Below, in pieces: positions 1 through 64,000 of a stretch of 64,000 nt of DNA. The position numbers and the translations under genes were made by a program. A model generated the notes under the pieces. That model was not told where the DNA came from and did not search any database. It was given only the letters and a program-made list of their open reading frames with translations. The stretch's first letter is position 1. Each line of letters opens with the position of its first letter. Source of the DNA: Humisphaera borealis. Lineage in GTDB: Bacteria; Planctomycetota; Phycisphaerae; Tepidisphaerales; Tepidisphaeraceae. Where the stretch lies: positions 3,100,001-3,164,000 of the forward strand of contig NZ_CP063458.1 in assembly GCF_015169395.1 (NCBI RefSeq), read 5' to 3'.

Positions 1-590
1 TTGTTGGTATCGGCGACGATCTCGTTGATCGTCAGTTCGCCGTCGTCGCTGCCCGACTGCGTCGGCGAGTTGTACGCCTTGACCGCCTTCTTGATGATGT
101 TGAGCTTCTTGGGGCTCAGCTTCATGTGCAGCGACAGCTCAGTGGTGGTCGGCAGCCGGCCGAGATGTTCTTCCATCTCGCGGGTGGCGTACTTCACCTT
201 GCTCATCATCTCGACCATGTACGCCGGGATGTGGATGGGCTGAACGCTGTTGATCAGCGCACGCTTGATCGCCTGCTTGATCCACCAGGACGCGTAGGTG
301 CTGAACCGGCAGCCGTTCTCAGGATCAAACCCTTCGACGGCCTTCAGCAGGCCGATGTTGCCTTCTTCGATCAAGTCCGTCAGGCAGAGCCCGCGGTTGA
401 CGTAGTGCTTGGCGATGTTCACCACCAGGCGGAGATTGGCGCGAACCATCCGCTCGCGGGCTTCCATGTCCTGCTGATGGATGATGCGGCGGGCCAGTTC
501 CTTTTCTTCGTCGGCCGTCAGGAGGCGGACCTCATGAATCTGGCGGAGGTACAACTGGAGGCCGGTCTGTACTGATGTCGTCGTTGCCAT
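1..590 (-). CDS. Sigma-70 family RNA polymerase sigma factor (partial)
   Basis: The minus strand encodes the N-terminal 196 residues of a primary-like (group 1/2) sigma factor; the rest lies before base 1. The protein begins [18 protein letters not shown], giving a region 1.2 without a long acidic region 1.1. Region 2 follows: [17 protein letters not shown], then [18 protein letters not shown] and the promoter-melting stretch [17 protein letters not shown]. Region 3 begins after HIPAYMVE. The family directs RNA polymerase core to -10/-35 promoters. The start at 590 has an AGGGTG ribosome-binding site about nine bases upstream; an in-frame ATG at 599 would add three residues. The missing region 4 prevents distinguishing the vegetative RpoD from an alternative RpoS/SigB-like factor, so no symbol is given. 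Confidence 0.9.
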
Positions 591-1343
591 AGTGTTCATT
601 CACCCTTCCACGTACGAGCGTCTATTTTTACGCTCTGCTCCGCCGATCGATCAGTGCCCTGTTCGGGTCAGAAATCTTCAACCCGTCTGCGGACACGGCG
701 GCAACACCACGGTGCGATTCGTCGCAGTCCACCAGCGTTGCCCGGGTTGTATCGGTGAGCGGCCCTACCGTCTTTTGACCGGAAGAGGCTTATCTGTCGG
801 AAATACCGGCTGTTACCGGACATAACGGCACAAAAATGTGAAGCTGTTCCGGCCCGGGCGACTGGGTAAACCTCCGAAGTCCGGTAAAGGGACACCATTC
901 ATGACTGCCACAGGAGAGATTGGCGGTCCCTACTTGCCCTTCGAGTTAGTTGGAGCCACGGCCCGCCCGCAATCTTCCAACGGATTCTGCGTATTCCAGA
1001 TGACTGGCGGCATCCGAGCGGCGTTGGTAACAAGCCGGAAACCAGAACCGCAACAATACGATTGGGAACTGCGTCGCCGGCGTCTGCCAGCCGTTGAGGT
1101 CGCTACAGGAGGGTCGGAACTCAAGATGTGAGGCAGCAGGTAACTGTTTTGCGATCTGAGAGTTGGGCCCGGCGGACGCGGTTTTTCATCCTTCTGATCT
1201 GCGTTCAGGCACGTTAGCCTCGACGCCGGTTTTCAACTCTGCGTGCCGTGAGGTAGACGGACTGCGTCCAACTCAACAATTCCAACTGAACACCGTATCC
1301 ACCCATTCAACGCTCCATGGATGTGCCAACCGGGAACCCGCTC
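591..1343. other. Gap of about 750 bp, no supported gene
   Basis: This divergent gap separates the sigma factor from the secreted phosphodiesterase. Short open frames exist on both strands, but none has a convincing ribosome-binding site or recognisable domain. It should contain promoters for both flanking genes. I could not pick a -35/-10 pair with confidence. Confidence 0.5.
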
Positions 1344-2483
1344 ATGATCCGTCGAACCTTGTTCGCGATGTCGTTTGCCCTGCTCTGTCTCACCTTAATC
1401 GCCACGATCGTACCGGCCGCCGATGAAGGCGGGGTGGCCGACGGCGGGACGCGCAAGGGCAAGTCATCAACTGCCGAACGCGAAGCGTTACTGGCGACGC
1501 AGCCGGCCTGGCTCCGTCCGCCGACCACGCAGGCTTCCGAGCAGGCGGCGACGCGCCCCAGTCCGCATACGCGCCCGGCCGCGACGCCCGGCGTGCGTCC
1601 CGTCGCCGCGATTCAGCACGTGCTGGTCGTCAGCATCGACGGCCTTCGCCCCGACCTGCTGTTGCTGGCCGACGCGCCCAACGCCCGCAAGCTCATGGCC
1701 CGTGGCTGCTACTCGATGTGGGCCCAGACCACACCGCAGTCGATCACCCTTCCATCGCACGTCAGCATGCTGACCGGCATGACTCCGAACCGCCACGGCA
1801 TCCTCTGGAACAGCGACATCCCGCTGCAATACCCCCTTTACCCCGGCGTACCCACACTCTTCGAGGCCGCCAAACGGTACGGCTACACCGTCGCCGCGGT
1901 CGCCGGCAAGGATAAGTTCGACGTCTTCGACCGTCGCGGCGTCCTTGATTGGCGCTGGATCCCCAACAGCGGAACGGTCAAAACACCAGCCGTCGTCGGG
2001 CCGGCGGTCCGGATCATCAAGGACCACAAGCCCGACGTCATGCTCGTTCACTTTCCGTCGGTTGATACCGTCGGTCACTCGCTGGGCTGGGGCACGCCCG
2101 AGCAGATCAAGGCGATCGAAGAGGCCGACAAGTCGCTGGGCGAGTTGGTGACGGCCCTGGACGATGCCGACCTGGCGAAGTCCACGCTCCTGATCGTTTC
2201 TGCCGACCATGGCGGCGCGACGAAGGGTCACGGTGCGGACGACGCCCGCAGCCGCCACATCCCCTGGATTGCCGTCGGTCCGGGCCTGCGGAAGGGGTAC
2301 GACCTGACCCGTGAACCGAAGCTGAACGTCAAAACCGAAGACACCTTTGCGACGGCTTGCTGGGCGCTGGGTATCCCGCCGCTGGTTGCCAATCTCGACG
2401 GCACCCCCGTCAAGGCGATCATCGCCCCCAAGACCGAGGAACTGCTTCAGCCGGCAAAGGTGAAGGTGCCAACGGAGTGGTAG
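1344..2483 (+). CDS. Secreted type I phosphodiesterase / nucleotide pyrophosphatase-like protein
   Basis: This 379-residue protein of the alkaline-phosphatase superfamily (type I phosphodiesterase, Pfam PF01663 type) has a signal peptide, MIRRTLFAMSFALLCLTLIA, then a low-complexity Pro/Thr linker. The catalytic core starts at VVSIDGLRPDLL, where the Asp is a metal ligand. TTPQSITLPSHVSMLTGM contains the Thr nucleophile region. Further metal ligands are expected in SVDTVGHSLGW, SADHGG and KGHG. The family hydrolyses phosphodiester or pyrophosphate bonds of nucleotides, lipids or phosphonates with two metal ions; substrate cannot be read here. An in-frame ATG exists at 1317, but 1344 begins directly at the signal peptide and is preferred. 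It is monocistronic and converges on rpsG. Confidence 0.88.
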   Translation: MIRRTLFAMSFALLCLTLIATIVPAADEGGVADGGTRKGKSSTAEREALLATQPAWLRPPTTQASEQAATRPSPHTRPAATPGVRPVAAIQHVLVVSIDGLRPDLLLLADAPNARKLMARGCYSMWAQTTPQSITLPSHVSMLTGMTPNRHGILWNSDIPLQYPLYPGVPTLFEAAKRYGYTVAAVAGKDKFDVFDRRGVLDWRWIPNSGTVKTPAVVGPAVRIIKDHKPDVMLVHFPSVDTVGHSLGWGTPEQIKAIEEADKSLGELVTALDDADLAKSTLLIVSADHGGATKGHGADDARSRHIPWIAVGPGLRKGYDLTREPKLNVKTEDTFATACWALGIPPLVANLDGTPVKAIIAPKTEELLQPAKVKVPTEW

Positions 2484-2581
2484 TCCGTACGCCCGGGTAG
2501 CGAACGAAGTGGTAGGAAGCGCGGCTGCAGGAGCAGAACTCCGCCCCGGGCCTGTCGGAATCGGGGGTCGTGGAAACGAAA

Positions 2582-2610
2582 CAACCCGCGTGACGATGTC
2601 ACGCGGGTTG
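2582..2610 (-). terminator. Rho-independent terminator after rpsG
   Basis: This is a perfect 13-bp stem (CAACCCGCGTGAC) with a 3-base loop, followed on the minus strand by the T-rich TTTCGTTT. It lies about 40 bp past the rpsG stop and would end the rpsL-rpsG transcript. It may also help stop read-through from the convergent phosphodiesterase gene. Confidence 0.8.
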
Positions 2611-2649
2611 CTGCTATTATTGCGTTGCGTACGACCAGACTCGGACTGC

Positions 2650-3126
2650 TTACCACGCGAAGTGGGCGAACGCCTTGTTGGCGTCGGCCATGCGGTGGGT
2701 CTGCTCGCGGGTGTTGATCGCCTTGCCTTCCTTCTTGAAGGCGGCCAGGAGTTCGTCGGCAAGGCGGACGCTCATGGCGCGGCCACCGGTCTCGCGGCAC
2801 GCTGCCAGCAACCAGCGGAACGCCAGGCTCTGCTGACGGCGCTTGTTGACCTGCATCGGCACTTGGTAGTTGGCACCGCCGACGCGCTTGCTGCGGACTT
2901 CAACGAACGGCTTGACGTTGTTGATCGCGTTTTCAAAGACTTCCAGCGGCTGGGCGTCTTTGTTCTTCTTGGCGACGATGTCCATCGCGTCGTAGAAGAC
3001 CTTCTGGGCGACGGTCTTCTTACCGTCGTACATCAGGCAGTTGATGAACTTGCTGACGAGCTTGCTGTTGTAGCGAGAATCCGGCTTGAGGGTTTCTTCG
3101 CTTGCGGTCCACTTCTTGTAAGCCAT
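2650..3126 (-). CDS. rpsG: 30S ribosomal protein S7
   Basis: This 158-residue protein has the usual S7 length and motifs: the start MAYKKWTASEETLKPDSRY, FINCLMYDGKKTVAQKVFY, the 16S-binding stretch VRSKRVGGANYQVPMQV, and the C-terminal RLADELLAAFKKEG. S7 binds 16S rRNA helices of the head domain and nucleates small-subunit assembly. The frame is open further upstream, but 3126 is the homologous start and has a GGAG site ten bases before it. It follows rpsL on the same strand after a 197-bp spacer holding a long inverted repeat. fusA and tuf, which follow rpsG in the classical str operon, are absent; a terminator comes next. Confidence 0.97.
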   Translation of the reverse strand: MAYKKWTASEETLKPDSRYNSKLVSKFINCLMYDGKKTVAQKVFYDAMDIVAKKNKDAQPLEVFENAINNVKPFVEVRSKRVGGANYQVPMQVNKRRQQSLAFRWLLAACRETGGRAMSVRLADELLAAFKKEGKAINTREQTHRMADANKAFAHFAW

Positions 3127-3150
3127 GTTCGAAACGCTCCGTGTGGCAAA

Positions 3151-3315
3151 TGCTGAAGTCGGAGTGCTGAATGCGGAATCGTCCGCGGCAGTCCGCCAAC
3201 ATTGCCGATTGTTTCTCCCCAGCGCGTTTGCAGCCGGGAATACTACGGTGAAAAACAGGAACTGAACGTCGGCACGCGATGCGGACATTCCGCATTCAGC
3301 ATTCCGACTTCAGCA
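3151..3315. repeat. Long inverted repeat in the rpsL-rpsG spacer
   Basis: Two arms of about 35 bp, 3151-3186 and 3281-3315, are inverted copies with one substitution and one indel. They enclose 94 bp. Each arm contains TGCTGAAGTCGGA and GCTGAATGCGGAAT. The element fills most of the spacer and would be transcribed within the rpsL-rpsG message. Confidence 0.85.
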
Positions 3316-3323
3316 CTAACGGT

Positions 3324-3695
<372 letters not shown>

Positions 3696-4039
3696 ATCGT
3701 CTTACCGCTCGTCGTAATCGCACCTTGGCAAGCCGGGTCATGGCCTTTCGGCCAGTCGACGAGGGTGCTGAAAACCTGTTAACGCACTCCCAAATTCGAA
3801 CGACAAAGCTACCGCTCCGCCGAGTGGGAAGCCCAGAACTATAAAACATCCGGGGCAGCCTGACAAGGGGGCCGAGGGAGATTTCGCTCCCCTACTCCTA
3901 CCCTTCCGTGCAGGCACAACCTGAAATTTCCCGGCCATTCGTCGGCCCGGCAGCCTTTTGCCTGGCCTTCCATTGTAAAAACACGGTCTGTTCTACCCTC
4001 GAACGAGCACTGGGCGTGCCCGTTGCAGAGGGAATCCAA
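3696..4039. other. Upstream leader of rpsL and end of bicupin gene region
   Basis: This gap of about 340 bp separates the rpsL start from the end of the bicupin gene. It holds the sigma-70 promoter for rpsL (3838-3866) and a leader of about 135 nt. No protein-coding gene is supported. Confidence 0.6.
3838..3866 (-). promoter_or_regulatory. Sigma-70 promoter for rpsL-rpsG
   Basis: On the minus strand a TTGTCA -35 hexamer (3861-3866) is separated by exactly 17 bp from a TATAGT -10 hexamer (3838-3843). Each matches the consensus at 5 of 6 positions. Transcription would start near 3830, giving an rpsL leader of about 135 nt, long enough for ribosomal-protein autoregulation. No S7-binding mimic was identified by eye. 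Confidence 0.75.
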
Positions 4040-4993
4040 TCAGGTGCGTGGAACCCGAATCTCCATTCCGTGTCCGGCCAGGATCGCCGCCATCCGATCC
4101 ATGTCGACATCCGCCGCTGGCGGGCCGGCGCTGATGTCGGTGCAAGGCGTACCGCACTCTCGGAAGAATCCTTCGAACCCGCCAGGCGTGTGGATGTCGA
4201 TCATTCGGCCGGGCCCGGAGCCAGTGTTGACCGGCGCATGCCACACTCCTCGGGGAATGCGCACAAAAGTGCCTGCCGGAGCCGCGTAGCTCACGCCTTC
4301 GATGTCGAACGTGAAATCCCCCTCCAGCACATAAAACAGCTCGTCTTCCCTGGAATGCCGGTGCGGCGGAATTCCTGCTCCTGGCGGACTGGTGATTTCG
4401 ACCACACTGAAACCGCCCCGCGTCTGTTCGGCAGTCAGTTTGACCAGCACATGATGCCCCAGCACCCAGAGCGATTCCCGATGCCGTGGGAGCTCCGCCA
4501 TCGGACCGAACTGATAGTCGGGGAGAATCTCGATGCCGGCCTGCGGTGCCCCGGCCATCAGCGCCTGGATCGCCTGTGGCGTGATCGGCGGCGGGTCGAG
4601 CCGGCCACCCGACGGACACGAGACACCCACCGACGCCACGAACCGTTCGAATCCACTTGGCGTCGCAATCAGCAGGAACTTGGCCGGAACATTGCCGTTG
4701 TTCCTGAAAGTATGCGGAATGCCCCGCGGCAGGTAGACCGTATCGCCGGCCACCCCCTGGTACTGCTTGTCGGCCAGCGTCCAGAGCAACTGCCCTTCGA
4801 AGAGATAGAATAACTCGTCCTCGGCGGCGTGGACGTGTGGCGGCGGTCCTGCACCCGGTGGTACTTCGCTCACGCCAACCGCATAAGCCCCGCCCGACTG
4901 TTCCCCCGAAACGAGAATGCGAATCCGATCCTGAAGGACCCACCAGGCGTCGCCATCGGTCGGTCCGTAAATCTGCGGCTTCAAATCCTGCAT
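4040..4993 (-). CDS. Bicupin protein with two cupin_2 domains
   Basis: This 317-residue protein consists of two beta-barrel cupin domains. Domain 1 (about residues 25-115) has PGAGPPPHVHAAEDELFYLF and PRGIPHTFRN. Domain 2 (about 180-280) has PPGAGIPPHRHSREDELFYV and RIPRGVWHAPVN. The H-x-H...E and later His residues are the usual metal ligands in both. The layout resembles quercetin 2,3-dioxygenase and pirin-like bicupins, but the reaction cannot be inferred. There is no signal peptide, so it is probably cytoplasmic. A GGAGG site lies eight bases before the ATG. It sits 47 bp downstream of purL on the same strand and may share its transcript. Confidence 0.88.
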   Translation of the reverse strand: MQDLKPQIYGPTDGDAWWVLQDRIRILVSGEQSGGAYAVGVSEVPPGAGPPPHVHAAEDELFYLFEGQLLWTLADKQYQGVAGDTVYLPRGIPHTFRNNGNVPAKFLLIATPSGFERFVASVGVSCPSGGRLDPPPITPQAIQALMAGAPQAGIEILPDYQFGPMAELPRHRESLWVLGHHVLVKLTAEQTRGGFSVVEITSPPGAGIPPHRHSREDELFYVLEGDFTFDIEGVSYAAPAGTFVRIPRGVWHAPVNTGSGPGRMIDIHTPGGFEGFFRECGTPCTDISAGPPAADVDMDRMAAILAGHGMEIRVPRT

Positions 4994-5040
4994 CGCGCCA
5001 CCTCCTCAATCAGTGCATGCAATGGTCGCAATTGCTTTGA

Positions 5041-7947
5041 CTACCAGTCCAGCGTTCCGCGCCAGGCTGCCGTCATCTGCTCGATCGACAACTCCGCGGC
5101 GATGGCAGTCGGCTCGCTGATGACGAGCTTCGGCTCCGCGATCACGCGACCGAAGGCTTCAAGCGCGACCGCCTGCTTCGCAAAGAACTCCGTCGCGTGC
5201 TGGAAGCGGTCCTTGGAGATTTCCAGCAGGTACCGGCCGGGGAGCTCGGCGAACAGCGACGGGTCGCCCTGACTTGGTACCGAGACGGCCATGCCGAGCC
5301 CCGAGCCGATGCACATCTCCGCCGCCGCCGTCAGGGCCCCGCCGTCGCTGACGTCGTGACAGCTCGCGACGTAGCCGAGCGCAATCGCGTCGGCCAGTGC
5401 CTGGTGGACCTTCGGCAGCGCGGCCAGATCCGTTGGCCCGGTGCCCTTCGGCGGCGACAGCAGGAACACGCTACTGTCGGGCTTCTTCAGATCCATCGTG
5501 ATGCACTTGCGGACGTCGTCGATGACCGAGATCGCACTGATCAGCAGCGTGTTCGGAATGCGCAGTACCTGGCCAGTCTCGGAATTCGTGAACTGGTTGT
5601 GCAGCGAATCCTTGCCGCTAATGAACGGAATGCCGTACGCCAATGCCGCATCGCGGCAGGCTTCGCAGGTGCGAGCGAGGTGGCCCATGGTCACTTCGTC
5701 GTCCACGCTCGGCCAGCAGAAGTTGTCGAGGATCGCCGTCTTCTTCGGGTTGGCACCGACGGCCACCACATTGCGGATCGCCTCGTCAATGCTCGCGATC
5801 GCCATCGCGTAGGGGTCCTTGATGTGCGGCACCAGCCCGCAGCCGACGACCACGCCCTTGAGCGAATCGAGCTTTGGACGAATGACCGACGCGTCGCTCG
5901 GGCCGACCTGGCTGGGGCCGACGAACGGCTTGATGACCGACCCGCCTTGCACCTCATGGTCGTACTGCCGAACCACCCAGTGCTTGCTGGCGATGTTGGG
6001 ATGCGCCAGTAACGCCAGCAGTTTGTCGGCGACCTTGTTCGAGGCGACATTCACCTGCGATGCGGCGACCAGATCGTTCGCCGCGGGCGTATCGACAACG
6101 ACCGCCTTCCGCCGCGGCATCGGGATGCCGTTGTGCATGAAGTGCATCGAAATCCGCCCGACCTGCGTCCCCTTGTAAGACAGCAGCAGCTCGGCGTTCG
6201 GTGTGCCAAAGGTGCCGATCGCGGTCGCCTCGACGTCTTCCGACTTGGCCAGCGCCAGAAGCTCCGCCAGCTTGTTCTGCGGCACCGACAGCACCATGCG
6301 TTCCTGGGCCTCGGAGATCCAGATCTCGTCGTACCGCAGGCCCTGGTACTTCAGCGGGACCGTATCGAGCTTGACGTCGGCCCCCGTCTTTTCGCCCATT
6401 TCTCCGACGGCGGACGACAAGCCGCCCGCGCCGCAATCGGTGACGGCGGTGAACAGCCCGCGGTCGCGCGCAGTCAGGATAACGTCGCCCACCTTCTTTT
6501 CCGTGATGGCGTTACCGATCTGGACGGCGTGCGAGAACTCATCGGCGTGCGTGTCGGTCAGCTCGGCGGAGCTGAAGGTCGCGCCGTGGATGCCGTCGCG
6601 GCCGGTGCGGCCGCCCATGACGACAATCGCGTCGCCGGGCTGGGTCGCCTTTTCGATCTTGTTCCGCGGCAGCAGGCCGACACAGCCACAGAAGACCAGC
6701 GGATTGCCGAGGTAGCGGTCGTCGAAGTAGACGGCGCCGTTGATGGTGGGGATGCCCATCCGGTTGCCGTAATCGCGCACGCCGGCGACGACTTGCTGGA
6801 GGATGCGCTTGGGGTGGATGACGCCTTTGGGGAGCTTTTCCTTCTGTGGATAGGCGACGCAGAAGACATCGGTGTTCGCGATCGGCTTGGCGACCAGGCC
6901 GGTGCCAAGGATGTCGCGGATTACGCCGCCTGCGCCGGTGGCGCTACCGCCATAGGGTTCGATGGCGCTGGGGTGATTGTGCGTTTCGACCTTGAAGCAG
7001 ACGGCGTCGACGTCATCAAATGCGACAACGCCGGCGTTGTCCTTGAAGACAGACAGGCAGAACCTGCCCATGTCGTTCTTGGCAGGAGCATTCCCCTTCC
7101 CCATCAACGCCATCGTCGAATCAAAAATCGTCTCCTTGATCAGGTTGTCGTAGTGACGCTTGCCGACGACCTTGCCGCTGACGTCTTTGACCTCGATATC
7201 CACCGCGCTCTTGAGCGTCTTGTGGACGCAGTGCTCGCTCCAGGTCTGGGCGAGCGTTTCCAGTTCGATGTCCGTCGGCTCGCGGCCCTGCTCGCGGTAG
7301 TACGACTGGATCGCCTTCATTTCCGCCAGCGACAGGAACAGATGTCCCTCGCGGCTGAGCTTTGTGAGCTGTTCGTCCGTCAGCTCGCGCAGCGCGACAT
7401 GCTGCAGCTTCAATGTGTACTCGTGCCCGGCGGCGAACTTCTCGGGCAGATAGCGGTCGAAATGCACCGACTCGACCACGCCATTGGCCAGCACCCGGCC
7501 GGCGATGCGCTCGAGCTCGGGCTTCGCGACGACGCCGTGAATCAGAAACGCCCGGCCAGTGCGGACTTCACGCACGTTCAGGCCCATGTCGCGGATCGCC
7601 ATCTCGGTGCTGTCGGCGACCGGGTCCATCACGCCGGGCTTGAGGTGGACTTCAATCCGGCTGGTGCCGGCGGGGTCGGCATGGTTGCTCGACCGCTCGA
7701 CAACCTCGGCGGACTCGACCACGAGGTCGGCCAACAGGTCTCCCGCAATTTTCAGCACATCGGCGGCGGAGGCATCGGTGTCGAGGAAGAAGACCCGGCT
7801 CGTGGAAATCGGGCCGACGTCTGAACCGAACTCGGCAATCTGCTGGCGGATGGAGGCACCCAGAGAATCCTGGGCGGCGAGCGCGGCGGCGTCGGAAACG
7901 CCTGAGCCGGCATGGACCTTGGACCGAACGTCGATGCGGTAGATCAT
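5041..7947 (-). CDS. purL: Phosphoribosylformylglycinamidine synthase, PurS-PurS-PurL fusion
   Basis: This 968-residue synthetase catalyses ATP-dependent conversion of FGAR to FGAM in purine synthesis. From about residue 210 it is a small-type PurL, with SLAEMKAIQSYYREQGREPT, the active-site TWSEHCVHKTLKS, KVETHNHPSAIEPYGGSATG and the second-half ISGKDSLHNQF. It lacks the C-terminal glutaminase of large PurL. The first 200 residues are two PurS-like domains: residues 1-85 (start MIYRIDVRSKVHAGSGVSD) and about 95-190 (RIEVHLKPGVMDP and MGLNVREVRTGRAFLI). The usually separate dimeric PurS bridging subunit is therefore built in as a tandem. The matching glutaminase purQ lies at 25069-25890. No strong ribosome-binding site is visible. 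Confidence 0.95.
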   Translation of the reverse strand: MIYRIDVRSKVHAGSGVSDAAALAAQDSLGASIRQQIAEFGSDVGPISTSRVFFLDTDASAADVLKIAGDLLADLVVESAEVVERSSNHADPAGTSRIEVHLKPGVMDPVADSTEMAIRDMGLNVREVRTGRAFLIHGVVAKPELERIAGRVLANGVVESVHFDRYLPEKFAAGHEYTLKLQHVALRELTDEQLTKLSREGHLFLSLAEMKAIQSYYREQGREPTDIELETLAQTWSEHCVHKTLKSAVDIEVKDVSGKVVGKRHYDNLIKETIFDSTMALMGKGNAPAKNDMGRFCLSVFKDNAGVVAFDDVDAVCFKVETHNHPSAIEPYGGSATGAGGVIRDILGTGLVAKPIANTDVFCVAYPQKEKLPKGVIHPKRILQQVVAGVRDYGNRMGIPTINGAVYFDDRYLGNPLVFCGCVGLLPRNKIEKATQPGDAIVVMGGRTGRDGIHGATFSSAELTDTHADEFSHAVQIGNAITEKKVGDVILTARDRGLFTAVTDCGAGGLSSAVGEMGEKTGADVKLDTVPLKYQGLRYDEIWISEAQERMVLSVPQNKLAELLALAKSEDVEATAIGTFGTPNAELLLSYKGTQVGRISMHFMHNGIPMPRRKAVVVDTPAANDLVAASQVNVASNKVADKLLALLAHPNIASKHWVVRQYDHEVQGGSVIKPFVGPSQVGPSDASVIRPKLDSLKGVVVGCGLVPHIKDPYAMAIASIDEAIRNVVAVGANPKKTAILDNFCWPSVDDEVTMGHLARTCEACRDAALAYGIPFISGKDSLHNQFTNSETGQVLRIPNTLLISAISVIDDVRKCITMDLKKPDSSVFLLSPPKGTGPTDLAALPKVHQALADAIALGYVASCHDVSDGGALTAAAEMCIGSGLGMAVSVPSQGDPSLFAELPGRYLLEISKDRFQHATEFFAKQAVALEAFGRVIAEPKLVISEPTAIAAELSIEQMTAAWRGTLDW

Positions 7948-8024
7948 GCGGCGATTCTATCGATCGCCGGGCGTGGGGAAAGTCATCGTCGGTACAGCTA
8001 CGACCCGCGTACGCTGGTTTCGAT

Positions 8025-8116
8025 TGGGTGGCATGGGCAACGGTACTCCGTTGCCCGTGGCGAACGTCGATTGGTGTTCGCCACGGGCAAGCGAGTACGC
8101 TTGTCCATGCCACCCA
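8025..8116. repeat. Long hairpin repeat, GGTGGCATGGGCAA family
   Basis: Two 41-nt arms (8025-8065 and 8076-8116) are near-perfect inverted copies separated by a 10-nt loop. The outer ends read TGGGTGGCATGGGCAA and TTGTCCATGCCACCCA, and the inner part holds TTGCCCGTGGCGAAC. A closely related hairpin occurs at 48864-48948. It lies between the ends of the threonine aldolase and purL genes. Confidence 0.9.
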
Positions 8117-8146
8117 AATCTCGAGGCGCGACCGAGCGCCGCAGAC

Positions 8147-9223
8147 CTAAAGAGCAGAGCTGAGACTCGGCGTTCCCATGACCTCGCCGATATCTGCCGC
8201 CAGGGCGTGGATGTCTTCTTCGGTCGTGTCCCACGAACACATGAACCGGCAGCCGCCCTGCCCGATGAAGGTGTAGAACTTCCAGCCCCGGGCGTGCAGT
8301 TCCGCGATCGCCTTGGGATTGAGCTGCACGAACACGCTGTTCGCCTGCCGGGGGAACAGAATCTGCGCGCCCGGCAACTTCTGCACGAGTGACAGCAGGC
8401 GTTCGGCCATGTTGTTGGCATGGCGGGCGTGGCGAAGCCAGGGCGCGTCGGCCCCGCCGCGCAACATGCCGACCCAGGGTGCCGACAGGAACCGCATCTT
8501 GCTGGCCAGGTGACCGGCCTGCTTGCAGCGGTAGTCGAACTCCTCGGCGAGGTCCTTGTTAAAGAAGACCACCGCCTCGCCGACGCCGGTACCGTTCTTC
8601 GTTCCTCCAAACGACAGCACATCAACGCCGGCTTCCCAGGTGATCTGTTTCGGTGGGACGCCTAGCGTCGCGGCCGCATTGGCGAAGCGAGCGCCATCCA
8701 TGTGAACGCGCAGGCCCAGTCGTTTCGCTTCGCCTGCGATCGCTGCGACTTCCGCAGGCGTGTAGACCGTGCCAAGCTCGGTGGCATTGGTCAGCGTCAG
8801 GACGCGCGGCTTGGGGTAATGGATGTCGGTCCGCTTCTGAACGGTGGCTTTGATGGACGCCGGGTCGATCTTTCCGTTGCCGCCGGGCAGCAGGAGAATC
8901 TTGGTTCCGTTCGAGAAGAATTCGGGCGCGCCGCACTCGTCGGTCTCCACATGGGCCGTCTCGTGGCAGAGGATGCTGTGGTAGCTGTCGCACAGGTGCG
9001 CCAGCGAAAGCGAGTTGGCCGCCGTACCGTTGAAAACGAAGAACACTTCGCAATCGGTCTCGAACACTTCGCGAATAAGGTCCGATGCCTCGGCCGTCCA
9101 GCGGTCGTCGCCGTAGGCGACACAATGCCCGGCATTGGCCTGGGCCATTGCCGCCCAGGCTTCGGGGGCAAAACCGGCGTAATTGTCGCTGGCAAACTGG
9201 CGGGGCTTGGGATTGGCGCTCAT
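8147..9223 (-). CDS. ltaE: Low-specificity L-threonine aldolase
   Basis: This 358-residue PLP enzyme of the beta-eliminating lyase/threonine aldolase family cleaves L-threonine or L-allo-threonine to glycine and acetaldehyde. Visible features are the N-terminal FASDNYAGFAPEAW, HETAHVETDECGAPE, HMDGARFANAAATLG (the Asp contacts the PLP pyridine nitrogen) and SFGGTKNGTG with the Schiff-base lysine at about residue 209. Length is typical. It is likely a single cytoplasmic gene: upstream is a long hairpin and the next minus-strand gene is separate. Substrate stereospecificity cannot be inferred, and related family members include phenylserine aldolases. Confidence 0.9.
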   Translation of the reverse strand: MSANPKPRQFASDNYAGFAPEAWAAMAQANAGHCVAYGDDRWTAEASDLIREVFETDCEVFFVFNGTAANSLSLAHLCDSYHSILCHETAHVETDECGAPEFFSNGTKILLLPGGNGKIDPASIKATVQKRTDIHYPKPRVLTLTNATELGTVYTPAEVAAIAGEAKRLGLRVHMDGARFANAAATLGVPPKQITWEAGVDVLSFGGTKNGTGVGEAVVFFNKDLAEEFDYRCKQAGHLASKMRFLSAPWVGMLRGGADAPWLRHARHANNMAERLLSLVQKLPGAQILFPRQANSVFVQLNPKAIAELHARGWKFYTFIGQGGCRFMCSWDTTEEDIHALAADIGEVMGTPSLSSAL

Positions 9224-9289
9224 GAGGATCGTTATAGCGAAGGGGGAATACGACTAGAAGTTGTCATTCTGAAAGTATGTGACTGAACG

Positions 9290-9387
9290 AGGAGCCGCGC
9301 ACGGAGTGTACTCACGGAGTAAGCGGGCACGGCGCGGTTCGGGGTCATCCCCGCTTACTCCGTGAGTACACTTCGTGCGCGGCTCCT
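9290..9387. repeat. Long hairpin, second sequence family
   Basis: Arms of 38 nt (9290-9327 and 9350-9387) match with a single mismatch around a 22-nt loop. The outer sequence is AGGAGCCGCGCAC and the inner sequence ACTCACGGAGTAAGCGGG. It is unrelated in sequence to the hairpin at 8025 but has the same architecture. It sits just past the stop of the acidic zinc-ribbon gene. There is no T-run, so it is not a classical terminator. Confidence 0.88.
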
Positions 9388-9396
9388 TGGAACCCC

Positions 9397-10329
9397 TCAG
9401 AACGGAATGTCGTCGTCGGAAAACTTGCCGTCACGCGGCTTGTTGTAGTGTTCGTCGCGACGGTCCTCACGGTCTGACCAGTCCAGGATCCGCGGCCGCT
9501 GGTCGGGCTCGTCGTATCGCTTCTGATCTTCCTCCCACTCGCGGCGGGCGTCTTCCCGCCAGGCCGGTTCGGGGGGACGCTCGCCGGGCTGAAGGCCCAG
9601 CTTCCACTCTTCGCCTTCAAGGTCGTCCGAATCGTCGCAGAAGAGGTCCATGTCGGCGTACTGCGGTTCGGCCGGGTCGTACTCCTGGTTATCGTCGTCG
9701 GCGTCAGGTTCGAGTTCCGACCAGTCGGAGTCGATCTCGCTGTCGTCGGTGTCGCTTTCCTCGTCTTCGTCGTCGAACTCATCATCCTCGTCGTCGTCGT
9801 AATGCCAGCCTTCGTTGGCAGGGTGATCGGGATCGGTCGGGAAGATGTCGAAGGTGAATCCGGCACCCGAGCAGTTGGGCGTAGGGCACATCCAGAATCC
9901 GTCGAACCCCTGCGGGTCGTTGATCACTTTCTGGAACCAGATGCCCTGGCTGGAAAACGTCCGCCCGCAGTGCAGGCAATGGCACTCGCAGGGCTCGGTC
10001 GGGGGCGCGAAGGAATCGTTTTTGCGACGGGGGTCGTTCGCATCCCAGCGGTCGGCGATCGAAATGGCCTCGTCCTCGCCCGGGCCGGAAAACAGATCGA
10101 TCTCCTCCGATTCGTCGGCGGTGTCGTCGTCACCGTCGTTGACGTGCGTGTCGTCACGGCCGGCGACGGGACTGCTTTCGAAATCGGCATGCCAATGCCC
10201 GGCGGCGCTTTGGGTACCTTCGGGGGAGTGCTTGGGGTCGGCGTCATCGGGGACGCCGGCCTGCGGGATGGGCCGGTCCGGTTCCGGCGGCTCGTCGAAC
10301 CGAGACTCGCGGTTCTCGTGGCTGCTCAT
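9397..10329 (-). CDS. Acidic zinc-ribbon protein with an SSB-type C-terminal tip (DDDIPF)
   Basis: This 310-residue protein belongs to no family I recognise. Its middle has a cysteine-rich zinc-ribbon-like module: C114, C116, C118 and C121 in CECHCLHCGRTF, then C148 and C153 in MCPTPNCSG. Before it is a polar, probably disordered region (1-110); after it is a very acidic stretch (about 177-235). The last residues, GKFSDDDIPF, match the conserved tip of bacterial single-stranded-DNA-binding protein, which recruits repair and replication partners. No OB-fold is visible, so it is not SSB itself. The start at 10329 opens the hydrophilic region; the frame is open to a further start at 10401. It is divergent from the ThuA-like gene. 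Confidence 0.75.
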   Translation of the reverse strand: MSSHENRESRFDEPPEPDRPIPQAGVPDDADPKHSPEGTQSAAGHWHADFESSPVAGRDDTHVNDGDDDTADESEEIDLFSGPGEDEAISIADRWDANDPRRKNDSFAPPTEPCECHCLHCGRTFSSQGIWFQKVINDPQGFDGFWMCPTPNCSGAGFTFDIFPTDPDHPANEGWHYDDDEDDEFDDEDEESDTDDSEIDSDWSELEPDADDDNQEYDPAEPQYADMDLFCDDSDDLEGEEWKLGLQPGERPPEPAWREDARREWEEDQKRYDEPDQRPRILDWSDREDRRDEHYNKPRDGKFSDDDIPF

Positions 10330-10494
10330 GGCAATGTCATCTTCGTCCGCGCACCAAAGAACGCAAGCAAGAAGTCGGACCCAGTGGCGTCGCCACAACA
10401 ACCATTATAATACGGAGGTAGCTACGACCGCGGCGGCAAAGCATTGTTCTGCACCCTGCCGCCAGCCAACAACCCACGCGGAATGAGGAACGCC

Positions 10495-11574
10495 ATGCGA
10501 CTGTCGAACGTGTCCGGAATGACTCGCCCGATCTGTGCCCTGCTCGCCCTGCTCTGCTGCGCCCTGCCGGCGCGCGCCGACGACCCGTGGGTCGTCTACC
10601 CCGGCGGGGATGGCGCGGGTAAGGGCAAGCACATCATCCTCGTTTCCGGCGACGAAGAATACCGCTCGGAGGAATGCCTGCCGCAGCTCGGCAAGATTCT
10701 CGCCACCCGCCACGGCTTCAAGTGCACCGTGCTGTTTCCGATCGACGACAAGGGTGAGATCAACCCCAAGCACACCAGCAACATCTCAGGCCTTGAGGCC
10801 CTCGGCTCGGCCGACCTGATGATCATTCTCACCCGGTTCCGCAATCTTCCCGATGCGCAGATGAAGCACATCGACGACTTCCTGAAAGCCGGCAAGCCGG
10901 TCATCGGCCTGCGGACGGCAACACACGCGTTCAACGGCATCAAGGGAGATTTCGCGAAGTACAACAACGGCTACAAGGGTCCGGAAAAGGAATGGACCGA
11001 CGGTTTCGGCCGGCTGATCCTGGGCGAAATGTGGATCAGCCATCACGGAGCCCACAAAGGCGAATCGACCATCGGCATCTTCGCCCCGGATGCCGCGGGC
11101 AACCCGCTGCTTAACGGCATCAAGGACGGCGAGATCTGGGGCGCGACCGACGTCTACGGCGTACGCCTGCCGCTGCCCGGCGACAGCAAGCCCCTGGTTC
11201 TCGGCCAGGTCAGCAAGCGCGCCGCAAACGCCACCAAGGAAGAAATCGCGAAAGACAAGAACTACATGCTTCGCCCCAACGACATCAAGGTCGAAGGCAA
11301 AAAGAACGACCCGATGATGCCTGTTGCCTGGACCAAGAGCTACACGGTGCCCGGCGGCAAGGAAGGCAAGGCGTTCGCGACCACCATGGGATCGGCGACC
11401 GACATCGAGAACGAGGCACTGCGCCGGTTGATCGTCAACGCCGCGTACCAGCTCGTCGGACTGTCCGTGCCGGAAAAGGCAGACGTCGGCATTGTCGGCG
11501 TGTACGAGCCGAGTGCCTTCGGTTTTGGCGGTTACAAGACTGGGCTTAAGCCGGCGGATTACCAGCTCAAGTAG
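10495..11574 (+). CDS. Secreted ThuA-like domain protein
   Basis: This 359-residue protein has a signal peptide (cleavage near LPARADDPW) and a ThuA-like glutamine-amidotransferase-fold domain: HIILVSGDEEYRSEECLPQL, DLMIILTRFRNLPDAQM, FLKAGKPVIGLRTATHAF, then ISHHGAHKGE. The class-I amidotransferase nucleophile is absent, as usual in ThuA-like proteins. The family is very common in Planctomycetes and is linked to sugar catabolism, but no reaction is established. An in-frame ATG is available at 10483; 10495 is preferred because GAGGA lies seven bases upstream. Confidence 0.85.
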   Translation: MRLSNVSGMTRPICALLALLCCALPARADDPWVVYPGGDGAGKGKHIILVSGDEEYRSEECLPQLGKILATRHGFKCTVLFPIDDKGEINPKHTSNISGLEALGSADLMIILTRFRNLPDAQMKHIDDFLKAGKPVIGLRTATHAFNGIKGDFAKYNNGYKGPEKEWTDGFGRLILGEMWISHHGAHKGESTIGIFAPDAAGNPLLNGIKDGEIWGATDVYGVRLPLPGDSKPLVLGQVSKRAANATKEEIAKDKNYMLRPNDIKVEGKKNDPMMPVAWTKSYTVPGGKEGKAFATTMGSATDIENEALRRLIVNAAYQLVGLSVPEKADVGIVGVYEPSAFGFGGYKTGLKPADYQLK

Positions 11575-11711
11575 AGCAGATGACCGAGACGACATTCGTG
11601 CGGCAGAATCGCACTTCAGCCTGCTTTATAACGGCGTGATCATATTTAGCGCGCTCCGTGGAATGAGGCTCCGCCCTAGGTTGGCGGTCAGTTGTTCGTA
11701 CCGGAGGTGCT

Positions 11712-12089
11712 TTGGCCACAGTCATGGTTGTTGAAGACGCGGACTTGGTTCGCGAAACGTTAACCCGCCTGTTGCGCCGCGAGGGGTTTGAAATCCTCGC
11801 GGCGCACGACGGGCTGGAAGCGATGGAAATGCTCCGCAGCACAACGCCTGACGTCATATTGCTTGACGTTAACATGCCCGACATGGACGGCATTGAGATG
11901 CTTGAGGCGTTGCAGTCCTCACCGCAGTACCAGGGGGTTCCGGTGGTCATGCTTACAAGTCACGGCGATACCCACACCATTCGCCGGGCCATGCAACTGG
12001 GGGCGAAGGAGTTTCTGGTGAAGGCGACATTCAGCATTGGCGAGATGCTGGAGTCGGTGAAAAGGTACGCGTCGCATCAGCCGAACTGA
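11712..12089 (+). CDS. Single-domain response regulator (CheY-like)
   Basis: This 125-residue protein is only a receiver domain. The acidic pocket is E8/D9 in MVVEDADLV, the phospho-accepting aspartate is D52 in VILLDVNMPDMDG, the switch Thr is T82 in VVMLTSHGD, and the conserved lysine is K104 in EFLVKA. The start is TTG with GGAGG five bases upstream; an ATG at 11724 would remove the first beta-strand. There is no output domain, so it should act by binding partners or in a phosphorelay. No kinase is adjacent; the closest, at 19.9-24.9 kb, is not in the same transcript. Confidence 0.9.
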   Translation: MATVMVVEDADLVRETLTRLLRREGFEILAAHDGLEAMEMLRSTTPDVILLDVNMPDMDGIEMLEALQSSPQYQGVPVVMLTSHGDTHTIRRAMQLGAKEFLVKATFSIGEMLESVKRYASHQPN

Positions 12090-12242
12090 GTTCACGCGCA
12101 GCGGGATGAGGAAAAGGCTTCATTGCGACCTGCTGGCGAGGTCATCCGGGGTGTTTTTTCGATTGCATGCCAGTGAGCCTTGGGTACGCTTGGCGGGGAA
12201 TCGCCCACGCTGGTTACCCCACCGTACAACCCGGACTCACCC

Positions 12243-13202
12243 ATGATTGACCACACTGCTTCTGATCCGTCCGAACGCCGGTACGCTTCGTCTTTCACGC
12301 GTCGCCATTTGCTGACCGCAGCCGCCGCTTGCCTTGCCGCCGGCAGCCTGCCGCGACGGCTCCTTGGGGAAGACCACGCGGTTGTCGCCGCCAAGGCCCC
12401 ACCACTAAAGATCCCCGACACCCACAAGATTTCCGGCTTTGCCCTCGGCTGTCAGGCCTGGACGTTCAACCGTTTCACCGTCATGGAAGCGATCGAGAAA
12501 ACCGCCAAGGCCGGCGGACGTGTGATCGAGTTCTACCCCGGACAGAAACTCCGCCGGGACCAGCTGGCCGTCACTTTCAACCACGCGTCGCCGCAAGCCG
12601 TCATCGATCAGGTGCAGGCGAAGCTGAAGCAGCACGACATTCTCGCGGTGAATTACGGCGTCGTCGCGCTACCGCCGAAGGAAGACGAAATCCGCAAGGT
12701 TTTTGAGTTCGCGAAGAAGATGGGCATCCCCGCCGTCACCAGCGAACCGCCGGTCGAGTCGCTCGACATGATCGAAAAGTGCGTGAAGGAGTTCGACATC
12801 CGGCTCTGCATTCACGACCACCCCAAGCGGGCGAACGACCCCAACTACAAGTTCTGGGATCCGAACTGGGTGCTGGCCCAGGTGAAGAATCGCGACCCGC
12901 GCATGGGGGCCTGCGCCGACACAGGGCACTGGGTGCGCAGCGGCGTCAAACCGGTCGAGGCGCTGAAAATCCTGGAAGGCCGTGTGTTCAGCAGCCACAT
13001 CAAAGACCTCAACGAGTTCGGCACCACCAAGGCGCACGACGTGCCTTGGGGCACCGGCGTATCCGGCGTGAAGGAAATCCTCGACGAACTCAAACGCCAG
13101 AACTTCGATGGGAACATTTCCATCGAGTACGAATACAAGCAGGACGACAACCTGGCGGAAGTGACCCAGTGCGTGGAGTTCGTGAAGAAGTATGGGGCGT
13201 GA
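12243..13202 (+). CDS. Tat-exported sugar phosphate isomerase/epimerase-like protein
   Basis: This 319-residue protein has a twin-arginine-type signal, SSFTRRHLLTAAAACLAAG, and an AP-endonuclease-2-type TIM barrel (xylose isomerase-like). Visible signatures are GCQAWTFNRFTVMEAIEKT, RVIEFYPG, IHDHPKRAND, GACADTGHWVRSG, SSHIKDLNEFG and ISIEYEYKQDDN. The Glu, Asp, His and terminal Glu residues are the usual divalent metal ligands of the fold. Planctomycetes carry many exported proteins of this kind; substrates are mostly unknown. The start was chosen just before the Tat signal. The upstream 150 bp contain no other gene. It converges on the squalene-cyclase-repeat gene. Confidence 0.87.
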   Translation: MIDHTASDPSERRYASSFTRRHLLTAAAACLAAGSLPRRLLGEDHAVVAAKAPPLKIPDTHKISGFALGCQAWTFNRFTVMEAIEKTAKAGGRVIEFYPGQKLRRDQLAVTFNHASPQAVIDQVQAKLKQHDILAVNYGVVALPPKEDEIRKVFEFAKKMGIPAVTSEPPVESLDMIEKCVKEFDIRLCIHDHPKRANDPNYKFWDPNWVLAQVKNRDPRMGACADTGHWVRSGVKPVEALKILEGRVFSSHIKDLNEFGTTKAHDVPWGTGVSGVKEILDELKRQNFDGNISIEYEYKQDDNLAEVTQCVEFVKKYGA

Positions 13203-13245
13203 GGGGCTGACGTAGTCGGGCGTTGGGGACGGGCACGCTTGTCTG

Positions 13246-14463
13246 TCACCTCTGATAAATCGGCAACACCCGGTACGGCACCGTCAGCGCCAGCGTCGCC
13301 ATCGCGGTGCGATACACCCGCCCCGGCTCGCTCGACTCGGCAGGCCAGTTTGCCGGCCAGCCGCCGTCACCTTCTTGCGCCTTGACCAGCTTGTCCAGGA
13401 TGGGTTTGGCGGCGGAGGTCCAGACGTCGTCGCTCGCCTGGGCGGCGGCCTGGGTGAGGTAGAACATGCCGTAGCAGGGGTACTCGCCGAATGGCTTTTC
13501 ACCCTTCATTCGACTGGGCAGCGTTCCGGCAGCATCGGCGGCTTCGGGGCGGACGTTCTGATCGAGCAGGTAGAGACAAAGCACGCCGGTCGATGTGGTC
13601 CCAGCCTGCACCGCGCCGCCGGGCTGATACGCGAAGCCGCGCTGTTCCTTCTGATAACACCGGGCGACAAAATCGGCGGCCGCCTTGATCGCCGTCGGCG
13701 GCACCTTGATGCCCGCATCCTGTGCGGCGCGAAGGGCCAGTGCGTTCCATCCAGACAATGAAAGGTCGCTGTCGGGGGCGTCGCGGTTGTATCGCCAACC
13801 GCCTGCGAACGCGGGTTCCTTCTTTACGGCCTGGGCGGCGACGATCACCTCGACGAGCTTTGTGAGCACCGCATGCGTCTTAAGGCGTCGGTCCGCCCGC
13901 GGCTCCACACCATACGCCTGGGCGACGGCGAGCGTGACGATCGCCTGCGTGTACATCGGCTTCTCGTCGAGCTTGCCGATGTAGCCGTCCTCGGGGACGG
14001 CGTTCACCATTGCATCCAGTGCCTTGCCGACCACCGGGCCATATCGCCCGGCGTCGCGGGCGCTGCGCGAGTCCGGCGTATGTCCCGCCGACAGGAATGC
14101 CAGCGTCGTCAGCCCTGTGATCGCCCGGCGATTGCGCGACTGGTCGCCGTCCTTGCCTTCCGGTCGCTGCTGGTGATCGAACCAGCCGTCGTCCCGCTGC
14201 TGCTTGGCGAGGTACGCGAGCGCGCGTTCGACTGCATCATCGAGCTTCGGCGGAACAGGACGATCGCCCCGGGCAGGAACGGCAAACAGGAGAACCAGCA
14301 AAGCAAGCACTGAGTAGCGACGATCGAGAAACGCTCGGAATGAAGAATGAAGACTGAAGCAGGTTGAACCAGGAATCGACAGCGGAGAAGACGCACGGAC
14401 ATCATCCGCCAGTTCTACGTTCTTCATTCGGCACTCTTCGTTCACAGCGCCCTTCAGAGTCAT
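13246..14463 (-). CDS. Secreted protein with prenyltransferase/squalene-oxidase repeats
   Basis: This 405-residue open frame encodes an alpha/alpha-barrel protein with terpene-cyclase-type repeats, for example LAYLAKQQRDDGWFDHQQ, PEDGYIGKLDEKPMYTQA, FAGGWRYNRDAPDSDLS and KAQEGDGGWPANW. The DxDD motif of true squalene-hopene cyclases is not seen, so a hopene-synthesis role is unlikely. Similar planctomycete proteins are secreted and of unknown function. A hydrophobic signal (YSVLALLVLLFAVPARG) begins only at about residue 50. The first 44 residues are encoded by an AATGAAGAATGAAG-type repeat-like sequence, so the true start may be internal. The ATG at 14463 overlaps the adenosyltransferase stop by four bases, which favours translational coupling. 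Confidence 0.75.
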   Translation of the reverse strand: MTLKGAVNEECRMKNVELADDVRASSPLSIPGSTCFSLHSSFRAFLDRRYSVLALLVLLFAVPARGDRPVPPKLDDAVERALAYLAKQQRDDGWFDHQQRPEGKDGDQSRNRRAITGLTTLAFLSAGHTPDSRSARDAGRYGPVVGKALDAMVNAVPEDGYIGKLDEKPMYTQAIVTLAVAQAYGVEPRADRRLKTHAVLTKLVEVIVAAQAVKKEPAFAGGWRYNRDAPDSDLSLSGWNALALRAAQDAGIKVPPTAIKAAADFVARCYQKEQRGFAYQPGGAVQAGTTSTGVLCLYLLDQNVRPEAADAAGTLPSRMKGEKPFGEYPCYGMFYLTQAAAQASDDVWTSAAKPILDKLVKAQEGDGGWPANWPAESSEPGRVYRTAMATLALTVPYRVLPIYQR

Positions 14464-15020
14464 CGGCTCCTCCAGGGCACATCAGCCACGCCGACGCGAT
14501 GGTTGCATAGCCTTGCCTGGACGAAGAGCCAGTCGCTCAGTCGATTGACGTAGGTGAGCACCACTTCAGGGACCGGGCGGTCGAGGGAAAAGTCGACCAG
14601 CAGCCTTTCGGCGCGGCGGCAGATCGTGCGGGCCAGGTGCAGGCGGGCCGACGCCTCCGTTCCGCCGGGTAGGATGAAGTTGCGGAGTGGCGGGAGTTCG
14701 GTTTCTCCGGCATCGATCTGCATCTCGAGCCGGTTGATCATCGTGTCGTCCAAGACCGGCAGATTCGCCTTGTAGGGGCTGTCGTCGGGGGAGGCCAAGT
14801 GGGAACCGACGTTGAACAGGTCGTACTGCACCTGTCGGAGGGGCTCGACGCGGTCGGCCAGTTGGGGCGTCGATTCGATTGCCACCAAAGCCAGGCCGAT
14901 CGATGCGTTCAGCTCGTCGACGGTGCCGTAGCATTCGATCCGGGCATCGCACTTGCGAACCCGCGATCCGCCTAGCAAACCGGTCGTGCCGTCGTCGCCT
15001 GTCTTGGTGTAGATCTTCAT
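14460..15020 (-). CDS. Cob(I)alamin adenosyltransferase, PduO type
   Basis: This 186-residue PduO/MMAB-type enzyme transfers the adenosyl group of ATP to cob(I)alamin, forming adenosylcobalamin. Motifs are the N-terminal MKIYTKTGDDGTTGLLGG (ATP binding), ECYGTVDELNASIGLA, FILPGGTEASARLHLART and CRRAERLLVDF, with the conserved arginines of the trimeric active site. The start at 15020 is the family start; an upstream in-frame ATG at 15059 would add 13 unrelated residues. It overlaps the start of the squalene-cyclase-repeat gene by four bases. No cobalamin-dependent mutase or cobalamin riboswitch is visible nearby. Confidence 0.93.
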   Translation of the reverse strand: MKIYTKTGDDGTTGLLGGSRVRKCDARIECYGTVDELNASIGLALVAIESTPQLADRVEPLRQVQYDLFNVGSHLASPDDSPYKANLPVLDDTMINRLEMQIDAGETELPPLRNFILPGGTEASARLHLARTICRRAERLLVDFSLDRPVPEVVLTYVNRLSDWLFVQARLCNHRVGVADVPWRSR

Positions 15021-15070
15021 TCCACGGCCATGGTAGTACCGCGGGGACTGAAGGACCAATGCCGGGCGGG

Positions 15071-16447
15071 CTACGCGAGCAATGTAGCGATGGGGCCGGT
15101 TTGGTCGGTCTCCCTCAGCATCGCGTCGGGAACGCCAAACTTATCCACGGGCTTGCCGACCGCATGCAGCAGGGTGCAGTAGAGGTTGGCGAGCGTACGG
15201 TGTTCCTTCTGACCGTAGCCGGGCAGTTCGAGAAACCGCCCGGCGGTGCGGAGTTTGCCGCCCAATCCGCCAATCAGAACGACCGGCCACTCGTAGAGGC
15301 TCGGGTGGTGCTGTTCGCCGGAGTCGCTGAGGTAGACGATGACGGTGTTGTCGAGCATGGTGCCGTCACCTTCGCGGATCGCGTCAAGCTTCTTCGCCAG
15401 CCCTGCGATCAGGCCCGTGTGAAACCGGCGGAGATCGACGAAGCACTGCGCGGCAGACCTCCCGTTCTGGGCACTGCCGTGCCCGATGCCGTGCAGTTCG
15501 GGGACGCCAAGCTCGGGGAACTCGCCGAAGCCCTGCCCCCCGCCGCCGCTGGTGAGGAGCAGGACATTGGTGAGGCCGGCAATCAACGCGGCGGCACCGA
15601 TTTCAAACTGCGACTCGAGGATGAGGCTCGACGCCGACGGTCGGAGCCGCTCTGCGCCCAGTGCCGGGGCATGCTCCTTCAGCTTGCCTCGCATGTCTGC
15701 GATCTCACGCTGGCGCTTGTGAAGGCTCTCGAAAGCGGCGAGGTAGCCGTCGAGCTTCTGGCGCTCGTCGCCGACGAGCGTTGCCTGGGCCCGCTTGACG
15801 TCCCCGGCCATGAAATCCAGCAGGTTGGACTTCTGGTCGAACGCCTTGGCGTCCGCGCCGTCGGCAACGGCACCGAAGAGGGATTTGAACGCCAGTTCCG
15901 GCGAACAGACGATCGGGCAGGCCTGCCCCGGACCGGACACGCTGAGACGGTAGTTCATCAGCACGCCGGGATTGGCACCGACCCCGATCGCAACGTGCGG
16001 AACCACCCCGGGGATGGCCGCCGCGACGGCATGATCGATGGTCTGCCAGAGTGGGCCCTTGTTGCCGGGGCAGGCGCCCAGCGCGCCGTAGTTGGCGGAG
16101 TGATCGCTGATCCCGATGCGGCCGGAAAGACCCTGGAGCAGCGTCATGCGATCGCGGAAGGGCGTCAGCGGTTCGATCGCCTCATGAAGCTGTTTGTCGA
16201 CGATCGAGGTCTCGATCAGCCGGTCGTTGGTCGGATGCCGGTCGCGATAGGTCTTTGCCACGCCCACCGGCCGGACATGGTCGGGGTTCATGCCGTTGGA
16301 CTGCGTGACAAAAACGACACGCCGTGGCGCAGGCTTGCCGGCCGACGCGGCCATGATCTGGTTAAGCATCGGCGACAGAAGACTCGCGCCTACGCCAAGG
16401 CCAAAACCCTTGAGAATGTCACGGCGTGAAGTGTTTCGGTGCGTCAT
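15071..16447 (-). CDS. DUF1552 family Tat-exported protein
   Basis: This 458-residue protein begins MTHRNTSRRDILKGFGLG, a twin-arginine signal. The body has the DUF1552 (PF07586) pattern: RVVFVTQSNGMNPDHVRPVG, TLLQGLSGRIGISDHSANYG, then LTSGGGGQGFGEF, DNTVIVYLSDSGEQHHPSLY and LANLYCTLLHAVGKP. The fold is thought to be related to DUF1501 sulfatase-like proteins; no activity is established. It lies 74 bp downstream of the DUF1592 cytochrome-like gene on the same strand, the standard partnership in Planctomycetes and some other phyla, suggesting a shared exported complex. Confidence 0.88.
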   Translation of the reverse strand: MTHRNTSRRDILKGFGLGVGASLLSPMLNQIMAASAGKPAPRRVVFVTQSNGMNPDHVRPVGVAKTYRDRHPTNDRLIETSIVDKQLHEAIEPLTPFRDRMTLLQGLSGRIGISDHSANYGALGACPGNKGPLWQTIDHAVAAAIPGVVPHVAIGVGANPGVLMNYRLSVSGPGQACPIVCSPELAFKSLFGAVADGADAKAFDQKSNLLDFMAGDVKRAQATLVGDERQKLDGYLAAFESLHKRQREIADMRGKLKEHAPALGAERLRPSASSLILESQFEIGAAALIAGLTNVLLLTSGGGGQGFGEFPELGVPELHGIGHGSAQNGRSAAQCFVDLRRFHTGLIAGLAKKLDAIREGDGTMLDNTVIVYLSDSGEQHHPSLYEWPVVLIGGLGGKLRTAGRFLELPGYGQKEHRTLANLYCTLLHAVGKPVDKFGVPDAMLRETDQTGPIATLLA

Positions 16448-16521
16448 GATCGAATCTCGCAGTCGAGGATGTTTCGTCGTCAGATCCCGCAATCGGTCCG
16501 TTGATGTTCGACACCGTGAAC

Positions 16522-18690
16522 TCAACGCGGCGCCGGCTTCGCTTCGACGGCGCGGTACAGAAACGCGTCGCTGGTCAGGAGCGACGTCACCAGTGCCTTG
16601 AAGCTGCCGCCACTGCTTAGATAAGCCTGATCGGCCTGCTGAAGTACGTAGGCGTCGGCGAGCGATTCGTTGCGTCCCATGAAAAAGCGGAACGCGTGCC
16701 GGACGAAAACCTGGCGGGGGCGTTCGGAGCCGGCAATCCGGCGGAGCATGTCGCGCGGGTCGCGCACCGGACCGTCCAACGCCGGGTCGCCGCTGTCGGC
16801 GATCGTCCCGGTGGTCACCAGTGCCGCCTGGCGAAGGACGGGGCCGAGAGGCTCTCCCTTTTTGTCCATGTTTTTCGCCGTGGCTTCGGTGTCGAGCACC
16901 GACTCGCTCGTCCGGAACCGGCCGTAATGATCGAAGTTCTCGAACGGCAATCCGAGCTCGTCCATCTTCTGATGGCACTTCCAGCATCCCTCGGCGCGGG
17001 TAACGCGTAATCGTTCGCGGAAGGTGTGGTGCGGCTCATCAGGCACCTGCGCCGCAACACCGATCGGCAGATCGGGCACGGTCCCGCCCAATAGTCGTTC
17101 CCGAACCCAGCGCCCGCGGCGGACCGGGTCGTTGTCGAAATTCGTGCTCCAGGCCGCCAGCCAGCTCGGCTGCATCAGGACGCCAATGCGTGTCTCATCC
17201 GGCATCGGGGCCGGCTGCTGGTCCGACCAACCGCCGGTGAAGCCGTAAATCTCTTCCACGTGCATCGGACGTATGCCGGTCTTCTTGTCCGGCTGCGGCT
17301 GGTTCTTCTCGGCGATGTAGACCCGGTTCGTCCGCTCCTTGTTGTCGTTGCTGATGCGGGCGTTGTAATAGGTCAGTGGCGTGGTGAGCAGGGCGCGAAA
17401 GACATCCTTGTCCTGCTGGAGCACGTACGCGACCAGCAGATCGGTATCCTTCACATACACCGCCGGAAGGTAAACGGCATCCTTCGGCTTGTCCTTGAAG
17501 ACATCAGGTGCGCGGTGGTACTCAAAGTACTCGCGGAAAAAGAGCGGCACGCGACTGGTATTCGACTTGCCCTCGGCAAGCATCCGCCGAACGTGCCCCT
17601 CCACCTGTTCTCGCGTGGAAAGCTGTCCCTTCTCGGCCGCCCGCACCAGTGTGCCGTCCAGCTTCTCGCCCAGTGTCAGGCTGATCGCCCTGGCCAGTTC
17701 CATCGGGACGAGCATTCGCCGGCCGTCGCGTTCAGAGACGCTGCTTCCCAGTTCCTGCCGGAAGATCACGTCCGACTTGAGGAGAATCGCCTGGAGCATG
17801 GTGCGCGCCGCCGAAGGCGAATCGCCGGTCTTGAGGCACCTGTCGTAGAACTCAAGGTAGGTCGTCGTCTCGGCGGCGGTCGGGACGCGGCCCAGCGCCA
17901 TGCGAAACTGCGTGGCGATCGCCCTCTCCAGTTGCGGCGGCGTCGGCGGAGCGGCCGGGTCCACGATCGCCAGGAAGTCCTTCACCGCATTCTTGTTCGC
18001 AACGATCTGCGGCGGCGGCTGCACGTTGTTCTTCTTGTCGAACCGCTGGGGGACGACGAACTGCTGCGTGGTCTGCGCTTCAACAATCGCAATGGCATTG
18101 CGGACCAGAATCTCGGTGCTTGCTTCGTCGGTCTTGTACAGGCCGGCGTAGTCGCGGATGCCCCGGTCGTCGGTGAGTGTAAATGGCTGGCTTACGCCGG
18201 GAGCGTCTTTGAACCAGGCATTGGTGAGATTCATGTAGGCGTCAGGGCTGAGACGCCAGATTCTCGCCGCCGGGGGCTCGCCCGGCTTCGCGGGGCTGCC
18301 AAAGAGCAGTTCGTGGGGCACCAGGTTGCCCTGGTTGGGCAAACGGCTGGGCTCGGTACCCACCAAAGCCGACGCCCACGCGACCACCCGCCGGGCCGTG
18401 ACGGTATCGGGCCGAGGTTCCTTGGGCGGGGGCATCAGACCGTCGCGAATCTGATCACGGACCGCGGCCCACCTTGCCGTACCGCCGGGGCCCGTCACCG
18501 ACAGGTTGTCCAACCGAACCTCCCCCTTGTTCTTTTCTGCGTTATGACATTTCACGCAATGCGCGGTCATGAATGGGCGAATGAGCGTCTCATAGGGGTC
18601 CAAGGAAATCGTGGTGCCCGCCTTATCGGACTGTGCGACAGCCGCCATCGGAGCCATAAGTATGGTCAGAACTGTGAGTAGGCGACGCAT
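16522..18690 (-). CDS. DUF1592/DUF1588/DUF1585 planctomycete cytochrome-like protein
   Basis: This 722-residue protein has a signal peptide (MRRLLTVLTILMAPMAAVAQ). A c-type haem motif follows at the N-terminus, HCVKCHNAEKNKGEVRLD. Next come the DUF1595/DUF1592 central region, DUF1588 with a second CxxCH (EGCWKCHQKMDELGLPFENF), and C-terminal DUF1585 (RHAFRFFMGRNESLADAY). It is probably a periplasmic di-haem protein acting with the DUF1552 partner 74 bp downstream. The biochemical role is unknown; a link to polymer breakdown is commonly proposed. ATG at 18690 has GGAG six bases upstream and begins the signal peptide, whereas longer starts do not. Confidence 0.88.
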   Translation of the reverse strand: MRRLLTVLTILMAPMAAVAQSDKAGTTISLDPYETLIRPFMTAHCVKCHNAEKNKGEVRLDNLSVTGPGGTARWAAVRDQIRDGLMPPPKEPRPDTVTARRVVAWASALVGTEPSRLPNQGNLVPHELLFGSPAKPGEPPAARIWRLSPDAYMNLTNAWFKDAPGVSQPFTLTDDRGIRDYAGLYKTDEASTEILVRNAIAIVEAQTTQQFVVPQRFDKKNNVQPPPQIVANKNAVKDFLAIVDPAAPPTPPQLERAIATQFRMALGRVPTAAETTTYLEFYDRCLKTGDSPSAARTMLQAILLKSDVIFRQELGSSVSERDGRRMLVPMELARAISLTLGEKLDGTLVRAAEKGQLSTREQVEGHVRRMLAEGKSNTSRVPLFFREYFEYHRAPDVFKDKPKDAVYLPAVYVKDTDLLVAYVLQQDKDVFRALLTTPLTYYNARISNDNKERTNRVYIAEKNQPQPDKKTGIRPMHVEEIYGFTGGWSDQQPAPMPDETRIGVLMQPSWLAAWSTNFDNDPVRRGRWVRERLLGGTVPDLPIGVAAQVPDEPHHTFRERLRVTRAEGCWKCHQKMDELGLPFENFDHYGRFRTSESVLDTEATAKNMDKKGEPLGPVLRQAALVTTGTIADSGDPALDGPVRDPRDMLRRIAGSERPRQVFVRHAFRFFMGRNESLADAYVLQQADQAYLSSGGSFKALVTSLLTSDAFLYRAVEAKPAPR

Positions 18691-18832
18691 CACACGCTCC
18701 ACATCGTTAAACCTATCTCCAACTGCATACAGCAGTTCCATCGGGGTGAGAGACCTGACATCGGCTTTCGTGAAAGCCGCCGGACACCCTGTCTATCGAA
18801 TAATTGCTTTGAAGCCGCGACCTTTCCTCTGG

Positions 18833-18849
18833 TTAAGGCTTCGTTAAAC
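18833..18849 (+). promoter_or_regulatory. Candidate PhoB/PhoP-type box upstream of the response regulator
   Basis: Two direct half-sites, TTAAGG (18833-18838) and TTAAAC (18844-18849), are spaced 11 bp apart, start to start. This is the geometry of OmpR/PhoB-family binding sites, and the sequence resembles the TTAACA-N5-TTAACA box of Bacillus PhoP. It lies about 40 bp before the regulator start and could be autoregulatory. It was found by eye only. Confidence 0.35.
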
Positions 18850-18888
18850 CGCTTGATCCTTGCAGGCGGCTGATAGGATACCTCCACT

Positions 18889-19830
18889 ATGAGCATTGCG
18901 ACCCCGCCCTCACAGACGGTATCGCCTCGACGTCCCGGAACCTACATGTATCGGCCGCCTCGGTCGCTCAACGGTGTCACGCACCGTGGCGTCGTTCCGG
19001 TGGCCCGACCGGATTCCACACGCATGACCCCTCCCGAACCAGTCGCCGGTGCCAATCCCGGCACGCGCGTGCCGGAGTCGATCAACGACGCCGCCGCCCC
19101 GGGAGCGCGCAAGACCAAGAAGCGCATTCTGGTCGTCGACGACGAGAAGGATCTCGTCGAGATGATCGCGTACAACCTCCGGCGCAACGGCTACGACGCA
19201 CTCGTCGCCGAGACCGGCACCGACGCGATCGACATCGCAATGCGCGAGACGCCGGACCTGATCATCCTCGACCTGATGCTCCCGGGCATCGACGGGACGG
19301 AAGTCGCCCGACGTCTCAAGGGAGACAGCCGCACACAGTTCATCCCGATCATTATGCTGACCGCCAAGGCCGAGGAGACCGACGTCGTCGTCGGCCTGAC
19401 GCTGGGCGCCGACGATTACGTGACCAAGCCGTTCAGCATGAAGATCCTGCTGGCCCGGCTGACGACGGTGCTCCGCCGCGTCGAACAGGGCACCGGCAGC
19501 ACGCCGATGGAGTCCGGCGGCATGCTCAAGGCCGGCCCGCTCACGATCGACACCGCCAAACACGAAGTGCTGATCGACAACGAACCCGTCCGTCTGACGC
19601 TGACCGAGTTCCGACTGCTGACGGCGCTGGTCGCCGCCCGCGGCCGCGTTCTGACGCGCGACCAGCTGATGGACAAGGCGATGGGCACCGACGTGTTCGT
19701 CACCGACCGGGCGATCGACGTGCACATCACGGCGATCCGCAAAAAGCTCGGCGAGTCGCAATGGCTGATTCACACGGTGCGCGGCGTGGGCTATCGGCTT
19801 CAGGAAACACAGGACGAGACCGCGCCCTGA
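18889..19830 (+). CDS. OmpR/PhoB-family response regulator
   Basis: This 313-residue regulator has an unusual 77-residue Pro/Arg/Thr-rich N-terminal extension. The receiver follows (RILVVDDEKDLVEMIAYNL, phospho-acceptor D128 in IILDLMLPGIDG, IIMLTAKAEETD, DDYVTKPFS). A winged-helix DNA-binding domain ends the protein (LTLTEFRLLTALVAARGRVL and VDVHITAIRKKLGE type motifs). It is most like PhoB. The annotated start is the first ATG; one at 19024 would shorten the extension but has no ribosome-binding site. The histidine kinase follows 137 bp downstream, so the two form a two-component pair. No pst or phoU genes are nearby, so a phosphate role is an inference from sequence type only. Confidence 0.88.
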   Translation: MSIATPPSQTVSPRRPGTYMYRPPRSLNGVTHRGVVPVARPDSTRMTPPEPVAGANPGTRVPESINDAAAPGARKTKKRILVVDDEKDLVEMIAYNLRRNGYDALVAETGTDAIDIAMRETPDLIILDLMLPGIDGTEVARRLKGDSRTQFIPIIMLTAKAEETDVVVGLTLGADDYVTKPFSMKILLARLTTVLRRVEQGTGSTPMESGGMLKAGPLTIDTAKHEVLIDNEPVRLTLTEFRLLTALVAARGRVLTRDQLMDKAMGTDVFVTDRAIDVHITAIRKKLGESQWLIHTVRGVGYRLQETQDETAP

Positions 19831-19967
19831 ACGGCGCCGTCTTGTCCGGGCTACGCGAGTGATGCGGCCGCGGTCGTCACGCGCGGCGCCAGCAGCTTGA
19901 AATGACATCGGCCCATGCGGATGGCAGGTCTGCCGAGGCCGAGCACGCCCGATCGCTTCGCGTTACG

Positions 19968-21842
19968 ATGATCGATATGAAGCCCCGCCCCTTCTTTGCC
20001 CGCCTCATCGTGATCTTCGCGATACTGCTGGCGATGATTGTAGCGGTCTGTGGCGGTGTCATTTATGTCTCCGGGCAACGGGCAGTCCGGTCGCAGCAGC
20101 TGGACCACCTGCGTCGGTTGACCCCTTTGATCAAGGAGTGGGTCGCGTCTGCGGTCGCGGGTGCCCAGACCGACGAAATCACGCCGGCCACCCGCCAGCG
20201 CCTTCGCGACGCCGCCCGTATCGTCGACTTCCGAATCACCCTGATCGGGGGCAATGGCATGGTGTTCTTCGACACCGACCATGACGCCTCCACGATGGAC
20301 AATCACAACTACCGACCCGAGGTGGTGTCCGCGAGAAAGGGTGAAGTCGCCAGCATCCAGCGGCATAGCGCGACGATGGAGCAGGAATCGATCTACGTGG
20401 CAGAGCTGCTCGATCCTTCCCGCCCGGATGGGGTGGTCGTCAGGGCCAGTTTTCCCGAGCGATCCTGGAATCAGTTATCGGTTCCCGGCTGGCAGGTCGT
20501 CGGGGGCGGCGTGGTGGCGGCGCTGCTGGCCGTCGGGCTGCTGTCGTTCATCCTGCAGCGACGGTGGATCGGACCGACACAGGACCTGGTCCGAACCGCC
20601 GACCTGTTGGCCGCCGGCGATTGGAATGCCCGGGCACAGCCCCGTGGAGCCGAACAACTTCAGTTCTTCAGTACCCGGTTGAATCTCGTGGCTTCTCACG
20701 CACAACAACAACTCTCCGATCTTCACGACCAGCGCGCCGACCTGCAGGCCCTGGTCGACACCCTGCCCGATCCGGTCCTCCTGACCGCCGCCGACGGCAA
20801 GGTCATCCTGATCAACCTCCCCGCCGCCCGGCTACTGGCCGTGTCGCGCGGACAGGCCCTGGGCCAGAACATCGTGCACGTGGTCAGCGATGACGCCGTC
20901 CTCCAGCTGGTCGACCGGGTGCAGGCCATGCTCGCACCGACCAACGGCGACGGCGACAGTCCCCCGCTGACTCGTGTCATCCGACTGAACCGCGACGCCC
21001 AGTACCTCACCTTCCAGGCCGTCGCCAAGCGAACCGTCGGCGGCGGCGTGCTGCTGGTGCTCCGCGACGTGACCGCGCTGGCGTCGGCCGTCCAGATGAA
21101 GACCGACTTCGTCGCCAATGCCAGCCACGAGCTGCGAACCCCCATCGCCGCCATCAAGATCGCCTTCGAAACCCTCCGCGAAGTCTACGGCGACGACGCC
21201 ACCCAGACCGAGCGCTGCATGAGCATCATCGACGGCCATCTCAAGCGGCTCGAAGAGATGCTCGGCGACCTGCTGGACCTGTCGCGGGTCGAAAATCCCA
21301 ACCTCAAGCCGATCGTCAAGCGCCTCAAGACCGCCGACGTCTTCGCCCATGTCCGCTCGTCGCTCGGGCCGATGGCGCGGCAGAAACTGGTCGAGCTGCG
21401 GCTCGGCGAGCGCGACAACCCGGAACGAATCACGCCGCAAGAGTTCCTCTGCGACGAACGACTGCTCGGCCTGATCGTGAAGAATCTCGTGGAGAACGCC
21501 GTCAAGTTCACCCCCGCCGGCGGCTCGGTCACGATGTCGCTATACGAGGGACCCGCCGTTGACGGCGGCGAGGCGCCCGTGATCCTGTCTGTCGCCGACA
21601 CCGGGATCGGCATCCCGCCGGAACACCTCGACCGCGTCTTCGAGCGGTTCTACCAGGTCGATTCCGCCCGCAGTGGCAGCGCCGGTCGCGGCACCGGCCT
21701 GGGACTGGCGATCGTCAAGCACGCCCTGGCGGCGTTGGGCGGCATTGTCGAGATCGAGTCCACCCTCGGCGAAGGCACCACCGTTACCTGCACCATTCCG
21801 CAGGTGGAAGCCGAAGTCCATTCCGAAGAGGCGATGGCCTGA
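19968..21842 (+). CDS. PhoR-like membrane sensor histidine kinase
   Basis: This 624-residue kinase has one transmembrane segment near the N-terminus (LIVIFAILLAMIVAVCGGVI), a periplasmic domain of about 150 residues, and a second segment (VVGGGVVAALLAVGLLSFIL). HAMP-like and PAS regions (DLQALVDTLPDPVLLTAADG) follow. The HisKA domain has H387 in NASHELRTPIAAIKIAFE, and the HATPase_c domain has NLVENAVKFTPAGGS, ADTGIGIPPEHLDRVFERF and GRGTGLGLAIVKHAL. It should phosphorylate the regulator immediately upstream. Starts at 19968 or 19977 are equally possible; both precede the first membrane segment closely. The frame extends to 19902 without added similarity. Confidence 0.9.
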   Translation: MIDMKPRPFFARLIVIFAILLAMIVAVCGGVIYVSGQRAVRSQQLDHLRRLTPLIKEWVASAVAGAQTDEITPATRQRLRDAARIVDFRITLIGGNGMVFFDTDHDASTMDNHNYRPEVVSARKGEVASIQRHSATMEQESIYVAELLDPSRPDGVVVRASFPERSWNQLSVPGWQVVGGGVVAALLAVGLLSFILQRRWIGPTQDLVRTADLLAAGDWNARAQPRGAEQLQFFSTRLNLVASHAQQQLSDLHDQRADLQALVDTLPDPVLLTAADGKVILINLPAARLLAVSRGQALGQNIVHVVSDDAVLQLVDRVQAMLAPTNGDGDSPPLTRVIRLNRDAQYLTFQAVAKRTVGGGVLLVLRDVTALASAVQMKTDFVANASHELRTPIAAIKIAFETLREVYGDDATQTERCMSIIDGHLKRLEEMLGDLLDLSRVENPNLKPIVKRLKTADVFAHVRSSLGPMARQKLVELRLGERDNPERITPQEFLCDERLLGLIVKNLVENAVKFTPAGGSVTMSLYEGPAVDGGEAPVILSVADTGIGIPPEHLDRVFERFYQVDSARSGSAGRGTGLGLAIVKHALAALGGIVEIESTLGEGTTVTCTIPQVEAEVHSEEAMA

Positions 21843-21951
21843 CTGCCGCGACCAGTCGCTGAAGAGGCGGAACATGCTCGATTCGAATTCGCCGCCACGC
21901 ACCAGTTTTGCCAGTGACCGCCGCAATCATTTGCACTAGAACTGTGCCGAT

Positions 21952-24921
21952 ATGCCGCCGCATCCTGTTTCCCTGAATGATCGCTGCGAGCGTCGCAGCG
22001 AACTTCTGTCACGACCCTCCCTCGGACTGCTCGGCCTCTTTTTTCTGGCGTACGTTTCAGCGGCCGGGTTCACGAAGCTGGTCGCGATCGTTCCCGGCAC
22101 CGGAATATCTATCTGGCCGGCGAGCGGTCTGTATATCGCCACGCTCATCCTCGCTCCGCGGCGGACCTGGCCCTGGTGGATCAGCGCGGCAGTGCTGGCC
22201 GAGACGGCAGGCAACCTGCTCTGGTTTCATAACACCGTGGCTGTCGCGACATTGTTCTGCCTGGGCAATGCGCTCGAGGCCATCACCGGCGCCGCACTGA
22301 TGCGCCGGTTCAGCAAGGGGCCTCCACGACTCGAGACGCTGCGCGAAGTGCTGACGCTGGTCGCGCTCGCCGCCGGCGTGGCCCCGGTCGTGACGGCCAC
22401 CATCGGCGGCGCAACGCTCGCCTGGGTGGAGGGACAGTCGTTCACATCGGCCTGGCTATTGCTATGGATCGGCGACGCGACAGGTGTATTGATCGTCACG
22501 CCGCTGGCGCTGGTCTTACTGCAGAACTGGCGTGAGAGGGCGGCACTGTCCAAGGCCCGGACGATAGAGGCATCCGTCCTTGGGCTGGTGCTGATCGGCG
22601 TCGCGATTCTTGCGGTAAGCCATCAACTCCCCTTCGCGTACATCATCATGCCGCCCCTGCTCTGGGCCGCCGTGAGATTCGAGTTCAAGGGTGCGGTCGT
22701 CACGCTCGTGATTCTGGCCGCCATAACAACGGGGTTCACGGTCGCCGGCGTAAGCCAGTTCGCCGGCGATCCGGAATCACTACGGCACAAGCAGGTGATG
22801 CTGCAGCTATTCCTGGTCATTTCGGCGTTGTCGGCCCTGGTCGTCGCGGCGATCTCCCGCCAGCACCAAATGGCGCTTTCAACCCTGAAAGCGGCTAACA
22901 ACGAACTGGAAAATCGCGTCCTCGAGCGAACGGCAACCCTGCGTGACAGCGAGGCGAGGCTGCGCGAGCGCGAACACTTCCTCGAACGAGTCACCGAGAT
23001 CATGCCCGGCGTCCTGCACGTGTTCGACCTCCAGGAAAACCGCAGCGTTTTTATCAATCGCACCGTCGGCATGCTTCTCGGCTATGAGCCGGCCGATATC
23101 GCAGCGATGGGCTCCCAGATCGTCCCGAGCCTGATGCATCCCGACGATCTTCCACGCTTCGAAAAGCATCTTGCGCGGGTGCGCCAGCTAGCCGACGGCG
23201 AAGTTGCCGACTTCGAGATGCGCATGCGCGACACCTCGGGAAACTGGCATTGGTTCAACAACCGCGACGCCGTCTTCCTGCGCGACGAGGCGGGGAAAGT
23301 CAGACAGCTGATCGGTACCGCGATGGACGTGACCGAACAAAAGCGCTCGGAGACCGCACTGCGTGAAAGCGAAAACAGAATGCGCCTGGCCAAGGCGGAA
23401 CTGCAAAGCATCACCGACAACATTCCAGATGTCATCGCCCGCTTCGATCGGTCCCTCCGGCATGTGTTCGTCAGTGCAGCGATCGAGCGAATGACCGGCA
23501 TGCCGCCGGAATCGCACATTGGCCGGACGAATCGCGAATTGGGTATGCCCGGCGCGCTTTGTGACCGATGGGATGGGGCGTTGAACGCTGCATTCGAAAC
23601 CGGAGAACCGCAGCACCTGTCGTTTGCATTCGACATGCCCGGCGGTGAACAGCGACGGCTGGAATCCCGGATCGTCAGCGAGCCGGCGCTCACCGGACAG
23701 ACGCAGACAGTTCTTGTCATCGTTCGCGACGTTACGACGGCATGGTCGACGGCCGAAGAACTCGCCCGGGCCAAGAATGCCGCCGAATCGGCCAATGCCG
23801 CCAAGGACCAGTTCCTGGCCGTGCTCAGCCACGAATTGCGGACGCCGCTTGCACCGGTCCGAATGGCGGTTTCGATCTGGGAACGTCGCGCCGATGTGCT
23901 CCCTCCCGAGTTCCTCAGCGACCTGACGATGATCCGCCGAAATGTCGATCTCGAGTGTCGGCTGATCGACGATATGCTGGATCTGAGCCGAATCGCCCGC
24001 GGAAAGCTGGAGCTTCAATTGGCCCCCGTGGATGTTCACGCGGAACTTCAACACGCGGTCCGAACGGTCGACGCGGACGCAGCCGAGAAACAGATCTCGC
24101 TCACATTCTCGCCCGAGGCGGCTCGGTGCCGGATCAACGGCGACAGCGCACGCCTGCAACAGGTGTTCTGGAACCTTCTGAAGAACGCCGTCAAATTCAC
24201 GCCCGTCGGTGGATCGGTGGCGGTGCGAACCTATGACCGGCCGGATGGAGAAGTCGCGGTCGAAGTCCGCGATAACGGCACAGGAATCGAGCCCGAATTG
24301 ATCGGCCGAATCTTCGACGCGTTCGAGCAGGGTGGCGCCGGCGTCACCCGACAGTTCGGCGGCCTCGGGCTAGGCCTGGCGATCAGCAAGGTGCTCGCTG
24401 AGATGCACGGCGGGACGCTTACCGCCCAGAGCGACGGGAAGGGACGCGGCGCCACTTTCACACTCACCCTCAAGTGCGCCGCCCCGGCAATTACCGCGAC
24501 GCCTTCAACACCGATTGAAGCGTCCGATGTCGTCGCCCCGCACTCCCCGGAGAACCCCAGCATCCTGCTGGTCGAAGACCACAAGGACACCGCGCTGGTT
24601 ATGCGGCGACTGCTGCGGACGTTCGGATATCAGGTTCAGATGGCCCATACCGTTGCCGAGGCGATTGACCTGAGCCGGCGTCATGCCTTTGACCTGGTCA
24701 TCAGCGATCTGGGACTTCCGGACGGAACTGGCTACGAGCTGATGCGTCAGATGTCGGCAGATCGGCCGACCAAGGCAATCGCCCTTTCCGGCTATGGAAT
24801 GGAGGAGGACGTCAGGGAAGGGATAGCGGCCGGCTTCGCGGCTCATCTCACCAAGCCCATCAACGTCGAGCAACTTGAGCGTACGATCCGTCGGATCATC
24901 GGTCAGGAAGTATCCGTCTGA
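21952..24921 (+). CDS. MASE1 hybrid sensor histidine kinase with C-terminal receiver
   Basis: This 989-residue protein has an N-terminal MASE1-type membrane module of about eight helices (residues 20-290; GLFFLAYVSAAGFTKLVAIV, PGTGISIWPASGLYIATLIL). A short coiled coil and two PAS domains with PAC segments follow (about 345-465 and 475-595). HisKA carries H627 (AVLSHELRTPLAPVRM), and HATPase_c has NLLKNAVKFTPVGGSV and GGLGLGLAISKVLAEMHGG. The C-terminal receiver has D919 (LVISDLGLPDG). Hybrid kinases of this type usually feed a phosphorelay through a separate histidine phosphotransfer protein, which is not visible here. It follows the PhoR-like gene by 109 bp but need not be in that circuit. 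Confidence 0.9.
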   Translation: MPPHPVSLNDRCERRSELLSRPSLGLLGLFFLAYVSAAGFTKLVAIVPGTGISIWPASGLYIATLILAPRRTWPWWISAAVLAETAGNLLWFHNTVAVATLFCLGNALEAITGAALMRRFSKGPPRLETLREVLTLVALAAGVAPVVTATIGGATLAWVEGQSFTSAWLLLWIGDATGVLIVTPLALVLLQNWRERAALSKARTIEASVLGLVLIGVAILAVSHQLPFAYIIMPPLLWAAVRFEFKGAVVTLVILAAITTGFTVAGVSQFAGDPESLRHKQVMLQLFLVISALSALVVAAISRQHQMALSTLKAANNELENRVLERTATLRDSEARLREREHFLERVTEIMPGVLHVFDLQENRSVFINRTVGMLLGYEPADIAAMGSQIVPSLMHPDDLPRFEKHLARVRQLADGEVADFEMRMRDTSGNWHWFNNRDAVFLRDEAGKVRQLIGTAMDVTEQKRSETALRESENRMRLAKAELQSITDNIPDVIARFDRSLRHVFVSAAIERMTGMPPESHIGRTNRELGMPGALCDRWDGALNAAFETGEPQHLSFAFDMPGGEQRRLESRIVSEPALTGQTQTVLVIVRDVTTAWSTAEELARAKNAAESANAAKDQFLAVLSHELRTPLAPVRMAVSIWERRADVLPPEFLSDLTMIRRNVDLECRLIDDMLDLSRIARGKLELQLAPVDVHAELQHAVRTVDADAAEKQISLTFSPEAARCRINGDSARLQQVFWNLLKNAVKFTPVGGSVAVRTYDRPDGEVAVEVRDNGTGIEPELIGRIFDAFEQGGAGVTRQFGGLGLGLAISKVLAEMHGGTLTAQSDGKGRGATFTLTLKCAAPAITATPSTPIEASDVVAPHSPENPSILLVEDHKDTALVMRRLLRTFGYQVQMAHTVAEAIDLSRRHAFDLVISDLGLPDGTGYELMRQMSADRPTKAIALSGYGMEEDVREGIAAGFAAHLTKPINVEQLERTIRRIIGQEVSV

Positions 24922-25068
24922 TCGAACGCGGGTAACGCAGCGTCTGGAAGTCGCATCGCGGGCTGTTCGCCGGCCGACAGAACCCGCCCGAGCAACCACG
25001 GCGGCGAGTTGGCATTCGCCACGCCACGCCGCTACCCCACACAGCGACGACGGTTTACAATCGGTCGG

Positions 25069-25890
25069 ATGAAGCCCCGCACGCTGATCCTCCGAACCGC
25101 CGGCACCAACTGTGACAAGGAAACCGCCCACGCCTTCGAACTGGCAGGCGCGACCACCGAAGCCATCCATATCAATCGCCTGCTCGCAGAACCGGGCCTG
25201 ATCGAAGGGTTTCAGATCCTCGCGTTCCCCGGCGGATTCAGCTATGGCGACGACATCGCCGCCGGCAAGATCCTGGCGAACCAGATCAGTCATCACCTTC
25301 GCGACGTGCTGCGCGACTTCATCGCCGCGGGAAAGCCGATCATCGGCATCTGCAACGGGTTCCAGGTGCTGGTGAAGACCGATCTGCTGCCGGGTGATAT
25401 TGGCGGACAGGGATCGAGCATTCGTACCGGACAAACCGCGACGCTGGCCCATAACGACTGCGGGCGGTTCATCGACCGGTGGATCAGTCTCGCGCCGCGC
25501 AAGAGCCGGTGCATCTGGACGCAGGACCTTCCGGCCAGTTTTGAGCTACCCATCGCCCACGGGGAAGGCAAGTTCGTGCCGGCGGACGAGTCGGTCCGGC
25601 AGGCGCTCCATGCCAACGAGCAGATCGCGCTGGTCTATGCCAAAGCCGATGGATCGCCGGCCGGCGGAGCGGCACCGGCCAATCCCAACGGGAGCACGGA
25701 CGACATCGCCGGCGTTTGCGATGCGACCGGACTGGTGTTCGGCCTGATGCCCCACCCGGAGCGATATGTGAGTCCATTCCAGCACTACGCCTGGACGCGT
25801 CAGACCCCGCCTCCGGAAGCAGGAATCGGGCTGCGCGTTTTCAAGAACGCCGTGCAGTACGCCAAGTCCGGCGTAGGCGCAGGGGTTTAG
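25069..25890 (+). CDS. purQ: Phosphoribosylformylglycinamidine synthase glutaminase subunit
   Basis: This 273-residue class-I glutamine amidotransferase supplies ammonia to PurL. It starts MKPRTLILRTAGTNCDKET, followed by FPGGFSYGDDIAAGKILANQ, the nucleophile-elbow cysteine in IGICNGFQVLVKTDLLPG, and the catalytic His/Glu pair in GLMPHPERYVSPFQHY. Length is typical for PurQ of the PurS/PurL/PurQ system. It complements the glutaminase-less purL at 5041-7947, about 17 kb away on the opposite strand, so the complex is not encoded as an operon. No ribosome-binding site is obvious; the start is fixed by homology. Confidence 0.96.
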   Translation: MKPRTLILRTAGTNCDKETAHAFELAGATTEAIHINRLLAEPGLIEGFQILAFPGGFSYGDDIAAGKILANQISHHLRDVLRDFIAAGKPIIGICNGFQVLVKTDLLPGDIGGQGSSIRTGQTATLAHNDCGRFIDRWISLAPRKSRCIWTQDLPASFELPIAHGEGKFVPADESVRQALHANEQIALVYAKADGSPAGGAAPANPNGSTDDIAGVCDATGLVFGLMPHPERYVSPFQHYAWTRQTPPPEAGIGLRVFKNAVQYAKSGVGAGV

Positions 25891-26222
25891 CACCGTTTGT
25901 CGGAATCACGCCCGCAGGTAGACGAAGAGAACGCGAAGGCGCGAAGGAAAATCCAATTCGGCGGCGAACACGGGAGCGTGTTGCTTTCGGTTGCTTCGTG
26001 TCCCCTTCTCGTTTGCTTCGTGTCTTCGCGCCTTCGCGTTGTCCGGATCGTCGTTAGTTGCAGGTCGACTTGGTCTCGCCGCAACGTACCCTTGTCCCCA
26101 ACAAGTCGCCCGCCTTCAGACGGATTAGTCGCTGCACAGAACAAGAGAAACGCAGGGCTTCCGTTCGACTCGTAGGCAGTCGAAGAAAGCCCGGCGTTCT
26201 TTATGCGGGACGAAAGTTCGAC
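25891..26222. repeat. Convergent gap with an inverted repeat
   Basis: This gap lies between the ends of purQ and the giant repeat protein. Arms AACGCGAAGGCGCGAAG (25930-25946) and its exact inverse (26024-26040) flank 77 bp that include several CTTCGTG-type words. A smaller hairpin, TCGACT/AGTCGA, lies near 26165-26183. No gene is supported. Confidence 0.7.
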
Positions 26223-29200
26223 TCAACGCCGGCGACGGCGGGAGAGCAGGCCGATGCCGCCGATCGCCAGGAGGGCGGCGGTCGCCGGTTCGGGGACGGC
26301 CGTTAGCACCAGGTCGATATTGCCCGGGCCGCCACCGCCATCGTAGCTGAACGTGCCGACGAAGCTCGGGGTGGTGATCGTCCAGGCGGTCGTGATCGGG
26401 TCGGCGGCGAGCCCGGTGATGATGTTGTCATAGGTGCCGGCCTGGGCGCCGGCATCGATGAACGCAAACGCCTGGTCGGTGTCGAAGATCGTCGTGCCGC
26501 CGGTGCGGGCGAGCGTCGAGTGGGCACCGCCGCCGCCCAGCGTCAACTGGATGGTGGACCCGTCGCCGAGGGTGAAGCCACCGGACGAAACCAGGTCGTC
26601 GGCAGGGGCGATCCCGTTGCCGGCCGAAAGAACAGCGCCACTGCTCACCGTAATCGGCCCGGCAATGCTGCCGGTCCCGCCGAGCGTGCTACCGGTCGCA
26701 ACGGTCACGGCCCCGACGCCGGTGATGGAACCGTTGACCAGAAGCGTACCGGCGCTGACGGCGGTGGGCCCGGCGTAGGCGCTGGTGCCGGTGATGGTCA
26801 GCGTGCCGGTCGTGGTTTTGGTGAGCCCCCCGCTGCCGTTGATCGAGGCGACATTCGCCAACGTACCAGACTGGAAGTTGAGGTTGTTGATCGGGTTGGT
26901 GGCGTCGCCGATGGCATTGCCGCCGAGGTTCAGTAGACCGCCGTTGAGGGTGAGCGTGGTGGTCGCATTGACCGACCCGCCGCCGCGGACAATATCGCCG
27001 GCGAGGGTGGTTGAGCCGCCGGTGACGTTAATCGTGGCGGTAGCGGTGTAACCGGCCGTGGTGGCGGTGGCGGTACGAATCGCGACGCCGGAGGTCGCGC
27101 CGATGGTTACGTTACCGCCGGTGATATTGAGATTCGCGATCGAAGCACCCACGGTGCCGGTGGTGGCGGCGTTGTTGCCCATCTGCAGCACGCCGTTGCT
27201 GATATTGACCGTTCCGCCACCGATGTCGACCGTGCTGGTGACGCTGCCGGCGCCGGCTGTCTTACCGGCCGAAAGCGTCAGGCTGCTGGCATCGAGAGTG
27301 CCCTGGTCGAACGACAGGTTGTTTGTCGCCGCGCCGGCGCGGGTTGGTTGCCCACCCAGCGTCACCGCGCCCAGCAGGAGGTCGGCGTTGTGACCCGTCG
27401 TGCTGAATGAGTTCGTGTGCCCGTAACTGGTGGTCCCGCCACCGGTCGTTCCGAGATTGAGAATGGCCCGGCCCGCGCCATTGGCCGCGCGGACGACAAC
27501 CGATCCACCCGCGCCCTGGAACAGGATCTGGCCGGAATCCCGCCCGCCGATGCCGAGTGCAATCGTATTTGCGTTGATGAAATTCGTGCCCCCACCGAGC
27601 CGCATCAGCATCGCAGCACCAGCACCGCTGTTGCCGATGTTGATCGTTCCGGCCGTGATGGTATTGGCGGTCGCGGCGAGGCTAAAGGTTGCACTGTCGG
27701 TCGCGTCGTTATCGCTGGAAGCGCCAACGGTCAGGCTGCCGACCGCGCCGAGATCGGCATTGAAGGTGCCCAGCCCGGACAGGTTCAGATTCGAGGTGCT
27801 CGAGAGGTTCGCCGCCGTAGGGCCCACGCCGACACGGAATGTGCCTCCCACATTATTTACGGTGAGCGTTCCGGTGAGCCCGGTCATGTTAACGACGGTG
27901 GTGGCACCATCGGTCGCGCTGCCGACGCTCACGTTGCCGTTGATCGTCAAGGTCCGGCCTGCCCCGATCGTCACCACGTTCGCGGTGGTCGAATTGTTCT
28001 GGGCGACAAAAGAACCGAATGTGGCGTTTGCCGCGGACAGATCGAGCGTGCCAACGGTCGTGGTGTTTGCGGCCGACCCGAAGCCAAACCCTCCAGCAAG
28101 CGACTGATTCGTAGTGAATGCCAGAGTACCCTGGTTAATCGTGGTCGCGCCCGCATAGGTATTGGCCGCCGAGAGGGTGGTCACTCCCGTGCCCGTCTTG
28201 AGCAATCCGCCCGCCCCGCTGACCACGCCCGACAAAGCATTGGAGCCGGTGCCGGCGACCGTCAGGACGTTCGAACCCAAGTCCACGTTTCCCGAGACGG
28301 TGAAGAGATTGCTGCTGCTGTTGGTCCACGACTGCGAGGCACCCACGACGACATTGCTGCTGATCGTGTGCGCCCCTGATCCGGCGGCCACCACGATGCC
28401 GGTGCCGGCAGTGTTGCCGTTGGCGTTGGTCGCGTTGAGGGTCAGCGTGTTGCCGGAGATCGTGACACCAGCGGCGGCGGGCGTGCCCGTGCCGGTGAAG
28501 GTCAGGCTGTTGATCGCCGTATCGGCACCGAGCGTGGTGGCGAGATTGCCGGCGGTGTTCGCGGTAAACGTGACGTTGCTGCCCGGCCCCGGCAAAGCGC
28601 CCAGGTCGGTCGCTCCGGTGATGTCGGTCGCGAAGTTGGTGTTGCCGACCGTGCTCCAGTTGCCGTCGACATCGCCGGTCCAAAAGGCGTTGCCGGTACC
28701 GACCAGCGCCGGCACGTTCAGGAACAGCTGTGTTGCCGACGAACCGAGCGTGAACCCGCTGTACCCGGCGAAGTTGCCGGTCACCGTGCCGAGGGTGAAG
28801 TTCGAGAACGACCCCGCGGCCAGCCCGCCGGGTGCGTCGATCAGCACGAGCGGCGTGGTTCCCGTCAGTCCGCCGATGCCGACCAGGTTGATGATGTTCG
28901 TCCCGCCGGTGCCTATGGTCGCGGTATCGCCGGCGCCGAGTTGGATGCGGTCGGCGGTGGCGCCGATTTCCAGGTTCAAAACCGCGTTGTTGCCGGCGGT
29001 GTTGCTGCCGAAGGTAAACGTGTTGGCGTTCGTGGGTGTGCGATCGGTGAGCGTCAGGGTGTTGACCGTGCCGTCCACCAGGCTGAGCGTGCCCTGTCCC
29101 AGCGGCGTGCCGCCGGTGTTGCCGCCGATGATGTTCAGGCTGCCCGCAGTAGCGGTGCCGATCGAGCGGTTGCCGGCGATCAGCAGCGTGGCGTTGCCCG

Positions 29201-32200
29201 CCGAAGCCGTGGGGGTTGCACCCGTGCCGACGGTCACGGCCGTCCCGCCGAGCGATCCGCCGGTCAACGCGAGCGTGCCGAGGTTGACCGCCGTCGCCAG
29301 CGTGTAGGTGTTGGCACCGGCGAGGCTGAGCGTGCCGGTGCCGGTCTTGGTGATGCCGCCATTGCGCGTGCCGTCCTGATCGGAGATCACGCCCGAGAAC
29401 GTGGTATTGGCGTTGTTCGCACCGATCGTCAGGATGACATCGCGGTTCGTGCCGGCACTGTTACCGATGGTGACACTACCGGTACCCTGCAAGCCTGCGA
29501 TCTGCTGTGTGGCGACGACGTTGTCGGTTCCACCTGCACGGAACCGGCCGAAGCCGCCGGCATCGACCTGCAGCGTTGTGTTGGACAGCGTGCCAGTGGC
29601 CGAGATGAGCTGTGCCCCGTTGTAAACCCGGGTCACGCCGGTCCCGCCACCGATGTTGTACGTCATGCCGCCCCCGAGATTCTGGAGGATGCCGGAATAG
29701 ACGTTCACAGAACCCGCGACGATGCTGACACCGGTGCCGCCGCCGAAATCGACGGTACCCGACTTGGCCTGGCCGTCGATCAGGCCGCTGCCGGCCGGAA
29801 CGCCGAAGTTCAGTGTGTTGCTCCCACCGGCAATGCTCACGCCGACGGTCGAGCTGGCCGTCGGGTTGGTACGGAAAGTCAGCGTGGTGCCGGTGGATGC
29901 GGCGATCGTTCCCCCGTTGGCCCCGATCGTAATGACCGAGTTCACCGTGGACGAGTTTGACGTCACAACGCGGCTGGAGCCGTCGTTGCTGAACGTGCCG
30001 GTGGGAATCGGGTCGATCGTGCCGGCGACGACGACGTTGCCGGCGCTATTCAAAGTCAATGCAGCCGCGGCGAGCGGTCCGAGGTTGGTGACACTGTTGA
30101 TCGTTGTGGACGCGCCGTTGATGACATAGTTCGAGGCCGGATTGGTTCCGGTGACGCCGCCCGTACCCAGGCCGACGACGTTCGCGGTGCTGAAGCGGAC
30201 AATCGATCCCGGCACGGTGCCCGACGACAGGGTTCCGCCCAGTGCCGTCGATCCGTTGGCCGTAATGCGGGTAATCGACCCGGGGAACTGCGTGATCGAC
30301 CCGGTGCCCGACAGGTTCGCTGCGTCGTCGATGTTCAGGATGCCGCCGACCTGAATCGTGATGTTGGCATTCAGAGCGACGACGTTCGGGTTAAAGGCAC
30401 CGCCGTTGAGGACACTGACGCTGGCGTTGTTGCCTGCGCCGCCGGCGGTGGTATTGGTTCCGAAGGCGTTGGCGGCGGTCGGTTGCAGGGTGGCGCCGTT
30501 GGCGACCGCAAAAGTCACGGTGTTGGGGTAGCTGGGGGCGGACCGGCCCAGGACAACCACGCCGCCGCGGACCGTGGCCGTAACGGCCGTCGCTCCGCCG
30601 CCGAGGGTGATGCTCGGCGTTCCGGCGTTACCGAAGGTGAAGGTGCCGCCGCCTCCGGCTTGGAGCGCGAAATCGCTGTTGGCGATGATCACCGGCGTGG
30701 GCAGCGAGCGGGCCAGGCGATCGTTGCCGACACCCGCCCAGGGCGTTCCCGTGCCGACGGTCAGCGAGGCGTCGCCAACATTGGCGGCGATTGCGAAGAT
30801 TCGGCTCGCGTCGTTGGCAAACCCGACGCGGGCCGCCAACGCGGCGTTGCCGCCGGCCTCGGTCTGGGCAATCGTGTTCGGGAACAGGTTCAGATTCGTG
30901 CCCGCGCCGGTGGTGTTCAGGCTCGCCAGGAATGCATTGTTGCCCGCGAGAATGGTGTCGGCGGCGAACGTGTAGTTGTATCCCGAGGCCGCTCCCAACT
31001 GCAGGTATTGCGACCCTGTGCCGCTGACCGAGACGTTCGCAGCCGGCCCGAAGCTGGTCGGGGTCCCCGCGCTCATTCCGCCGCCGGTGACATTGACGAC
31101 AGTCGTGCCCGTGAAGTTGGTTCCGGCACCCGTGACGGCCATAAACGCGGCGCCGGATTTGGTGATGGTGCGGGCCGGGGACGCCGCGCCGGCGTCGAGC
31201 GAGGCAACGGTCAGATTGGCGGACGTTGCGTCGAAGGTCGGATTGCCGTTGAGCGTGACAACCCCGGTCGCCAGCGCGAAGGTATTTCCGCCGGTAACGG
31301 TGATCGTGCCACCGGCAATCGACACCGGGCCGAGCGTGTGGGTGAGGCCCGAGTTGGCAGTGGTTCGGTCGACGTTGAACGTCGCGTTTCCCGCCGCGAC
31401 AACCGGGTAGTTGAACGCGGTCGCCGCGTTGTTGCGAAGATCGAGCGTCGTTCCCGCCGCCAGGTTGATGACCGACTTGGTCGTGAGGCTGGGGAGGTTG
31501 TCGCCCAGGGAGTTGGCGTCGCGCAGCTCGAGGACGCCGGCGTTGACGAACGTCTGGGCACCGTCGTAGGACGTGCTGGCCTGACCGAGCAACAGCCGGC
31601 CGGCGCCGGTCTTGGTCAACTGTCCGCCTGCCGCGGTTCCGCCGAACTGGTTCGCGTCGTCCAGGCTGATCTGCGCGTTGGCCTCGATCGTGCCGCCGCC
31701 GGCACCGATGATGATGCCCTTGGAGAAGCCAACGTCGGCGATCGGATTAAAGGTCGTCGTGTTGTTGATGAACCGCCCGCCGTTGGTGAGCGTGATCGTC
31801 TTGTCGCCGGTGCCGAACTGGGTTCCTTCCGATGCCAAAGTACCGCCGGCGACGTTATTGACGCCGTTCAAGCCGACGACCTGAACGCTGCCGCCGTCGA
31901 CCACGATATTGCCCGTGAAGTCGTTCTGGGTTCCCAGTGTGACGGCGTTGTTGCTGAAGAAGACGGTGCCCGGCCCGGTAATGGTCAGGGCGGTATTCGT
32001 CGTGGCCGGGCCGCCGAGGATACGGCCGCTGAGTGTCAGTGTCTGGCCGGCGGTGGCGACGTTAATCACGTTGCCGGTCGGGCTGCCCGCCAGCGACCCG
32101 AGATTCACAACCCGGGCAATCGTCGCCGACGCGCCGGTGTAGTCGAGCGTCGCCGTCGTCGTGGTCGTGCCGAGCGTGATGTCGTTGGTCGCGCTGGCTG

Positions 32201-32699
32201 CGTTGATGGCGGTGATGTTGGCGAACCGGAGCGTGCCCGCCTGAACGGCGACGGCTCCTGTGAACGTGTTCGTCCCGCCGAGCGTCAACACCCCCGTGCC
32301 CAGATTCGCCGTCGGATTGACAGTCAGGCCGGCGGTGCCCAGAAGGGTGGAGTTCAGCGTCGCGGTGAAGGTCGGCGCGACCGTGATCGAGCCGGTCGTC
32401 AGCGTCAGGTCGCCGGCGTTAAGCGTGTAGGTGTTGTTGAACGTCAGCGAATTGGCCAGTTCGCCGGCGCTGAGGGACAAGGGGCTGCCGGCCGCGGGGA
32501 TGACTGCCGGGAAGACGGCTTCGAGGAGCGACGTCGGCTCGCCCGAGCTCCAGTTCCCGCCGTCACTCCAGAGGGCAGTGTTATTCGCGTTCGTGTAGGT
32601 GGTCTGAGCGACGACATCGGGTGTCTTCCCCAACCCGCAGACCACCGCCGCTGCGGCCAGAAATACAACACGCCTGGACCGAATGCTGTTAAACTTCAC
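26223..32699 (-). CDS. Giant autotransporter-associated beta-strand-repeat protein with PEP-CTERM tail
   Basis: This 2158-residue secreted protein is rich in Gly, Thr, Ala and Asn. A signal peptide (SRRVVFLAAAAVVCGLG) is followed by a long series of autotransporter-associated beta-strand repeats, recognised by G-x-TKTGTGTLSLAGANTY and GATTINQGTLAF units; they should form an extended beta-helix. It ends with a PEP-CTERM sorting signal, VPEPATAALLAIGGIGLL plus RRRRR, for exosortase processing. There is no C-terminal translocator barrel, so it is not a classical type V autotransporter. The start is GTG at 32699, eight bases after GGAGGAG; the frame stays open to 32870 but without a signal at its start. 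A role in adhesion or matrix is an inference. Confidence 0.9.
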   Translation of the reverse strand: MKFNSIRSRRVVFLAAAAVVCGLGKTPDVVAQTTYTNANNTALWSDGGNWSSGEPTSLLEAVFPAVIPAAGSPLSLSAGELANSLTFNNTYTLNAGDLTLTTGSITVAPTFTATLNSTLLGTAGLTVNPTANLGTGVLTLGGTNTFTGAVAVQAGTLRFANITAINAASATNDITLGTTTTTATLDYTGASATIARVVNLGSLAGSPTGNVINVATAGQTLTLSGRILGGPATTNTALTITGPGTVFFSNNAVTLGTQNDFTGNIVVDGGSVQVVGLNGVNNVAGGTLASEGTQFGTGDKTITLTNGGRFINNTTTFNPIADVGFSKGIIIGAGGGTIEANAQISLDDANQFGGTAAGGQLTKTGAGRLLLGQASTSYDGAQTFVNAGVLELRDANSLGDNLPSLTTKSVINLAAGTTLDLRNNAATAFNYPVVAAGNATFNVDRTTANSGLTHTLGPVSIAGGTITVTGGNTFALATGVVTLNGNPTFDATSANLTVASLDAGAASPARTITKSGAAFMAVTGAGTNFTGTTVVNVTGGGMSAGTPTSFGPAANVSVSGTGSQYLQLGAASGYNYTFAADTILAGNNAFLASLNTTGAGTNLNLFPNTIAQTEAGGNAALAARVGFANDASRIFAIAANVGDASLTVGTGTPWAGVGNDRLARSLPTPVIIANSDFALQAGGGGTFTFGNAGTPSITLGGGATAVTATVRGGVVVLGRSAPSYPNTVTFAVANGATLQPTAANAFGTNTTAGGAGNNASVSVLNGGAFNPNVVALNANITIQVGGILNIDDAANLSGTGSITQFPGSITRITANGSTALGGTLSSGTVPGSIVRFSTANVVGLGTGGVTGTNPASNYVINGASTTINSVTNLGPLAAAALTLNSAGNVVVAGTIDPIPTGTFSNDGSSRVVTSNSSTVNSVITIGANGGTIAASTGTTLTFRTNPTASSTVGVSIAGGSNTLNFGVPAGSGLIDGQAKSGTVDFGGGTGVSIVAGSVNVYSGILQNLGGGMTYNIGGGTGVTRVYNGAQLISATGTLSNTTLQVDAGGFGRFRAGGTDNVVATQQIAGLQGTGSVTIGNSAGTNRDVILTIGANNANTTFSGVISDQDGTRNGGITKTGTGTLSLAGANTYTLATAVNLGTLALTGGSLGGTAVTVGTGATPTASAGNATLLIAGNRSIGTATAGSLNIIGGNTGGTPLGQGTLSLVDGTVNTLTLTDRTPTNANTFTFGSNTAGNNAVLNLEIGATADRIQLGAGDTATIGTGGTNIINLVGIGGLTGTTPLVLIDAPGGLAAGSFSNFTLGTVTGNFAGYSGFTLGSSATQLFLNVPALVGTGNAFWTGDVDGNWSTVGNTNFATDITGATDLGALPGPGSNVTFTANTAGNLATTLGADTAINSLTFTGTGTPAAAGVTISGNTLTLNATNANGNTAGTGIVVAAGSGAHTISSNVVVGASQSWTNSSSNLFTVSGNVDLGSNVLTVAGTGSNALSGVVSGAGGLLKTGTGVTTLSAANTYAGATTINQGTLAFTTNQSLAGGFGFGSAANTTTVGTLDLSAANATFGSFVAQNNSTTANVVTIGAGRTLTINGNVSVGSATDGATTVVNMTGLTGTLTVNNVGGTFRVGVGPTAANLSSTSNLNLSGLGTFNADLGAVGSLTVGASSDNDATDSATFSLAATANTITAGTINIGNSGAGAAMLMRLGGGTNFINANTIALGIGGRDSGQILFQGAGGSVVVRAANGAGRAILNLGTTGGGTTSYGHTNSFSTTGHNADLLLGAVTLGGQPTRAGAATNNLSFDQGTLDASSLTLSAGKTAGAGSVTSTVDIGGGTVNISNGVLQMGNNAATTGTVGASIANLNITGGNVTIGATSGVAIRTATATTAGYTATATINVTGGSTTLAGDIVRGGGSVNATTTLTLNGGLLNLGGNAIGDATNPINNLNFQSGTLANVASINGSGGLTKTTTGTLTITGTSAYAGPTAVSAGTLLVNGSITGVGAVTVATGSTLGGTGSIAGPITVSSGAVLSAGNGIAPADDLVSSGGFTLGDGSTIQLTLGGGGAHSTLARTGGTTIFDTDQAFAFIDAGAQAGTYDNIITGLAADPITTAWTITTPSFVGTFSYDGGGGPGNIDLVLTAVPEPATAALLAIGGIGLLSRRRRR

Positions 32700-33398
32700 C
32701 ACGACAACTCCTCCACAAACCACAAAACGAAGCGCGTTTGCCAGACGCGTTGACGGATGTGCGAACGACACACAATCCTCGTCAACCCTCAGATCAGAGA
32801 TCCAACCGCCAAGGAACTCTCCACGTCCAACACGACCCGTCGCCGCGAACAAGCGGCACACGGTCGGCACCCCACGGGCTGTTCAACTATTCAATCGAAA
32901 TCGAATCCGCCGGGAGTCGCAAAAGGACTCGGAAATCACCCATTGGAAGGAAATACTCCACTTACCTAGGAGTATACCCCGTTGCGCAACACAGACAACG
33001 CAGAAAATGCGACAGCCGCGACTTGGAGTTAAACTATTTTCTGTATTGCACTTAGGCGTTTCATCGAGAAATTTGGAAGGCCGGCCTTTGATTGCTTGCG
33101 TAAAGCAATACGACTCACAGACGGGCAGGTCATGCTATTTCCCCTATTCACTAAAGTCGCTGCAGACGGTAGCCTCCCGACCTGTCGACTTCGGTTTCCA
33201 ACATTCCCGGATGGCTATCCGAGACGAGGAGACCGGGAAGCGAGCCGGCCGTGTGGGTCGTCTTGCGAGCGAACATCTCCAGGCAACCGGGAAGCGCGAC
33301 TCCAGGTTCCGGCGATGGTCGACTCGGCGATGCCGCGACTGCGGATGAACGCCACTTCCCGGTTCTGGTGATCCGGGTCGACAATTGGAGGATCTCGC
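32700..33398. other. Divergent promoter region between repeat protein and OMP gene
   Basis: This region of about 700 bp is less G+C-rich than its surroundings. It holds a candidate promoter for the giant protein (32971-32998) and a small inverted repeat, ATTGCTT-GCGTA-AAGCAAT (33091-33109). The ribosome-binding sites of both neighbours lie at its two ends. The short open frames in it have no features of real genes. Confidence 0.6.
32971..32998 (-). promoter_or_regulatory. Candidate sigma-70 promoter of the giant repeat protein
   Basis: On the minus strand TTGTCT (32993-32998) precedes TATACT (32971-32976) with a 16-bp spacer ending in GGGG. The hexamers match the consensus at 4/6 and 5/6 positions. 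Transcription would start near 32964, giving a leader of about 265 nt. Confidence 0.45.
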
Positions 33399-33926
33399 AT
33401 GCTTCGTAAAGGACTTCTTGTTGCCGCCCTGGCGGCTTTCTGCTCGTTCGCCTCGACGTCTAAGGCTGCAGTTGTCAACCCGTGGGAAGTCACCCTCGGC
33501 GGTGGCGCAGCCAACACCAAGGATTTCGAAGGCTTTACCGCCAACCTCAATGGCAGCCTTGGCTATTTCCTGTCCGACAACCTCGAAGTGAGTGTTCGTC
33601 AGTCCGTGACCTACTCCGACTTCTTCGGTAGCGACTGGAGCGGTTCGACCCGGGCGGCGATCGACCTTCACTTCCCCCTCGGCGAAAAGGGCCAGTTCGT
33701 CCCCTTCATCGGTGCCAACATCGGCTACGTTTACGGTGACGGCGTGCAGGACACCTTCGCGGCCGCTCCCGAAGCCGGTATCAAGGTCTTCGTGAACGCC
33801 ACGACCTTCATCTTCGTGACGGCCGAATACCAGTTCTTCTTTGACCAGGCGGCTTCGGACGACGTGTCCAACGCCTTCGACGACGGCCAGTTCGTGTACA
33901 CGGTCGGCGTCGGTTTCCGCTTCTAA
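33399..33926 (+). CDS. Small outer-membrane beta-barrel protein
   Basis: This 175-residue protein has a cleavable signal peptide (MLRKGLLVAALAAFCSFAS, cut near SKA-A). The mature part has alternating amphipathic strands (WEVTLGGGAANT, FTANLNGSLGYFLSDNLEVS, FVPFIGANIGYVYGDG, TFIFVTAEYQFFFDQ) and ends in an aromatic residue (VYTVGVGFRF), the classical outer-membrane insertion signal. The size suggests an eight-stranded OmpA/OmpX-like barrel. A GGAGG site lies seven bases before the ATG and a strong terminator follows, so it is a single-gene unit. Its binding partner or function is unknown. Confidence 0.85.
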   Translation: MLRKGLLVAALAAFCSFASTSKAAVVNPWEVTLGGGAANTKDFEGFTANLNGSLGYFLSDNLEVSVRQSVTYSDFFGSDWSGSTRAAIDLHFPLGEKGQFVPFIGANIGYVYGDGVQDTFAAAPEAGIKVFVNATTFIFVTAEYQFFFDQAASDDVSNAFDDGQFVYTVGVGFRF

Positions 33927-33968
33927 TCGGTTGAGTTCCGAAGCGTCGCGCGACGGAAACGACCATAC

Positions 33969-33998
33969 AAAGACGCCCGGCGAACGCCGGGCGTCTTT
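33969..33998 (+). terminator. Rho-independent terminator after the OMP gene
   Basis: This 14-bp G+C-rich stem (AAAGACGCCCGGCG and its inverse) has a minimal loop and is followed by TGTCTTTTC. It ends the beta-barrel gene transcript. The symmetric A/T ends could also act on the convergent Kelch gene. Confidence 0.85.
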
Positions 33999-34046
33999 GT
34001 CTTTTCTGGCCCCGCAGCTGCTTCCGCCAGCGGGTGTTGTTCGAGC

Positions 34047-35987
34047 TCAAACGGGCGTCGCGAGCCATGTCGTTGTCGAAGAGCTTCCGGTTGTAAACAC
34101 GATCTTGCCATTCACCTCCCCGGCCACGCCCGAAAAGCGTGCCGCAGGGAGTGGCGACAGGGTGGTCCAGGCGTTGGTGGCCGGGTTATACGCATACACG
34201 CCGCGCACCGGTGAGCCATGCGCCGCCTCTCCGCCCATCAGCAGGATTCGGCCGCCCATCTCGAACGTAGCGGACGTCACGTGCGAGACGGCTGCGGGCA
34301 CCATCGCACCGTTCGTCCAGGCGTTGGCGGCTGGGTCGTAGATCTCCACCGTGCGCAGCGTTGTCAGGCCTTCGTCGTTACCGATCTGGCCGGCGATCGC
34401 ATAAATCCTTCCGCCATACGAGACCGCACCCATGTGACTGCGTGCCGTCGGAATCGGCACGCCCGACTGCCAGCCCGACGCCGGGTTGTCCAGGTTCAGG
34501 ACCAGGTGCACCTTGACGTCAGCCCGGTTGGCATTCTGACCGCCGAAGTAGTGCAGCTCTCTGCCAAGCAATGCCGCCCCGCCGGCGGCGTATGCCTGCG
34601 GCAGCTGGGGAAGCGGCGTGTAAGTGTCGGTCGCAAAGTTGTACGCCCACACCCTTCGCGACCCGAAGACCTGTCCGTATCCGTACCCGGTGCCCACATA
34701 GCCGCCCACGAAGTAGGCGTTCTCTGCGTCGTGCGTCATGCCCACGTGGGTCAGGCGTTCGGGGAGGTCCTTGATACGCGTCCAGCTGTTGGTCGTCAGG
34801 TCGAAGTAGTCGGACCGTAACACCGGCCCGTTTGCCTGATTGAATCCGCCAAAGGTGTAAACGCGATTGTTGTAGGTCGCGGTCAGCGATTCGGCCCGCG
34901 CGATCGGATTGGCCGCCCTCGCCGAGTAGTTGAGCTGGGTGAACGTCGCCGTAGCCGGCGGAGTAGATGACGGAATCGTGGGTGGCACGACCGGCGGGGC
35001 CGCGGTGCCGCTGGACACTGAAAAATTGACCGTCCTGGCGACACCAGCCGTTCCCATGCCGCCTTTGTTCGCGTACGGAACCACGGTCAGCGTGTGACTT
35101 CCCACTGACAGATTCCAGGCGAAATAGTCGCTGCCGTCATTTCCACCGGCGGTGAACGGTGCCGTGCTTTCGACCCGAATCTCCCTGCCGTCGAGGAAAA
35201 ATCGGACCGACGCGTATCCCGGCGAAAGCTGCGCGTCGACGTTGTAGGATTTACCGCCCGAGAGATCGAGCCTGGTGCCAGCGGTGAACTCACCGATGGG
35301 CGAATCGGTAGCCGCGTTAACCAGCTTCAGTGACGTGATGCCCTGGGTGGCCGGCGGCGGCGACACGGGTGGGGGAACTGTCGTCCCGGACCTGACCACA
35401 AAGCTCACAGTCCTGCTCGCGCCCGCCGTTCCAGTGCCGCCCTTGTTCACATACGGAACCGATGTCAGCGTGTAATTCCCCGCAGGCAGGTTCCAGGCGA
35501 AGAAATCACTCCCGTCGTTTCCGCCAACCGCAAACGGCGCAACGCTTTCGGTCCGAACCAGCTTGCCATTCAAATAGAAGCTGACAGAACCGTATCCCGG
35601 GGCCTCCGCGGTCACGTTGAATGTCTTTGCCCCCGAGATATCAATGACTGTTCCGTCCACCAAGTTGCCGATCGGCTGATCGGTGGCCGCATTCAGCAGC
35701 CTCAAGGCGGTCACGCCGGCGGGAGTGACTTGCGACGCCGCAGGCCCCACGACGCGCGGCATAACCACGCCTGCCGACGAAACACCGTCGACCGACACTG
35801 ATCCGACGATCGCACCGGAATCGACAGGTCCGTCCAACCACGAAACCCGCGCGCCCAGCACCGATGGCAAGACGTGCTCGGCACACATGAGAACGCGTCT
35901 TTCCAGCACCTCGGTGTGCGTCCCTGTAACCACCCTCGATGGAACCGCATTGGCACGACCAACGCCAGTGAATCTGGTCCGCAACAT
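34047..35987 (-). CDS. Kelch-repeat surface protein with two Ig-like repeats (LEPR-XLL-like N-terminus)
   Basis: This 646-residue protein starts with a LEPR-XLL-like N-terminal motif, EVLERRVLMCAEH, typical of large planctomycete exported proteins. Two tandem beta-sandwich repeats follow at about 90-205 and 215-325, each with LLNAATDQPIG or LVNAATDSPIG, then SVSFYLNGKLVRTES-type and GGNDGSDFFAWNL-type strands. After a Pro/Thr linker, residues about 345-646 form a six-bladed-type Kelch beta-propeller (RVYTFGGFNQANG, AYFVGGYVGTGYGYGQ, ELHYFGGQNANR, RILLMGGEAAHGS). GGAGG lies five bases before the ATG. It is paralogous over the propeller to the next minus-strand gene upstream. Ligand binding or adhesion is an inference. 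Confidence 0.85.
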   Translation of the reverse strand: MLRTRFTGVGRANAVPSRVVTGTHTEVLERRVLMCAEHVLPSVLGARVSWLDGPVDSGAIVGSVSVDGVSSAGVVMPRVVGPAASQVTPAGVTALRLLNAATDQPIGNLVDGTVIDISGAKTFNVTAEAPGYGSVSFYLNGKLVRTESVAPFAVGGNDGSDFFAWNLPAGNYTLTSVPYVNKGGTGTAGASRTVSFVVRSGTTVPPPVSPPPATQGITSLKLVNAATDSPIGEFTAGTRLDLSGGKSYNVDAQLSPGYASVRFFLDGREIRVESTAPFTAGGNDGSDYFAWNLSVGSHTLTVVPYANKGGMGTAGVARTVNFSVSSGTAAPPVVPPTIPSSTPPATATFTQLNYSARAANPIARAESLTATYNNRVYTFGGFNQANGPVLRSDYFDLTTNSWTRIKDLPERLTHVGMTHDAENAYFVGGYVGTGYGYGQVFGSRRVWAYNFATDTYTPLPQLPQAYAAGGAALLGRELHYFGGQNANRADVKVHLVLNLDNPASGWQSGVPIPTARSHMGAVSYGGRIYAIAGQIGNDEGLTTLRTVEIYDPAANAWTNGAMVPAAVSHVTSATFEMGGRILLMGGEAAHGSPVRGVYAYNPATNAWTTLSPLPAARFSGVAGEVNGKIVFTTGSSSTTTWLATPV

Positions 35988-36167
35988 AAGACCTCCGGAT
36001 TGCGCTTTCGAGACCGTAGCGATGACGACCCCGGCAAACTAACTGCGCCGGATTAGGCTGGTAATCCTCAAAATCTCTCCGTTGAAGCAACCCGGAATGG
36101 ACAGGCGGGCGGAGATCAAGTTCACGTCAGACCGAGATTTGAGAAGCGCTAAGACCTGTGATTCCCT

Positions 36168-37382
36168 CTACACGCCCGTCGCCAAAACTGGCGTTCCGAG
36201 CCAGTTGCTCGTGGCCGAGCCCCCCGTGGCAAACACGATTTTGCCTGCAAAAGCGGCGGCGACACCAGAGAAGCGTGGGGCGGGTAGTGGCGTGAGCGCC
36301 TCCCATCGATCGGTCGCCGGCGTATAGGCCCACACCTCGCGGACCTGAACGTTATGAGCAGACTCGCCACCGGCCACGATGATGCGATCCCCCATCACGA
36401 ACGTCGCAGAACTGATGTGCGATACCCCGCGTGGGATCGGCGACACATAGGACCAGGTGTTGGTCGCCGGGTCGAACACTTCGACATCCCGCCGGGTGAC
36501 AAGTCCCTCATCGGTGCCGGTCTGCCCGGCGATCGAGAAGATTCGTCCGCCGTAAACGACGTGGCCCATGTGGTTTCGGGCCGTCAGCATCGTTGCCGCC
36601 TCCTGCCACCGCGCCGACGGGTCATTGAGATCGAGAACCAGATGAACGTTGGTGTCCTGCCGCTGCTGCGTATACCCGCCGAAATAGTGCAACTTCCCAT
36701 CGATGATCTCCGCCCCGCCGCCCGCATATTTGCGTGGAAGATCGGTCAATCGGTCGTAATTGTCCGACTCGAAATTGTACTTCCAGACGTGCGACGACCC
36801 GAATGCCTGCTGGTACCCGGGGCCGTTACCCACGTAGCCGCCGACGAAGTAGACGTCGCTCCCTGTCTGTGCAACTCCGGCATGCGTGATGCGTTCTGGC
36901 AGAGATCTAATATTAGTCCATGCGCCCGACGCCGCGTCGAAATACTGCGCATTCACCACCGGCCCCGCGCTTCCGCTGAAGCCTCCGAAGAGATACAGAC
37001 GGTTGCCGTAAATGCCCCTGAGCGATTCGGCAAGCGGCGTGGCACTAGGACGCAGGTCTGCCCACTGGATGGTGCTGAACTGTGGCTGCGCCGCGCCCGG
37101 AGGCTCCGTGGGCCCCGGCTCCTGCGGCACAGGCTGGTTCGGCGCTATCGGCGGAGGAACAGCGGGTGAACCCACCGGCGGTGCGGCAGGCGGCGACACT
37201 GGCGGCGGCAACGAAGGTAGCGCCGGCGGAACGATGACAATCGGTGCGATCGGCGCGTGCGTCCAGGGCACCAGCGTCCCCACAATATGCAGCCCTTCAT
37301 GCCCCGCGTGGTAGAGAACTCGACCCTCTAGCGGCTCGACGATACATCCCCTCTCCTGATTTCGAACGGTACGGCTTCGCAC
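36168..37382 (-). CDS. Kelch-repeat surface protein (paralogue, LEPR-XLL-like N-terminus)
   Basis: This 404-residue protein carries the N-terminal motif VEPLEGRVLYHAGHEG, a Pro/Val-rich linker (about 45-95), and a Kelch propeller (NRLYLFGGFSGSAGP, DVYFVGGYVGNGPGYQQ, KLHYFGGYTQQRQ, RIFSIAGQTGTDEG, RIIVAGGESAHNVQV). Blade-by-blade similarity to the downstream 646-residue protein shows tandem duplication; this copy lacks the Ig-like repeats. The start is GTG, supported by GCGAGG eight bases upstream. The 180-bp spacer to the paralogue contains that gene's own ribosome-binding site, so the two may be cotranscribed. Confidence 0.83.
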   Translation of the reverse strand: MRSRTVRNQERGCIVEPLEGRVLYHAGHEGLHIVGTLVPWTHAPIAPIVIVPPALPSLPPPVSPPAAPPVGSPAVPPPIAPNQPVPQEPGPTEPPGAAQPQFSTIQWADLRPSATPLAESLRGIYGNRLYLFGGFSGSAGPVVNAQYFDAASGAWTNIRSLPERITHAGVAQTGSDVYFVGGYVGNGPGYQQAFGSSHVWKYNFESDNYDRLTDLPRKYAGGGAEIIDGKLHYFGGYTQQRQDTNVHLVLDLNDPSARWQEAATMLTARNHMGHVVYGGRIFSIAGQTGTDEGLVTRRDVEVFDPATNTWSYVSPIPRGVSHISSATFVMGDRIIVAGGESAHNVQVREVWAYTPATDRWEALTPLPAPRFSGVAAAFAGKIVFATGGSATSNWLGTPVLATGV

Positions 37383-37714
37383 GAAAACGACCTCGCCTCA
37401 CGACCTCGGAAGCGATGGCTCATCCAGACGCCATCATTCCCGGCGAGCGTATCGTGGCCGCAATCTCTGCCGAACGGACAAAAGGGAAATGAGACATTTC
37501 TAATATGAAGTCGACGCCGCAAGATCTTCTTATCGGCTTGCGAATTAATAACAATCTGCAATGGCGAAGGTTTTCGGAATCGCACTTGCCACGCCAGGAA
37601 ACGTAAGTGCGAAGACGCCGTTGGCAGCCGCCGGGCTACGATCGGCCCTTCCCCAACCCGGTATAGCAGCGCCGCGGTGCTCTTGAAGTGTGACGCGCCG
37701 ACGATGGCGTGCGC
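37383..37714. other. Gap of about 330 bp, A+T-richer, no gene
   Basis: This gap lies between the start of the second Kelch gene and the end of the SDR gene. The part around 37500-37560 is unusually A+T-rich for this genome and is the likely promoter area for the Kelch genes. No -35/-10 pair with acceptable spacing was found. Confidence 0.5.
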
Positions 37715-38518
37715 TCAGGTCTTTAACCGCTTGAAGATGCTTTCGGGCAGACTGGTGAAGACGAGCATGATGACCCGCCAGAACCAGGGCGTGTAGATGA
37801 CATTTCGACGACGCCGCATCGCACGGGCGATGTGCCCGGCCACGCGCTGCGGCGAGGCGTTCAGGGGACTGTCGGAGGAAATACGGCCCCAGGTCATGGC
37901 GGTATCGGTGAAGCCCGGCTTAACCGTCAGCACTGGAATGCCCCGGTGATACAGACGGTTGCGCAGGCCCTGCAGGTACGCCGACAGCGCCGCCTTGCTC
38001 GCGCCATAGGGGTAGTTGCTCTGGCGGCCGCGGTCACCGGCGACACTGGAAATCCCCGTGATCGCGCCCGTTCCCTGCCGCTCGAAATGCGCCGCCGCCA
38101 GCTCGAGAACGATCACCGCCGACGTGTAGTTGACGTCGATCAGTTGCCGCATCACCGCCGGGTCGCGCTTCGATCCCTCGGCGTCAGGAAGCCAACCGTG
38201 ACAAAGCACCAGCTCCTGCAGTCCGCCGGGAAGCGCGACAGCAGCCTCGGCGAAGAACGCGGGGATGGTGTCGATCGCGCCGGCGTCGAATTTGCACGTC
38301 GCGACCGCAGACACCGCAGCGCCGGCCCGCGTTCGCAGGTCGGCCGCCAGCCGTTCCAGTTCGTCGCCGTCCCGGCCGGCGAGAACGAAACCACAGGCGG
38401 TTCCGCGGCGAAGAGAATCGTCGGCGAGTTGCCGCACCAGCGCGCGGGCGATTCCCGAGGTGGCACCCACGACGAGATAGTTGCAGGAGGTTGTCGGTTG
38501 ATCGGGCATCCGGTTCAA
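37715..38518 (-). CDS. SDR oxidoreductase, DprE2-like
   Basis: This 267-residue short-chain dehydrogenase has the NAD(P) motif YLVVGATSGIARALVRQLA, LAGRDGDELERLAADL, VNYTSAVIVLELAA, a catalytic Ser in ISSVAGDRGRQSN and the YPYGASKAALSAYLQGLR motif (Tyr and Lys). A hydrophobic C-terminal segment (FWRVIMLVFTSLPESIF) is shared with DprE2. Its ATG overlaps the stop of the FAD oxidase upstream by four bases. In actinobacteria the DprE1-DprE2 pair epimerises decaprenylphosphoryl-ribose to -arabinose: DprE1 oxidises C2' and DprE2 reduces the ketone with NADH. The pair arrangement supports the same chemistry on a polyprenyl-phosphate sugar here; the actual sugar is unknown. Confidence 0.82.
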   Translation of the reverse strand: MNRMPDQPTTSCNYLVVGATSGIARALVRQLADDSLRRGTACGFVLAGRDGDELERLAADLRTRAGAAVSAVATCKFDAGAIDTIPAFFAEAAVALPGGLQELVLCHGWLPDAEGSKRDPAVMRQLIDVNYTSAVIVLELAAAHFERQGTGAITGISSVAGDRGRQSNYPYGASKAALSAYLQGLRNRLYHRGIPVLTVKPGFTDTAMTWGRISSDSPLNASPQRVAGHIARAMRRRRNVIYTPWFWRVIMLVFTSLPESIFKRLKT

Positions 38519-39903
38519 ATCGTAAGTCGCCGCGACTGCGTCGAACTGAATCGGTTGCCAGGGTCGATCCGTTGCCTGACCGCCCGAAATGCCTCGAGCC
38601 TTGGGTACATCGCGGCGAACATTTCAGGCGACATCGTCGAATCCTTCGCCAGGTACAGACGCCCGCCATGCTTGAGCAGGATCGCGTCGAGCGACTGCGT
38701 CAGAGCTTCGAGCTTACCGTTGTTCCTGAGGTCCAATGCCAGCGTGTAACCGGGAAAGGGGAACGAGAGCATGCCTTTTCCCTGCTCACCCGTCCGCTTG
38801 AGCACCGCCAGGAACGAGGCGCTCCCCGACTCGGCGATTCGCGCGAGCAATTCGCCGAGCCCGGCCCGGGCGGTTTCGGTTGAGAAGAGCGCCTGGTACT
38901 GCACGAAACCGCGCCGGCCGTAGATGCGGTTCCAGTGGTGGACGGCATCGAGCGGATAGAAGTAGCGGTCGAGATCGACGATTCTCGTCCCGTCGCCGTG
39001 CTTGAAGTAGTAGAGCTTGTTGAACGCTTTGACGGCCAGCCGACCCAGGAAGAAAGACGGGAACAGGCGTGGCACCGACCGCTTTCGCCGCGCCGGCAAT
39101 TTCAAAGGCTGTCGAGCCCGCCGACCGGACAACTTGTCCGCCGGCAGGTGATCGGCTTCCATCAGCACGCACCGCCCGATGCTGACGCCGGCCGACAGGC
39201 AGTCGATCCACGCCACACTGTATTGCCGGTCGCTGCCGCCGGAGAGAAGTTCCATCGCCTGGTCGAGGTTGGCGGCGCGACGGTAGGCGACTTCGAGGTA
39301 AGCCGACGTGACGGGAAGGAGCTTCAGCCTGGCCGAGAGGATGATGCCGGTTAGCCCCATGCCGCCGACGGTCGCCCAGAAGAGATCGGCGTTGTCGTCC
39401 GGCGAGCAGGTCACGACGTCGCCGGCGGCGGTCAGCAGTTGCAGGCTTTGGACGAAGTTCCCGATCGTGCCGTCGCGGTGATGGTTCTTGCCATGGACGT
39501 CGGCGGCAATCGCGCCGCCGAGCGTGACGTATTTGGTGCCCGGGGTGACCGGGAGGAAGTACCCGCGTGGCAGGAACAGGTCGATGAGCGTGGCAAACGA
39601 CACGCCGGACTCGGCCTCGACCACGCCGGTGGCGGGGTCGAACCCGATCAGACAATCCATGCGGGTGTTCAGGACGACGCCGCCACCGGCATTGGTGGCG
39701 CTGTCGCCGTAGCTGCGGCCTAGCCCGCGGGCGATCAGATCGTTTCGGGTCGATTCCGAGGCCGCCGGCGGGTTGTCGCCATCGCGCGTACCGTCTGACA
39801 TCAGCGCACGAAGGTCGGCGAGTTTTTCAGGGCGAAAAACGCGGCATTCGTCCGGCCTGAAGTTGCCCCAGCCGGACAGAAGTTGTTTGACGAACGGTGG
39901 CAT
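38515..39903 (-). CDS. FAD-dependent oxidase, DprE1-like
   Basis: This 462-residue vanillyl-alcohol-oxidase-fold protein has the DprE1 FAD-binding region: GLGRSYGDSATNAGG, TPGTKYVTLGGAIAADVHGK, then NHHRDGTIGNFV. The C-terminal cap has SFPFPGYTLALDL, HGGRLYLAKDS and AAMYPRLEAF. The lysine in YLAKDS matches the essential active-site lysine of mycobacterial DprE1. The benzothiazinone-reactive cysteine (PGWNICVDF in M. tuberculosis) is alanine here (PGYTLALDL, residue 389 from the chosen start). The ATG at 39903 is preferred to a GTG at 39921, which adds six unrelated residues. It overlaps the DprE2-like gene by four bases, an obvious operon. Confidence 0.85.
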   Translation of the reverse strand: MPPFVKQLLSGWGNFRPDECRVFRPEKLADLRALMSDGTRDGDNPPAASESTRNDLIARGLGRSYGDSATNAGGGVVLNTRMDCLIGFDPATGVVEAESGVSFATLIDLFLPRGYFLPVTPGTKYVTLGGAIAADVHGKNHHRDGTIGNFVQSLQLLTAAGDVVTCSPDDNADLFWATVGGMGLTGIILSARLKLLPVTSAYLEVAYRRAANLDQAMELLSGGSDRQYSVAWIDCLSAGVSIGRCVLMEADHLPADKLSGRRARQPLKLPARRKRSVPRLFPSFFLGRLAVKAFNKLYYFKHGDGTRIVDLDRYFYPLDAVHHWNRIYGRRGFVQYQALFSTETARAGLGELLARIAESGSASFLAVLKRTGEQGKGMLSFPFPGYTLALDLRNNGKLEALTQSLDAILLKHGGRLYLAKDSTMSPEMFAAMYPRLEAFRAVRQRIDPGNRFSSTQSRRLTI

Positions 39904-40141
39904 GGCGCAGCCCGGCGGCACCGGCCGGGCAACCTTATACGCCGCCCGGCCAAGTGAACAGCGACGGCATCATCCCGCCTTTCGTCTTTGGTCCGTAAAG
40001 GAGCCAAGGGTGTGGCCAGAAGTTCTTCTTGACCACATCGAACATTACACTAACATATAGTATGGCGGTACCGGCTCTCGTCAAGTGCTGTGTGGCGCGA
40101 TTCCCCTTGCCGTCCCCAGGGCGGTCCGATCAGGCCGTCTC

Positions 40142-40490
40142 CGGTTCGTTCGGCAGAATGGAGGTGACAGGTTTCGAACCAAGTTCTCGGGTTCGTTCGG
40201 CGAACTGGTGCCACGGGTCGCCGGTACTCCGGAGACCCGTGCGACGGTGTCACCGCGCACGATCTCACGTTCCCTGGCGCCGCTTGCGCCGACGGGTTCG
40301 TTCGGCCGCCTCGGGTTCGTTTTGTCAAAATGCGGGGACTGAGTATGGACGTCCTTTGGTGTGAGATGCACCTAGCACGGGCTGCAAGCCCGTGTCACGG
40401 ACGGGGTCGTTCGACGGAGTCGCCTCGGGTTCGTTCGGCAGAACGGTCGTAACAGGGTGAAAACCGCGTTCTCGGGTTCGTTTGGCGTCG
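40142..40490. repeat. Cluster of CGGGTTCGTTCGGC repeats
   Basis: Seven copies or close variants of CGGGTTCGTTCGGC, all in the same orientation, occur at about 40142, 40188, 40293, 40312, 40402, 40426 and 40473. Two copies at each end form matching composite units of about 65 bp (40142-40207 and 40426-40490). In each, two motif copies flank a GGCAGAA...GACAGG or TAACAGGG core. The cluster sits directly upstream of the GH2 hydrolase gene. Confidence 0.85.
40377..40394. repeat. Short CACGGGC...GCCCGTG hairpin
   Basis: A 7-bp stem, CACGGGC-TGCAA-GCCCGTG, is followed by TCACGGAC. A degenerate copy, GCACGGGCTGGAAACCC then TTGTCACGGAC, lies at about 54486-54512 past the end of pgi. This suggests a dispersed short element. 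Confidence 0.6.
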
Positions 40491-40616
40491 AGCCGTGAGG
40501 TCTGAACCAGTGTCCGAACCTGGGAATGGGACGTGACAGTGCGGAACATCGGAACGATAAAAGGTGGATCGCTCCCCTCTCCCCTGTGCCCGGGGGACCG
40601 GGGGCAAAGGCCTCCC

Positions 40617-42926
40617 ATGAACAAGATCATCCCCTTTTTGCTCGCGGCCCTGCTCGCTCCGGCCGTCGCGTCGGCCCAGGCCGACTGGAAACCTGTCGGC
40701 GGCAAGCTGATGACGCGCTGGGCGAAGGACGTCTCGCCAACCAACGTCCACCCCGAGTACCCCCGGCCGCAGATGGTTCGCGCCAAGTGGCAGAACCTCA
40801 ACGGCCTGTGGGACTACGCCATCAAGCCAAAGGACGCCCAACCGCCGACGGCGTACGACGGGAAAATTCTCGTGCCGTTTCCGGTCGAGTCGGCGTTGTC
40901 CGGCGTCGGCAAGTCCGTCGGCGAGGGTAACAAGCTCTGGTATCGCCGATCGTTCGCCGTCCCCGCCGACTGGCGCACTGGCGGGCAGCGCGTCCTGCTC
41001 AACTTCGGCGCGGTGGACTGGGAGTCGGTCGTCTATGTCAACGAAAGGAAAGTCGGAGATCATCGCGGCGGGTACGACCCGTTTTCGTTCGACATCACCG
41101 ACGCCCTGACCAGCGACGGCGAGCAACGCATCGTCGTCGAAGTGCGAGACCCCTCCAGCGACGGCTATCAGCCGCGCGGCAAGCAGGTGCGCGATCCCAA
41201 GGGCATCTGGTATACGCCTTCGACGGGGATCTGGCAGACGGTGTGGATGGAGCCCGTTCCCAAGGCCACCATCACCGCTTTGGACATCGTCCCGGACACG
41301 GACAAAGGCATCGTGCGCGTCACGCCGACGATTCGCGGCGCGACGGCCGGACACAAGCTGAGCCTTTTCATCGTCGATCCGGATAGAGCGAAGGAGAATC
41401 GCAAGCCGTCCGGCACAGGGCAGGAGGCCGGCGGTGCGGTCCGTCAGCGAGTCGGCACAACCATCGAACTCCCTGTCGCCGATGCCAAGCGCTGGTCACC
41501 GGATCGCCCGTTTCTTTATGGGCTGAAGGTCGGGTTGTTCGATGGCGAGGAGCTCATCGACGAAGTCGAATCCTATTGCGCCTTCCGCAAACTCTCCGTC
41601 GCCAAGGACGACAAGGGCATCCCCCGGCTGATGCTGAACGACAAGTTCGTCTTCCAGTACGGCACGCTCGACCAGGGCTTCTGGCCGGACGGGCTTTACA
41701 CCGCGCCGACCGATGCCGCGATGCGGTACGACCTGGAGGTCACCAAGCGGCTCGGCTTCAACATGATCCGCAAGCACGTGAAGGTTGAGCCGGCCACCTG
41801 GTATCACCACTGCGACAAGCTCGGCCTGCTCGTCTGGCAGGACATGCCCAGCGGCGACGCGCACATCCGCCGAAACGGCGACGACCTGGTCCGCAGCAAG
41901 GAATCGGCCGAGAACTACGAGCGCGAGTTGAAGGCGATCATCGCCTCGCTGCGAAACTTCCCGAGCATCGTGATGTGGGTGCCATTCAACGAAGGCTGGG
42001 GCCAGTACGACACCGCCCGCATCGCCGAACTGACAAAGAAGCTCGACCCGTCGCGCTGGGTGAACAGCACCAGCGGCTGGGTGGATCGCGGCGTCGGCAA
42101 TGTGCTCGACCTGCACATTTACCCCGGCCCGAATCCCAGCAAAGACGCCATCAAACCGCGCGGCACCCGCGCGCTCGTTCTTGGCGAGTTCGGCGGGCTC
42201 GGGTTGCCGCTCAAAGGGCACACCTGGAAGGACGAGAAAAACTGGGGCTATCGCAGTTTCGACAATTCCGAGGCACTGACCGATGCGTATGTCACGCTAT
42301 TGGCCAAGCTTCACCCGCTGATCGCCGACCCCGGCTACTCGGCGGCGATCTACACGCAGACGACCGATGTGGAGATCGAGGTCAACGGCTTGATGACCTA
42401 CGACCGGGACCTGATCAAGATGGACGAGGGGCGCATGGTGGCCGCGGCCAAGCGCCTCTTCGGCCCGCCGCCGGTGATTGCGACGGTCGTCCCGGACGCC
42501 CGCACTGCGGAGATCGACTGGAAGTTTACGTTCGACAAACCCGCCGACGCCTGGCAAGCGACGGCGTTCGACGACAGCGCCTGGAAGACCGGCAAGGCCG
42601 GCTTCGGCACCGCCATGACGCCGGGCACCACGGTTCGGACGGAATGGAAGGGGAAGGAGATCTGGGTGCGACGGACGTTCGACCTGCCGGCCGACACCGC
42701 GATCGGTTCGCTGCACCTGATGATGCACCACGACGAAGACGCCGACGTCTACCTGAACGGCGTACTGGCGACGCGGGTGACGGGATTCACCACGGAGTAT
42801 TCACTGCTGCCGATCCGCCCTGAGGCGATCAAGGCGCTGAAGCCGGGACAGAATGTGATCGCGATTCAATGCCGCCAGACCAGCGGCGGGCAGTACATCG
42901 ACGCGGGGCTGGTGAGCGTGAGGTGA
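40617..42926 (+). CDS. Secreted glycoside hydrolase family 2-type enzyme
   Basis: This 769-residue protein has a signal peptide (MNKIIPFLLAALLAPAVASA). GH2 order follows: sugar-binding jelly roll (WYRRSFAVPADWRTGGQRVL, GGYDPFSFDITDAL, PSTGIWQTVWMEPVP), an immunoglobulin-like domain (about 240-330) and a TIM barrel. The predicted acid/base is E459 in VMWVPFNEGWGQYDT and the nucleophile E524 in LVLGEFGGLGLP. A C-terminal beta-sandwich of about 140 residues (WVRRTFDLPADTAIG, DADVYLNGVLATRV) repeats the sugar-binding-domain style. Substrate could be a beta-galactoside, glucuronide or mannoside; this cannot be read. The start was chosen at the signal peptide; the frame opens earlier at 40533. Confidence 0.88.
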   Translation: MNKIIPFLLAALLAPAVASAQADWKPVGGKLMTRWAKDVSPTNVHPEYPRPQMVRAKWQNLNGLWDYAIKPKDAQPPTAYDGKILVPFPVESALSGVGKSVGEGNKLWYRRSFAVPADWRTGGQRVLLNFGAVDWESVVYVNERKVGDHRGGYDPFSFDITDALTSDGEQRIVVEVRDPSSDGYQPRGKQVRDPKGIWYTPSTGIWQTVWMEPVPKATITALDIVPDTDKGIVRVTPTIRGATAGHKLSLFIVDPDRAKENRKPSGTGQEAGGAVRQRVGTTIELPVADAKRWSPDRPFLYGLKVGLFDGEELIDEVESYCAFRKLSVAKDDKGIPRLMLNDKFVFQYGTLDQGFWPDGLYTAPTDAAMRYDLEVTKRLGFNMIRKHVKVEPATWYHHCDKLGLLVWQDMPSGDAHIRRNGDDLVRSKESAENYERELKAIIASLRNFPSIVMWVPFNEGWGQYDTARIAELTKKLDPSRWVNSTSGWVDRGVGNVLDLHIYPGPNPSKDAIKPRGTRALVLGEFGGLGLPLKGHTWKDEKNWGYRSFDNSEALTDAYVTLLAKLHPLIADPGYSAAIYTQTTDVEIEVNGLMTYDRDLIKMDEGRMVAAAKRLFGPPPVIATVVPDARTAEIDWKFTFDKPADAWQATAFDDSAWKTGKAGFGTAMTPGTTVRTEWKGKEIWVRRTFDLPADTAIGSLHLMMHHDEDADVYLNGVLATRVTGFTTEYSLLPIRPEAIKALKPGQNVIAIQCRQTSGGQYIDAGLVSVR

Positions 42927-43092
42927 ACTCGTCGGGTGGGCTTCAGCCCACCGCAAACGGTTCGGTGACTAGCTGTGTGCACTTGGCCAGAGCGTTGTTC
43001 GATTTGACCCGATTCGCGAAACCGACGAGTCGAAGTTCTGCGCCGATTCACACGACCGGGCTCCCACGCGGTGCGGTGGGATAAATCCCACC

Positions 43093-44130
43093 CTACGAAA
43101 CTTCGTCCGGCTTGCGGAGGGGCTTTTTGGGCAGCGTCAGGCTCAGCTTCGGACCGCCGCTCGTCTTGGCTTTGCCGGCCTTGGCGAGCAGTTCGCCGCG
43201 GCTGCTGACCTCGAACCGCTGGTGCAGCGCCTTGACGTAGTTGTGGATCGTGTGACGGCTGAGCTCGAGCTTCTGCGCGATCTGTTTTTCGCTGCTGCCA
43301 GCGAGCAGTTCTTCCAGCGTCTGCTGGAGCCGCGGGGGCAGGTCGCTGGTGGCGTCCTTGGCGTCGCGAAGAACATCGCGGTCCCAGAGGCGGGCCAGTT
43401 CGGTGTGCATCATGCGGAGCAGGCGATGGTCGGCACGGGTGAAGGGTTCGTCGCCGAACTCACGATGGACGCCGAGCTGATCGACCGCGCCGGCATGCGG
43501 CAGCGCGACCTGCGACATGATGAAAGAGCGGCCGCCGTAGATCGTGCGCATCGGCCGGACCGGAACCAGATGGTCTTCGGAGTCGTCTTCCGCGTGCGGC
43601 ACGGGCACGGCCTTCTGTTTTTCTTCCTCTTCCTCGCGGCTGAGGCGTTCGTACCAGTCGGGGTCGTCGTCCAATGACTCGGTCTTCTTCACCTTCTTCT
43701 TTTCCGGCTTCGGAGCCTCCTCGTCCTTCGCGGCGGCCCGCGACTCGGACGGGGGCGACTGCGGTGCAGGCGCTTGTGCGCCGTCGGGATCGGCCGTCAG
43801 CCAGAACGCCTCGGGGCGTTCGTCTTCTCGTTCGGTGTGGACCTGGCTCACCTGGCCGTCGGGATCGGACACCCAGCCGATGTCGATCACACGCATCGCG
43901 CCGGTGCGGTTGTGCTGGCGGAAGTGAACCTCGGAGGAGACCACGATGCCCGCATGAAGAATGCTGCGAAGCCCCTGCACCATGTGAGGCCGCCACAACT
44001 GCGGGTCGTTGCCCATCTCGCGGATGTCGTTGATCAGGCGGAACACCCTGCGAACCGACTTGAGCTTGAGCTGGCCGCGAGGGATGTCTGCGCCGTGACG
44101 GGTGGCGCTGATCGGTGCGAGATCGGTCAT
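43093..44130 (-). CDS. LuxR-type helix-turn-helix regulator with charged linker
   Basis: This 345-residue protein has a C-terminal LuxR/GerE DNA-binding domain (LPPRLQQTLEELLAGSSEKQ, QIAQKLELSRHTIHNYVKAL). The N-terminal and middle parts (residues 20-100 and 190-260) together look like one sensory domain. It is split by a strongly charged, probably disordered insert (KPEKKKVKKTESLDDD, then REEEEEKQ). No receiver aspartate or known ligand-binding signature is recognised. The ATG at 44130 has AAGGA about nine bases upstream. A basic, low-complexity tail follows the HTH. Targets are unknown; it is not obviously linked to adjacent genes. Confidence 0.8.
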   Translation of the reverse strand: MTDLAPISATRHGADIPRGQLKLKSVRRVFRLINDIREMGNDPQLWRPHMVQGLRSILHAGIVVSSEVHFRQHNRTGAMRVIDIGWVSDPDGQVSQVHTEREDERPEAFWLTADPDGAQAPAPQSPPSESRAAAKDEEAPKPEKKKVKKTESLDDDPDWYERLSREEEEEKQKAVPVPHAEDDSEDHLVPVRPMRTIYGGRSFIMSQVALPHAGAVDQLGVHREFGDEPFTRADHRLLRMMHTELARLWDRDVLRDAKDATSDLPPRLQQTLEELLAGSSEKQIAQKLELSRHTIHNYVKALHQRFEVSSRGELLAKAGKAKTSGGPKLSLTLPKKPLRKPDEVS

Positions 44131-44498
44131 GACAGTAATTCCTTTTGGGGACGGCAAAGTATGTCCCTGAGGTGATTCTGTTCCCAGACTTGATCCACCG
44201 CAAGGGAAAGTTCTGCCCGGATCGGGTTTACGGCAGACCACGTGTGCCGTCTACACCGGTTCTGCGGTGGGCACCACATGAGCGAATGTTGACCGGCCCG
44301 TCATCGATCGAGAGAGCCCTGATTCGGGCATGTGCCACACGCCCGGACCTCATTCATATTGAGGTGTCGGCCGGGACGGCTGGCAGACGGGAGCGGCGGG
44401 ACGATCCTGCGTCGGGGCGTCTGTTGGACGACGGACGCCCTCGAAAAGGCCGGTGCGGCAAAATCGCCGCACCGGCCATTTTTATCAGACGTCGCCCT
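44131..44498. other. Gap of about 370 bp with terminator
   Basis: This gap lies between the LuxR-type gene start and the end of the terpene-cyclase-fold gene. It holds the promoter area of the regulator and a strong hairpin at 44448-44477. No gene is supported. Confidence 0.6.
44448..44477 (-). terminator. Rho-independent terminator
   Basis: A 12-bp perfect stem, GGCCGGTGCGGC, has a 6-nt loop. On the minus strand it is followed by TTTTCG and on the plus strand by ATTTTTAT, so it can work in both directions. It lies 21 bp past the stop of the terpene-cyclase-fold gene. Confidence 0.85.
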
Positions 44499-45383
44499 TC
44501 AAACCGCCAGGTGCCCCAGCGCCAGCAATCCGTAGTAGGTGTATTCGGCGTCGAGTTCTTCGTCTTCCCAGCTGCCCAGAAAGCCGCCGCGGGTGGTCCA
44601 AAGCGTGTCGACAAAATCGAGACAGCGTTCCCGGATCGGCTCCAGATCATGCTTCAGTCCCGACAAGGCGTGCAGCGCCGTTGCCGTGGACAGCAGGTCG
44701 GGGATGGGCGCATCGGGCGTCGCGAAGAACCCTCCCTGCTCGAAGTGCCTGGCCATCAACCATGCGCCGGCGGAAGGGTCGGGATGTTCGCCGAAGTGTC
44801 GGAGGAGCGTGACGGCGGCCGCGGTAGGCGGCGTCAGGCCGACGGGCAAGTCCCGCTGGTTGGCGTACCCGCCATCGGGCATCCGCAGGGCCCGGACACA
44901 ATCCAGCACGCGCGCCGGCGTAGGCATTTCCCGGGCCAGATCCTGATATGCCCCCAACGCCAGAAAGCTGTGGTAAACAGTGCCGATGTCATCGCCCGGC
45001 CGCGCGGCGTAGCCTCCGTCGGAGGTACGGCAGGCTTCGACACGCCGGAGAATTTCGTCCACGGTATCGGCCGCCGGCGGCTCGTCGCGGAACATCGCCC
45101 AGCAGCGGGCCAGGCAGCAGGCGTGGACGAAGTCGAGATTTTCGCCGCCGCCGAACGATCGCAGGTACTTTCGAAACGATGCCAGCGGCAGGTCGGCCCG
45201 CAACGCGAACAGGCCTTCGATCGCGAACACGCTGTAATAGAGATCGGACCGGCCGCCGCGATCGGCAAAGCCGCCGTCGGCATTCTGGGTGGATCGCAGA
45301 AACGCCGTGACGAGATCGACGGCGTCGCCGAGCACCTTGGGGGCCAGCCGCGCGACCTGGAGCATTTCGAGTCGAAAGGACAC
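44499..45383 (-). CDS. Prenyltransferase beta-subunit/terpene-cyclase-fold protein
   Basis: This 294-residue cytoplasmic protein consists of about five alpha-hairpin repeats with GG-(F/Y) signatures: FLRSTQNADGGFADRGG, VEACRTSDGGYAARPGDD, VRALRMPDGGYANQRD, FEQGGFFATPDAPIPD and LWTTRGGFLGSWEDEE. The D...C...H zinc ligands of protein prenyltransferase beta subunits are only partly evident, for instance D178- and H-type positions in late helices. Enzymatic prenyltransfer in a bacterium is therefore uncertain. No signal peptide is present. It is followed by a strong terminator, and the HExxH gene lies 31 bp upstream on the same strand. Confidence 0.8.
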   Translation of the reverse strand: MSFRLEMLQVARLAPKVLGDAVDLVTAFLRSTQNADGGFADRGGRSDLYYSVFAIEGLFALRADLPLASFRKYLRSFGGGENLDFVHACCLARCWAMFRDEPPAADTVDEILRRVEACRTSDGGYAARPGDDIGTVYHSFLALGAYQDLAREMPTPARVLDCVRALRMPDGGYANQRDLPVGLTPPTAAAVTLLRHFGEHPDPSAGAWLMARHFEQGGFFATPDAPIPDLLSTATALHALSGLKHDLEPIRERCLDFVDTLWTTRGGFLGSWEDEELDAEYTYYGLLALGHLAV

Positions 45384-45414
45384 GCCGCTGATTCTGGACC
45401 GAACCCCTCTGAGG

Positions 45415-45897
45415 TCAAGCCGCCGGCGAGGCCGCTTCAGGCGAGGCCGCCTCCGGCGGCGCGAACTGCATGAGCGACTCCGGCAGGTTCTTCACGCCAC
45501 GCCGCAGCGCCTTGCCGACGGCGTACCGCATCGAGAGGTCGAATCGCCGCAGGACGCGTTCATCGGGCTCGATGCCGAGTTCCCGCATCTTCTCGATCGC
45601 CCAGAGCCAGACGTGGTACTCCTCTTCGCACCGCCGCTTGTATCGCTGGAATCCGACCGCATGGTGCCCGACTTCGTGCAGGAAGATCGCCAAGCTGATC
45701 GGCGTTCGGGGCATGGGGGCTTCGATCCAGTTGATGGATCGCCCGCTTTCGTAATCCGTTCGCCAGGCACACCCGGACATGCTGCGCCGCCACCGTTTGA
45801 CGCGGACGGCGTACGACGTCTTCATGTGCTGTACGATGGGGGAAAAATCTGGCATACGACAACCGGGGCGCTCGGACTCTACGCCGTCTTCATCCAT
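45415..45897 (-). CDS. Small HExxH-containing protein
   Basis: This frame of up to 160 residues contains LAIFLHEVGHHAVGFQRYKR, a clear HExxH zinc-protease-type motif with an additional histidine, followed by EEYHVWLWAIEKMRELGI, in which a Glu or His could be a third ligand. The C-terminus is an Ala/Pro/Glu-rich tail (PEAASPEAASPAA). No signal peptide is seen. The start is uncertain: in-frame ATG codons at 45897, 45855 and 45825 are possible and none has a good ribosome-binding site. A genuine peptidase or a metal-binding protein is possible; no family is assigned. It precedes the terpene-cyclase-fold gene by 31 bp on the same strand. Confidence 0.65.
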   Translation of the reverse strand: MDEDGVESERPGCRMPDFSPIVQHMKTSYAVRVKRWRRSMSGCAWRTDYESGRSINWIEAPMPRTPISLAIFLHEVGHHAVGFQRYKRRCEEEYHVWLWAIEKMRELGIEPDERVLRRFDLSMRYAVGKALRRGVKNLPESLMQFAPPEAASPEAASPAA

Positions 45898-46352
45898 GAA
45901 AGACCGCTGACCGCAGAATCTTTGAACAGGTAACCCACGCAGGGTTCGACATTCCTATCGGCGTTGGAATGCCGCGGATTCGGCCCCGATTCGCACCCGA
46001 GCGGGCCAGACATTCGCGGACCCGCGCGTCCGGTAATCGCACGCCCATCAGCCGGGACCCGCCACGCCGACACCGTCGGGGAAGGCAGTCTCGCACAAAT
46101 AGGGTCGTTGCGTGTGCCGAGATTGTCTCATCCGGCGGTTCTCGGACCCCACCACCGGCGGGAACCCCATTCCGGCAGCTCCCCCCATCAAGTCCTGGAG
46201 CCAATTTTCTTCGCGTTGAACGCATGGACCCGTACAATTACGTCTCGTCTAAGACGAACGCTGCGGGCACGTTAACTGTCTACCGAGCTCAACGACCGTA
46301 AGCGGCGGAGCCCGTGGCGACTCGACGACACAGCGAAGCGAGGATCTGAAAC
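45898..46352. other. Divergent gap of about 455 bp, no gene
   Basis: This gap lies between the HExxH gene and the first lipoprotein gene. A weak promoter-like pair (TTCGCG, 17 bp, TACAAT) lies near 46205-46240 on the plus strand, and a tiny TCGTC-TAA-GACGA hairpin follows it. No gene is supported. Confidence 0.45.
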
Positions 46353-46994
46353 ATGGCGAAGGCAATCTTCCGATTTGGTTTGGCGATGGTCATTGGCACA
46401 GCAGCCGTTGGCTGCAAAGAAGAGCCAGTGGCGGTGACGAATCCGGCGACCAACCCGGTGGCGGCATCGACGCAGCCGGCCGCGGCTCCCGCCGCCCCGA
46501 CCGCAGGACCGGCAACCCTGCCGACTTCGACCGATGCCGCCCCCGCCTCGGGCTCCGGCAATGACGGGCTCTTTACCCTTCCTCCGAGCAAAGGCCCCGC
46601 CGCTCACGCGTTCAAGCAGGTCACGCTGCTTCGCTCGGGTGTCAGTGGCGACCTGGAGATGCAACTCACCGGCGACGGCATCTACCGCGTTCGCGACCAT
46701 GGCCACGGCCAGAGCTACTCCGGCAGCGGCAAACTCGAAGAAGCACAGATCGCCGAATGGGCAACGCTCATGAAGGACTGGGAGTCGTTGAAGGACTCCT
46801 ACGTCCCCACGCCCGCCCCCGACAATGCCGACAAGGTCGACATCATGTATGGCGGCAAAAAGGTGTCGTTCAGCACTGCCGGCAAAGAAAACCCCGCCGT
46901 GGTGTCGGAAGTGTATAAGCGGCTGCTGGCCCTGAACGAACAGAGCAAGAAAGAATCCGGCGCGGTCGGGACATCGGGACAAGGCGAGAAGTAG
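46353..46994 (+). CDS. Hypothetical lipoprotein
   Basis: This 213-residue protein has a lipoprotein signal, MAKAIFRFGLAMVIGTAAVGC, with the lipobox cysteine at residue 21. A 40-residue Ala/Pro/Thr linker follows, then a compact domain (KQVTLLRSGVSGDLEMQLTG, IYRVRDHGHGQSYSGSG, KKVSFSTAGKENPAVVSEVY) that looks like a small all-beta domain and is not assigned to a family. A GAGG site is about nine bases upstream. It heads a run of three same-strand envelope genes (46.3-48.8 kb) separated by short gaps. Confidence 0.8.
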   Translation: MAKAIFRFGLAMVIGTAAVGCKEEPVAVTNPATNPVAASTQPAAAPAAPTAGPATLPTSTDAAPASGSGNDGLFTLPPSKGPAAHAFKQVTLLRSGVSGDLEMQLTGDGIYRVRDHGHGQSYSGSGKLEEAQIAEWATLMKDWESLKDSYVPTPAPDNADKVDIMYGGKKVSFSTAGKENPAVVSEVYKRLLALNEQSKKESGAVGTSGQGEK

Positions 46995-47031
46995 TCTCGC
47001 TTCACAGGCGGCACGGGTAGACTGTGCGCGT

Positions 47032-47649
47032 ATGCGCACAGTCCTTCTTTCTCTGACCTTCCTCGCGGCCACATCCTGCGCGCCGTCCAAACCGTCGGCC
47101 GTGCCACCGGGTCAGCGACCGGCGACGCGCGGCGTGGTTCCATTGACCAAGCCGGTTCTGCCGCCGTTAACCCAGCCGGCGTACAGCCTGTCGAACTTCG
47201 CCGAGCAGGCGCTGCCGGCGCAGCAGGCCTTTGCCTCGGTCACGCGCCAGACCACGCTTCGCGAAGTCCGGCGGACAATCGATGGCGCCATGAAGGCGCT
47301 CTCGAAGGATCAGGGCCTGGGCCAGCACATCATCGGTCCGTCGATGTTGATCTACACCGGTATGTCCGGGAGCCTCGACGAGGTATTCACCCTGGAAGTC
47401 GGCTTCCCGGTCCGGCCCGATTACCAGCCGGCCGAAGGCGTCCAGGTCCGCCCGCTACCGGCGATGAAGTGTCTTTCGGTGGACTTCGTCGGGTCCATGC
47501 GATCAATCGACAAAGCCTACGACAAGCTCATTCCGGCGGCGCAGGCGCGCAAGCTTAAGCGCACCGGCGAAGTCCGCGAGATTTACTACCGATGGAACGG
47601 GCACGATTCGGAAGAGAACCAACTGCTGGTTGCGGTTGGTGTCGAGTGA
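47032..47649 (+). CDS. Lipoprotein with GyrI-like effector-binding domain
   Basis: This 205-residue protein has a lipobox (LTFLAATSC, cysteine near residue 16), a Pro-rich linker, and a domain of about 150 residues resembling GyrI-like/AraC effector-binding (SRPBCC/SOUL-type) proteins. Pattern elements are DEVFTLEVGFPVRPDYQPAEG, VQVRPLPAMKCLSVDFVGSM and REIYYRWNGHDSEEN. Such domains bind small hydrophobic ligands; as a lipoprotein it would do so in the periplasm. It begins 37 bp after the preceding lipoprotein gene and is probably in the same transcript. Confidence 0.75.
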   Translation: MRTVLLSLTFLAATSCAPSKPSAVPPGQRPATRGVVPLTKPVLPPLTQPAYSLSNFAEQALPAQQAFASVTRQTTLREVRRTIDGAMKALSKDQGLGQHIIGPSMLIYTGMSGSLDEVFTLEVGFPVRPDYQPAEGVQVRPLPAMKCLSVDFVGSMRSIDKAYDKLIPAAQARKLKRTGEVREIYYRWNGHDSEENQLLVAVGVE

Positions 47650-47728
47650 ACGGACCGATGGCCCGGCTTTGAACGTTGCCCGGGGCGCGACTACCCCATC
47701 ACCCCACCCAGTCACTACAATTCCCCGC

Positions 47729-48841
47729 ATGCCCGAGGGGACGACCACCATCCGCTGCCCGTACTGCGGGTATCCGTATCCAATGTCGAAGTTGCAGCTC
47801 GATGTCTATATCGGCCGCAGCATGGGGTGCATGAATTGCGGCAAGTCGTTCCCGGTCGTCGCCCCGCCCCCGCCGCCACCTCCGCAGGATGATCTTCTTC
47901 AGGCCGGTTCGGAACTGGTCGAGGCCAGGCGTCAGGCGGCAATCGCCGCGGGTGAGTCGGCGGCGCTCCCGCCAGAAGTCGACATCGGCCGGTCCCCCGC
48001 CGCAGCAACTCAGGAGGTTTCAGCTCCCGGGGGTTTGCTCGCCGTGCTGCCAATTGCGGCGGGTGCTCTGTTCATGGCCCTCGCGGCGGTCGCCGCCGTT
48101 ATCGGCTACTCCGGCAGTTCCGACAACGCGATCAAGGCCGTCTCCCGAAGTCAGACGCCGATGACCCTGCTCTGGATCTCTTATATCGTCGCGGCGGTCG
48201 GGCTGGTGGCTGGATCGATCCATCTCGCGCGAACCAGGGGCCTTCGACGCCAACCAGGACGCCGCGTGCGGCTCGGCGTCGCGGCGACCGGCACCATCGT
48301 CTGCCTGACGGAGTTCGTTCTGGCATCGCTTCTGGCACTGATGGTGCTTCCGAGGCTCAATGAAGGACTGGCGGAAGTCCACCGCGCCGCCTGTCAGACG
48401 AATCTACAGACCATCGGCTACGCGCTGATCGCCAGCGCCAGCGACCGGTCCGACGGCCGGTTCCCCGACTCGCTCGGCGACCTGATCGGCACCGGGGGGC
48501 TGCAGGCGGACGTCGTCGTCTGCCCGTCGGGCGGGCACGCGGCCGCACCAATCGACCTGCCGCAAGCCGAGAAAGCCAGGCTCGTCGCCGCCGGCCAACA
48601 CCTGACGTATGTCTATCTTGGGAAAGGGCTGGCCATGCGATCGGCCGGAGGCAGACGCGTCAGCACGCACACCGTGCTGGCGTATGAACCCCCAGGCCTG
48701 CACGGCGACCCCGAGGGGTTCCACGTTCTCTTCGCCGACGGCGCAGTCGTCTTCGCCACGAAGGAACGAGCGACCAAACTGATCGCGGAGCTCAAAGCCG
48801 GTCAGAACCCACCGCCAACGGCGCAGGCGGTCAAGCCTTAA
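47729..48841 (+). CDS. Membrane protein with N-terminal zinc ribbon and pseudopilin-like C-terminus
   Basis: This 370-residue protein combines unusual parts. A zinc ribbon (C10/C13 in RCPYCGYPYPMS and C34/C37 in MGCMNCGKSF) opens it, followed by a Pro-rich linker and three hydrophobic segments (LLAVLPIAAGALFMALAAVA; LLWISYIVAAVGLVAGSI; VCLTEFVLASLLALMVLPRL). A C-terminal domain resembles planctomycete DUF1559/H-X9-DG pseudopilins (AACQTNLQTIGYALIASA, then HVLFADGAVVFATK). In those pseudopilins the hydrophobic helix before AACQxNL is the pilin N-terminus; here it is the third membrane segment. Cytoplasmic ribbon and periplasmic pilin-like domain is the likely topology. The start at 47729 removes a repeat-poor upstream extension. 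Confidence 0.78.
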   Translation: MPEGTTTIRCPYCGYPYPMSKLQLDVYIGRSMGCMNCGKSFPVVAPPPPPPPQDDLLQAGSELVEARRQAAIAAGESAALPPEVDIGRSPAAATQEVSAPGGLLAVLPIAAGALFMALAAVAAVIGYSGSSDNAIKAVSRSQTPMTLLWISYIVAAVGLVAGSIHLARTRGLRRQPGRRVRLGVAATGTIVCLTEFVLASLLALMVLPRLNEGLAEVHRAACQTNLQTIGYALIASASDRSDGRFPDSLGDLIGTGGLQADVVVCPSGGHAAAPIDLPQAEKARLVAAGQHLTYVYLGKGLAMRSAGGRRVSTHTVLAYEPPGLHGDPEGFHVLFADGAVVFATKERATKLIAELKAGQNPPPTAQAVKP

Positions 48842-48863
48842 CGCACGGGGACGGCATCCTTGC

Positions 48864-48948
48864 GTGGCATGGGCAAGCGTAGTCGCTTGCCCGTGAGATC
48901 GCCGTCCGACGTTTGCCACGGGCAAGCGACTACGCTTGCCCATGCCAC
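48864..48948. repeat. Long hairpin repeat, GGTGGCATGGGCAA family, second copy
   Basis: Arms of 32 nt, 48864-48895 and 48917-48948, are perfect inverted copies around a 21-nt loop. The sequence (GTGGCATGGGCAAGCGTAG, CTTGCCCGTG) is closely related to the hairpin at 8025-8116. It lies in the gap between the convergent zinc-ribbon/pseudopilin gene and lptB. A decayed relative starts near 52150. Confidence 0.92.
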
Positions 48949-48963
48949 CCACAACGCGCCGTG

Positions 48964-49731
48964 CTAGGTAGTCATGCCGTGCGTCGGATTCGGGTGGTCG
49001 AACTCGTCGCCGCGGAATGTGTTACCCAGGTACGCACTGCGAACGCCGGGATCGTTGATCACTTCTCGTGGCGTTCCTTCGAAGTGAACGCGGCCTTCGT
49101 CGATGATGAGTGCCCGGTCCACCACCCGCAGCGTGAATGCGACGTCGTGGTCGGTGATCAGCACCGTCTTGCGGAACTCGTCTTTCAGCCGGCGGACCTC
49201 ACGGCTGAGTTCTTCCTTGGCGATCGGGTCGACGCCCGCGAACGGCTCGTCGAGCAGGATGAGCATCGGATCGGTCACCAGCGCCCGGGCGATCTCCATC
49301 TTGCGGCGTTCGCCGCCGGAGAGCGTATTGGCGAGCTGGTTTTTCTGCCGCACCAGGCCGTACTGCGAGAGCAGGCGGTCGGCGACACGACGGCGCTCCA
49401 GCGAACTCATCCGCAGCGTCTCCAGGATCGCCATCAGGTTCTGCCAGACGGTCAGTCGGCGGAAGTCGCTGCGTTCCTGCGACAGGTAGCCGATGCCCAG
49501 CCGAGCCCGCTTGTACATGGGCATGTGCGTGATGTTGTGCCCGTCGAACGAGACGGCCCCGCTGTCGGGCGACACCATCCCCAAGATCATCCGAAAGGTG
49601 GTCGTTTTTCCAGCCCCGTTGCGCCCCAGCAGCCCGACCACCTCCTGGCGATGAAGGCCGAAGCTGACCTCATCGACGACGCGGCGGTCGTTGTAAATCT
49701 TAACGAGTTGGGTGGTTTCCAGCAGATTCAT
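48964..49731 (-). CDS. lptB: LPS export ABC transporter ATP-binding protein
   Basis: This 255-residue ABC ATPase is of the LptB type. It has Walker A GLLGRNGAGKTTTFRMILG, a Q-loop in GIGYLSQERSDFRRLTVWQN (the SQE-S-F-RLT pattern is diagnostic of LptB), signature LSGGERRKMEIARAL, Walker B MLILLDEPFAGVDPIA, and the H-loop VLITDHDV. LptB powers lipopolysaccharide extraction from the inner membrane with LptF, LptG and LptC, none of which is nearby. Its presence supports a diderm envelope. No clear ribosome-binding site; the start is fixed by homology. Confidence 0.94.
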   Translation of the reverse strand: MNLLETTQLVKIYNDRRVVDEVSFGLHRQEVVGLLGRNGAGKTTTFRMILGMVSPDSGAVSFDGHNITHMPMYKRARLGIGYLSQERSDFRRLTVWQNLMAILETLRMSSLERRRVADRLLSQYGLVRQKNQLANTLSGGERRKMEIARALVTDPMLILLDEPFAGVDPIAKEELSREVRRLKDEFRKTVLITDHDVAFTLRVVDRALIIDEGRVHFEGTPREVINDPGVRSAYLGNTFRGDEFDHPNPTHGMTT

Positions 49732-50371
49732 GAAATGAGGCGTTACGTCCTGACGCCAATTGCCTTCCCAGCCCGGCGCATCCGTGCCGAAGGCGAACGA
49801 CGAGCCAGTCGCCGGGCATCTTGCGGAGATGGCCCGCCGAAATCAAGCGCGCGCTTCATCGCCTCGACTGTGGATAACCTGTGTGGGATTCGCCACGATT
49901 TCCACCGACGGCTCTCCATAACTTATGTCGAGCGCAAAGATTAAGGATTCCTCATCCGGGAAAACTGACGAGCGATCGACGGCAGTGTGACGAAGTCGGT
50001 TTTAAGAATCTTACGATCAAGAGTTTATGTCATTCTATTTTGTTGCTGCGTCCGCGCGGCTTGGTGGCGTGATTGTGTCCCCTCTGTAGGCCTCGGAAGG
50101 TCTCTGAAAATGCGCCGCTTGCGCGGTTGACATCCGGCATGTGGATAAACGGTGGTCAACCCGTCTGGTGGAATCCACTTTCTTTTTTTGCGTTCTGTGA
50201 GCCAAACGATATTCTTCCGTGCTGTTTTGTTGCGTCCTCTGGCATCGGGAACGCAGTCCGTTCGGGAAGGGCTCGGCGGGAATGACGGTGCCGCAGTACG
50301 GCGGACGGGTTCGACTCATATCTCCACGGGCGCGCGAGCTCGTCACGCCTCGTCCGAAAGGAGTGGCTCTT
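49732..50371. other. Long leader region of the cold-shock gene (about 640 bp)
   Basis: This divergent gap lies between lptB and the cold-shock gene. It is less G+C-rich than usual, with a TTTCTTTTTTT run near 50180. It contains a TTGACA at 50127 that lacks a properly spaced -10. The AAGGAG ribosome-binding site lies at 50357-50362. A long structured leader is expected for a cold-shock gene, but no motif was confirmed. No other gene is supported. Confidence 0.55.
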
Positions 50372-50590
50372 ATGGCCACAGGAAAGGTCAAGTGGTTTAA
50401 CGACCAAAAGGGTTTCGGGTTCATCACCGCTGATGGCTCGAGCAAGGACGTCTTCGTTCACCATTCGGTGATCGAGGGCACCGGGTTCAAGACCCTGCAG
50501 GAAAACGAGACGGTGGAGTACGACTTCGAAGACGGACCCAAGGGCATGAAAGCCACCAAGGTTCGCCGCGTCGAAGTCGTCGCGAAGTAA
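50372..50590 (+). CDS. Cold-shock domain protein
   Basis: This 72-residue CspA-family protein is a single OB-fold. It carries RNP1-like KGFGFIT (in VKWFNDQKGFGFITADG) and RNP2-like DVFVHHSVI, then the family C-terminus with EDGPKGMKATKVRRVE. It binds single-stranded RNA/DNA and acts as an RNA chaperone. AAGGAG lies nine bases upstream and fixes the start; longer in-frame starts back to 50219 are not needed. It is monocistronic and ends at a strong terminator. Confidence 0.95.
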   Translation: MATGKVKWFNDQKGFGFITADGSSKDVFVHHSVIEGTGFKTLQENETVEYDFEDGPKGMKATKVRRVEVVAK

Positions 50591-50620
50591 CAACTCGCGG
50601 CCGTTTCAGAACCAACCAAT

Positions 50621-50648
50621 ACCCACCGGCGTCATGACGCCGGTGGGT
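50621..50648 (+). terminator. Rho-independent terminator after the cold-shock gene
   Basis: ACCCACCGGCGTCA and its exact inverse make a 14-bp perfect palindrome, followed by TTTGTCGTTTGTC. It lies 30 bp past the cold-shock stop and borders the first 7-bp tandem array. Confidence 0.88.
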
Positions 50649-50657
50649 TTGTCGTTT

Positions 50658-50790
50658 GTCACTGGTCACTGGTCACTGGTCACTGGTCACTGGTCACTGG
50701 TCACTGGTCACTGGTCACTGGTCACTGGTCACTGGTCACTGGTCACTGGTCACTGGTCACTGACAACTGACAACTGACAACTGACAACTG
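50658..50790. repeat. 7-bp tandem arrays: GTCACTG x15 then ACAACTG x4
   Basis: GTCACTG is repeated 15 times without error (50658-50762), followed directly by four copies of ACAACTG (50763-50790). The two units have equal length and share their ends, suggesting a composite array made by slippage and recombination. The array begins 10 bp past the cold-shock terminator. Confidence 0.95.
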
Positions 50791-50820
50791 ACCGACGACA
50801 ATATGATCCGCTCGCTCGGC

Positions 50821-50890
50821 GTGACAAGTGACAAGTGACAAGTGACAAGTGACAAGTGACAAGTGACAAGTGACAAGTGACAAGTGACAA
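50821..50890. repeat. 7-bp tandem array: GTGACAA x10
   Basis: Ten perfect copies of GTGACAA end 7 bp before the ATG of the glycosyltransferase gene at 50898. The unit is close to the inverse of the GTCACTG array 30 bp upstream, so the two arrays could pair as a large imperfect hairpin. The array takes the place where a ribosome-binding site would be expected, and no Shine-Dalgarno sequence is visible. Confidence 0.95.
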
Positions 50891-50897
50891 ACTACCC

Positions 50898-52142
50898 ATG
50901 CACATCCTTCTCCTTCCCGTCGGCAGCCATGGCGACGTCCATCCTGCGGTCGGGCTCGGCCTTCGCCTTCAGGCACGCGGGCACCGGGTCACTGTTATCA
51001 CCAACGGCCACTTCGAATCGCTCGTCCGCGACGCGGGGCTCGCGTTCATCGCCACCAGCACCTCCGAGCAGTACCTACAGACCATCAGCGATCCCGACAT
51101 CTGGCACCCCAAACGGGCATTCTTCGCCGTCGCACGCTCCCTGATGGACCTGGCCCGGCCCACCTACGACATCCTGGCCGAACTTCATGCAGAGCAGCCC
51201 GGTCAGTTACTGGCCATCGGGACGAGCCTGGCCCTGGCCGGTCGACTGGCGCAGGAAAAGCTCGGGCTGCCTTTCGTTTCCATGCACCTGTCGCCGGCCC
51301 TCTTCCAGAGCGTCTACGAAACGCCCCGCCTGCCCGGCGGACCTTCCATCAACTGGGCCCCAAGGTGGCTGAAGCGAATTCTGTTCCTCGTCGCCAACGG
51401 AATGATCGACCGGGCGATCTGCCCGGGGCTCAACACCTTCCGCGCCGAGTTGTCGTTGCCGCCGATCAAAGGCGTGCTCAAGCATTGGTGGCATTCGCCG
51501 ACGCTGGTCCTGGCAATGTTTCCCGACTGGTACTGCGCGGTGCAGCCCGACTGGCCGCCCCATACCCACGCGGTCGGTTTTCCAATGTACGACGAAAAGG
51601 GGGTGACCCCGCTGCCGGCGGCGCTGGCGGCGTTTCTCTCGGCCGGCCCGGCACCGGTCGCGTTTACACCGGGGTCGGCGATGTTCCACGCCGATGAGTT
51701 CTTCGCCACTTCCGCCGAGGCGTGCAGACTTGCCGGTCTTCGAGGCGTCCTGTTGACGCGCAAACGCGAACAGGTGCCCAAATCCCTCCCGCCGGGCGTG
51801 ATTCATATCGATTACGCCCCGTTCAGCGAACTACTCCCGCGCTGTGCGGCGCTCGTTCACCATGGCGGGATCGGCACATCGGCGCAGGCCCTGGCGGCGG
51901 GTGTGCCGCAGCTGGTGCAACCATTCGCCCACGACCAACCTGACAACGCCGAACGCCTCGAAAAGATCGGCGTCGCCCGGACCGTCAACCCCAGGCACTA
52001 TAAGCCGCCGTACGTCGCCTGCGTGCTGACGGAGCTGACGACATCGAGAGACATAAGGGAGAGTTGCCGCCAGGCCGCCGACCGCATGCGCGGCGCCGAC
52101 GCGATTGGCACGGCGTGCTCGCTCATCGAGGGCTTGCTGTAA
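50898..52142 (+). CDS. UGT/MGT-type glycosyltransferase
   Basis: This 414-residue GT-B glycosyltransferase (GT1/GT28-type) starts MHILLLPVGSHGDVHPAVGL, the classical glycine-rich N-terminal loop. The C-terminal donor-binding motif is PRCAALVHHGGIGTSAQALA followed by GVPQLVQPFAHDQPDNAERL. Relatives transfer sugars from UDP- or dTDP-sugars to lipids, sterols or antibiotics. No signal peptide is present; a hydrophobic patch (RILFLVANGMI) may associate with the membrane. The start is preceded by a 7-bp repeat array rather than a ribosome-binding site. It is alone on this strand. Confidence 0.9.
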   Translation: MHILLLPVGSHGDVHPAVGLGLRLQARGHRVTVITNGHFESLVRDAGLAFIATSTSEQYLQTISDPDIWHPKRAFFAVARSLMDLARPTYDILAELHAEQPGQLLAIGTSLALAGRLAQEKLGLPFVSMHLSPALFQSVYETPRLPGGPSINWAPRWLKRILFLVANGMIDRAICPGLNTFRAELSLPPIKGVLKHWWHSPTLVLAMFPDWYCAVQPDWPPHTHAVGFPMYDEKGVTPLPAALAAFLSAGPAPVAFTPGSAMFHADEFFATSAEACRLAGLRGVLLTRKREQVPKSLPPGVIHIDYAPFSELLPRCAALVHHGGIGTSAQALAAGVPQLVQPFAHDQPDNAERLEKIGVARTVNPRHYKPPYVACVLTELTTSRDIRESCRQAADRMRGADAIGTACSLIEGLL

Positions 52143-52512
52143 CCGAGGGGGTGCATGAGCAAGCGTAGTTGTTTGCCCAAGTCGGTCGATCCGATGTTCG
52201 ACGCGGGCAACGGAGTCGTTGGTTACGCCGAGTCCTTCGCGACGCCGGCTGCGCCACACCGAGGTGATGAAAGTAACCCCGGCACGAACAGGCCCGAAGG
52301 GCCGAGATCCTATAGCCCGGGGCAACGCCCCGGGTTTGGTGGGCGGATGGCGTAAGGCCTGAAAGGCCGGGATACCGGAGGGCGTATCACGGCCCTTCAG
52401 GCCTTGAGCGATCGCTGCCAATTGTCCCAGGGCGCTGCCCTGGGCTATGGAATCACGGCCCGTTGGGCCTGCACATCTGCGTCACTTCGTCTCTTCGTGT
52501 CTCCCTCGAACA
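52143..52512. other. Repeat-filled gap of about 370 bp
   Basis: This convergent gap lies between the glycosyltransferase and alcohol dehydrogenase genes. A decayed copy of the GGTGGCATGGGCAA-family hairpin lies at about 52150-52215 (CATGAGCAAGCGTAGTTGTT). A large imperfect inverted repeat follows (52291-52469). A CTTCGTCTCTTCGTGTC tract ends near 52500. No gene is supported. Confidence 0.7.
52291..52469. repeat. Large imperfect inverted repeat with nested palindromes
   Basis: Left arm 52291-52379 and right arm 52382-52469 are inverted copies of one unit of about 88 bp, clearly diverged. Each contains three smaller palindromes in order: a GGCCCGAAGGGCC-type, a CCCGGGGCAACGCCCCGGG-type and a GGCCTGAAAGGCC-type hairpin. 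The layout indicates head-to-head insertion of two copies of a mobile-like palindromic element or a folded-RNA element. Confidence 0.82.
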
Positions 52513-53559
52513 TCACGCCTTCAATGACGCCATGTCGATCACGAACCTGTACTTCACGTCGCCCTTCAGCAGGCGGTCGTAAGCGGTGTTGATGTCCTGC
52601 ATCTTGATCATCTCGATATCGCTGACGATGCCGTGATCGGCACAGAAGTCGAGCATCTCCTGGGTCTCGGCAACCCCGCCGATGCCGCTGCCGGCGAACT
52701 GCTTTCGCGGCAAAAGCAGGCTGAACGCCGACACCGGCAACGGGTGCTCAGGTGCGCCGACCAGGCACAAGGTGCCGTCGAGCTTCAGCAGGTTCAGGTA
52801 GGCGTTGATGTCGTGCTGGGCCGACACGCAGTCGAGGATGAAATCGAAGCTGCCGGTGTGCTTGGCCATCTCGCCGGCGTTCTTTGAGACCACCACTTCG
52901 TCGGCACCGAGCCGCTTCGCGTCGTCAGCCTTGCCCGGGCTGGTGGTAAACAGCACCGTGCGGGCGCCGAACGCGCGGGCGAACTTCACACCCATGTGCC
53001 CGAGCCCGCCGAGTCCGACAACGCCGACCTTCTGACCCTTGGACACCTTCCAGTGCCGCATTGGCGAGTAGGTGGTGATGCCGGCGCACAGCAGCGGCGC
53101 CGTAGCAGCCAGGTTGAGTGACGTCGGCACCTTGAGCGTGAACGCCTCATCAACCACGACGCCCGTCGAGTATCCGCCGAACGTCATTCCACCGGAGATC
53201 TTGTCCGGCGAGTTGTAGGTGAACGTGCAGCCGTTGAGGCAGTACTGCTCGAGGCCCCGCTTGCAGTTTTCGCAGGATCGGCACGAGTCGACCATGCACC
53301 CGACGGCGGCGAGATCACCCTCCTTGAACTTGCGCACTTTCGACCCGACCTTCGTCACCCGCCCGACGATTTCATGCCCCGGAACGCAGGGGAAGGTGGT
53401 GCCCTGCCACTCGTTGCGGGCCTGATGCAGGTCGGAGTGACAGACGCCGCAGTAAAGGATGTCCATCGCGACGTCGGTCGGCAGCGGATCCCGGCGGTTG
53501 ATCGCCAGAGGCGCGAGCGGCGACGTAGCGGACTGGGCGGCGTAGGCGAGAGTGGGCAT
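52513..53559 (-). CDS. Zinc-dependent NAD(P) alcohol dehydrogenase (CAD/YahK-like)
   Basis: This 348-residue medium-chain dehydrogenase has catalytic-zinc ligands in DILYCGVCHSDLHQAR and VPGHEIVGRVTKVG. The structural-zinc cysteines are in DSCRSCENCKRGLEQYC. The Rossmann motif VGVVGLGGLGHMGVKFARAF is followed by TTSPGKADDAKRLGA. FGGYSTGVVVDE and the LCAGITTYSPMRHW stretch are typical of the cinnamyl-alcohol-dehydrogenase/YahK subgroup. It probably reduces aldehydes with NADPH; the substrate is unspecified. The gene is alone on its strand. Confidence 0.93.
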   Translation of the reverse strand: MPTLAYAAQSATSPLAPLAINRRDPLPTDVAMDILYCGVCHSDLHQARNEWQGTTFPCVPGHEIVGRVTKVGSKVRKFKEGDLAAVGCMVDSCRSCENCKRGLEQYCLNGCTFTYNSPDKISGGMTFGGYSTGVVVDEAFTLKVPTSLNLAATAPLLCAGITTYSPMRHWKVSKGQKVGVVGLGGLGHMGVKFARAFGARTVLFTTSPGKADDAKRLGADEVVVSKNAGEMAKHTGSFDFILDCVSAQHDINAYLNLLKLDGTLCLVGAPEHPLPVSAFSLLLPRKQFAGSGIGGVAETQEMLDFCADHGIVSDIEMIKMQDINTAYDRLLKGDVKYRFVIDMASLKA

Positions 53560-53707
53560 GGGGCGGACCTTTTGAGAAGAGCTGTAATTGGAAGCGCCAG
53601 CCTGACATCATTGGAGACCATCTGGCAATTCGTCAATCCATATCATGCACCTTCCGGCCCGGGAGTGCGATACTGTGGTCGAATAGGGATCGATCCCCAG
53701 TGCTCCA

Positions 53708-54328
53708 ATGTCAGACCGCGAGCAATCTACGATGCCGAGCAATCACAAAAAGGCCCGGTTCAGCCCCTTCCGCCCGCCCGGGTGGCAGTTTGCTGGTGCT
53801 TTCGGTGTACTGACCGCGATCATGCTTGCGACAGGCTGGATGCAGAATGTCCTGTCGTCGAGCGTGCTCTTTGTCTCCGCGTTTGCCATCCTTGGCGCCT
53901 TGCTGCTCATTGGTGCGACCTGGGCCACATCGCTTCTCGCCAACCTTCGCCGATCGTGGGATCAACGTTCAAGCTGGTGGCGATGGACCTGGGCACCAGC
54001 GGTCGTGTTTGTCATCGTAAACAGCAACCCCGGGATCAATCTGCGATTCTGGTTCGCCCGCTCGGAATTGGAACGGATTGCGACACAGGTTGCCGCGACA
54101 CCGCCCGGCGCGCCGATGCCTCCCGACCAGACCGTCTGGTTTACCAAGGTTAAAGACATCCAACGGTTGTCCGGTGGCGGGATGCGGTTCGCGACGTTCC
54201 GGGGCGGCAATCCATTTGACTATGAAGGACTGGCGTACAGTCCGACGCCGCTACCGGAGTCTGTGAACGTCGAAGGGTGCATCTTCCGACGATACTGCGG
54301 GAACTGGTACACCTTCTGGAAGCCATGA
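53708..54328 (+). CDS. Hypothetical membrane protein
   Basis: This protein of about 206 residues has an N-terminal polar stretch and two or three hydrophobic segments (WQFAGAFGVLTAIMLATGWM, VLFVSAFAILGALLLIGATW, WAPAVVFVIVNSN). The rest is about 100 soluble residues with two cysteines (VEGCIFRRYCGNWYTFWKP). No family is recognised. ATG codons at 53708 and 53732 are both possible. It lies between two minus-strand genes with its own strand and an unremarkable upstream region. Confidence 0.65.
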   Translation: MSDREQSTMPSNHKKARFSPFRPPGWQFAGAFGVLTAIMLATGWMQNVLSSSVLFVSAFAILGALLLIGATWATSLLANLRRSWDQRSSWWRWTWAPAVVFVIVNSNPGINLRFWFARSELERIATQVAATPPGAPMPPDQTVWFTKVKDIQRLSGGGMRFATFRGGNPFDYEGLAYSPTPLPESVNVEGCIFRRYCGNWYTFWKP

Positions 54329-54515
54329 CCGACAAGGCGGGTCACACGGGCTTCCAGCCTTTGAGAGCGATGCGGGAGCCCAAAGTTATTCCCTTTGCAC
54401 TGTCTCGTTTTTCCTCTCTTAGGGAGCCGGAAGCGACGGCGAAGCTGAGGATGAACATGAGTCCGGAAGTCCGTGCACTGATCGCACGGGCTGGAAACCC
54501 TTGTCACGGACAGCC

Positions 54516-56964
<2,449 letters not shown>

Positions 56965-57093
56965 CGTCCGAACATCGACCCGATGTGTGCTCGCAGACGA
57001 ACAAGCTTTCGCGACCGCAACGCGATCGGCCGTTATCGGACAGCGGGGGGAACCCAATCGCCCGGCATGTCGGCCGCTCGAATTCAGTGGAAT

Positions 57094-58539
57094 TCACTGC
57101 GATTTCTTCAACTCTCCGAGCATCTCAAGGAGGTTGTTGCTCAGGATGACCGATGCGTCTTCCTGAACGACGTTCGTTCCCAGCCACGTCTCGTAACCGC
57201 CCAGCTTGTGCTGCTCGGGAGTCGGCAGGTAGCCGTGACGGCCGTTGGCCAGGCCGATCACCATGGTCTGCGGGAACGGGCTGCGTTTCTTCATATCCAG
57301 TCCGGTCTCGACAAAGGTTTCGAAGGGAAATCCGCAGACCGCCAGGTCGCCGATGCGGATCGCCTGAATCTTGACCGTCAGCGTATCTTCGGCCCGCTCG
57401 GCGGCGGCGATGGTGCTTCGGGCATAGTTCTGCGCCAGGCGGGGCAGCTTTTCGATCTCGTCCTTGTCCTTGATCTTCACGATCGCCCGGGCGGCCTCGA
57501 CCTGTTCGGGTGTCGGCCGGCGATACTTCAGGGTGATCTCGCGCTGCAACATGCCCAGGGTGGCATCGCTGCTGTGCTTCTCGATCTTGCGCTGAGCAAG
57601 GTACGCAGTGTCGGCGGCCTTTCCGGCGACGATGCGGATCTGCTCGAACGGCTCTCGCGGCGGGCGGACAATGCCGAACGGGATGTTGTTGATGTCGCCG
57701 GACGTGCCGTTGGACATCATCGCCACGAAGTTCTCGTCGCCACGAACACGCGACGGCATCAGCCGTGCGAACTCGCCGTAGTAGTCGGCCGACACCTGTG
57801 CTGGCGGCATCCCGCCGACATAGTGAAGCGAATAGTTGGCAAAGAGCGCGATCGGCCTTCGCTTGGCGTCCTGCACGGAAATCACGGTGATGTCCGGGTC
57901 GGTCGGGCCTGCCGGCCGGTCGAGCACGTCGGGGCTGGTGCCGGGGTTCATCTTCACGGTATCCAGCTTCCCGTAAGGGTTCAGCGGCATCTTCCCGGGC
58001 TTGAGGTACCAGCGACGATTGAATACTTCGTCCGGCAACGGGTGAGATGCCGCCCCCACAGCCGCGTTCCGAAGCCCGGCGTGCGCGCGGATGATCGAAT
58101 CGGCAATCCCATCGACGATCACTTTGCGATAGGCGATCGATTGCGGACTGCTGGTCGAATTCGACGACGGCGCGCTGTGTGTGTGCGTTGAACTGACGAG
58201 CATCTGACTGGTCGGAATGCCCGTCTGCTTCGATGCGATCGCCTTGGCTTCGTCGAGCACCTCCGGCGATGCCCCCAGGTTGTCGACGACGACCATCGCG
58301 ATCGTGGTCTTTCCGTCATCGAGCACCATGGCACGGGCATGCAGCGGGTCGTGAGCCTTTTCGGCCATGTTCGCGCTGAATCCGCCGGGCATGTTCAGCG
58401 GGAACTCTTTGGGCGTGATGTCCGACGCCGCCGCCCCGGCGCGCAGGGCGGGCTTATCGGCGGCGATTGCCGAAGTCACAAGTGACAGCAGACATACGGC
58501 GACGGCAGAGATTTTGCATTGCCAGGGTTGGGGTTCCAT
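57094..58539 (-). CDS. Secreted neutral-ceramidase-like protein
   Basis: This 481-residue protein has a signal peptide (ISAVAVCLLSLVTSAIA). The rest resembles planctomycete proteins of the neutral/alkaline non-lysosomal ceramidase family: AGAAASDITPKEFPLNMPGG, ARAMVLDDGKTTIAMVVVDN, LVSSTHTHSAPSSN, NYSLHYVGG, MMSNGTSGDIN and CGFPFETFVETGLDM. Ser in GTSGD and His residues in STHTHSAP match the catalytic and zinc-binding regions of ceramidases. These distant members are probably N-acyl hydrolases of unknown substrate. It is divergent from the enolase-superfamily gene with about 100 bp between their starts. Confidence 0.82.
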   Translation of the reverse strand: MEPQPWQCKISAVAVCLLSLVTSAIAADKPALRAGAAASDITPKEFPLNMPGGFSANMAEKAHDPLHARAMVLDDGKTTIAMVVVDNLGASPEVLDEAKAIASKQTGIPTSQMLVSSTHTHSAPSSNSTSSPQSIAYRKVIVDGIADSIIRAHAGLRNAAVGAASHPLPDEVFNRRWYLKPGKMPLNPYGKLDTVKMNPGTSPDVLDRPAGPTDPDITVISVQDAKRRPIALFANYSLHYVGGMPPAQVSADYYGEFARLMPSRVRGDENFVAMMSNGTSGDINNIPFGIVRPPREPFEQIRIVAGKAADTAYLAQRKIEKHSSDATLGMLQREITLKYRRPTPEQVEAARAIVKIKDKDEIEKLPRLAQNYARSTIAAAERAEDTLTVKIQAIRIGDLAVCGFPFETFVETGLDMKKRSPFPQTMVIGLANGRHGYLPTPEQHKLGGYETWLGTNVVQEDASVILSNNLLEMLGELKKSQ

Positions 58540-58640
58540 ACTCGATGAAACATCTGAAGCGACCGCTTGTTGCCATCTGGCGGGTATCACCCGCCGTTAC
58601 TGGCGATATCGCCTTGGACCGACGACACTTTCCCCAACCC

Positions 58641-60041
58641 ATGGGAAAGCCAACCGACATCCGCTGCACCGCGACGGAACTCTACTTCCTGCCCGTTCAC
58701 ACCCGCATGCCGCTGAAGTTTGGCGGCGAGGTCGTCACCTATGTGACCTGTGCCCGCGTCCGCGTGACGGTTAAAGTCGCCGACGGCAGAGAGGCCGAAG
58801 GCTGGGGCGAAACGCCACTCAGCGTCACCTGGGTCTGGCCCAGCAAGCTCTCGTACGATGCCCGTCACGACGCCCTGAAGCAGTTCTGCCAGATTCTCGC
58901 CCGATCCTGGGCCGGCTTTGCGCAAACCGGTCATCCGATCGAAGTCGGCAACGACTTCATCGAGCACGAGCTGCCGACTCTTCTCAAGGCTTTTAACGCC
59001 GAACGGAACGCCGAGCCGATGCCCTGGCTCGCCGCACTGGTCTGCTGTTCGCTCTTCGACATCGCAGTCCATGATGCCTACGGCAGGGCGCAAGGTGTCC
59101 CCATCTACCAGACGTACAACAGCCGGTTCATGTCGCGTTCCCTGGCCGACCTGCTGGTCCCCGCGAAGGGCTCCGGCGTGGACTTCCATGGCAAATTCCC
59201 CGGCGATTTCCTGACCTTAAAACGGCCCGACACACTTGCCGCCTGGCACCTGGTGGGCGGTGTCGATCCCATCGACGAAAGCGAACTGACCGGCACCGAG
59301 CCGAAAGACGGCCATCCTGTGCTGCTCGCCGACTGGATTCGCACCGACGGCCTGAAGTGCCTCAAGATCAAGCTGCGTGGCAACGATGCCGCCTGGGACT
59401 ACACCCGCACGGTGAAGGTCGGCCAGATCGCCTTGGCCGGCGGTGTTGATTGGCTGACGGCCGACTTCAACTGCATGGTCACCGACCCGGCGTACGTCAA
59501 CGAGATCCTCGACCGCCTGCGCGACGAGCACCCCCGCCTCTACGGCATGCTGCTGTATGTCGAGCAGCCGTTCCCGTACGAGCTGGAAGTCCATCGCATC
59601 GACACGCACAGCGTCAGCGCCCGCAAGCCGCTGTTCCTCGATGAGTCGGCCCATGACTGGAAGCACGTCGCTCTCGGCCGCGAACTCGGCTGGACCGGCG
59701 TGGCGCTCAAGACGTGCAAGACACAAACCGGCGCCCTGCTGTCGCTCTGCTGGGCCAAGGCTCACGGCATGACGCTGATGGTGCAGGACCTGACCAACCC
59801 CATGCTCGCGCAGATCCCTCACGTCCTGCTGGCCGCCCACGCCGGCACGATCATGGGCGTCGAGACCAACGCCATGCAGTTCTACCCCGCCGCATCAGAG
59901 ATCGAAGCCAGGGTCCACCCCGGCATCTACCAGCGGCGGAACGGTCAGGTGGATCTGAGCACGATCACGGGGAACGGGTTTGGGTATGAGGTCAAGCGGA
60001 TCGGCAGAGATCTGCCGCCGGCCGCACTGTCGTGCGGCTGA
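58641..60041 (+). CDS. Enolase-superfamily (mandelate racemase/muconate-lactonizing-like) protein
   Basis: This 466-residue protein has an N-terminal capping domain (VRVTVKVADGREAEGWGETP) and a TIM barrel: KCLKIKLRGNDAAWDYTRTV with the K-x-K pair, LTADFNCMVTDPAYVNE (first metal Asp), MLLYVEQPFPYELE (second ligand Glu), LFLDESAHDWKHV (third Asp), and GVALKTCKTQTGALLS with a possible catalytic Lys. The large insert at about 145-250 is longer than in typical 360-residue members. The substrate is unknown; members include acid-sugar dehydratases and racemases. The frame is open from 58467, but 58641 gives the family start. Confidence 0.85.
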   Translation: MGKPTDIRCTATELYFLPVHTRMPLKFGGEVVTYVTCARVRVTVKVADGREAEGWGETPLSVTWVWPSKLSYDARHDALKQFCQILARSWAGFAQTGHPIEVGNDFIEHELPTLLKAFNAERNAEPMPWLAALVCCSLFDIAVHDAYGRAQGVPIYQTYNSRFMSRSLADLLVPAKGSGVDFHGKFPGDFLTLKRPDTLAAWHLVGGVDPIDESELTGTEPKDGHPVLLADWIRTDGLKCLKIKLRGNDAAWDYTRTVKVGQIALAGGVDWLTADFNCMVTDPAYVNEILDRLRDEHPRLYGMLLYVEQPFPYELEVHRIDTHSVSARKPLFLDESAHDWKHVALGRELGWTGVALKTCKTQTGALLSLCWAKAHGMTLMVQDLTNPMLAQIPHVLLAAHAGTIMGVETNAMQFYPAASEIEARVHPGIYQRRNGQVDLSTITGNGFGYEVKRIGRDLPPAALSCG

Positions 60042-60429
60042 GTCTTTTCCGCAAAGACGACGGCTGGCGACATGGTCAGCTCTGCGCAAAAAAAGAACCC
60101 GCCTTTCGGCGGGTTGAGTACCCCCAAGGTGGCACAGAACCGCGTTTTTCGGGCGGAATGGCGGTTCCACTAAGCCCGTCCCAGACCCAAATGACCTTCG
60201 CGGGGTTAGTTCGTCGAGCCAGATCCCGCTGCCATCGCGCCTATAAATCAGACGTCCGGAATATGCCGTAGTCAAAGTATTCGCGGTAGTTCCCCGGCCA
60301 GGCATCGCAACTCTCTCACGCCACGGCGTTGCCGTTGACGAAACGCTTGCCGCAAGCCCCGTTCCGCGTTTAGGTTGCCGACACACCTCCGGCTGTGTAC
60401 AACAGCCGTCCACAAGAAAGGGGAACAAC
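60042..60429. other. Gap of about 390 bp with minus-strand terminator-like hairpin
   Basis: This gap lies between the enolase-superfamily gene and the trypsin-like gene. A hairpin at 60098-60117 is followed by T7 on the minus strand. No minus-strand gene can be supported between 60118 and 60429, so the transcript it would end is unidentified. It marks the left border of the compositionally different 60.4-64 kb region. Confidence 0.55.
60098..60117 (-). terminator. Rho-independent terminator, minus orientation
   Basis: This 8-bp stem, AACCCGCC-GAAA-GGCGGGTT on the minus strand, is followed by CTTTTTTTGCGC. On the plus strand it is preceded by A-rich sequence and lacks a good T-run. It also lies 57 bp past the enolase-superfamily stop and may weakly end that transcript. 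Confidence 0.7.
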
Positions 60430-61422
60430 GTGCAACTAGAATCGGTTCGCGAGTTGAAAGCAGCGCTCAGCAAGACCATTCCAGAAAAGCTCTTAAAGCC
60501 GGCGAGGGCGCAGTCTCTCGCTGTACCGGCTAGCCCAAAGGCGGGCCGGGCGGGCCCCGAACGAACGATGGCATTTGGCATTCGAAAGAAGGCCAACAGC
60601 GATTTTGTACTGGCCATCCGCTTACAGCGTCGGGAAGTCGGAAACACGCCCGAGTTTGAGGCGGTCGTCAAGAAGGCGAAGAATGAGGTGGATGTCCAGT
60701 ATATCGGTCGCGCATACAAATCAGCGACTCCATGGCATCAGCGGAGACAGCGGCCGCTCCGTTGCGGTTGTTCCGTTGGCCACTACAAGCTCACAGCAGG
60801 AACGCTGGGTTGTTTTGTAAAGAGCCGCAAGGATGGCTCAGTCTTGATGCTGTCAAATAACCACGTTTTAGCGAACGAGAACGATGCAGCGGTCGGCGAC
60901 CACATCCTTCAGCCCGGAGACTATGACGGTGGCCGCCGACCGAATGATGTCGTTGGGCAATTAGTCAACTTCCTGAAGCTGAAGGTGAATGGTTCAAATG
61001 CTGCGGATTGCGCTGTGGCAACGATAAACGAATCGATCTCGTACAAGCCGAACGATCTCGATGGTTTGGGCGTGGTTACGGGGCTCGGCCCGTCCTTCCT
61101 AGATAGCGGTGCAGCGGTCGCCAAGGTGGGTCGCACCACGGGGCTTACCCGTGGCCGCGTAACGGCCTTCGAGATGGACAACGTGGTTGTCTCCTTCGGA
61201 CTTGGCGACCTCAGATTCGACAACCAAGTTGAGGTCGAGGGCGAAGGGGCCGACGCGTTTTCGGCCGGCGGGGACAGCGGGTCGTTGATCGTCGACGACT
61301 CATTGCGGGGCATTGCCTTACTGTTCGCTGGAACCGATCAGGGCGGTGAGAATGGCGCGGGCCTCACGTACAGCAATCCGCTCAAGGTCGTGTTAGACCA
61401 GATGAAGGTTGACCTCCTATGA
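60430..61422 (+). CDS. Trypsin-like (S1-fold) serine protease, NAL1-like type
   Basis: This 330-residue protein has a trypsin-like catalytic triad: H145 in VLMLSNNHVLANEN, D193 in SNAADCAVATIN and S283 in FSAGGDSGSLIVDD. Upstream residues 45-95 (FGIRKKANSDFVLAIRLQR, EVDVQYIG) match the small alpha/beta N-terminal domain seen in this protease type. No signal peptide is present, so it is cytoplasmic. GTG start at 60430 with AAGGGG seven bases upstream. Its stop overlaps the ATG of the next small gene by four bases. The role is unknown; the pair lies in a stretch of lower G+C bias beside an S8 protease. Confidence 0.85.
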   Translation: MQLESVRELKAALSKTIPEKLLKPARAQSLAVPASPKAGRAGPERTMAFGIRKKANSDFVLAIRLQRREVGNTPEFEAVVKKAKNEVDVQYIGRAYKSATPWHQRRQRPLRCGCSVGHYKLTAGTLGCFVKSRKDGSVLMLSNNHVLANENDAAVGDHILQPGDYDGGRRPNDVVGQLVNFLKLKVNGSNAADCAVATINESISYKPNDLDGLGVVTGLGPSFLDSGAAVAKVGRTTGLTRGRVTAFEMDNVVVSFGLGDLRFDNQVEVEGEGADAFSAGGDSGSLIVDDSLRGIALLFAGTDQGGENGAGLTYSNPLKVVLDQMKVDLL

Positions 61423-61682
61423 TCTGGGAACGGAACCACCACGGAGGCGAGTCGTTGGCGACCCTCGACCAAGCACGAGCAGCGAAGGATGAAGCGGCGG
61501 CAAGGGTCGGCCGTCTTGGGATCGTCGTCGGCGTGGGTATCGCAAAGGTCGGGGATGAGTACGGTGTCAAAGTGAACTTGCGTGAGGCACCGCCCGAAGG
61601 GAGCGAGATTCCATCCTTCGTTGGCACCGTCCCAATCCTAGTGGAGGTAGTTGGGCCGGTTAAGAAACGATCGATCTCATAA
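61419..61682 (+). CDS. Small protein resembling a free-standing NAL1-type N-terminal domain
   Basis: This 87-residue protein is translationally coupled (ATGA overlap) to the trypsin-like protease. Residues 34-82 (GIVVGVGIAKVGDEYGVKVN, FVGTVPILVEVVGPV) have the G-V-G-x-A...V-x-V...P-x-x-G-x-(P/V)-(I/V)-x-V-x-V-V-G pattern of the domain that normally precedes trypsin-like domains in this family. A helix rich in Ala, Glu and Lys (LATLDQARAAKDEAAARVG) comes first. It could be a trans-acting prodomain, inhibitor or targeting subunit. No function is established. Confidence 0.7.
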   Translation: MIWERNHHGGESLATLDQARAAKDEAAARVGRLGIVVGVGIAKVGDEYGVKVNLREAPPEGSEIPSFVGTVPILVEVVGPVKKRSIS

Positions 61683-61691
61683 GACCGACCC

Positions 61692-63971
61692 TCATTCGCT
61701 CTCAACTTCCTGAATCAGGTCGTTAATGAGCAGTTCACCAGTTGGGCTGATCATGCTGATAATGATTGCGTAGGGCTGTGCGAAATCATCTTCATCCGAC
61801 ACCCGGTCCCTCATCGTGATTTCAACTGTCGGTTGACCTCTTGCAGACGGCTCGCCCTCCCTTGGCCGCGAAAACTTTACTTCAAAACTTTTCAGAGGGT
61901 AGAAATCGGTCAACGGACCACCTCGCTGCGTCTTCGCGAGCGTCTTCCCACCCCAGCGAACTACGGGGGCGAGATCGACAAGCGAGTACAGTTCGGCGTC
62001 CAAAGCCGTCGGGTCGACTTTAGTGAAATAGGTCAACGTCACACGAAGCCGAACCTCCGGCAGGGCGTTTACAATGTTGACGGGCAGCTTCAATGTGTAG
62101 ACGTGACGTTGCCTCCGTCGCATCTCAGATGTAGCGAAGAAACATATCTCGGTCGGGAGCACTCCATCAAGAGCGGCTTGATCGGGGACGCCATGTCCAT
62201 AGAGAAGATGCCGGGAATCCCTCTTGTCTTGATCAGTCCAATCAGCGGGAAATGGTCCTGCGGTCTCGGGGCACTGACAGACGTGTGTCAGATAAGCCTT
62301 CGCGAGAAGCGGGGCATATCTCGTCTCAGCCGAGCTTTCGAATAGTTTCACGAGCCGGGCAAGCGCAAATGCCACTTTCGGCACAGCGAAGCTGGTCCCA
62401 AAGTCCTTAGCCGTTCCAGTAGGAGCTTTAAGGCTCTTGATTGCGGCGTCATCGTCATCGTCAACATCGATCGCCACATCTGTGGGGTCGTCCGGATTAA
62501 TACTAAGAACGCAGTTTCCCCCGGCTTCCGACAAATCAGGCTTTGGGAATTGCTTCGGACCTGGACCACGCCGCGAGTAAACGGTGGCATGGCCGGGATG
62601 CGAGTATTCCTGCCCCACTTGGCGTTCCGCGTAACTCGAGACCGTTATAGCATTGAACGCCTCACCCGGCCGCCCCATCTGCGCATTTGGATCGGAATGC
62701 CACGTTGCCGGGTCGAGAAAATTAGGCTGATCGGGCGAAAGCTGGTCACCCACGACGTTGGGAAGGTTCCCAGTAGGCAACACGAACAATACGCCGTATT
62801 TGCGCGAAATCAGGTCAATGTTTAATGCTTGGGGACTGACGTTGTCACTATCGATCGGCACAGCTGTACTGACGGAAGCCGTGAAGACTTTCGTCCTTGG
62901 ACGGAGAGCACTCACAGCCTCTGCGACCGCACCGTAGCTATCCAGGTTCAGTCCGCCAGGTATGCCTGCAAGTTCTACTCTCCGCGAATGCACAACGGCG
63001 CGAGCGTGAAGCCGACCGTCTGCTCGGACTTGCCTTTCCGGGTCTTCACCGTAAGCAATCACTCCGGCGACGAACGTTCCATGCCCCCCTTCCGGGTCAA
63101 AGTCGCTCAGATCGACTTGTGGGTCGCCAGTGAGGACGACTCCGGCCAAAAGCGGATGGCTGGCATGCACACCCGTATCGAAAACGGCAATCTCCGGGAC
63201 ATGCGGAGCAACAACCACTGACAGCTTGCCTCCGCTCCCGCCGGAAGCTGCTCGGTGTCTCGCAGCAGGACGTAACTCGCCAGCTTGCTCAACCAACGCG
63301 ACCGCCTCGACGCGCTTCGCGATATCTTCTGACAACGCGAGCGGTCCTTGCCATGTGCTGGTGAATCGACCGACACCGGCAACCAACTTTTGGAAGACCA
63401 AGCCTCTTGGCCCAAGCTCTTCCCTAATCGACTCGATAATGACGCTGATTTCCTTGGCGTTGTAATGAGGGTAAAAGACGAGCTCGAGGAGACCCGTGCG
63501 TGAGGTGTCTCCCCGCTCTAAGATCTCAAGGAGGCTTTTCCCGAGCTTGTCCTTGTAGTCGAGCCCTTTAATAGAATCGATGTAGTCTAAATCTGCAGTA
63601 ACCGCCTGTTTGCTACTATACTGGCCAATGTAGCGCTTCGAGTCATCGTAGTCCGCTCGTGATCCCCAGCTAGCGACGATACCACCATCCGGCAACACTC
63701 GGTGAACCTTGGCTTGGATACGGTCGAGGTTTCGGCGTAGGGACGGACGACCCTTCCAAGTACGTGCGGCGAAAAAGATGTGCTCGTCCGGTACGAGCGG
63801 ATCCTTAGGCTTAGACAACAGGGCTCGGCGTACCCCCGCAAGTAAGTTCGCGGCATGCGCGGGTCGGCTAAAGCCGTCCTCTCGCGGTTCACTGCCGCCT
63901 TGAGGTACAAACTCCTCGGTTGAGAACCACTGGCGTGGGAATCGCCGCAATGCCCGCCGTTGTTCGCTCAT
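61692..63971 (-). CDS. Subtilisin-like (S8) serine protease, IetS-like
   Basis: This 759-residue protein has an N-terminal domain of about 240 residues and then an S8 catalytic domain. The triad is D265 in IAVFDTGVHASHPLL, H297 in GGHGTFVAGVI and S527 in DFGTSFAVPKVAFAL, with oxyanion N402 in VLPTGNLPN. A C-terminal beta-rich region of about 150 residues follows. No signal peptide is seen, so it acts inside the cell. Its ATG overlaps the stop of the upstream gene by four bases (63968-63971). Cytoplasmic S8 proteases with an N-terminal extension next to an AAA ATPase are typical of the IetAS anti-phage system; this assignment depends on the upstream gene. An Asp-rich loop (DVDDDDDAA) is inserted near residue 505. 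Confidence 0.8.
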   Translation of the reverse strand: MSEQRRALRRFPRQWFSTEEFVPQGGSEPREDGFSRPAHAANLLAGVRRALLSKPKDPLVPDEHIFFAARTWKGRPSLRRNLDRIQAKVHRVLPDGGIVASWGSRADYDDSKRYIGQYSSKQAVTADLDYIDSIKGLDYKDKLGKSLLEILERGDTSRTGLLELVFYPHYNAKEISVIIESIREELGPRGLVFQKLVAGVGRFTSTWQGPLALSEDIAKRVEAVALVEQAGELRPAARHRAASGGSGGKLSVVVAPHVPEIAVFDTGVHASHPLLAGVVLTGDPQVDLSDFDPEGGHGTFVAGVIAYGEDPERQVRADGRLHARAVVHSRRVELAGIPGGLNLDSYGAVAEAVSALRPRTKVFTASVSTAVPIDSDNVSPQALNIDLISRKYGVLFVLPTGNLPNVVGDQLSPDQPNFLDPATWHSDPNAQMGRPGEAFNAITVSSYAERQVGQEYSHPGHATVYSRRGPGPKQFPKPDLSEAGGNCVLSINPDDPTDVAIDVDDDDDAAIKSLKAPTGTAKDFGTSFAVPKVAFALARLVKLFESSAETRYAPLLAKAYLTHVCQCPETAGPFPADWTDQDKRDSRHLLYGHGVPDQAALDGVLPTEICFFATSEMRRRQRHVYTLKLPVNIVNALPEVRLRVTLTYFTKVDPTALDAELYSLVDLAPVVRWGGKTLAKTQRGGPLTDFYPLKSFEVKFSRPREGEPSARGQPTVEITMRDRVSDEDDFAQPYAIIISMISPTGELLINDLIQEVESE

Positions 63972-64000
63972 CTTGACTTCCCAATCATCGACATGGCGTC
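63968..64000 (-). CDS. C-terminal end of a gene overlapping the S8 protease (partial)
   Basis: The last ten codons (DAMSMIGKSR) and the stop of a minus-strand gene are visible; the rest lies beyond base 64000. Its TGA overlaps the ATG of the S8 protease, so the two are translationally coupled. By analogy with IetAS it may be an AAA ATPase, but nothing in these ten residues shows it. Confidence 0.55.
   Translation of the reverse strand, partial: DAMSMIGKSR

Follow-up and report, generated by a model that had tools for sequence, protein, structure and literature searches.

Bacterial SSB proteins (PF00436) consist of a folded domain, a disordered linker and an acidic tip ending in D-I-P-F. SSB is regarded as a hub whose tip, the SSB-Ct, attracts the enzymes of repair and restart. 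RecO is a known reader of the SSB-Ct, and PriA, RecG, RecJ and DnaG are other SSB-interacting enzymes.

At the peptide level, the SSB-Ct binds with its last Phe buried; a basic lip receives the carboxylate and a basic ridge the Asp residues (PMC10164576). The peptide binds RecG, where the last Phe is required and a Pro-to-Ser change weakens the interaction, and the SSB-Ct has been described as both necessary and sufficient for RecG docking (PMC10164576). The SSB C-terminal domain has also been grafted onto PriB, and this chimera (PriB-SSBc) stimulates PriA (PMC8509808). In the chimera the SSB C-terminal domain sits on a different protein, comparable to the SSB-like tip of the protein described here. 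The chimera is an engineered construct, however, and PriB is related to SSB through its OB fold, whereas the present protein is natural and has a zinc ribbon.

DdrB of Deinococcus has no OB fold and has been credited with an SSB-like C-terminus, and in this respect it is partly a forerunner of the protein described here. It is a single-stranded DNA-binding and annealing protein that becomes abundant when cells are irradiated, and its SSB-like motif is dispensable for radioresistance (PMC3834827). As its motif is dispensable, an SSB-like tail need not matter for function. No sequence relation between DdrB and the zinc-ribbon protein was found in Pfam, where the DdrB profile is absent from the protein's matches at E values up to 1. 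Apart from the remark on DdrB, a search of open-licence papers found no description of SSB-tip mimics.

Gene, protein and zinc-ribbon domain

The gene lies within a 64,000-nucleotide stretch of DNA (the window) from a genome of a single 7.19 Mb contig. The following features are found at the locus, in coordinates of the window:

9397..10329, minus strand: gene for the protein with zinc ribbon, acidic region and SSB-like tip (310 aa, ATG start, TGA stop); orthologues in nine other genomes of the same bacterial family
9835..10020, minus strand: C4 zinc-ribbon domain, residues 104–165, AlphaFold2 model; presumed ligands C118, C121, C148 and C153
9424..9801, minus strand: acidic tether, residues 177–302, poorly conserved; mostly low model confidence, one helix at about 256–273
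9400..9423, minus strand: SSB-Ct-like tip FSDDDIPF, directly preceding the stop codon at 9397–9399

The protein ends in GKFSDDDIPF. Bases 9397–9420, read on the minus strand, are TCC GAC GAC GAC ATT CCG TTC TGA, and the DNA letters of the open reading frame 10329..9397 thus bear out an earlier note on this DNA, which had placed an SDDDIPF C-terminus at 9400–9420. The note had also described a stretch of about 60 residues, mostly Asp and Glu. This stretch is residues 177–236, with 57% Asp/Glu and no Lys or Arg. The whole protein has a calculated pI of 4.05 and a charge of about -70, and the acidic tails of all carriers in the bacterial family contain 28–40% Asp/Glu. DNA mimics present strong negative charge, arranged like the phosphates of DNA, on an ordered fold. 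The zinc protein is strongly acidic, but the part that carries this acidity is of low confidence in the model and is probably disordered.

The absence of an OB fold, also claimed in the note, was upheld. The protein has no significant Pfam match, and the sole PF00436 match in the genome is another gene. The OB-fold, single-stranded DNA-binding domain that matches PF00436 in SSBs is not found in the zinc protein, which has a C4 zinc ribbon in its place and a far more acidic linker; outside the tip, no sequence relation to SSB was found. A divergent SSB or OB fold was rejected on the missing Pfam SSB match, the location of PF00436 elsewhere in the genome and the beta-rich model of the zinc domain. 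Searches of Pfam (no match above threshold), NCBIfam, PHROG and PADLOC gave no family match, in agreement with the note's view that no family with this combination has been described. Two further candidates were rejected: a mobile or phage gene, since searches of phage and plasmid records found no match and there is no PHROG, though its presence is patchy, and a defence gene, with no PADLOC hit.

The zinc module had been written as CxCxCx2C...Cx4C. Cysteines are indeed present at 114, 116, 118, 121, 148 and 153, but C114 and C116 are not conserved. Only C118, C121, C148 and C153 are invariant across 27 distinct homologues, and the module is therefore a C4 ribbon, CxxC...Cx4C. These four cysteines are placed in two knuckles on a beta ribbon, with zinc binding predicted. 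An AlphaFold2 model of residues 105–180, based on the 27 homologues, shows a small beta-rich fold with a mean pLDDT of 92.2. The domain is the best-conserved long segment of the protein (mean identity 0.47 among carriers in the bacterial family), and several non-cysteine residues are invariant or nearly so.

Foldseek gave no significant match with either the whole protein or the zinc domain alone, and a PDB sequence search returned antibody and zinc-finger noise only. VIA-align showed weak matches of the zinc domain (Z ≤2.6) to three zinc ribbons, those in MCM, in rubrerythrin and in the C-terminal domain of RIG-I. Generic C4 zinc ribbons, such as those of the MCM N-terminal region and rubrerythrin (Z up to 2.6), are likewise small beta-rich C4 modules, but the CxxC...Cx4C spacing and the conserved PP, WxCP and GFxFDI motifs belong to the new protein family. 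Most homologues have a zinc domain of net negative charge, which makes a protein a more probable ligand than DNA.

No sigma-70-like promoter was found upstream of the gene, and no conserved neighbour genes that point to a pathway were found among the loci compared. Just downstream, at 9290–9387 of the window, is a near-perfect palindrome some 98 bases long, with a folding energy as RNA of -82.8 kcal/mol (z -11.5). It has no Rfam match. Related copies are present at about 30 genome sites, and the palindrome is thus a dispersed palindromic repeat.

Conservation of the C-terminal tip

A PF00436 profile search of the genome reveals one SSB (G000:C1:4418173). This ends in SDEQHFEKDDIPF, its last eight residues being FEKDDIPF, and FSDDDIPF of the zinc protein has the same acidic D-[IL]-P-F type of C-terminus that is found in bacterial SSBs. 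The elements of the SSB-Ct motif are all present: a C-terminal Phe, a penultimate Pro, a hydrophobic residue at -3, acidic residues at -4 to -6, and purifying selection on the tip (see below). The note had proposed the tail of the genuine SSB of this genome as a check, and the comparison supports the reading as an SSB mimic; the two tails also share a hydrophobic residue at -8.

Within the 7.19 Mb, DIPF followed by a stop codon is encoded at two sites only, those of the SSB and the zinc-protein gene, and the reversed-pattern control has no match in the whole genome. A looser scan of the genome ([DE][DE][ILMV]P[FWY]-stop) adds two sites, a tiny false frame and a GemA-like protein. Over 26 genomes of the bacterial family, DIPF-stop occurs at 53 sites, compared with 5 for the reversed-pattern control; open reading frames of at least 150 aa at these sites, classed by reading their translations, are 27 SSBs, 9 zinc proteins and 5 others.

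The gene is present in 10 of the 26 genomes. Overall identity between carriers falls to about 30%, and yet nine end in DIPF and one in DMPF, with tip positions -1, -2 and -4 invariant. The last five residues have a mean identity of 0.86, as against 0.30 for the tether (residues 166–303), and form the best five-column window outside the zinc domain. Tip codons differ synonymously among the carriers. Since the tip is kept in all ten while the tether diverges, it is under selection independently of the tether, a point that the note had proposed to check. At the level of sequence comparison, the tip is demonstrably maintained by purifying selection.

Position -8 is of additional interest. In SSBs of the host's bacterial family it is Phe in 26 of 27, and none of the twelve SSBs read from outside the family has Phe there. 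The zinc proteins of the family have F, L or I at -8 in 9 of 10 cases, flanked by variable residues, compared with 0.187 for hydrophobic residues in the tethers as background, although such figures overstate independence because sequences from one family share ancestry. With the -8 hydrophobic common to the SSBs and zinc proteins of the family and the Phe absent outside it, the zinc-protein tip appears, on these alignments, to follow the local SSB tip.

A wider search employed the zinc domain only and was therefore blind to the C-terminus. Homologues were found elsewhere in Phycisphaerae (about 9 of 371 genomes of the class) and, rarely, in Pirellulales, Isosphaera and other planctomycetes; carriers are rare in the phylum. 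A scan of genome contigs with the full-length protein gave no match. Tips of the same type (DDIPF, DDIPW, DDIPY, DDLPW and DDVPF) are present in 6 of 18 distinct outside homologues. In the remainder the C-terminus is plainly acidic or a weaker acidic-aromatic one (DEGPW, DDSVF, DGFSW), and an Isosphaera copy reads DADDPPPW once an apparent frameshift is followed into the +1 frame. The tip is therefore not universal. Orthologues with unrelated C-termini had been named in the note as the observation that would count against its proposal; within the bacterial family all ten keep the tip and the proposal is not refuted, but outside it most do not, and the note's interpretation is thus supported in part. 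SSBs of the outside genomes with a readable tail all keep IPF. On the zinc-domain tree, which is poorly resolved, there are five tip-state changes compared with 9.2 in shuffles.

Tip-like motifs are also found internally. One homologue (L028, in G204) is without the C-terminal tip and has FDDIPF near the N-terminus instead, and two others (L049 and L010) have an internal motif in the acidic tail (DDLPF, DEIPW) in addition to a terminal one.

Proposed docking on SSB-client enzymes and alternative readings

The protein is fairly probably a stand-alone zinc-ribbon adaptor that carries a functional copy of the SSB-Ct on a long, flexible acidic tether and docks on SSB-client enzymes. In this reading, one or more genome-maintenance enzymes that interact with SSB would receive, in their SSB-Ct pocket, the last Phe, whose carboxylate is free, together with the Pro before it and the Asp residues. 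Candidate clients are RecO, which is encoded in the host genome, or PriA, RecG, RecJ, DnaG and similar enzymes. The zinc ribbon would bind a different ligand, more probably protein than DNA, and the protein could thereby recruit an SSB-client enzyme, or hold it in reserve, independently of SSB.

Docking is the most economical reading, since the SSB-Ct is a known docking peptide and RecO is encoded. It is supported by the D-[IM]-P-F ends of all ten carriers in the bacterial family, which stand beside a tether of 0.30 identity, by the restriction of DIPF-stop to the SSB and zinc-protein genes genome-wide, by the hydrophobic residue at -8 common to the SSBs and zinc proteins of the family, and by the DDIPF, DDIPW, DDIPY, DDLPW and DDVPF tips recovered from distant homologues with the zinc domain alone. 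Studies with RecG and the PriB graft, where the peptide alone suffices, add further support (PMC10164576; PMC8509808). The proposal is weakened by the approximately two-thirds of distinct outside homologues that are without a clean tip, several of which end in acidic residues, by the drift of most persisting outside tips away from IPF, and by the lack of a conserved neighbour gene among the loci compared.

Perhaps the protein competes rather than recruits. As a competitor or DNA-mimic regulator, its tether and tip would occupy the SSB-Ct pocket of one SSB-interacting enzyme and the basic surface next to it and keep that enzyme off SSB-coated DNA, and the zinc ribbon would provide only folding, stability or regulatory input. 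The 57% Asp/Glu over 60 residues, the charge of about -70 and the acidity in all carriers of the bacterial family are what a competitor would display, and the zinc domain, with its net negative charge in most homologues, would probably not deliver DNA to a client. However, the conservation of that domain (0.47, with invariant non-Cys residues) exceeds the need of a mere scaffold, the tether is conserved in neither sequence nor length, and in SSB, too, the tip is preceded by a linker that is long and flexible. Competition is thus considered unlikely, and recruitment is favoured.

It is less likely still that the tip binds proteins other than SSB-interacting ones, for example a PDZ-type or protease adaptor that recognises C-terminal hydrophobics, with its SSB likeness convergent. 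The tip within the bacterial family equals the SSB tip, including the extra -8 hydrophobic, and a DIPF end is found in the whole genome only in SSB and the zinc protein. The outside homologues provide the argument on the other side: their tips mostly drift to W or Y, or to L or V (IPW, IPY, LPW, VPF and possibly DDPPPW). IPF is kept by the SSBs of these genomes, and the partner might therefore not be an SSB-Ct reader.

That the tip arose by chance, or was left behind without function when the gene fused to the 3′ end of one for SSB, and has no docking role, is very improbable: Asp near the end is expected in so acidic a protein and outside homologues often lack the tip, but five residues at 0.86 beside a tether at 0.30, the synonymous codon changes and the recurrence of an exact terminal DIPF in nine genomes of the bacterial family argue otherwise, and a chance tip was rejected on the genome-wide counts and conservation.

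SSB-like tips on other proteins

GemA-like proteins (phage Mu gp16, PF06252) of the same bacterial family have acidic tips as well: DEEVPF, DESDIPF and QQDEIPI are found among G000:C1:1617432-1617911 (L122, L129), L127 (G015) and L128 (G003). A fourth GemA-like protein (G008) is without such a tip. Four further non-SSB proteins, from other genomes of the family (L087, L096, L097 and L119), have a DIPF end; these are a ResIII-type helicase (AEDDIPF), a Shedu SduA protein (NNTDIPF), a Ser/Thr kinase (DDSDIPF) and an AAA ATPase (EEEDIPF).

The docking motif itself is already known. As far as the searches show, a conserved natural family that bears it on a zinc ribbon is undescribed in the libraries and literature covered. 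It is a tentative possibility that the SSB-Ct is portable and that planctomycetes have used it as a docking motif on a number of unrelated proteins, of which the zinc-ribbon family is the clearest case; the GemA-like, helicase, AAA and kinase proteins with the same tip may be further cases.

The zinc protein, with its predicted docking, offers a natural SSB-Ct ligand for probing the pockets of RecO, PriA or RecG. If a conserved natural protein other than SSB does carry the same tip, SSB would share access to these enzymes with a rival ligand, or such a ligand would regulate it. If the motif is indeed portable, access to SSB-client enzymes would be contested by an 'SSB-tip network' and not governed by SSB alone.
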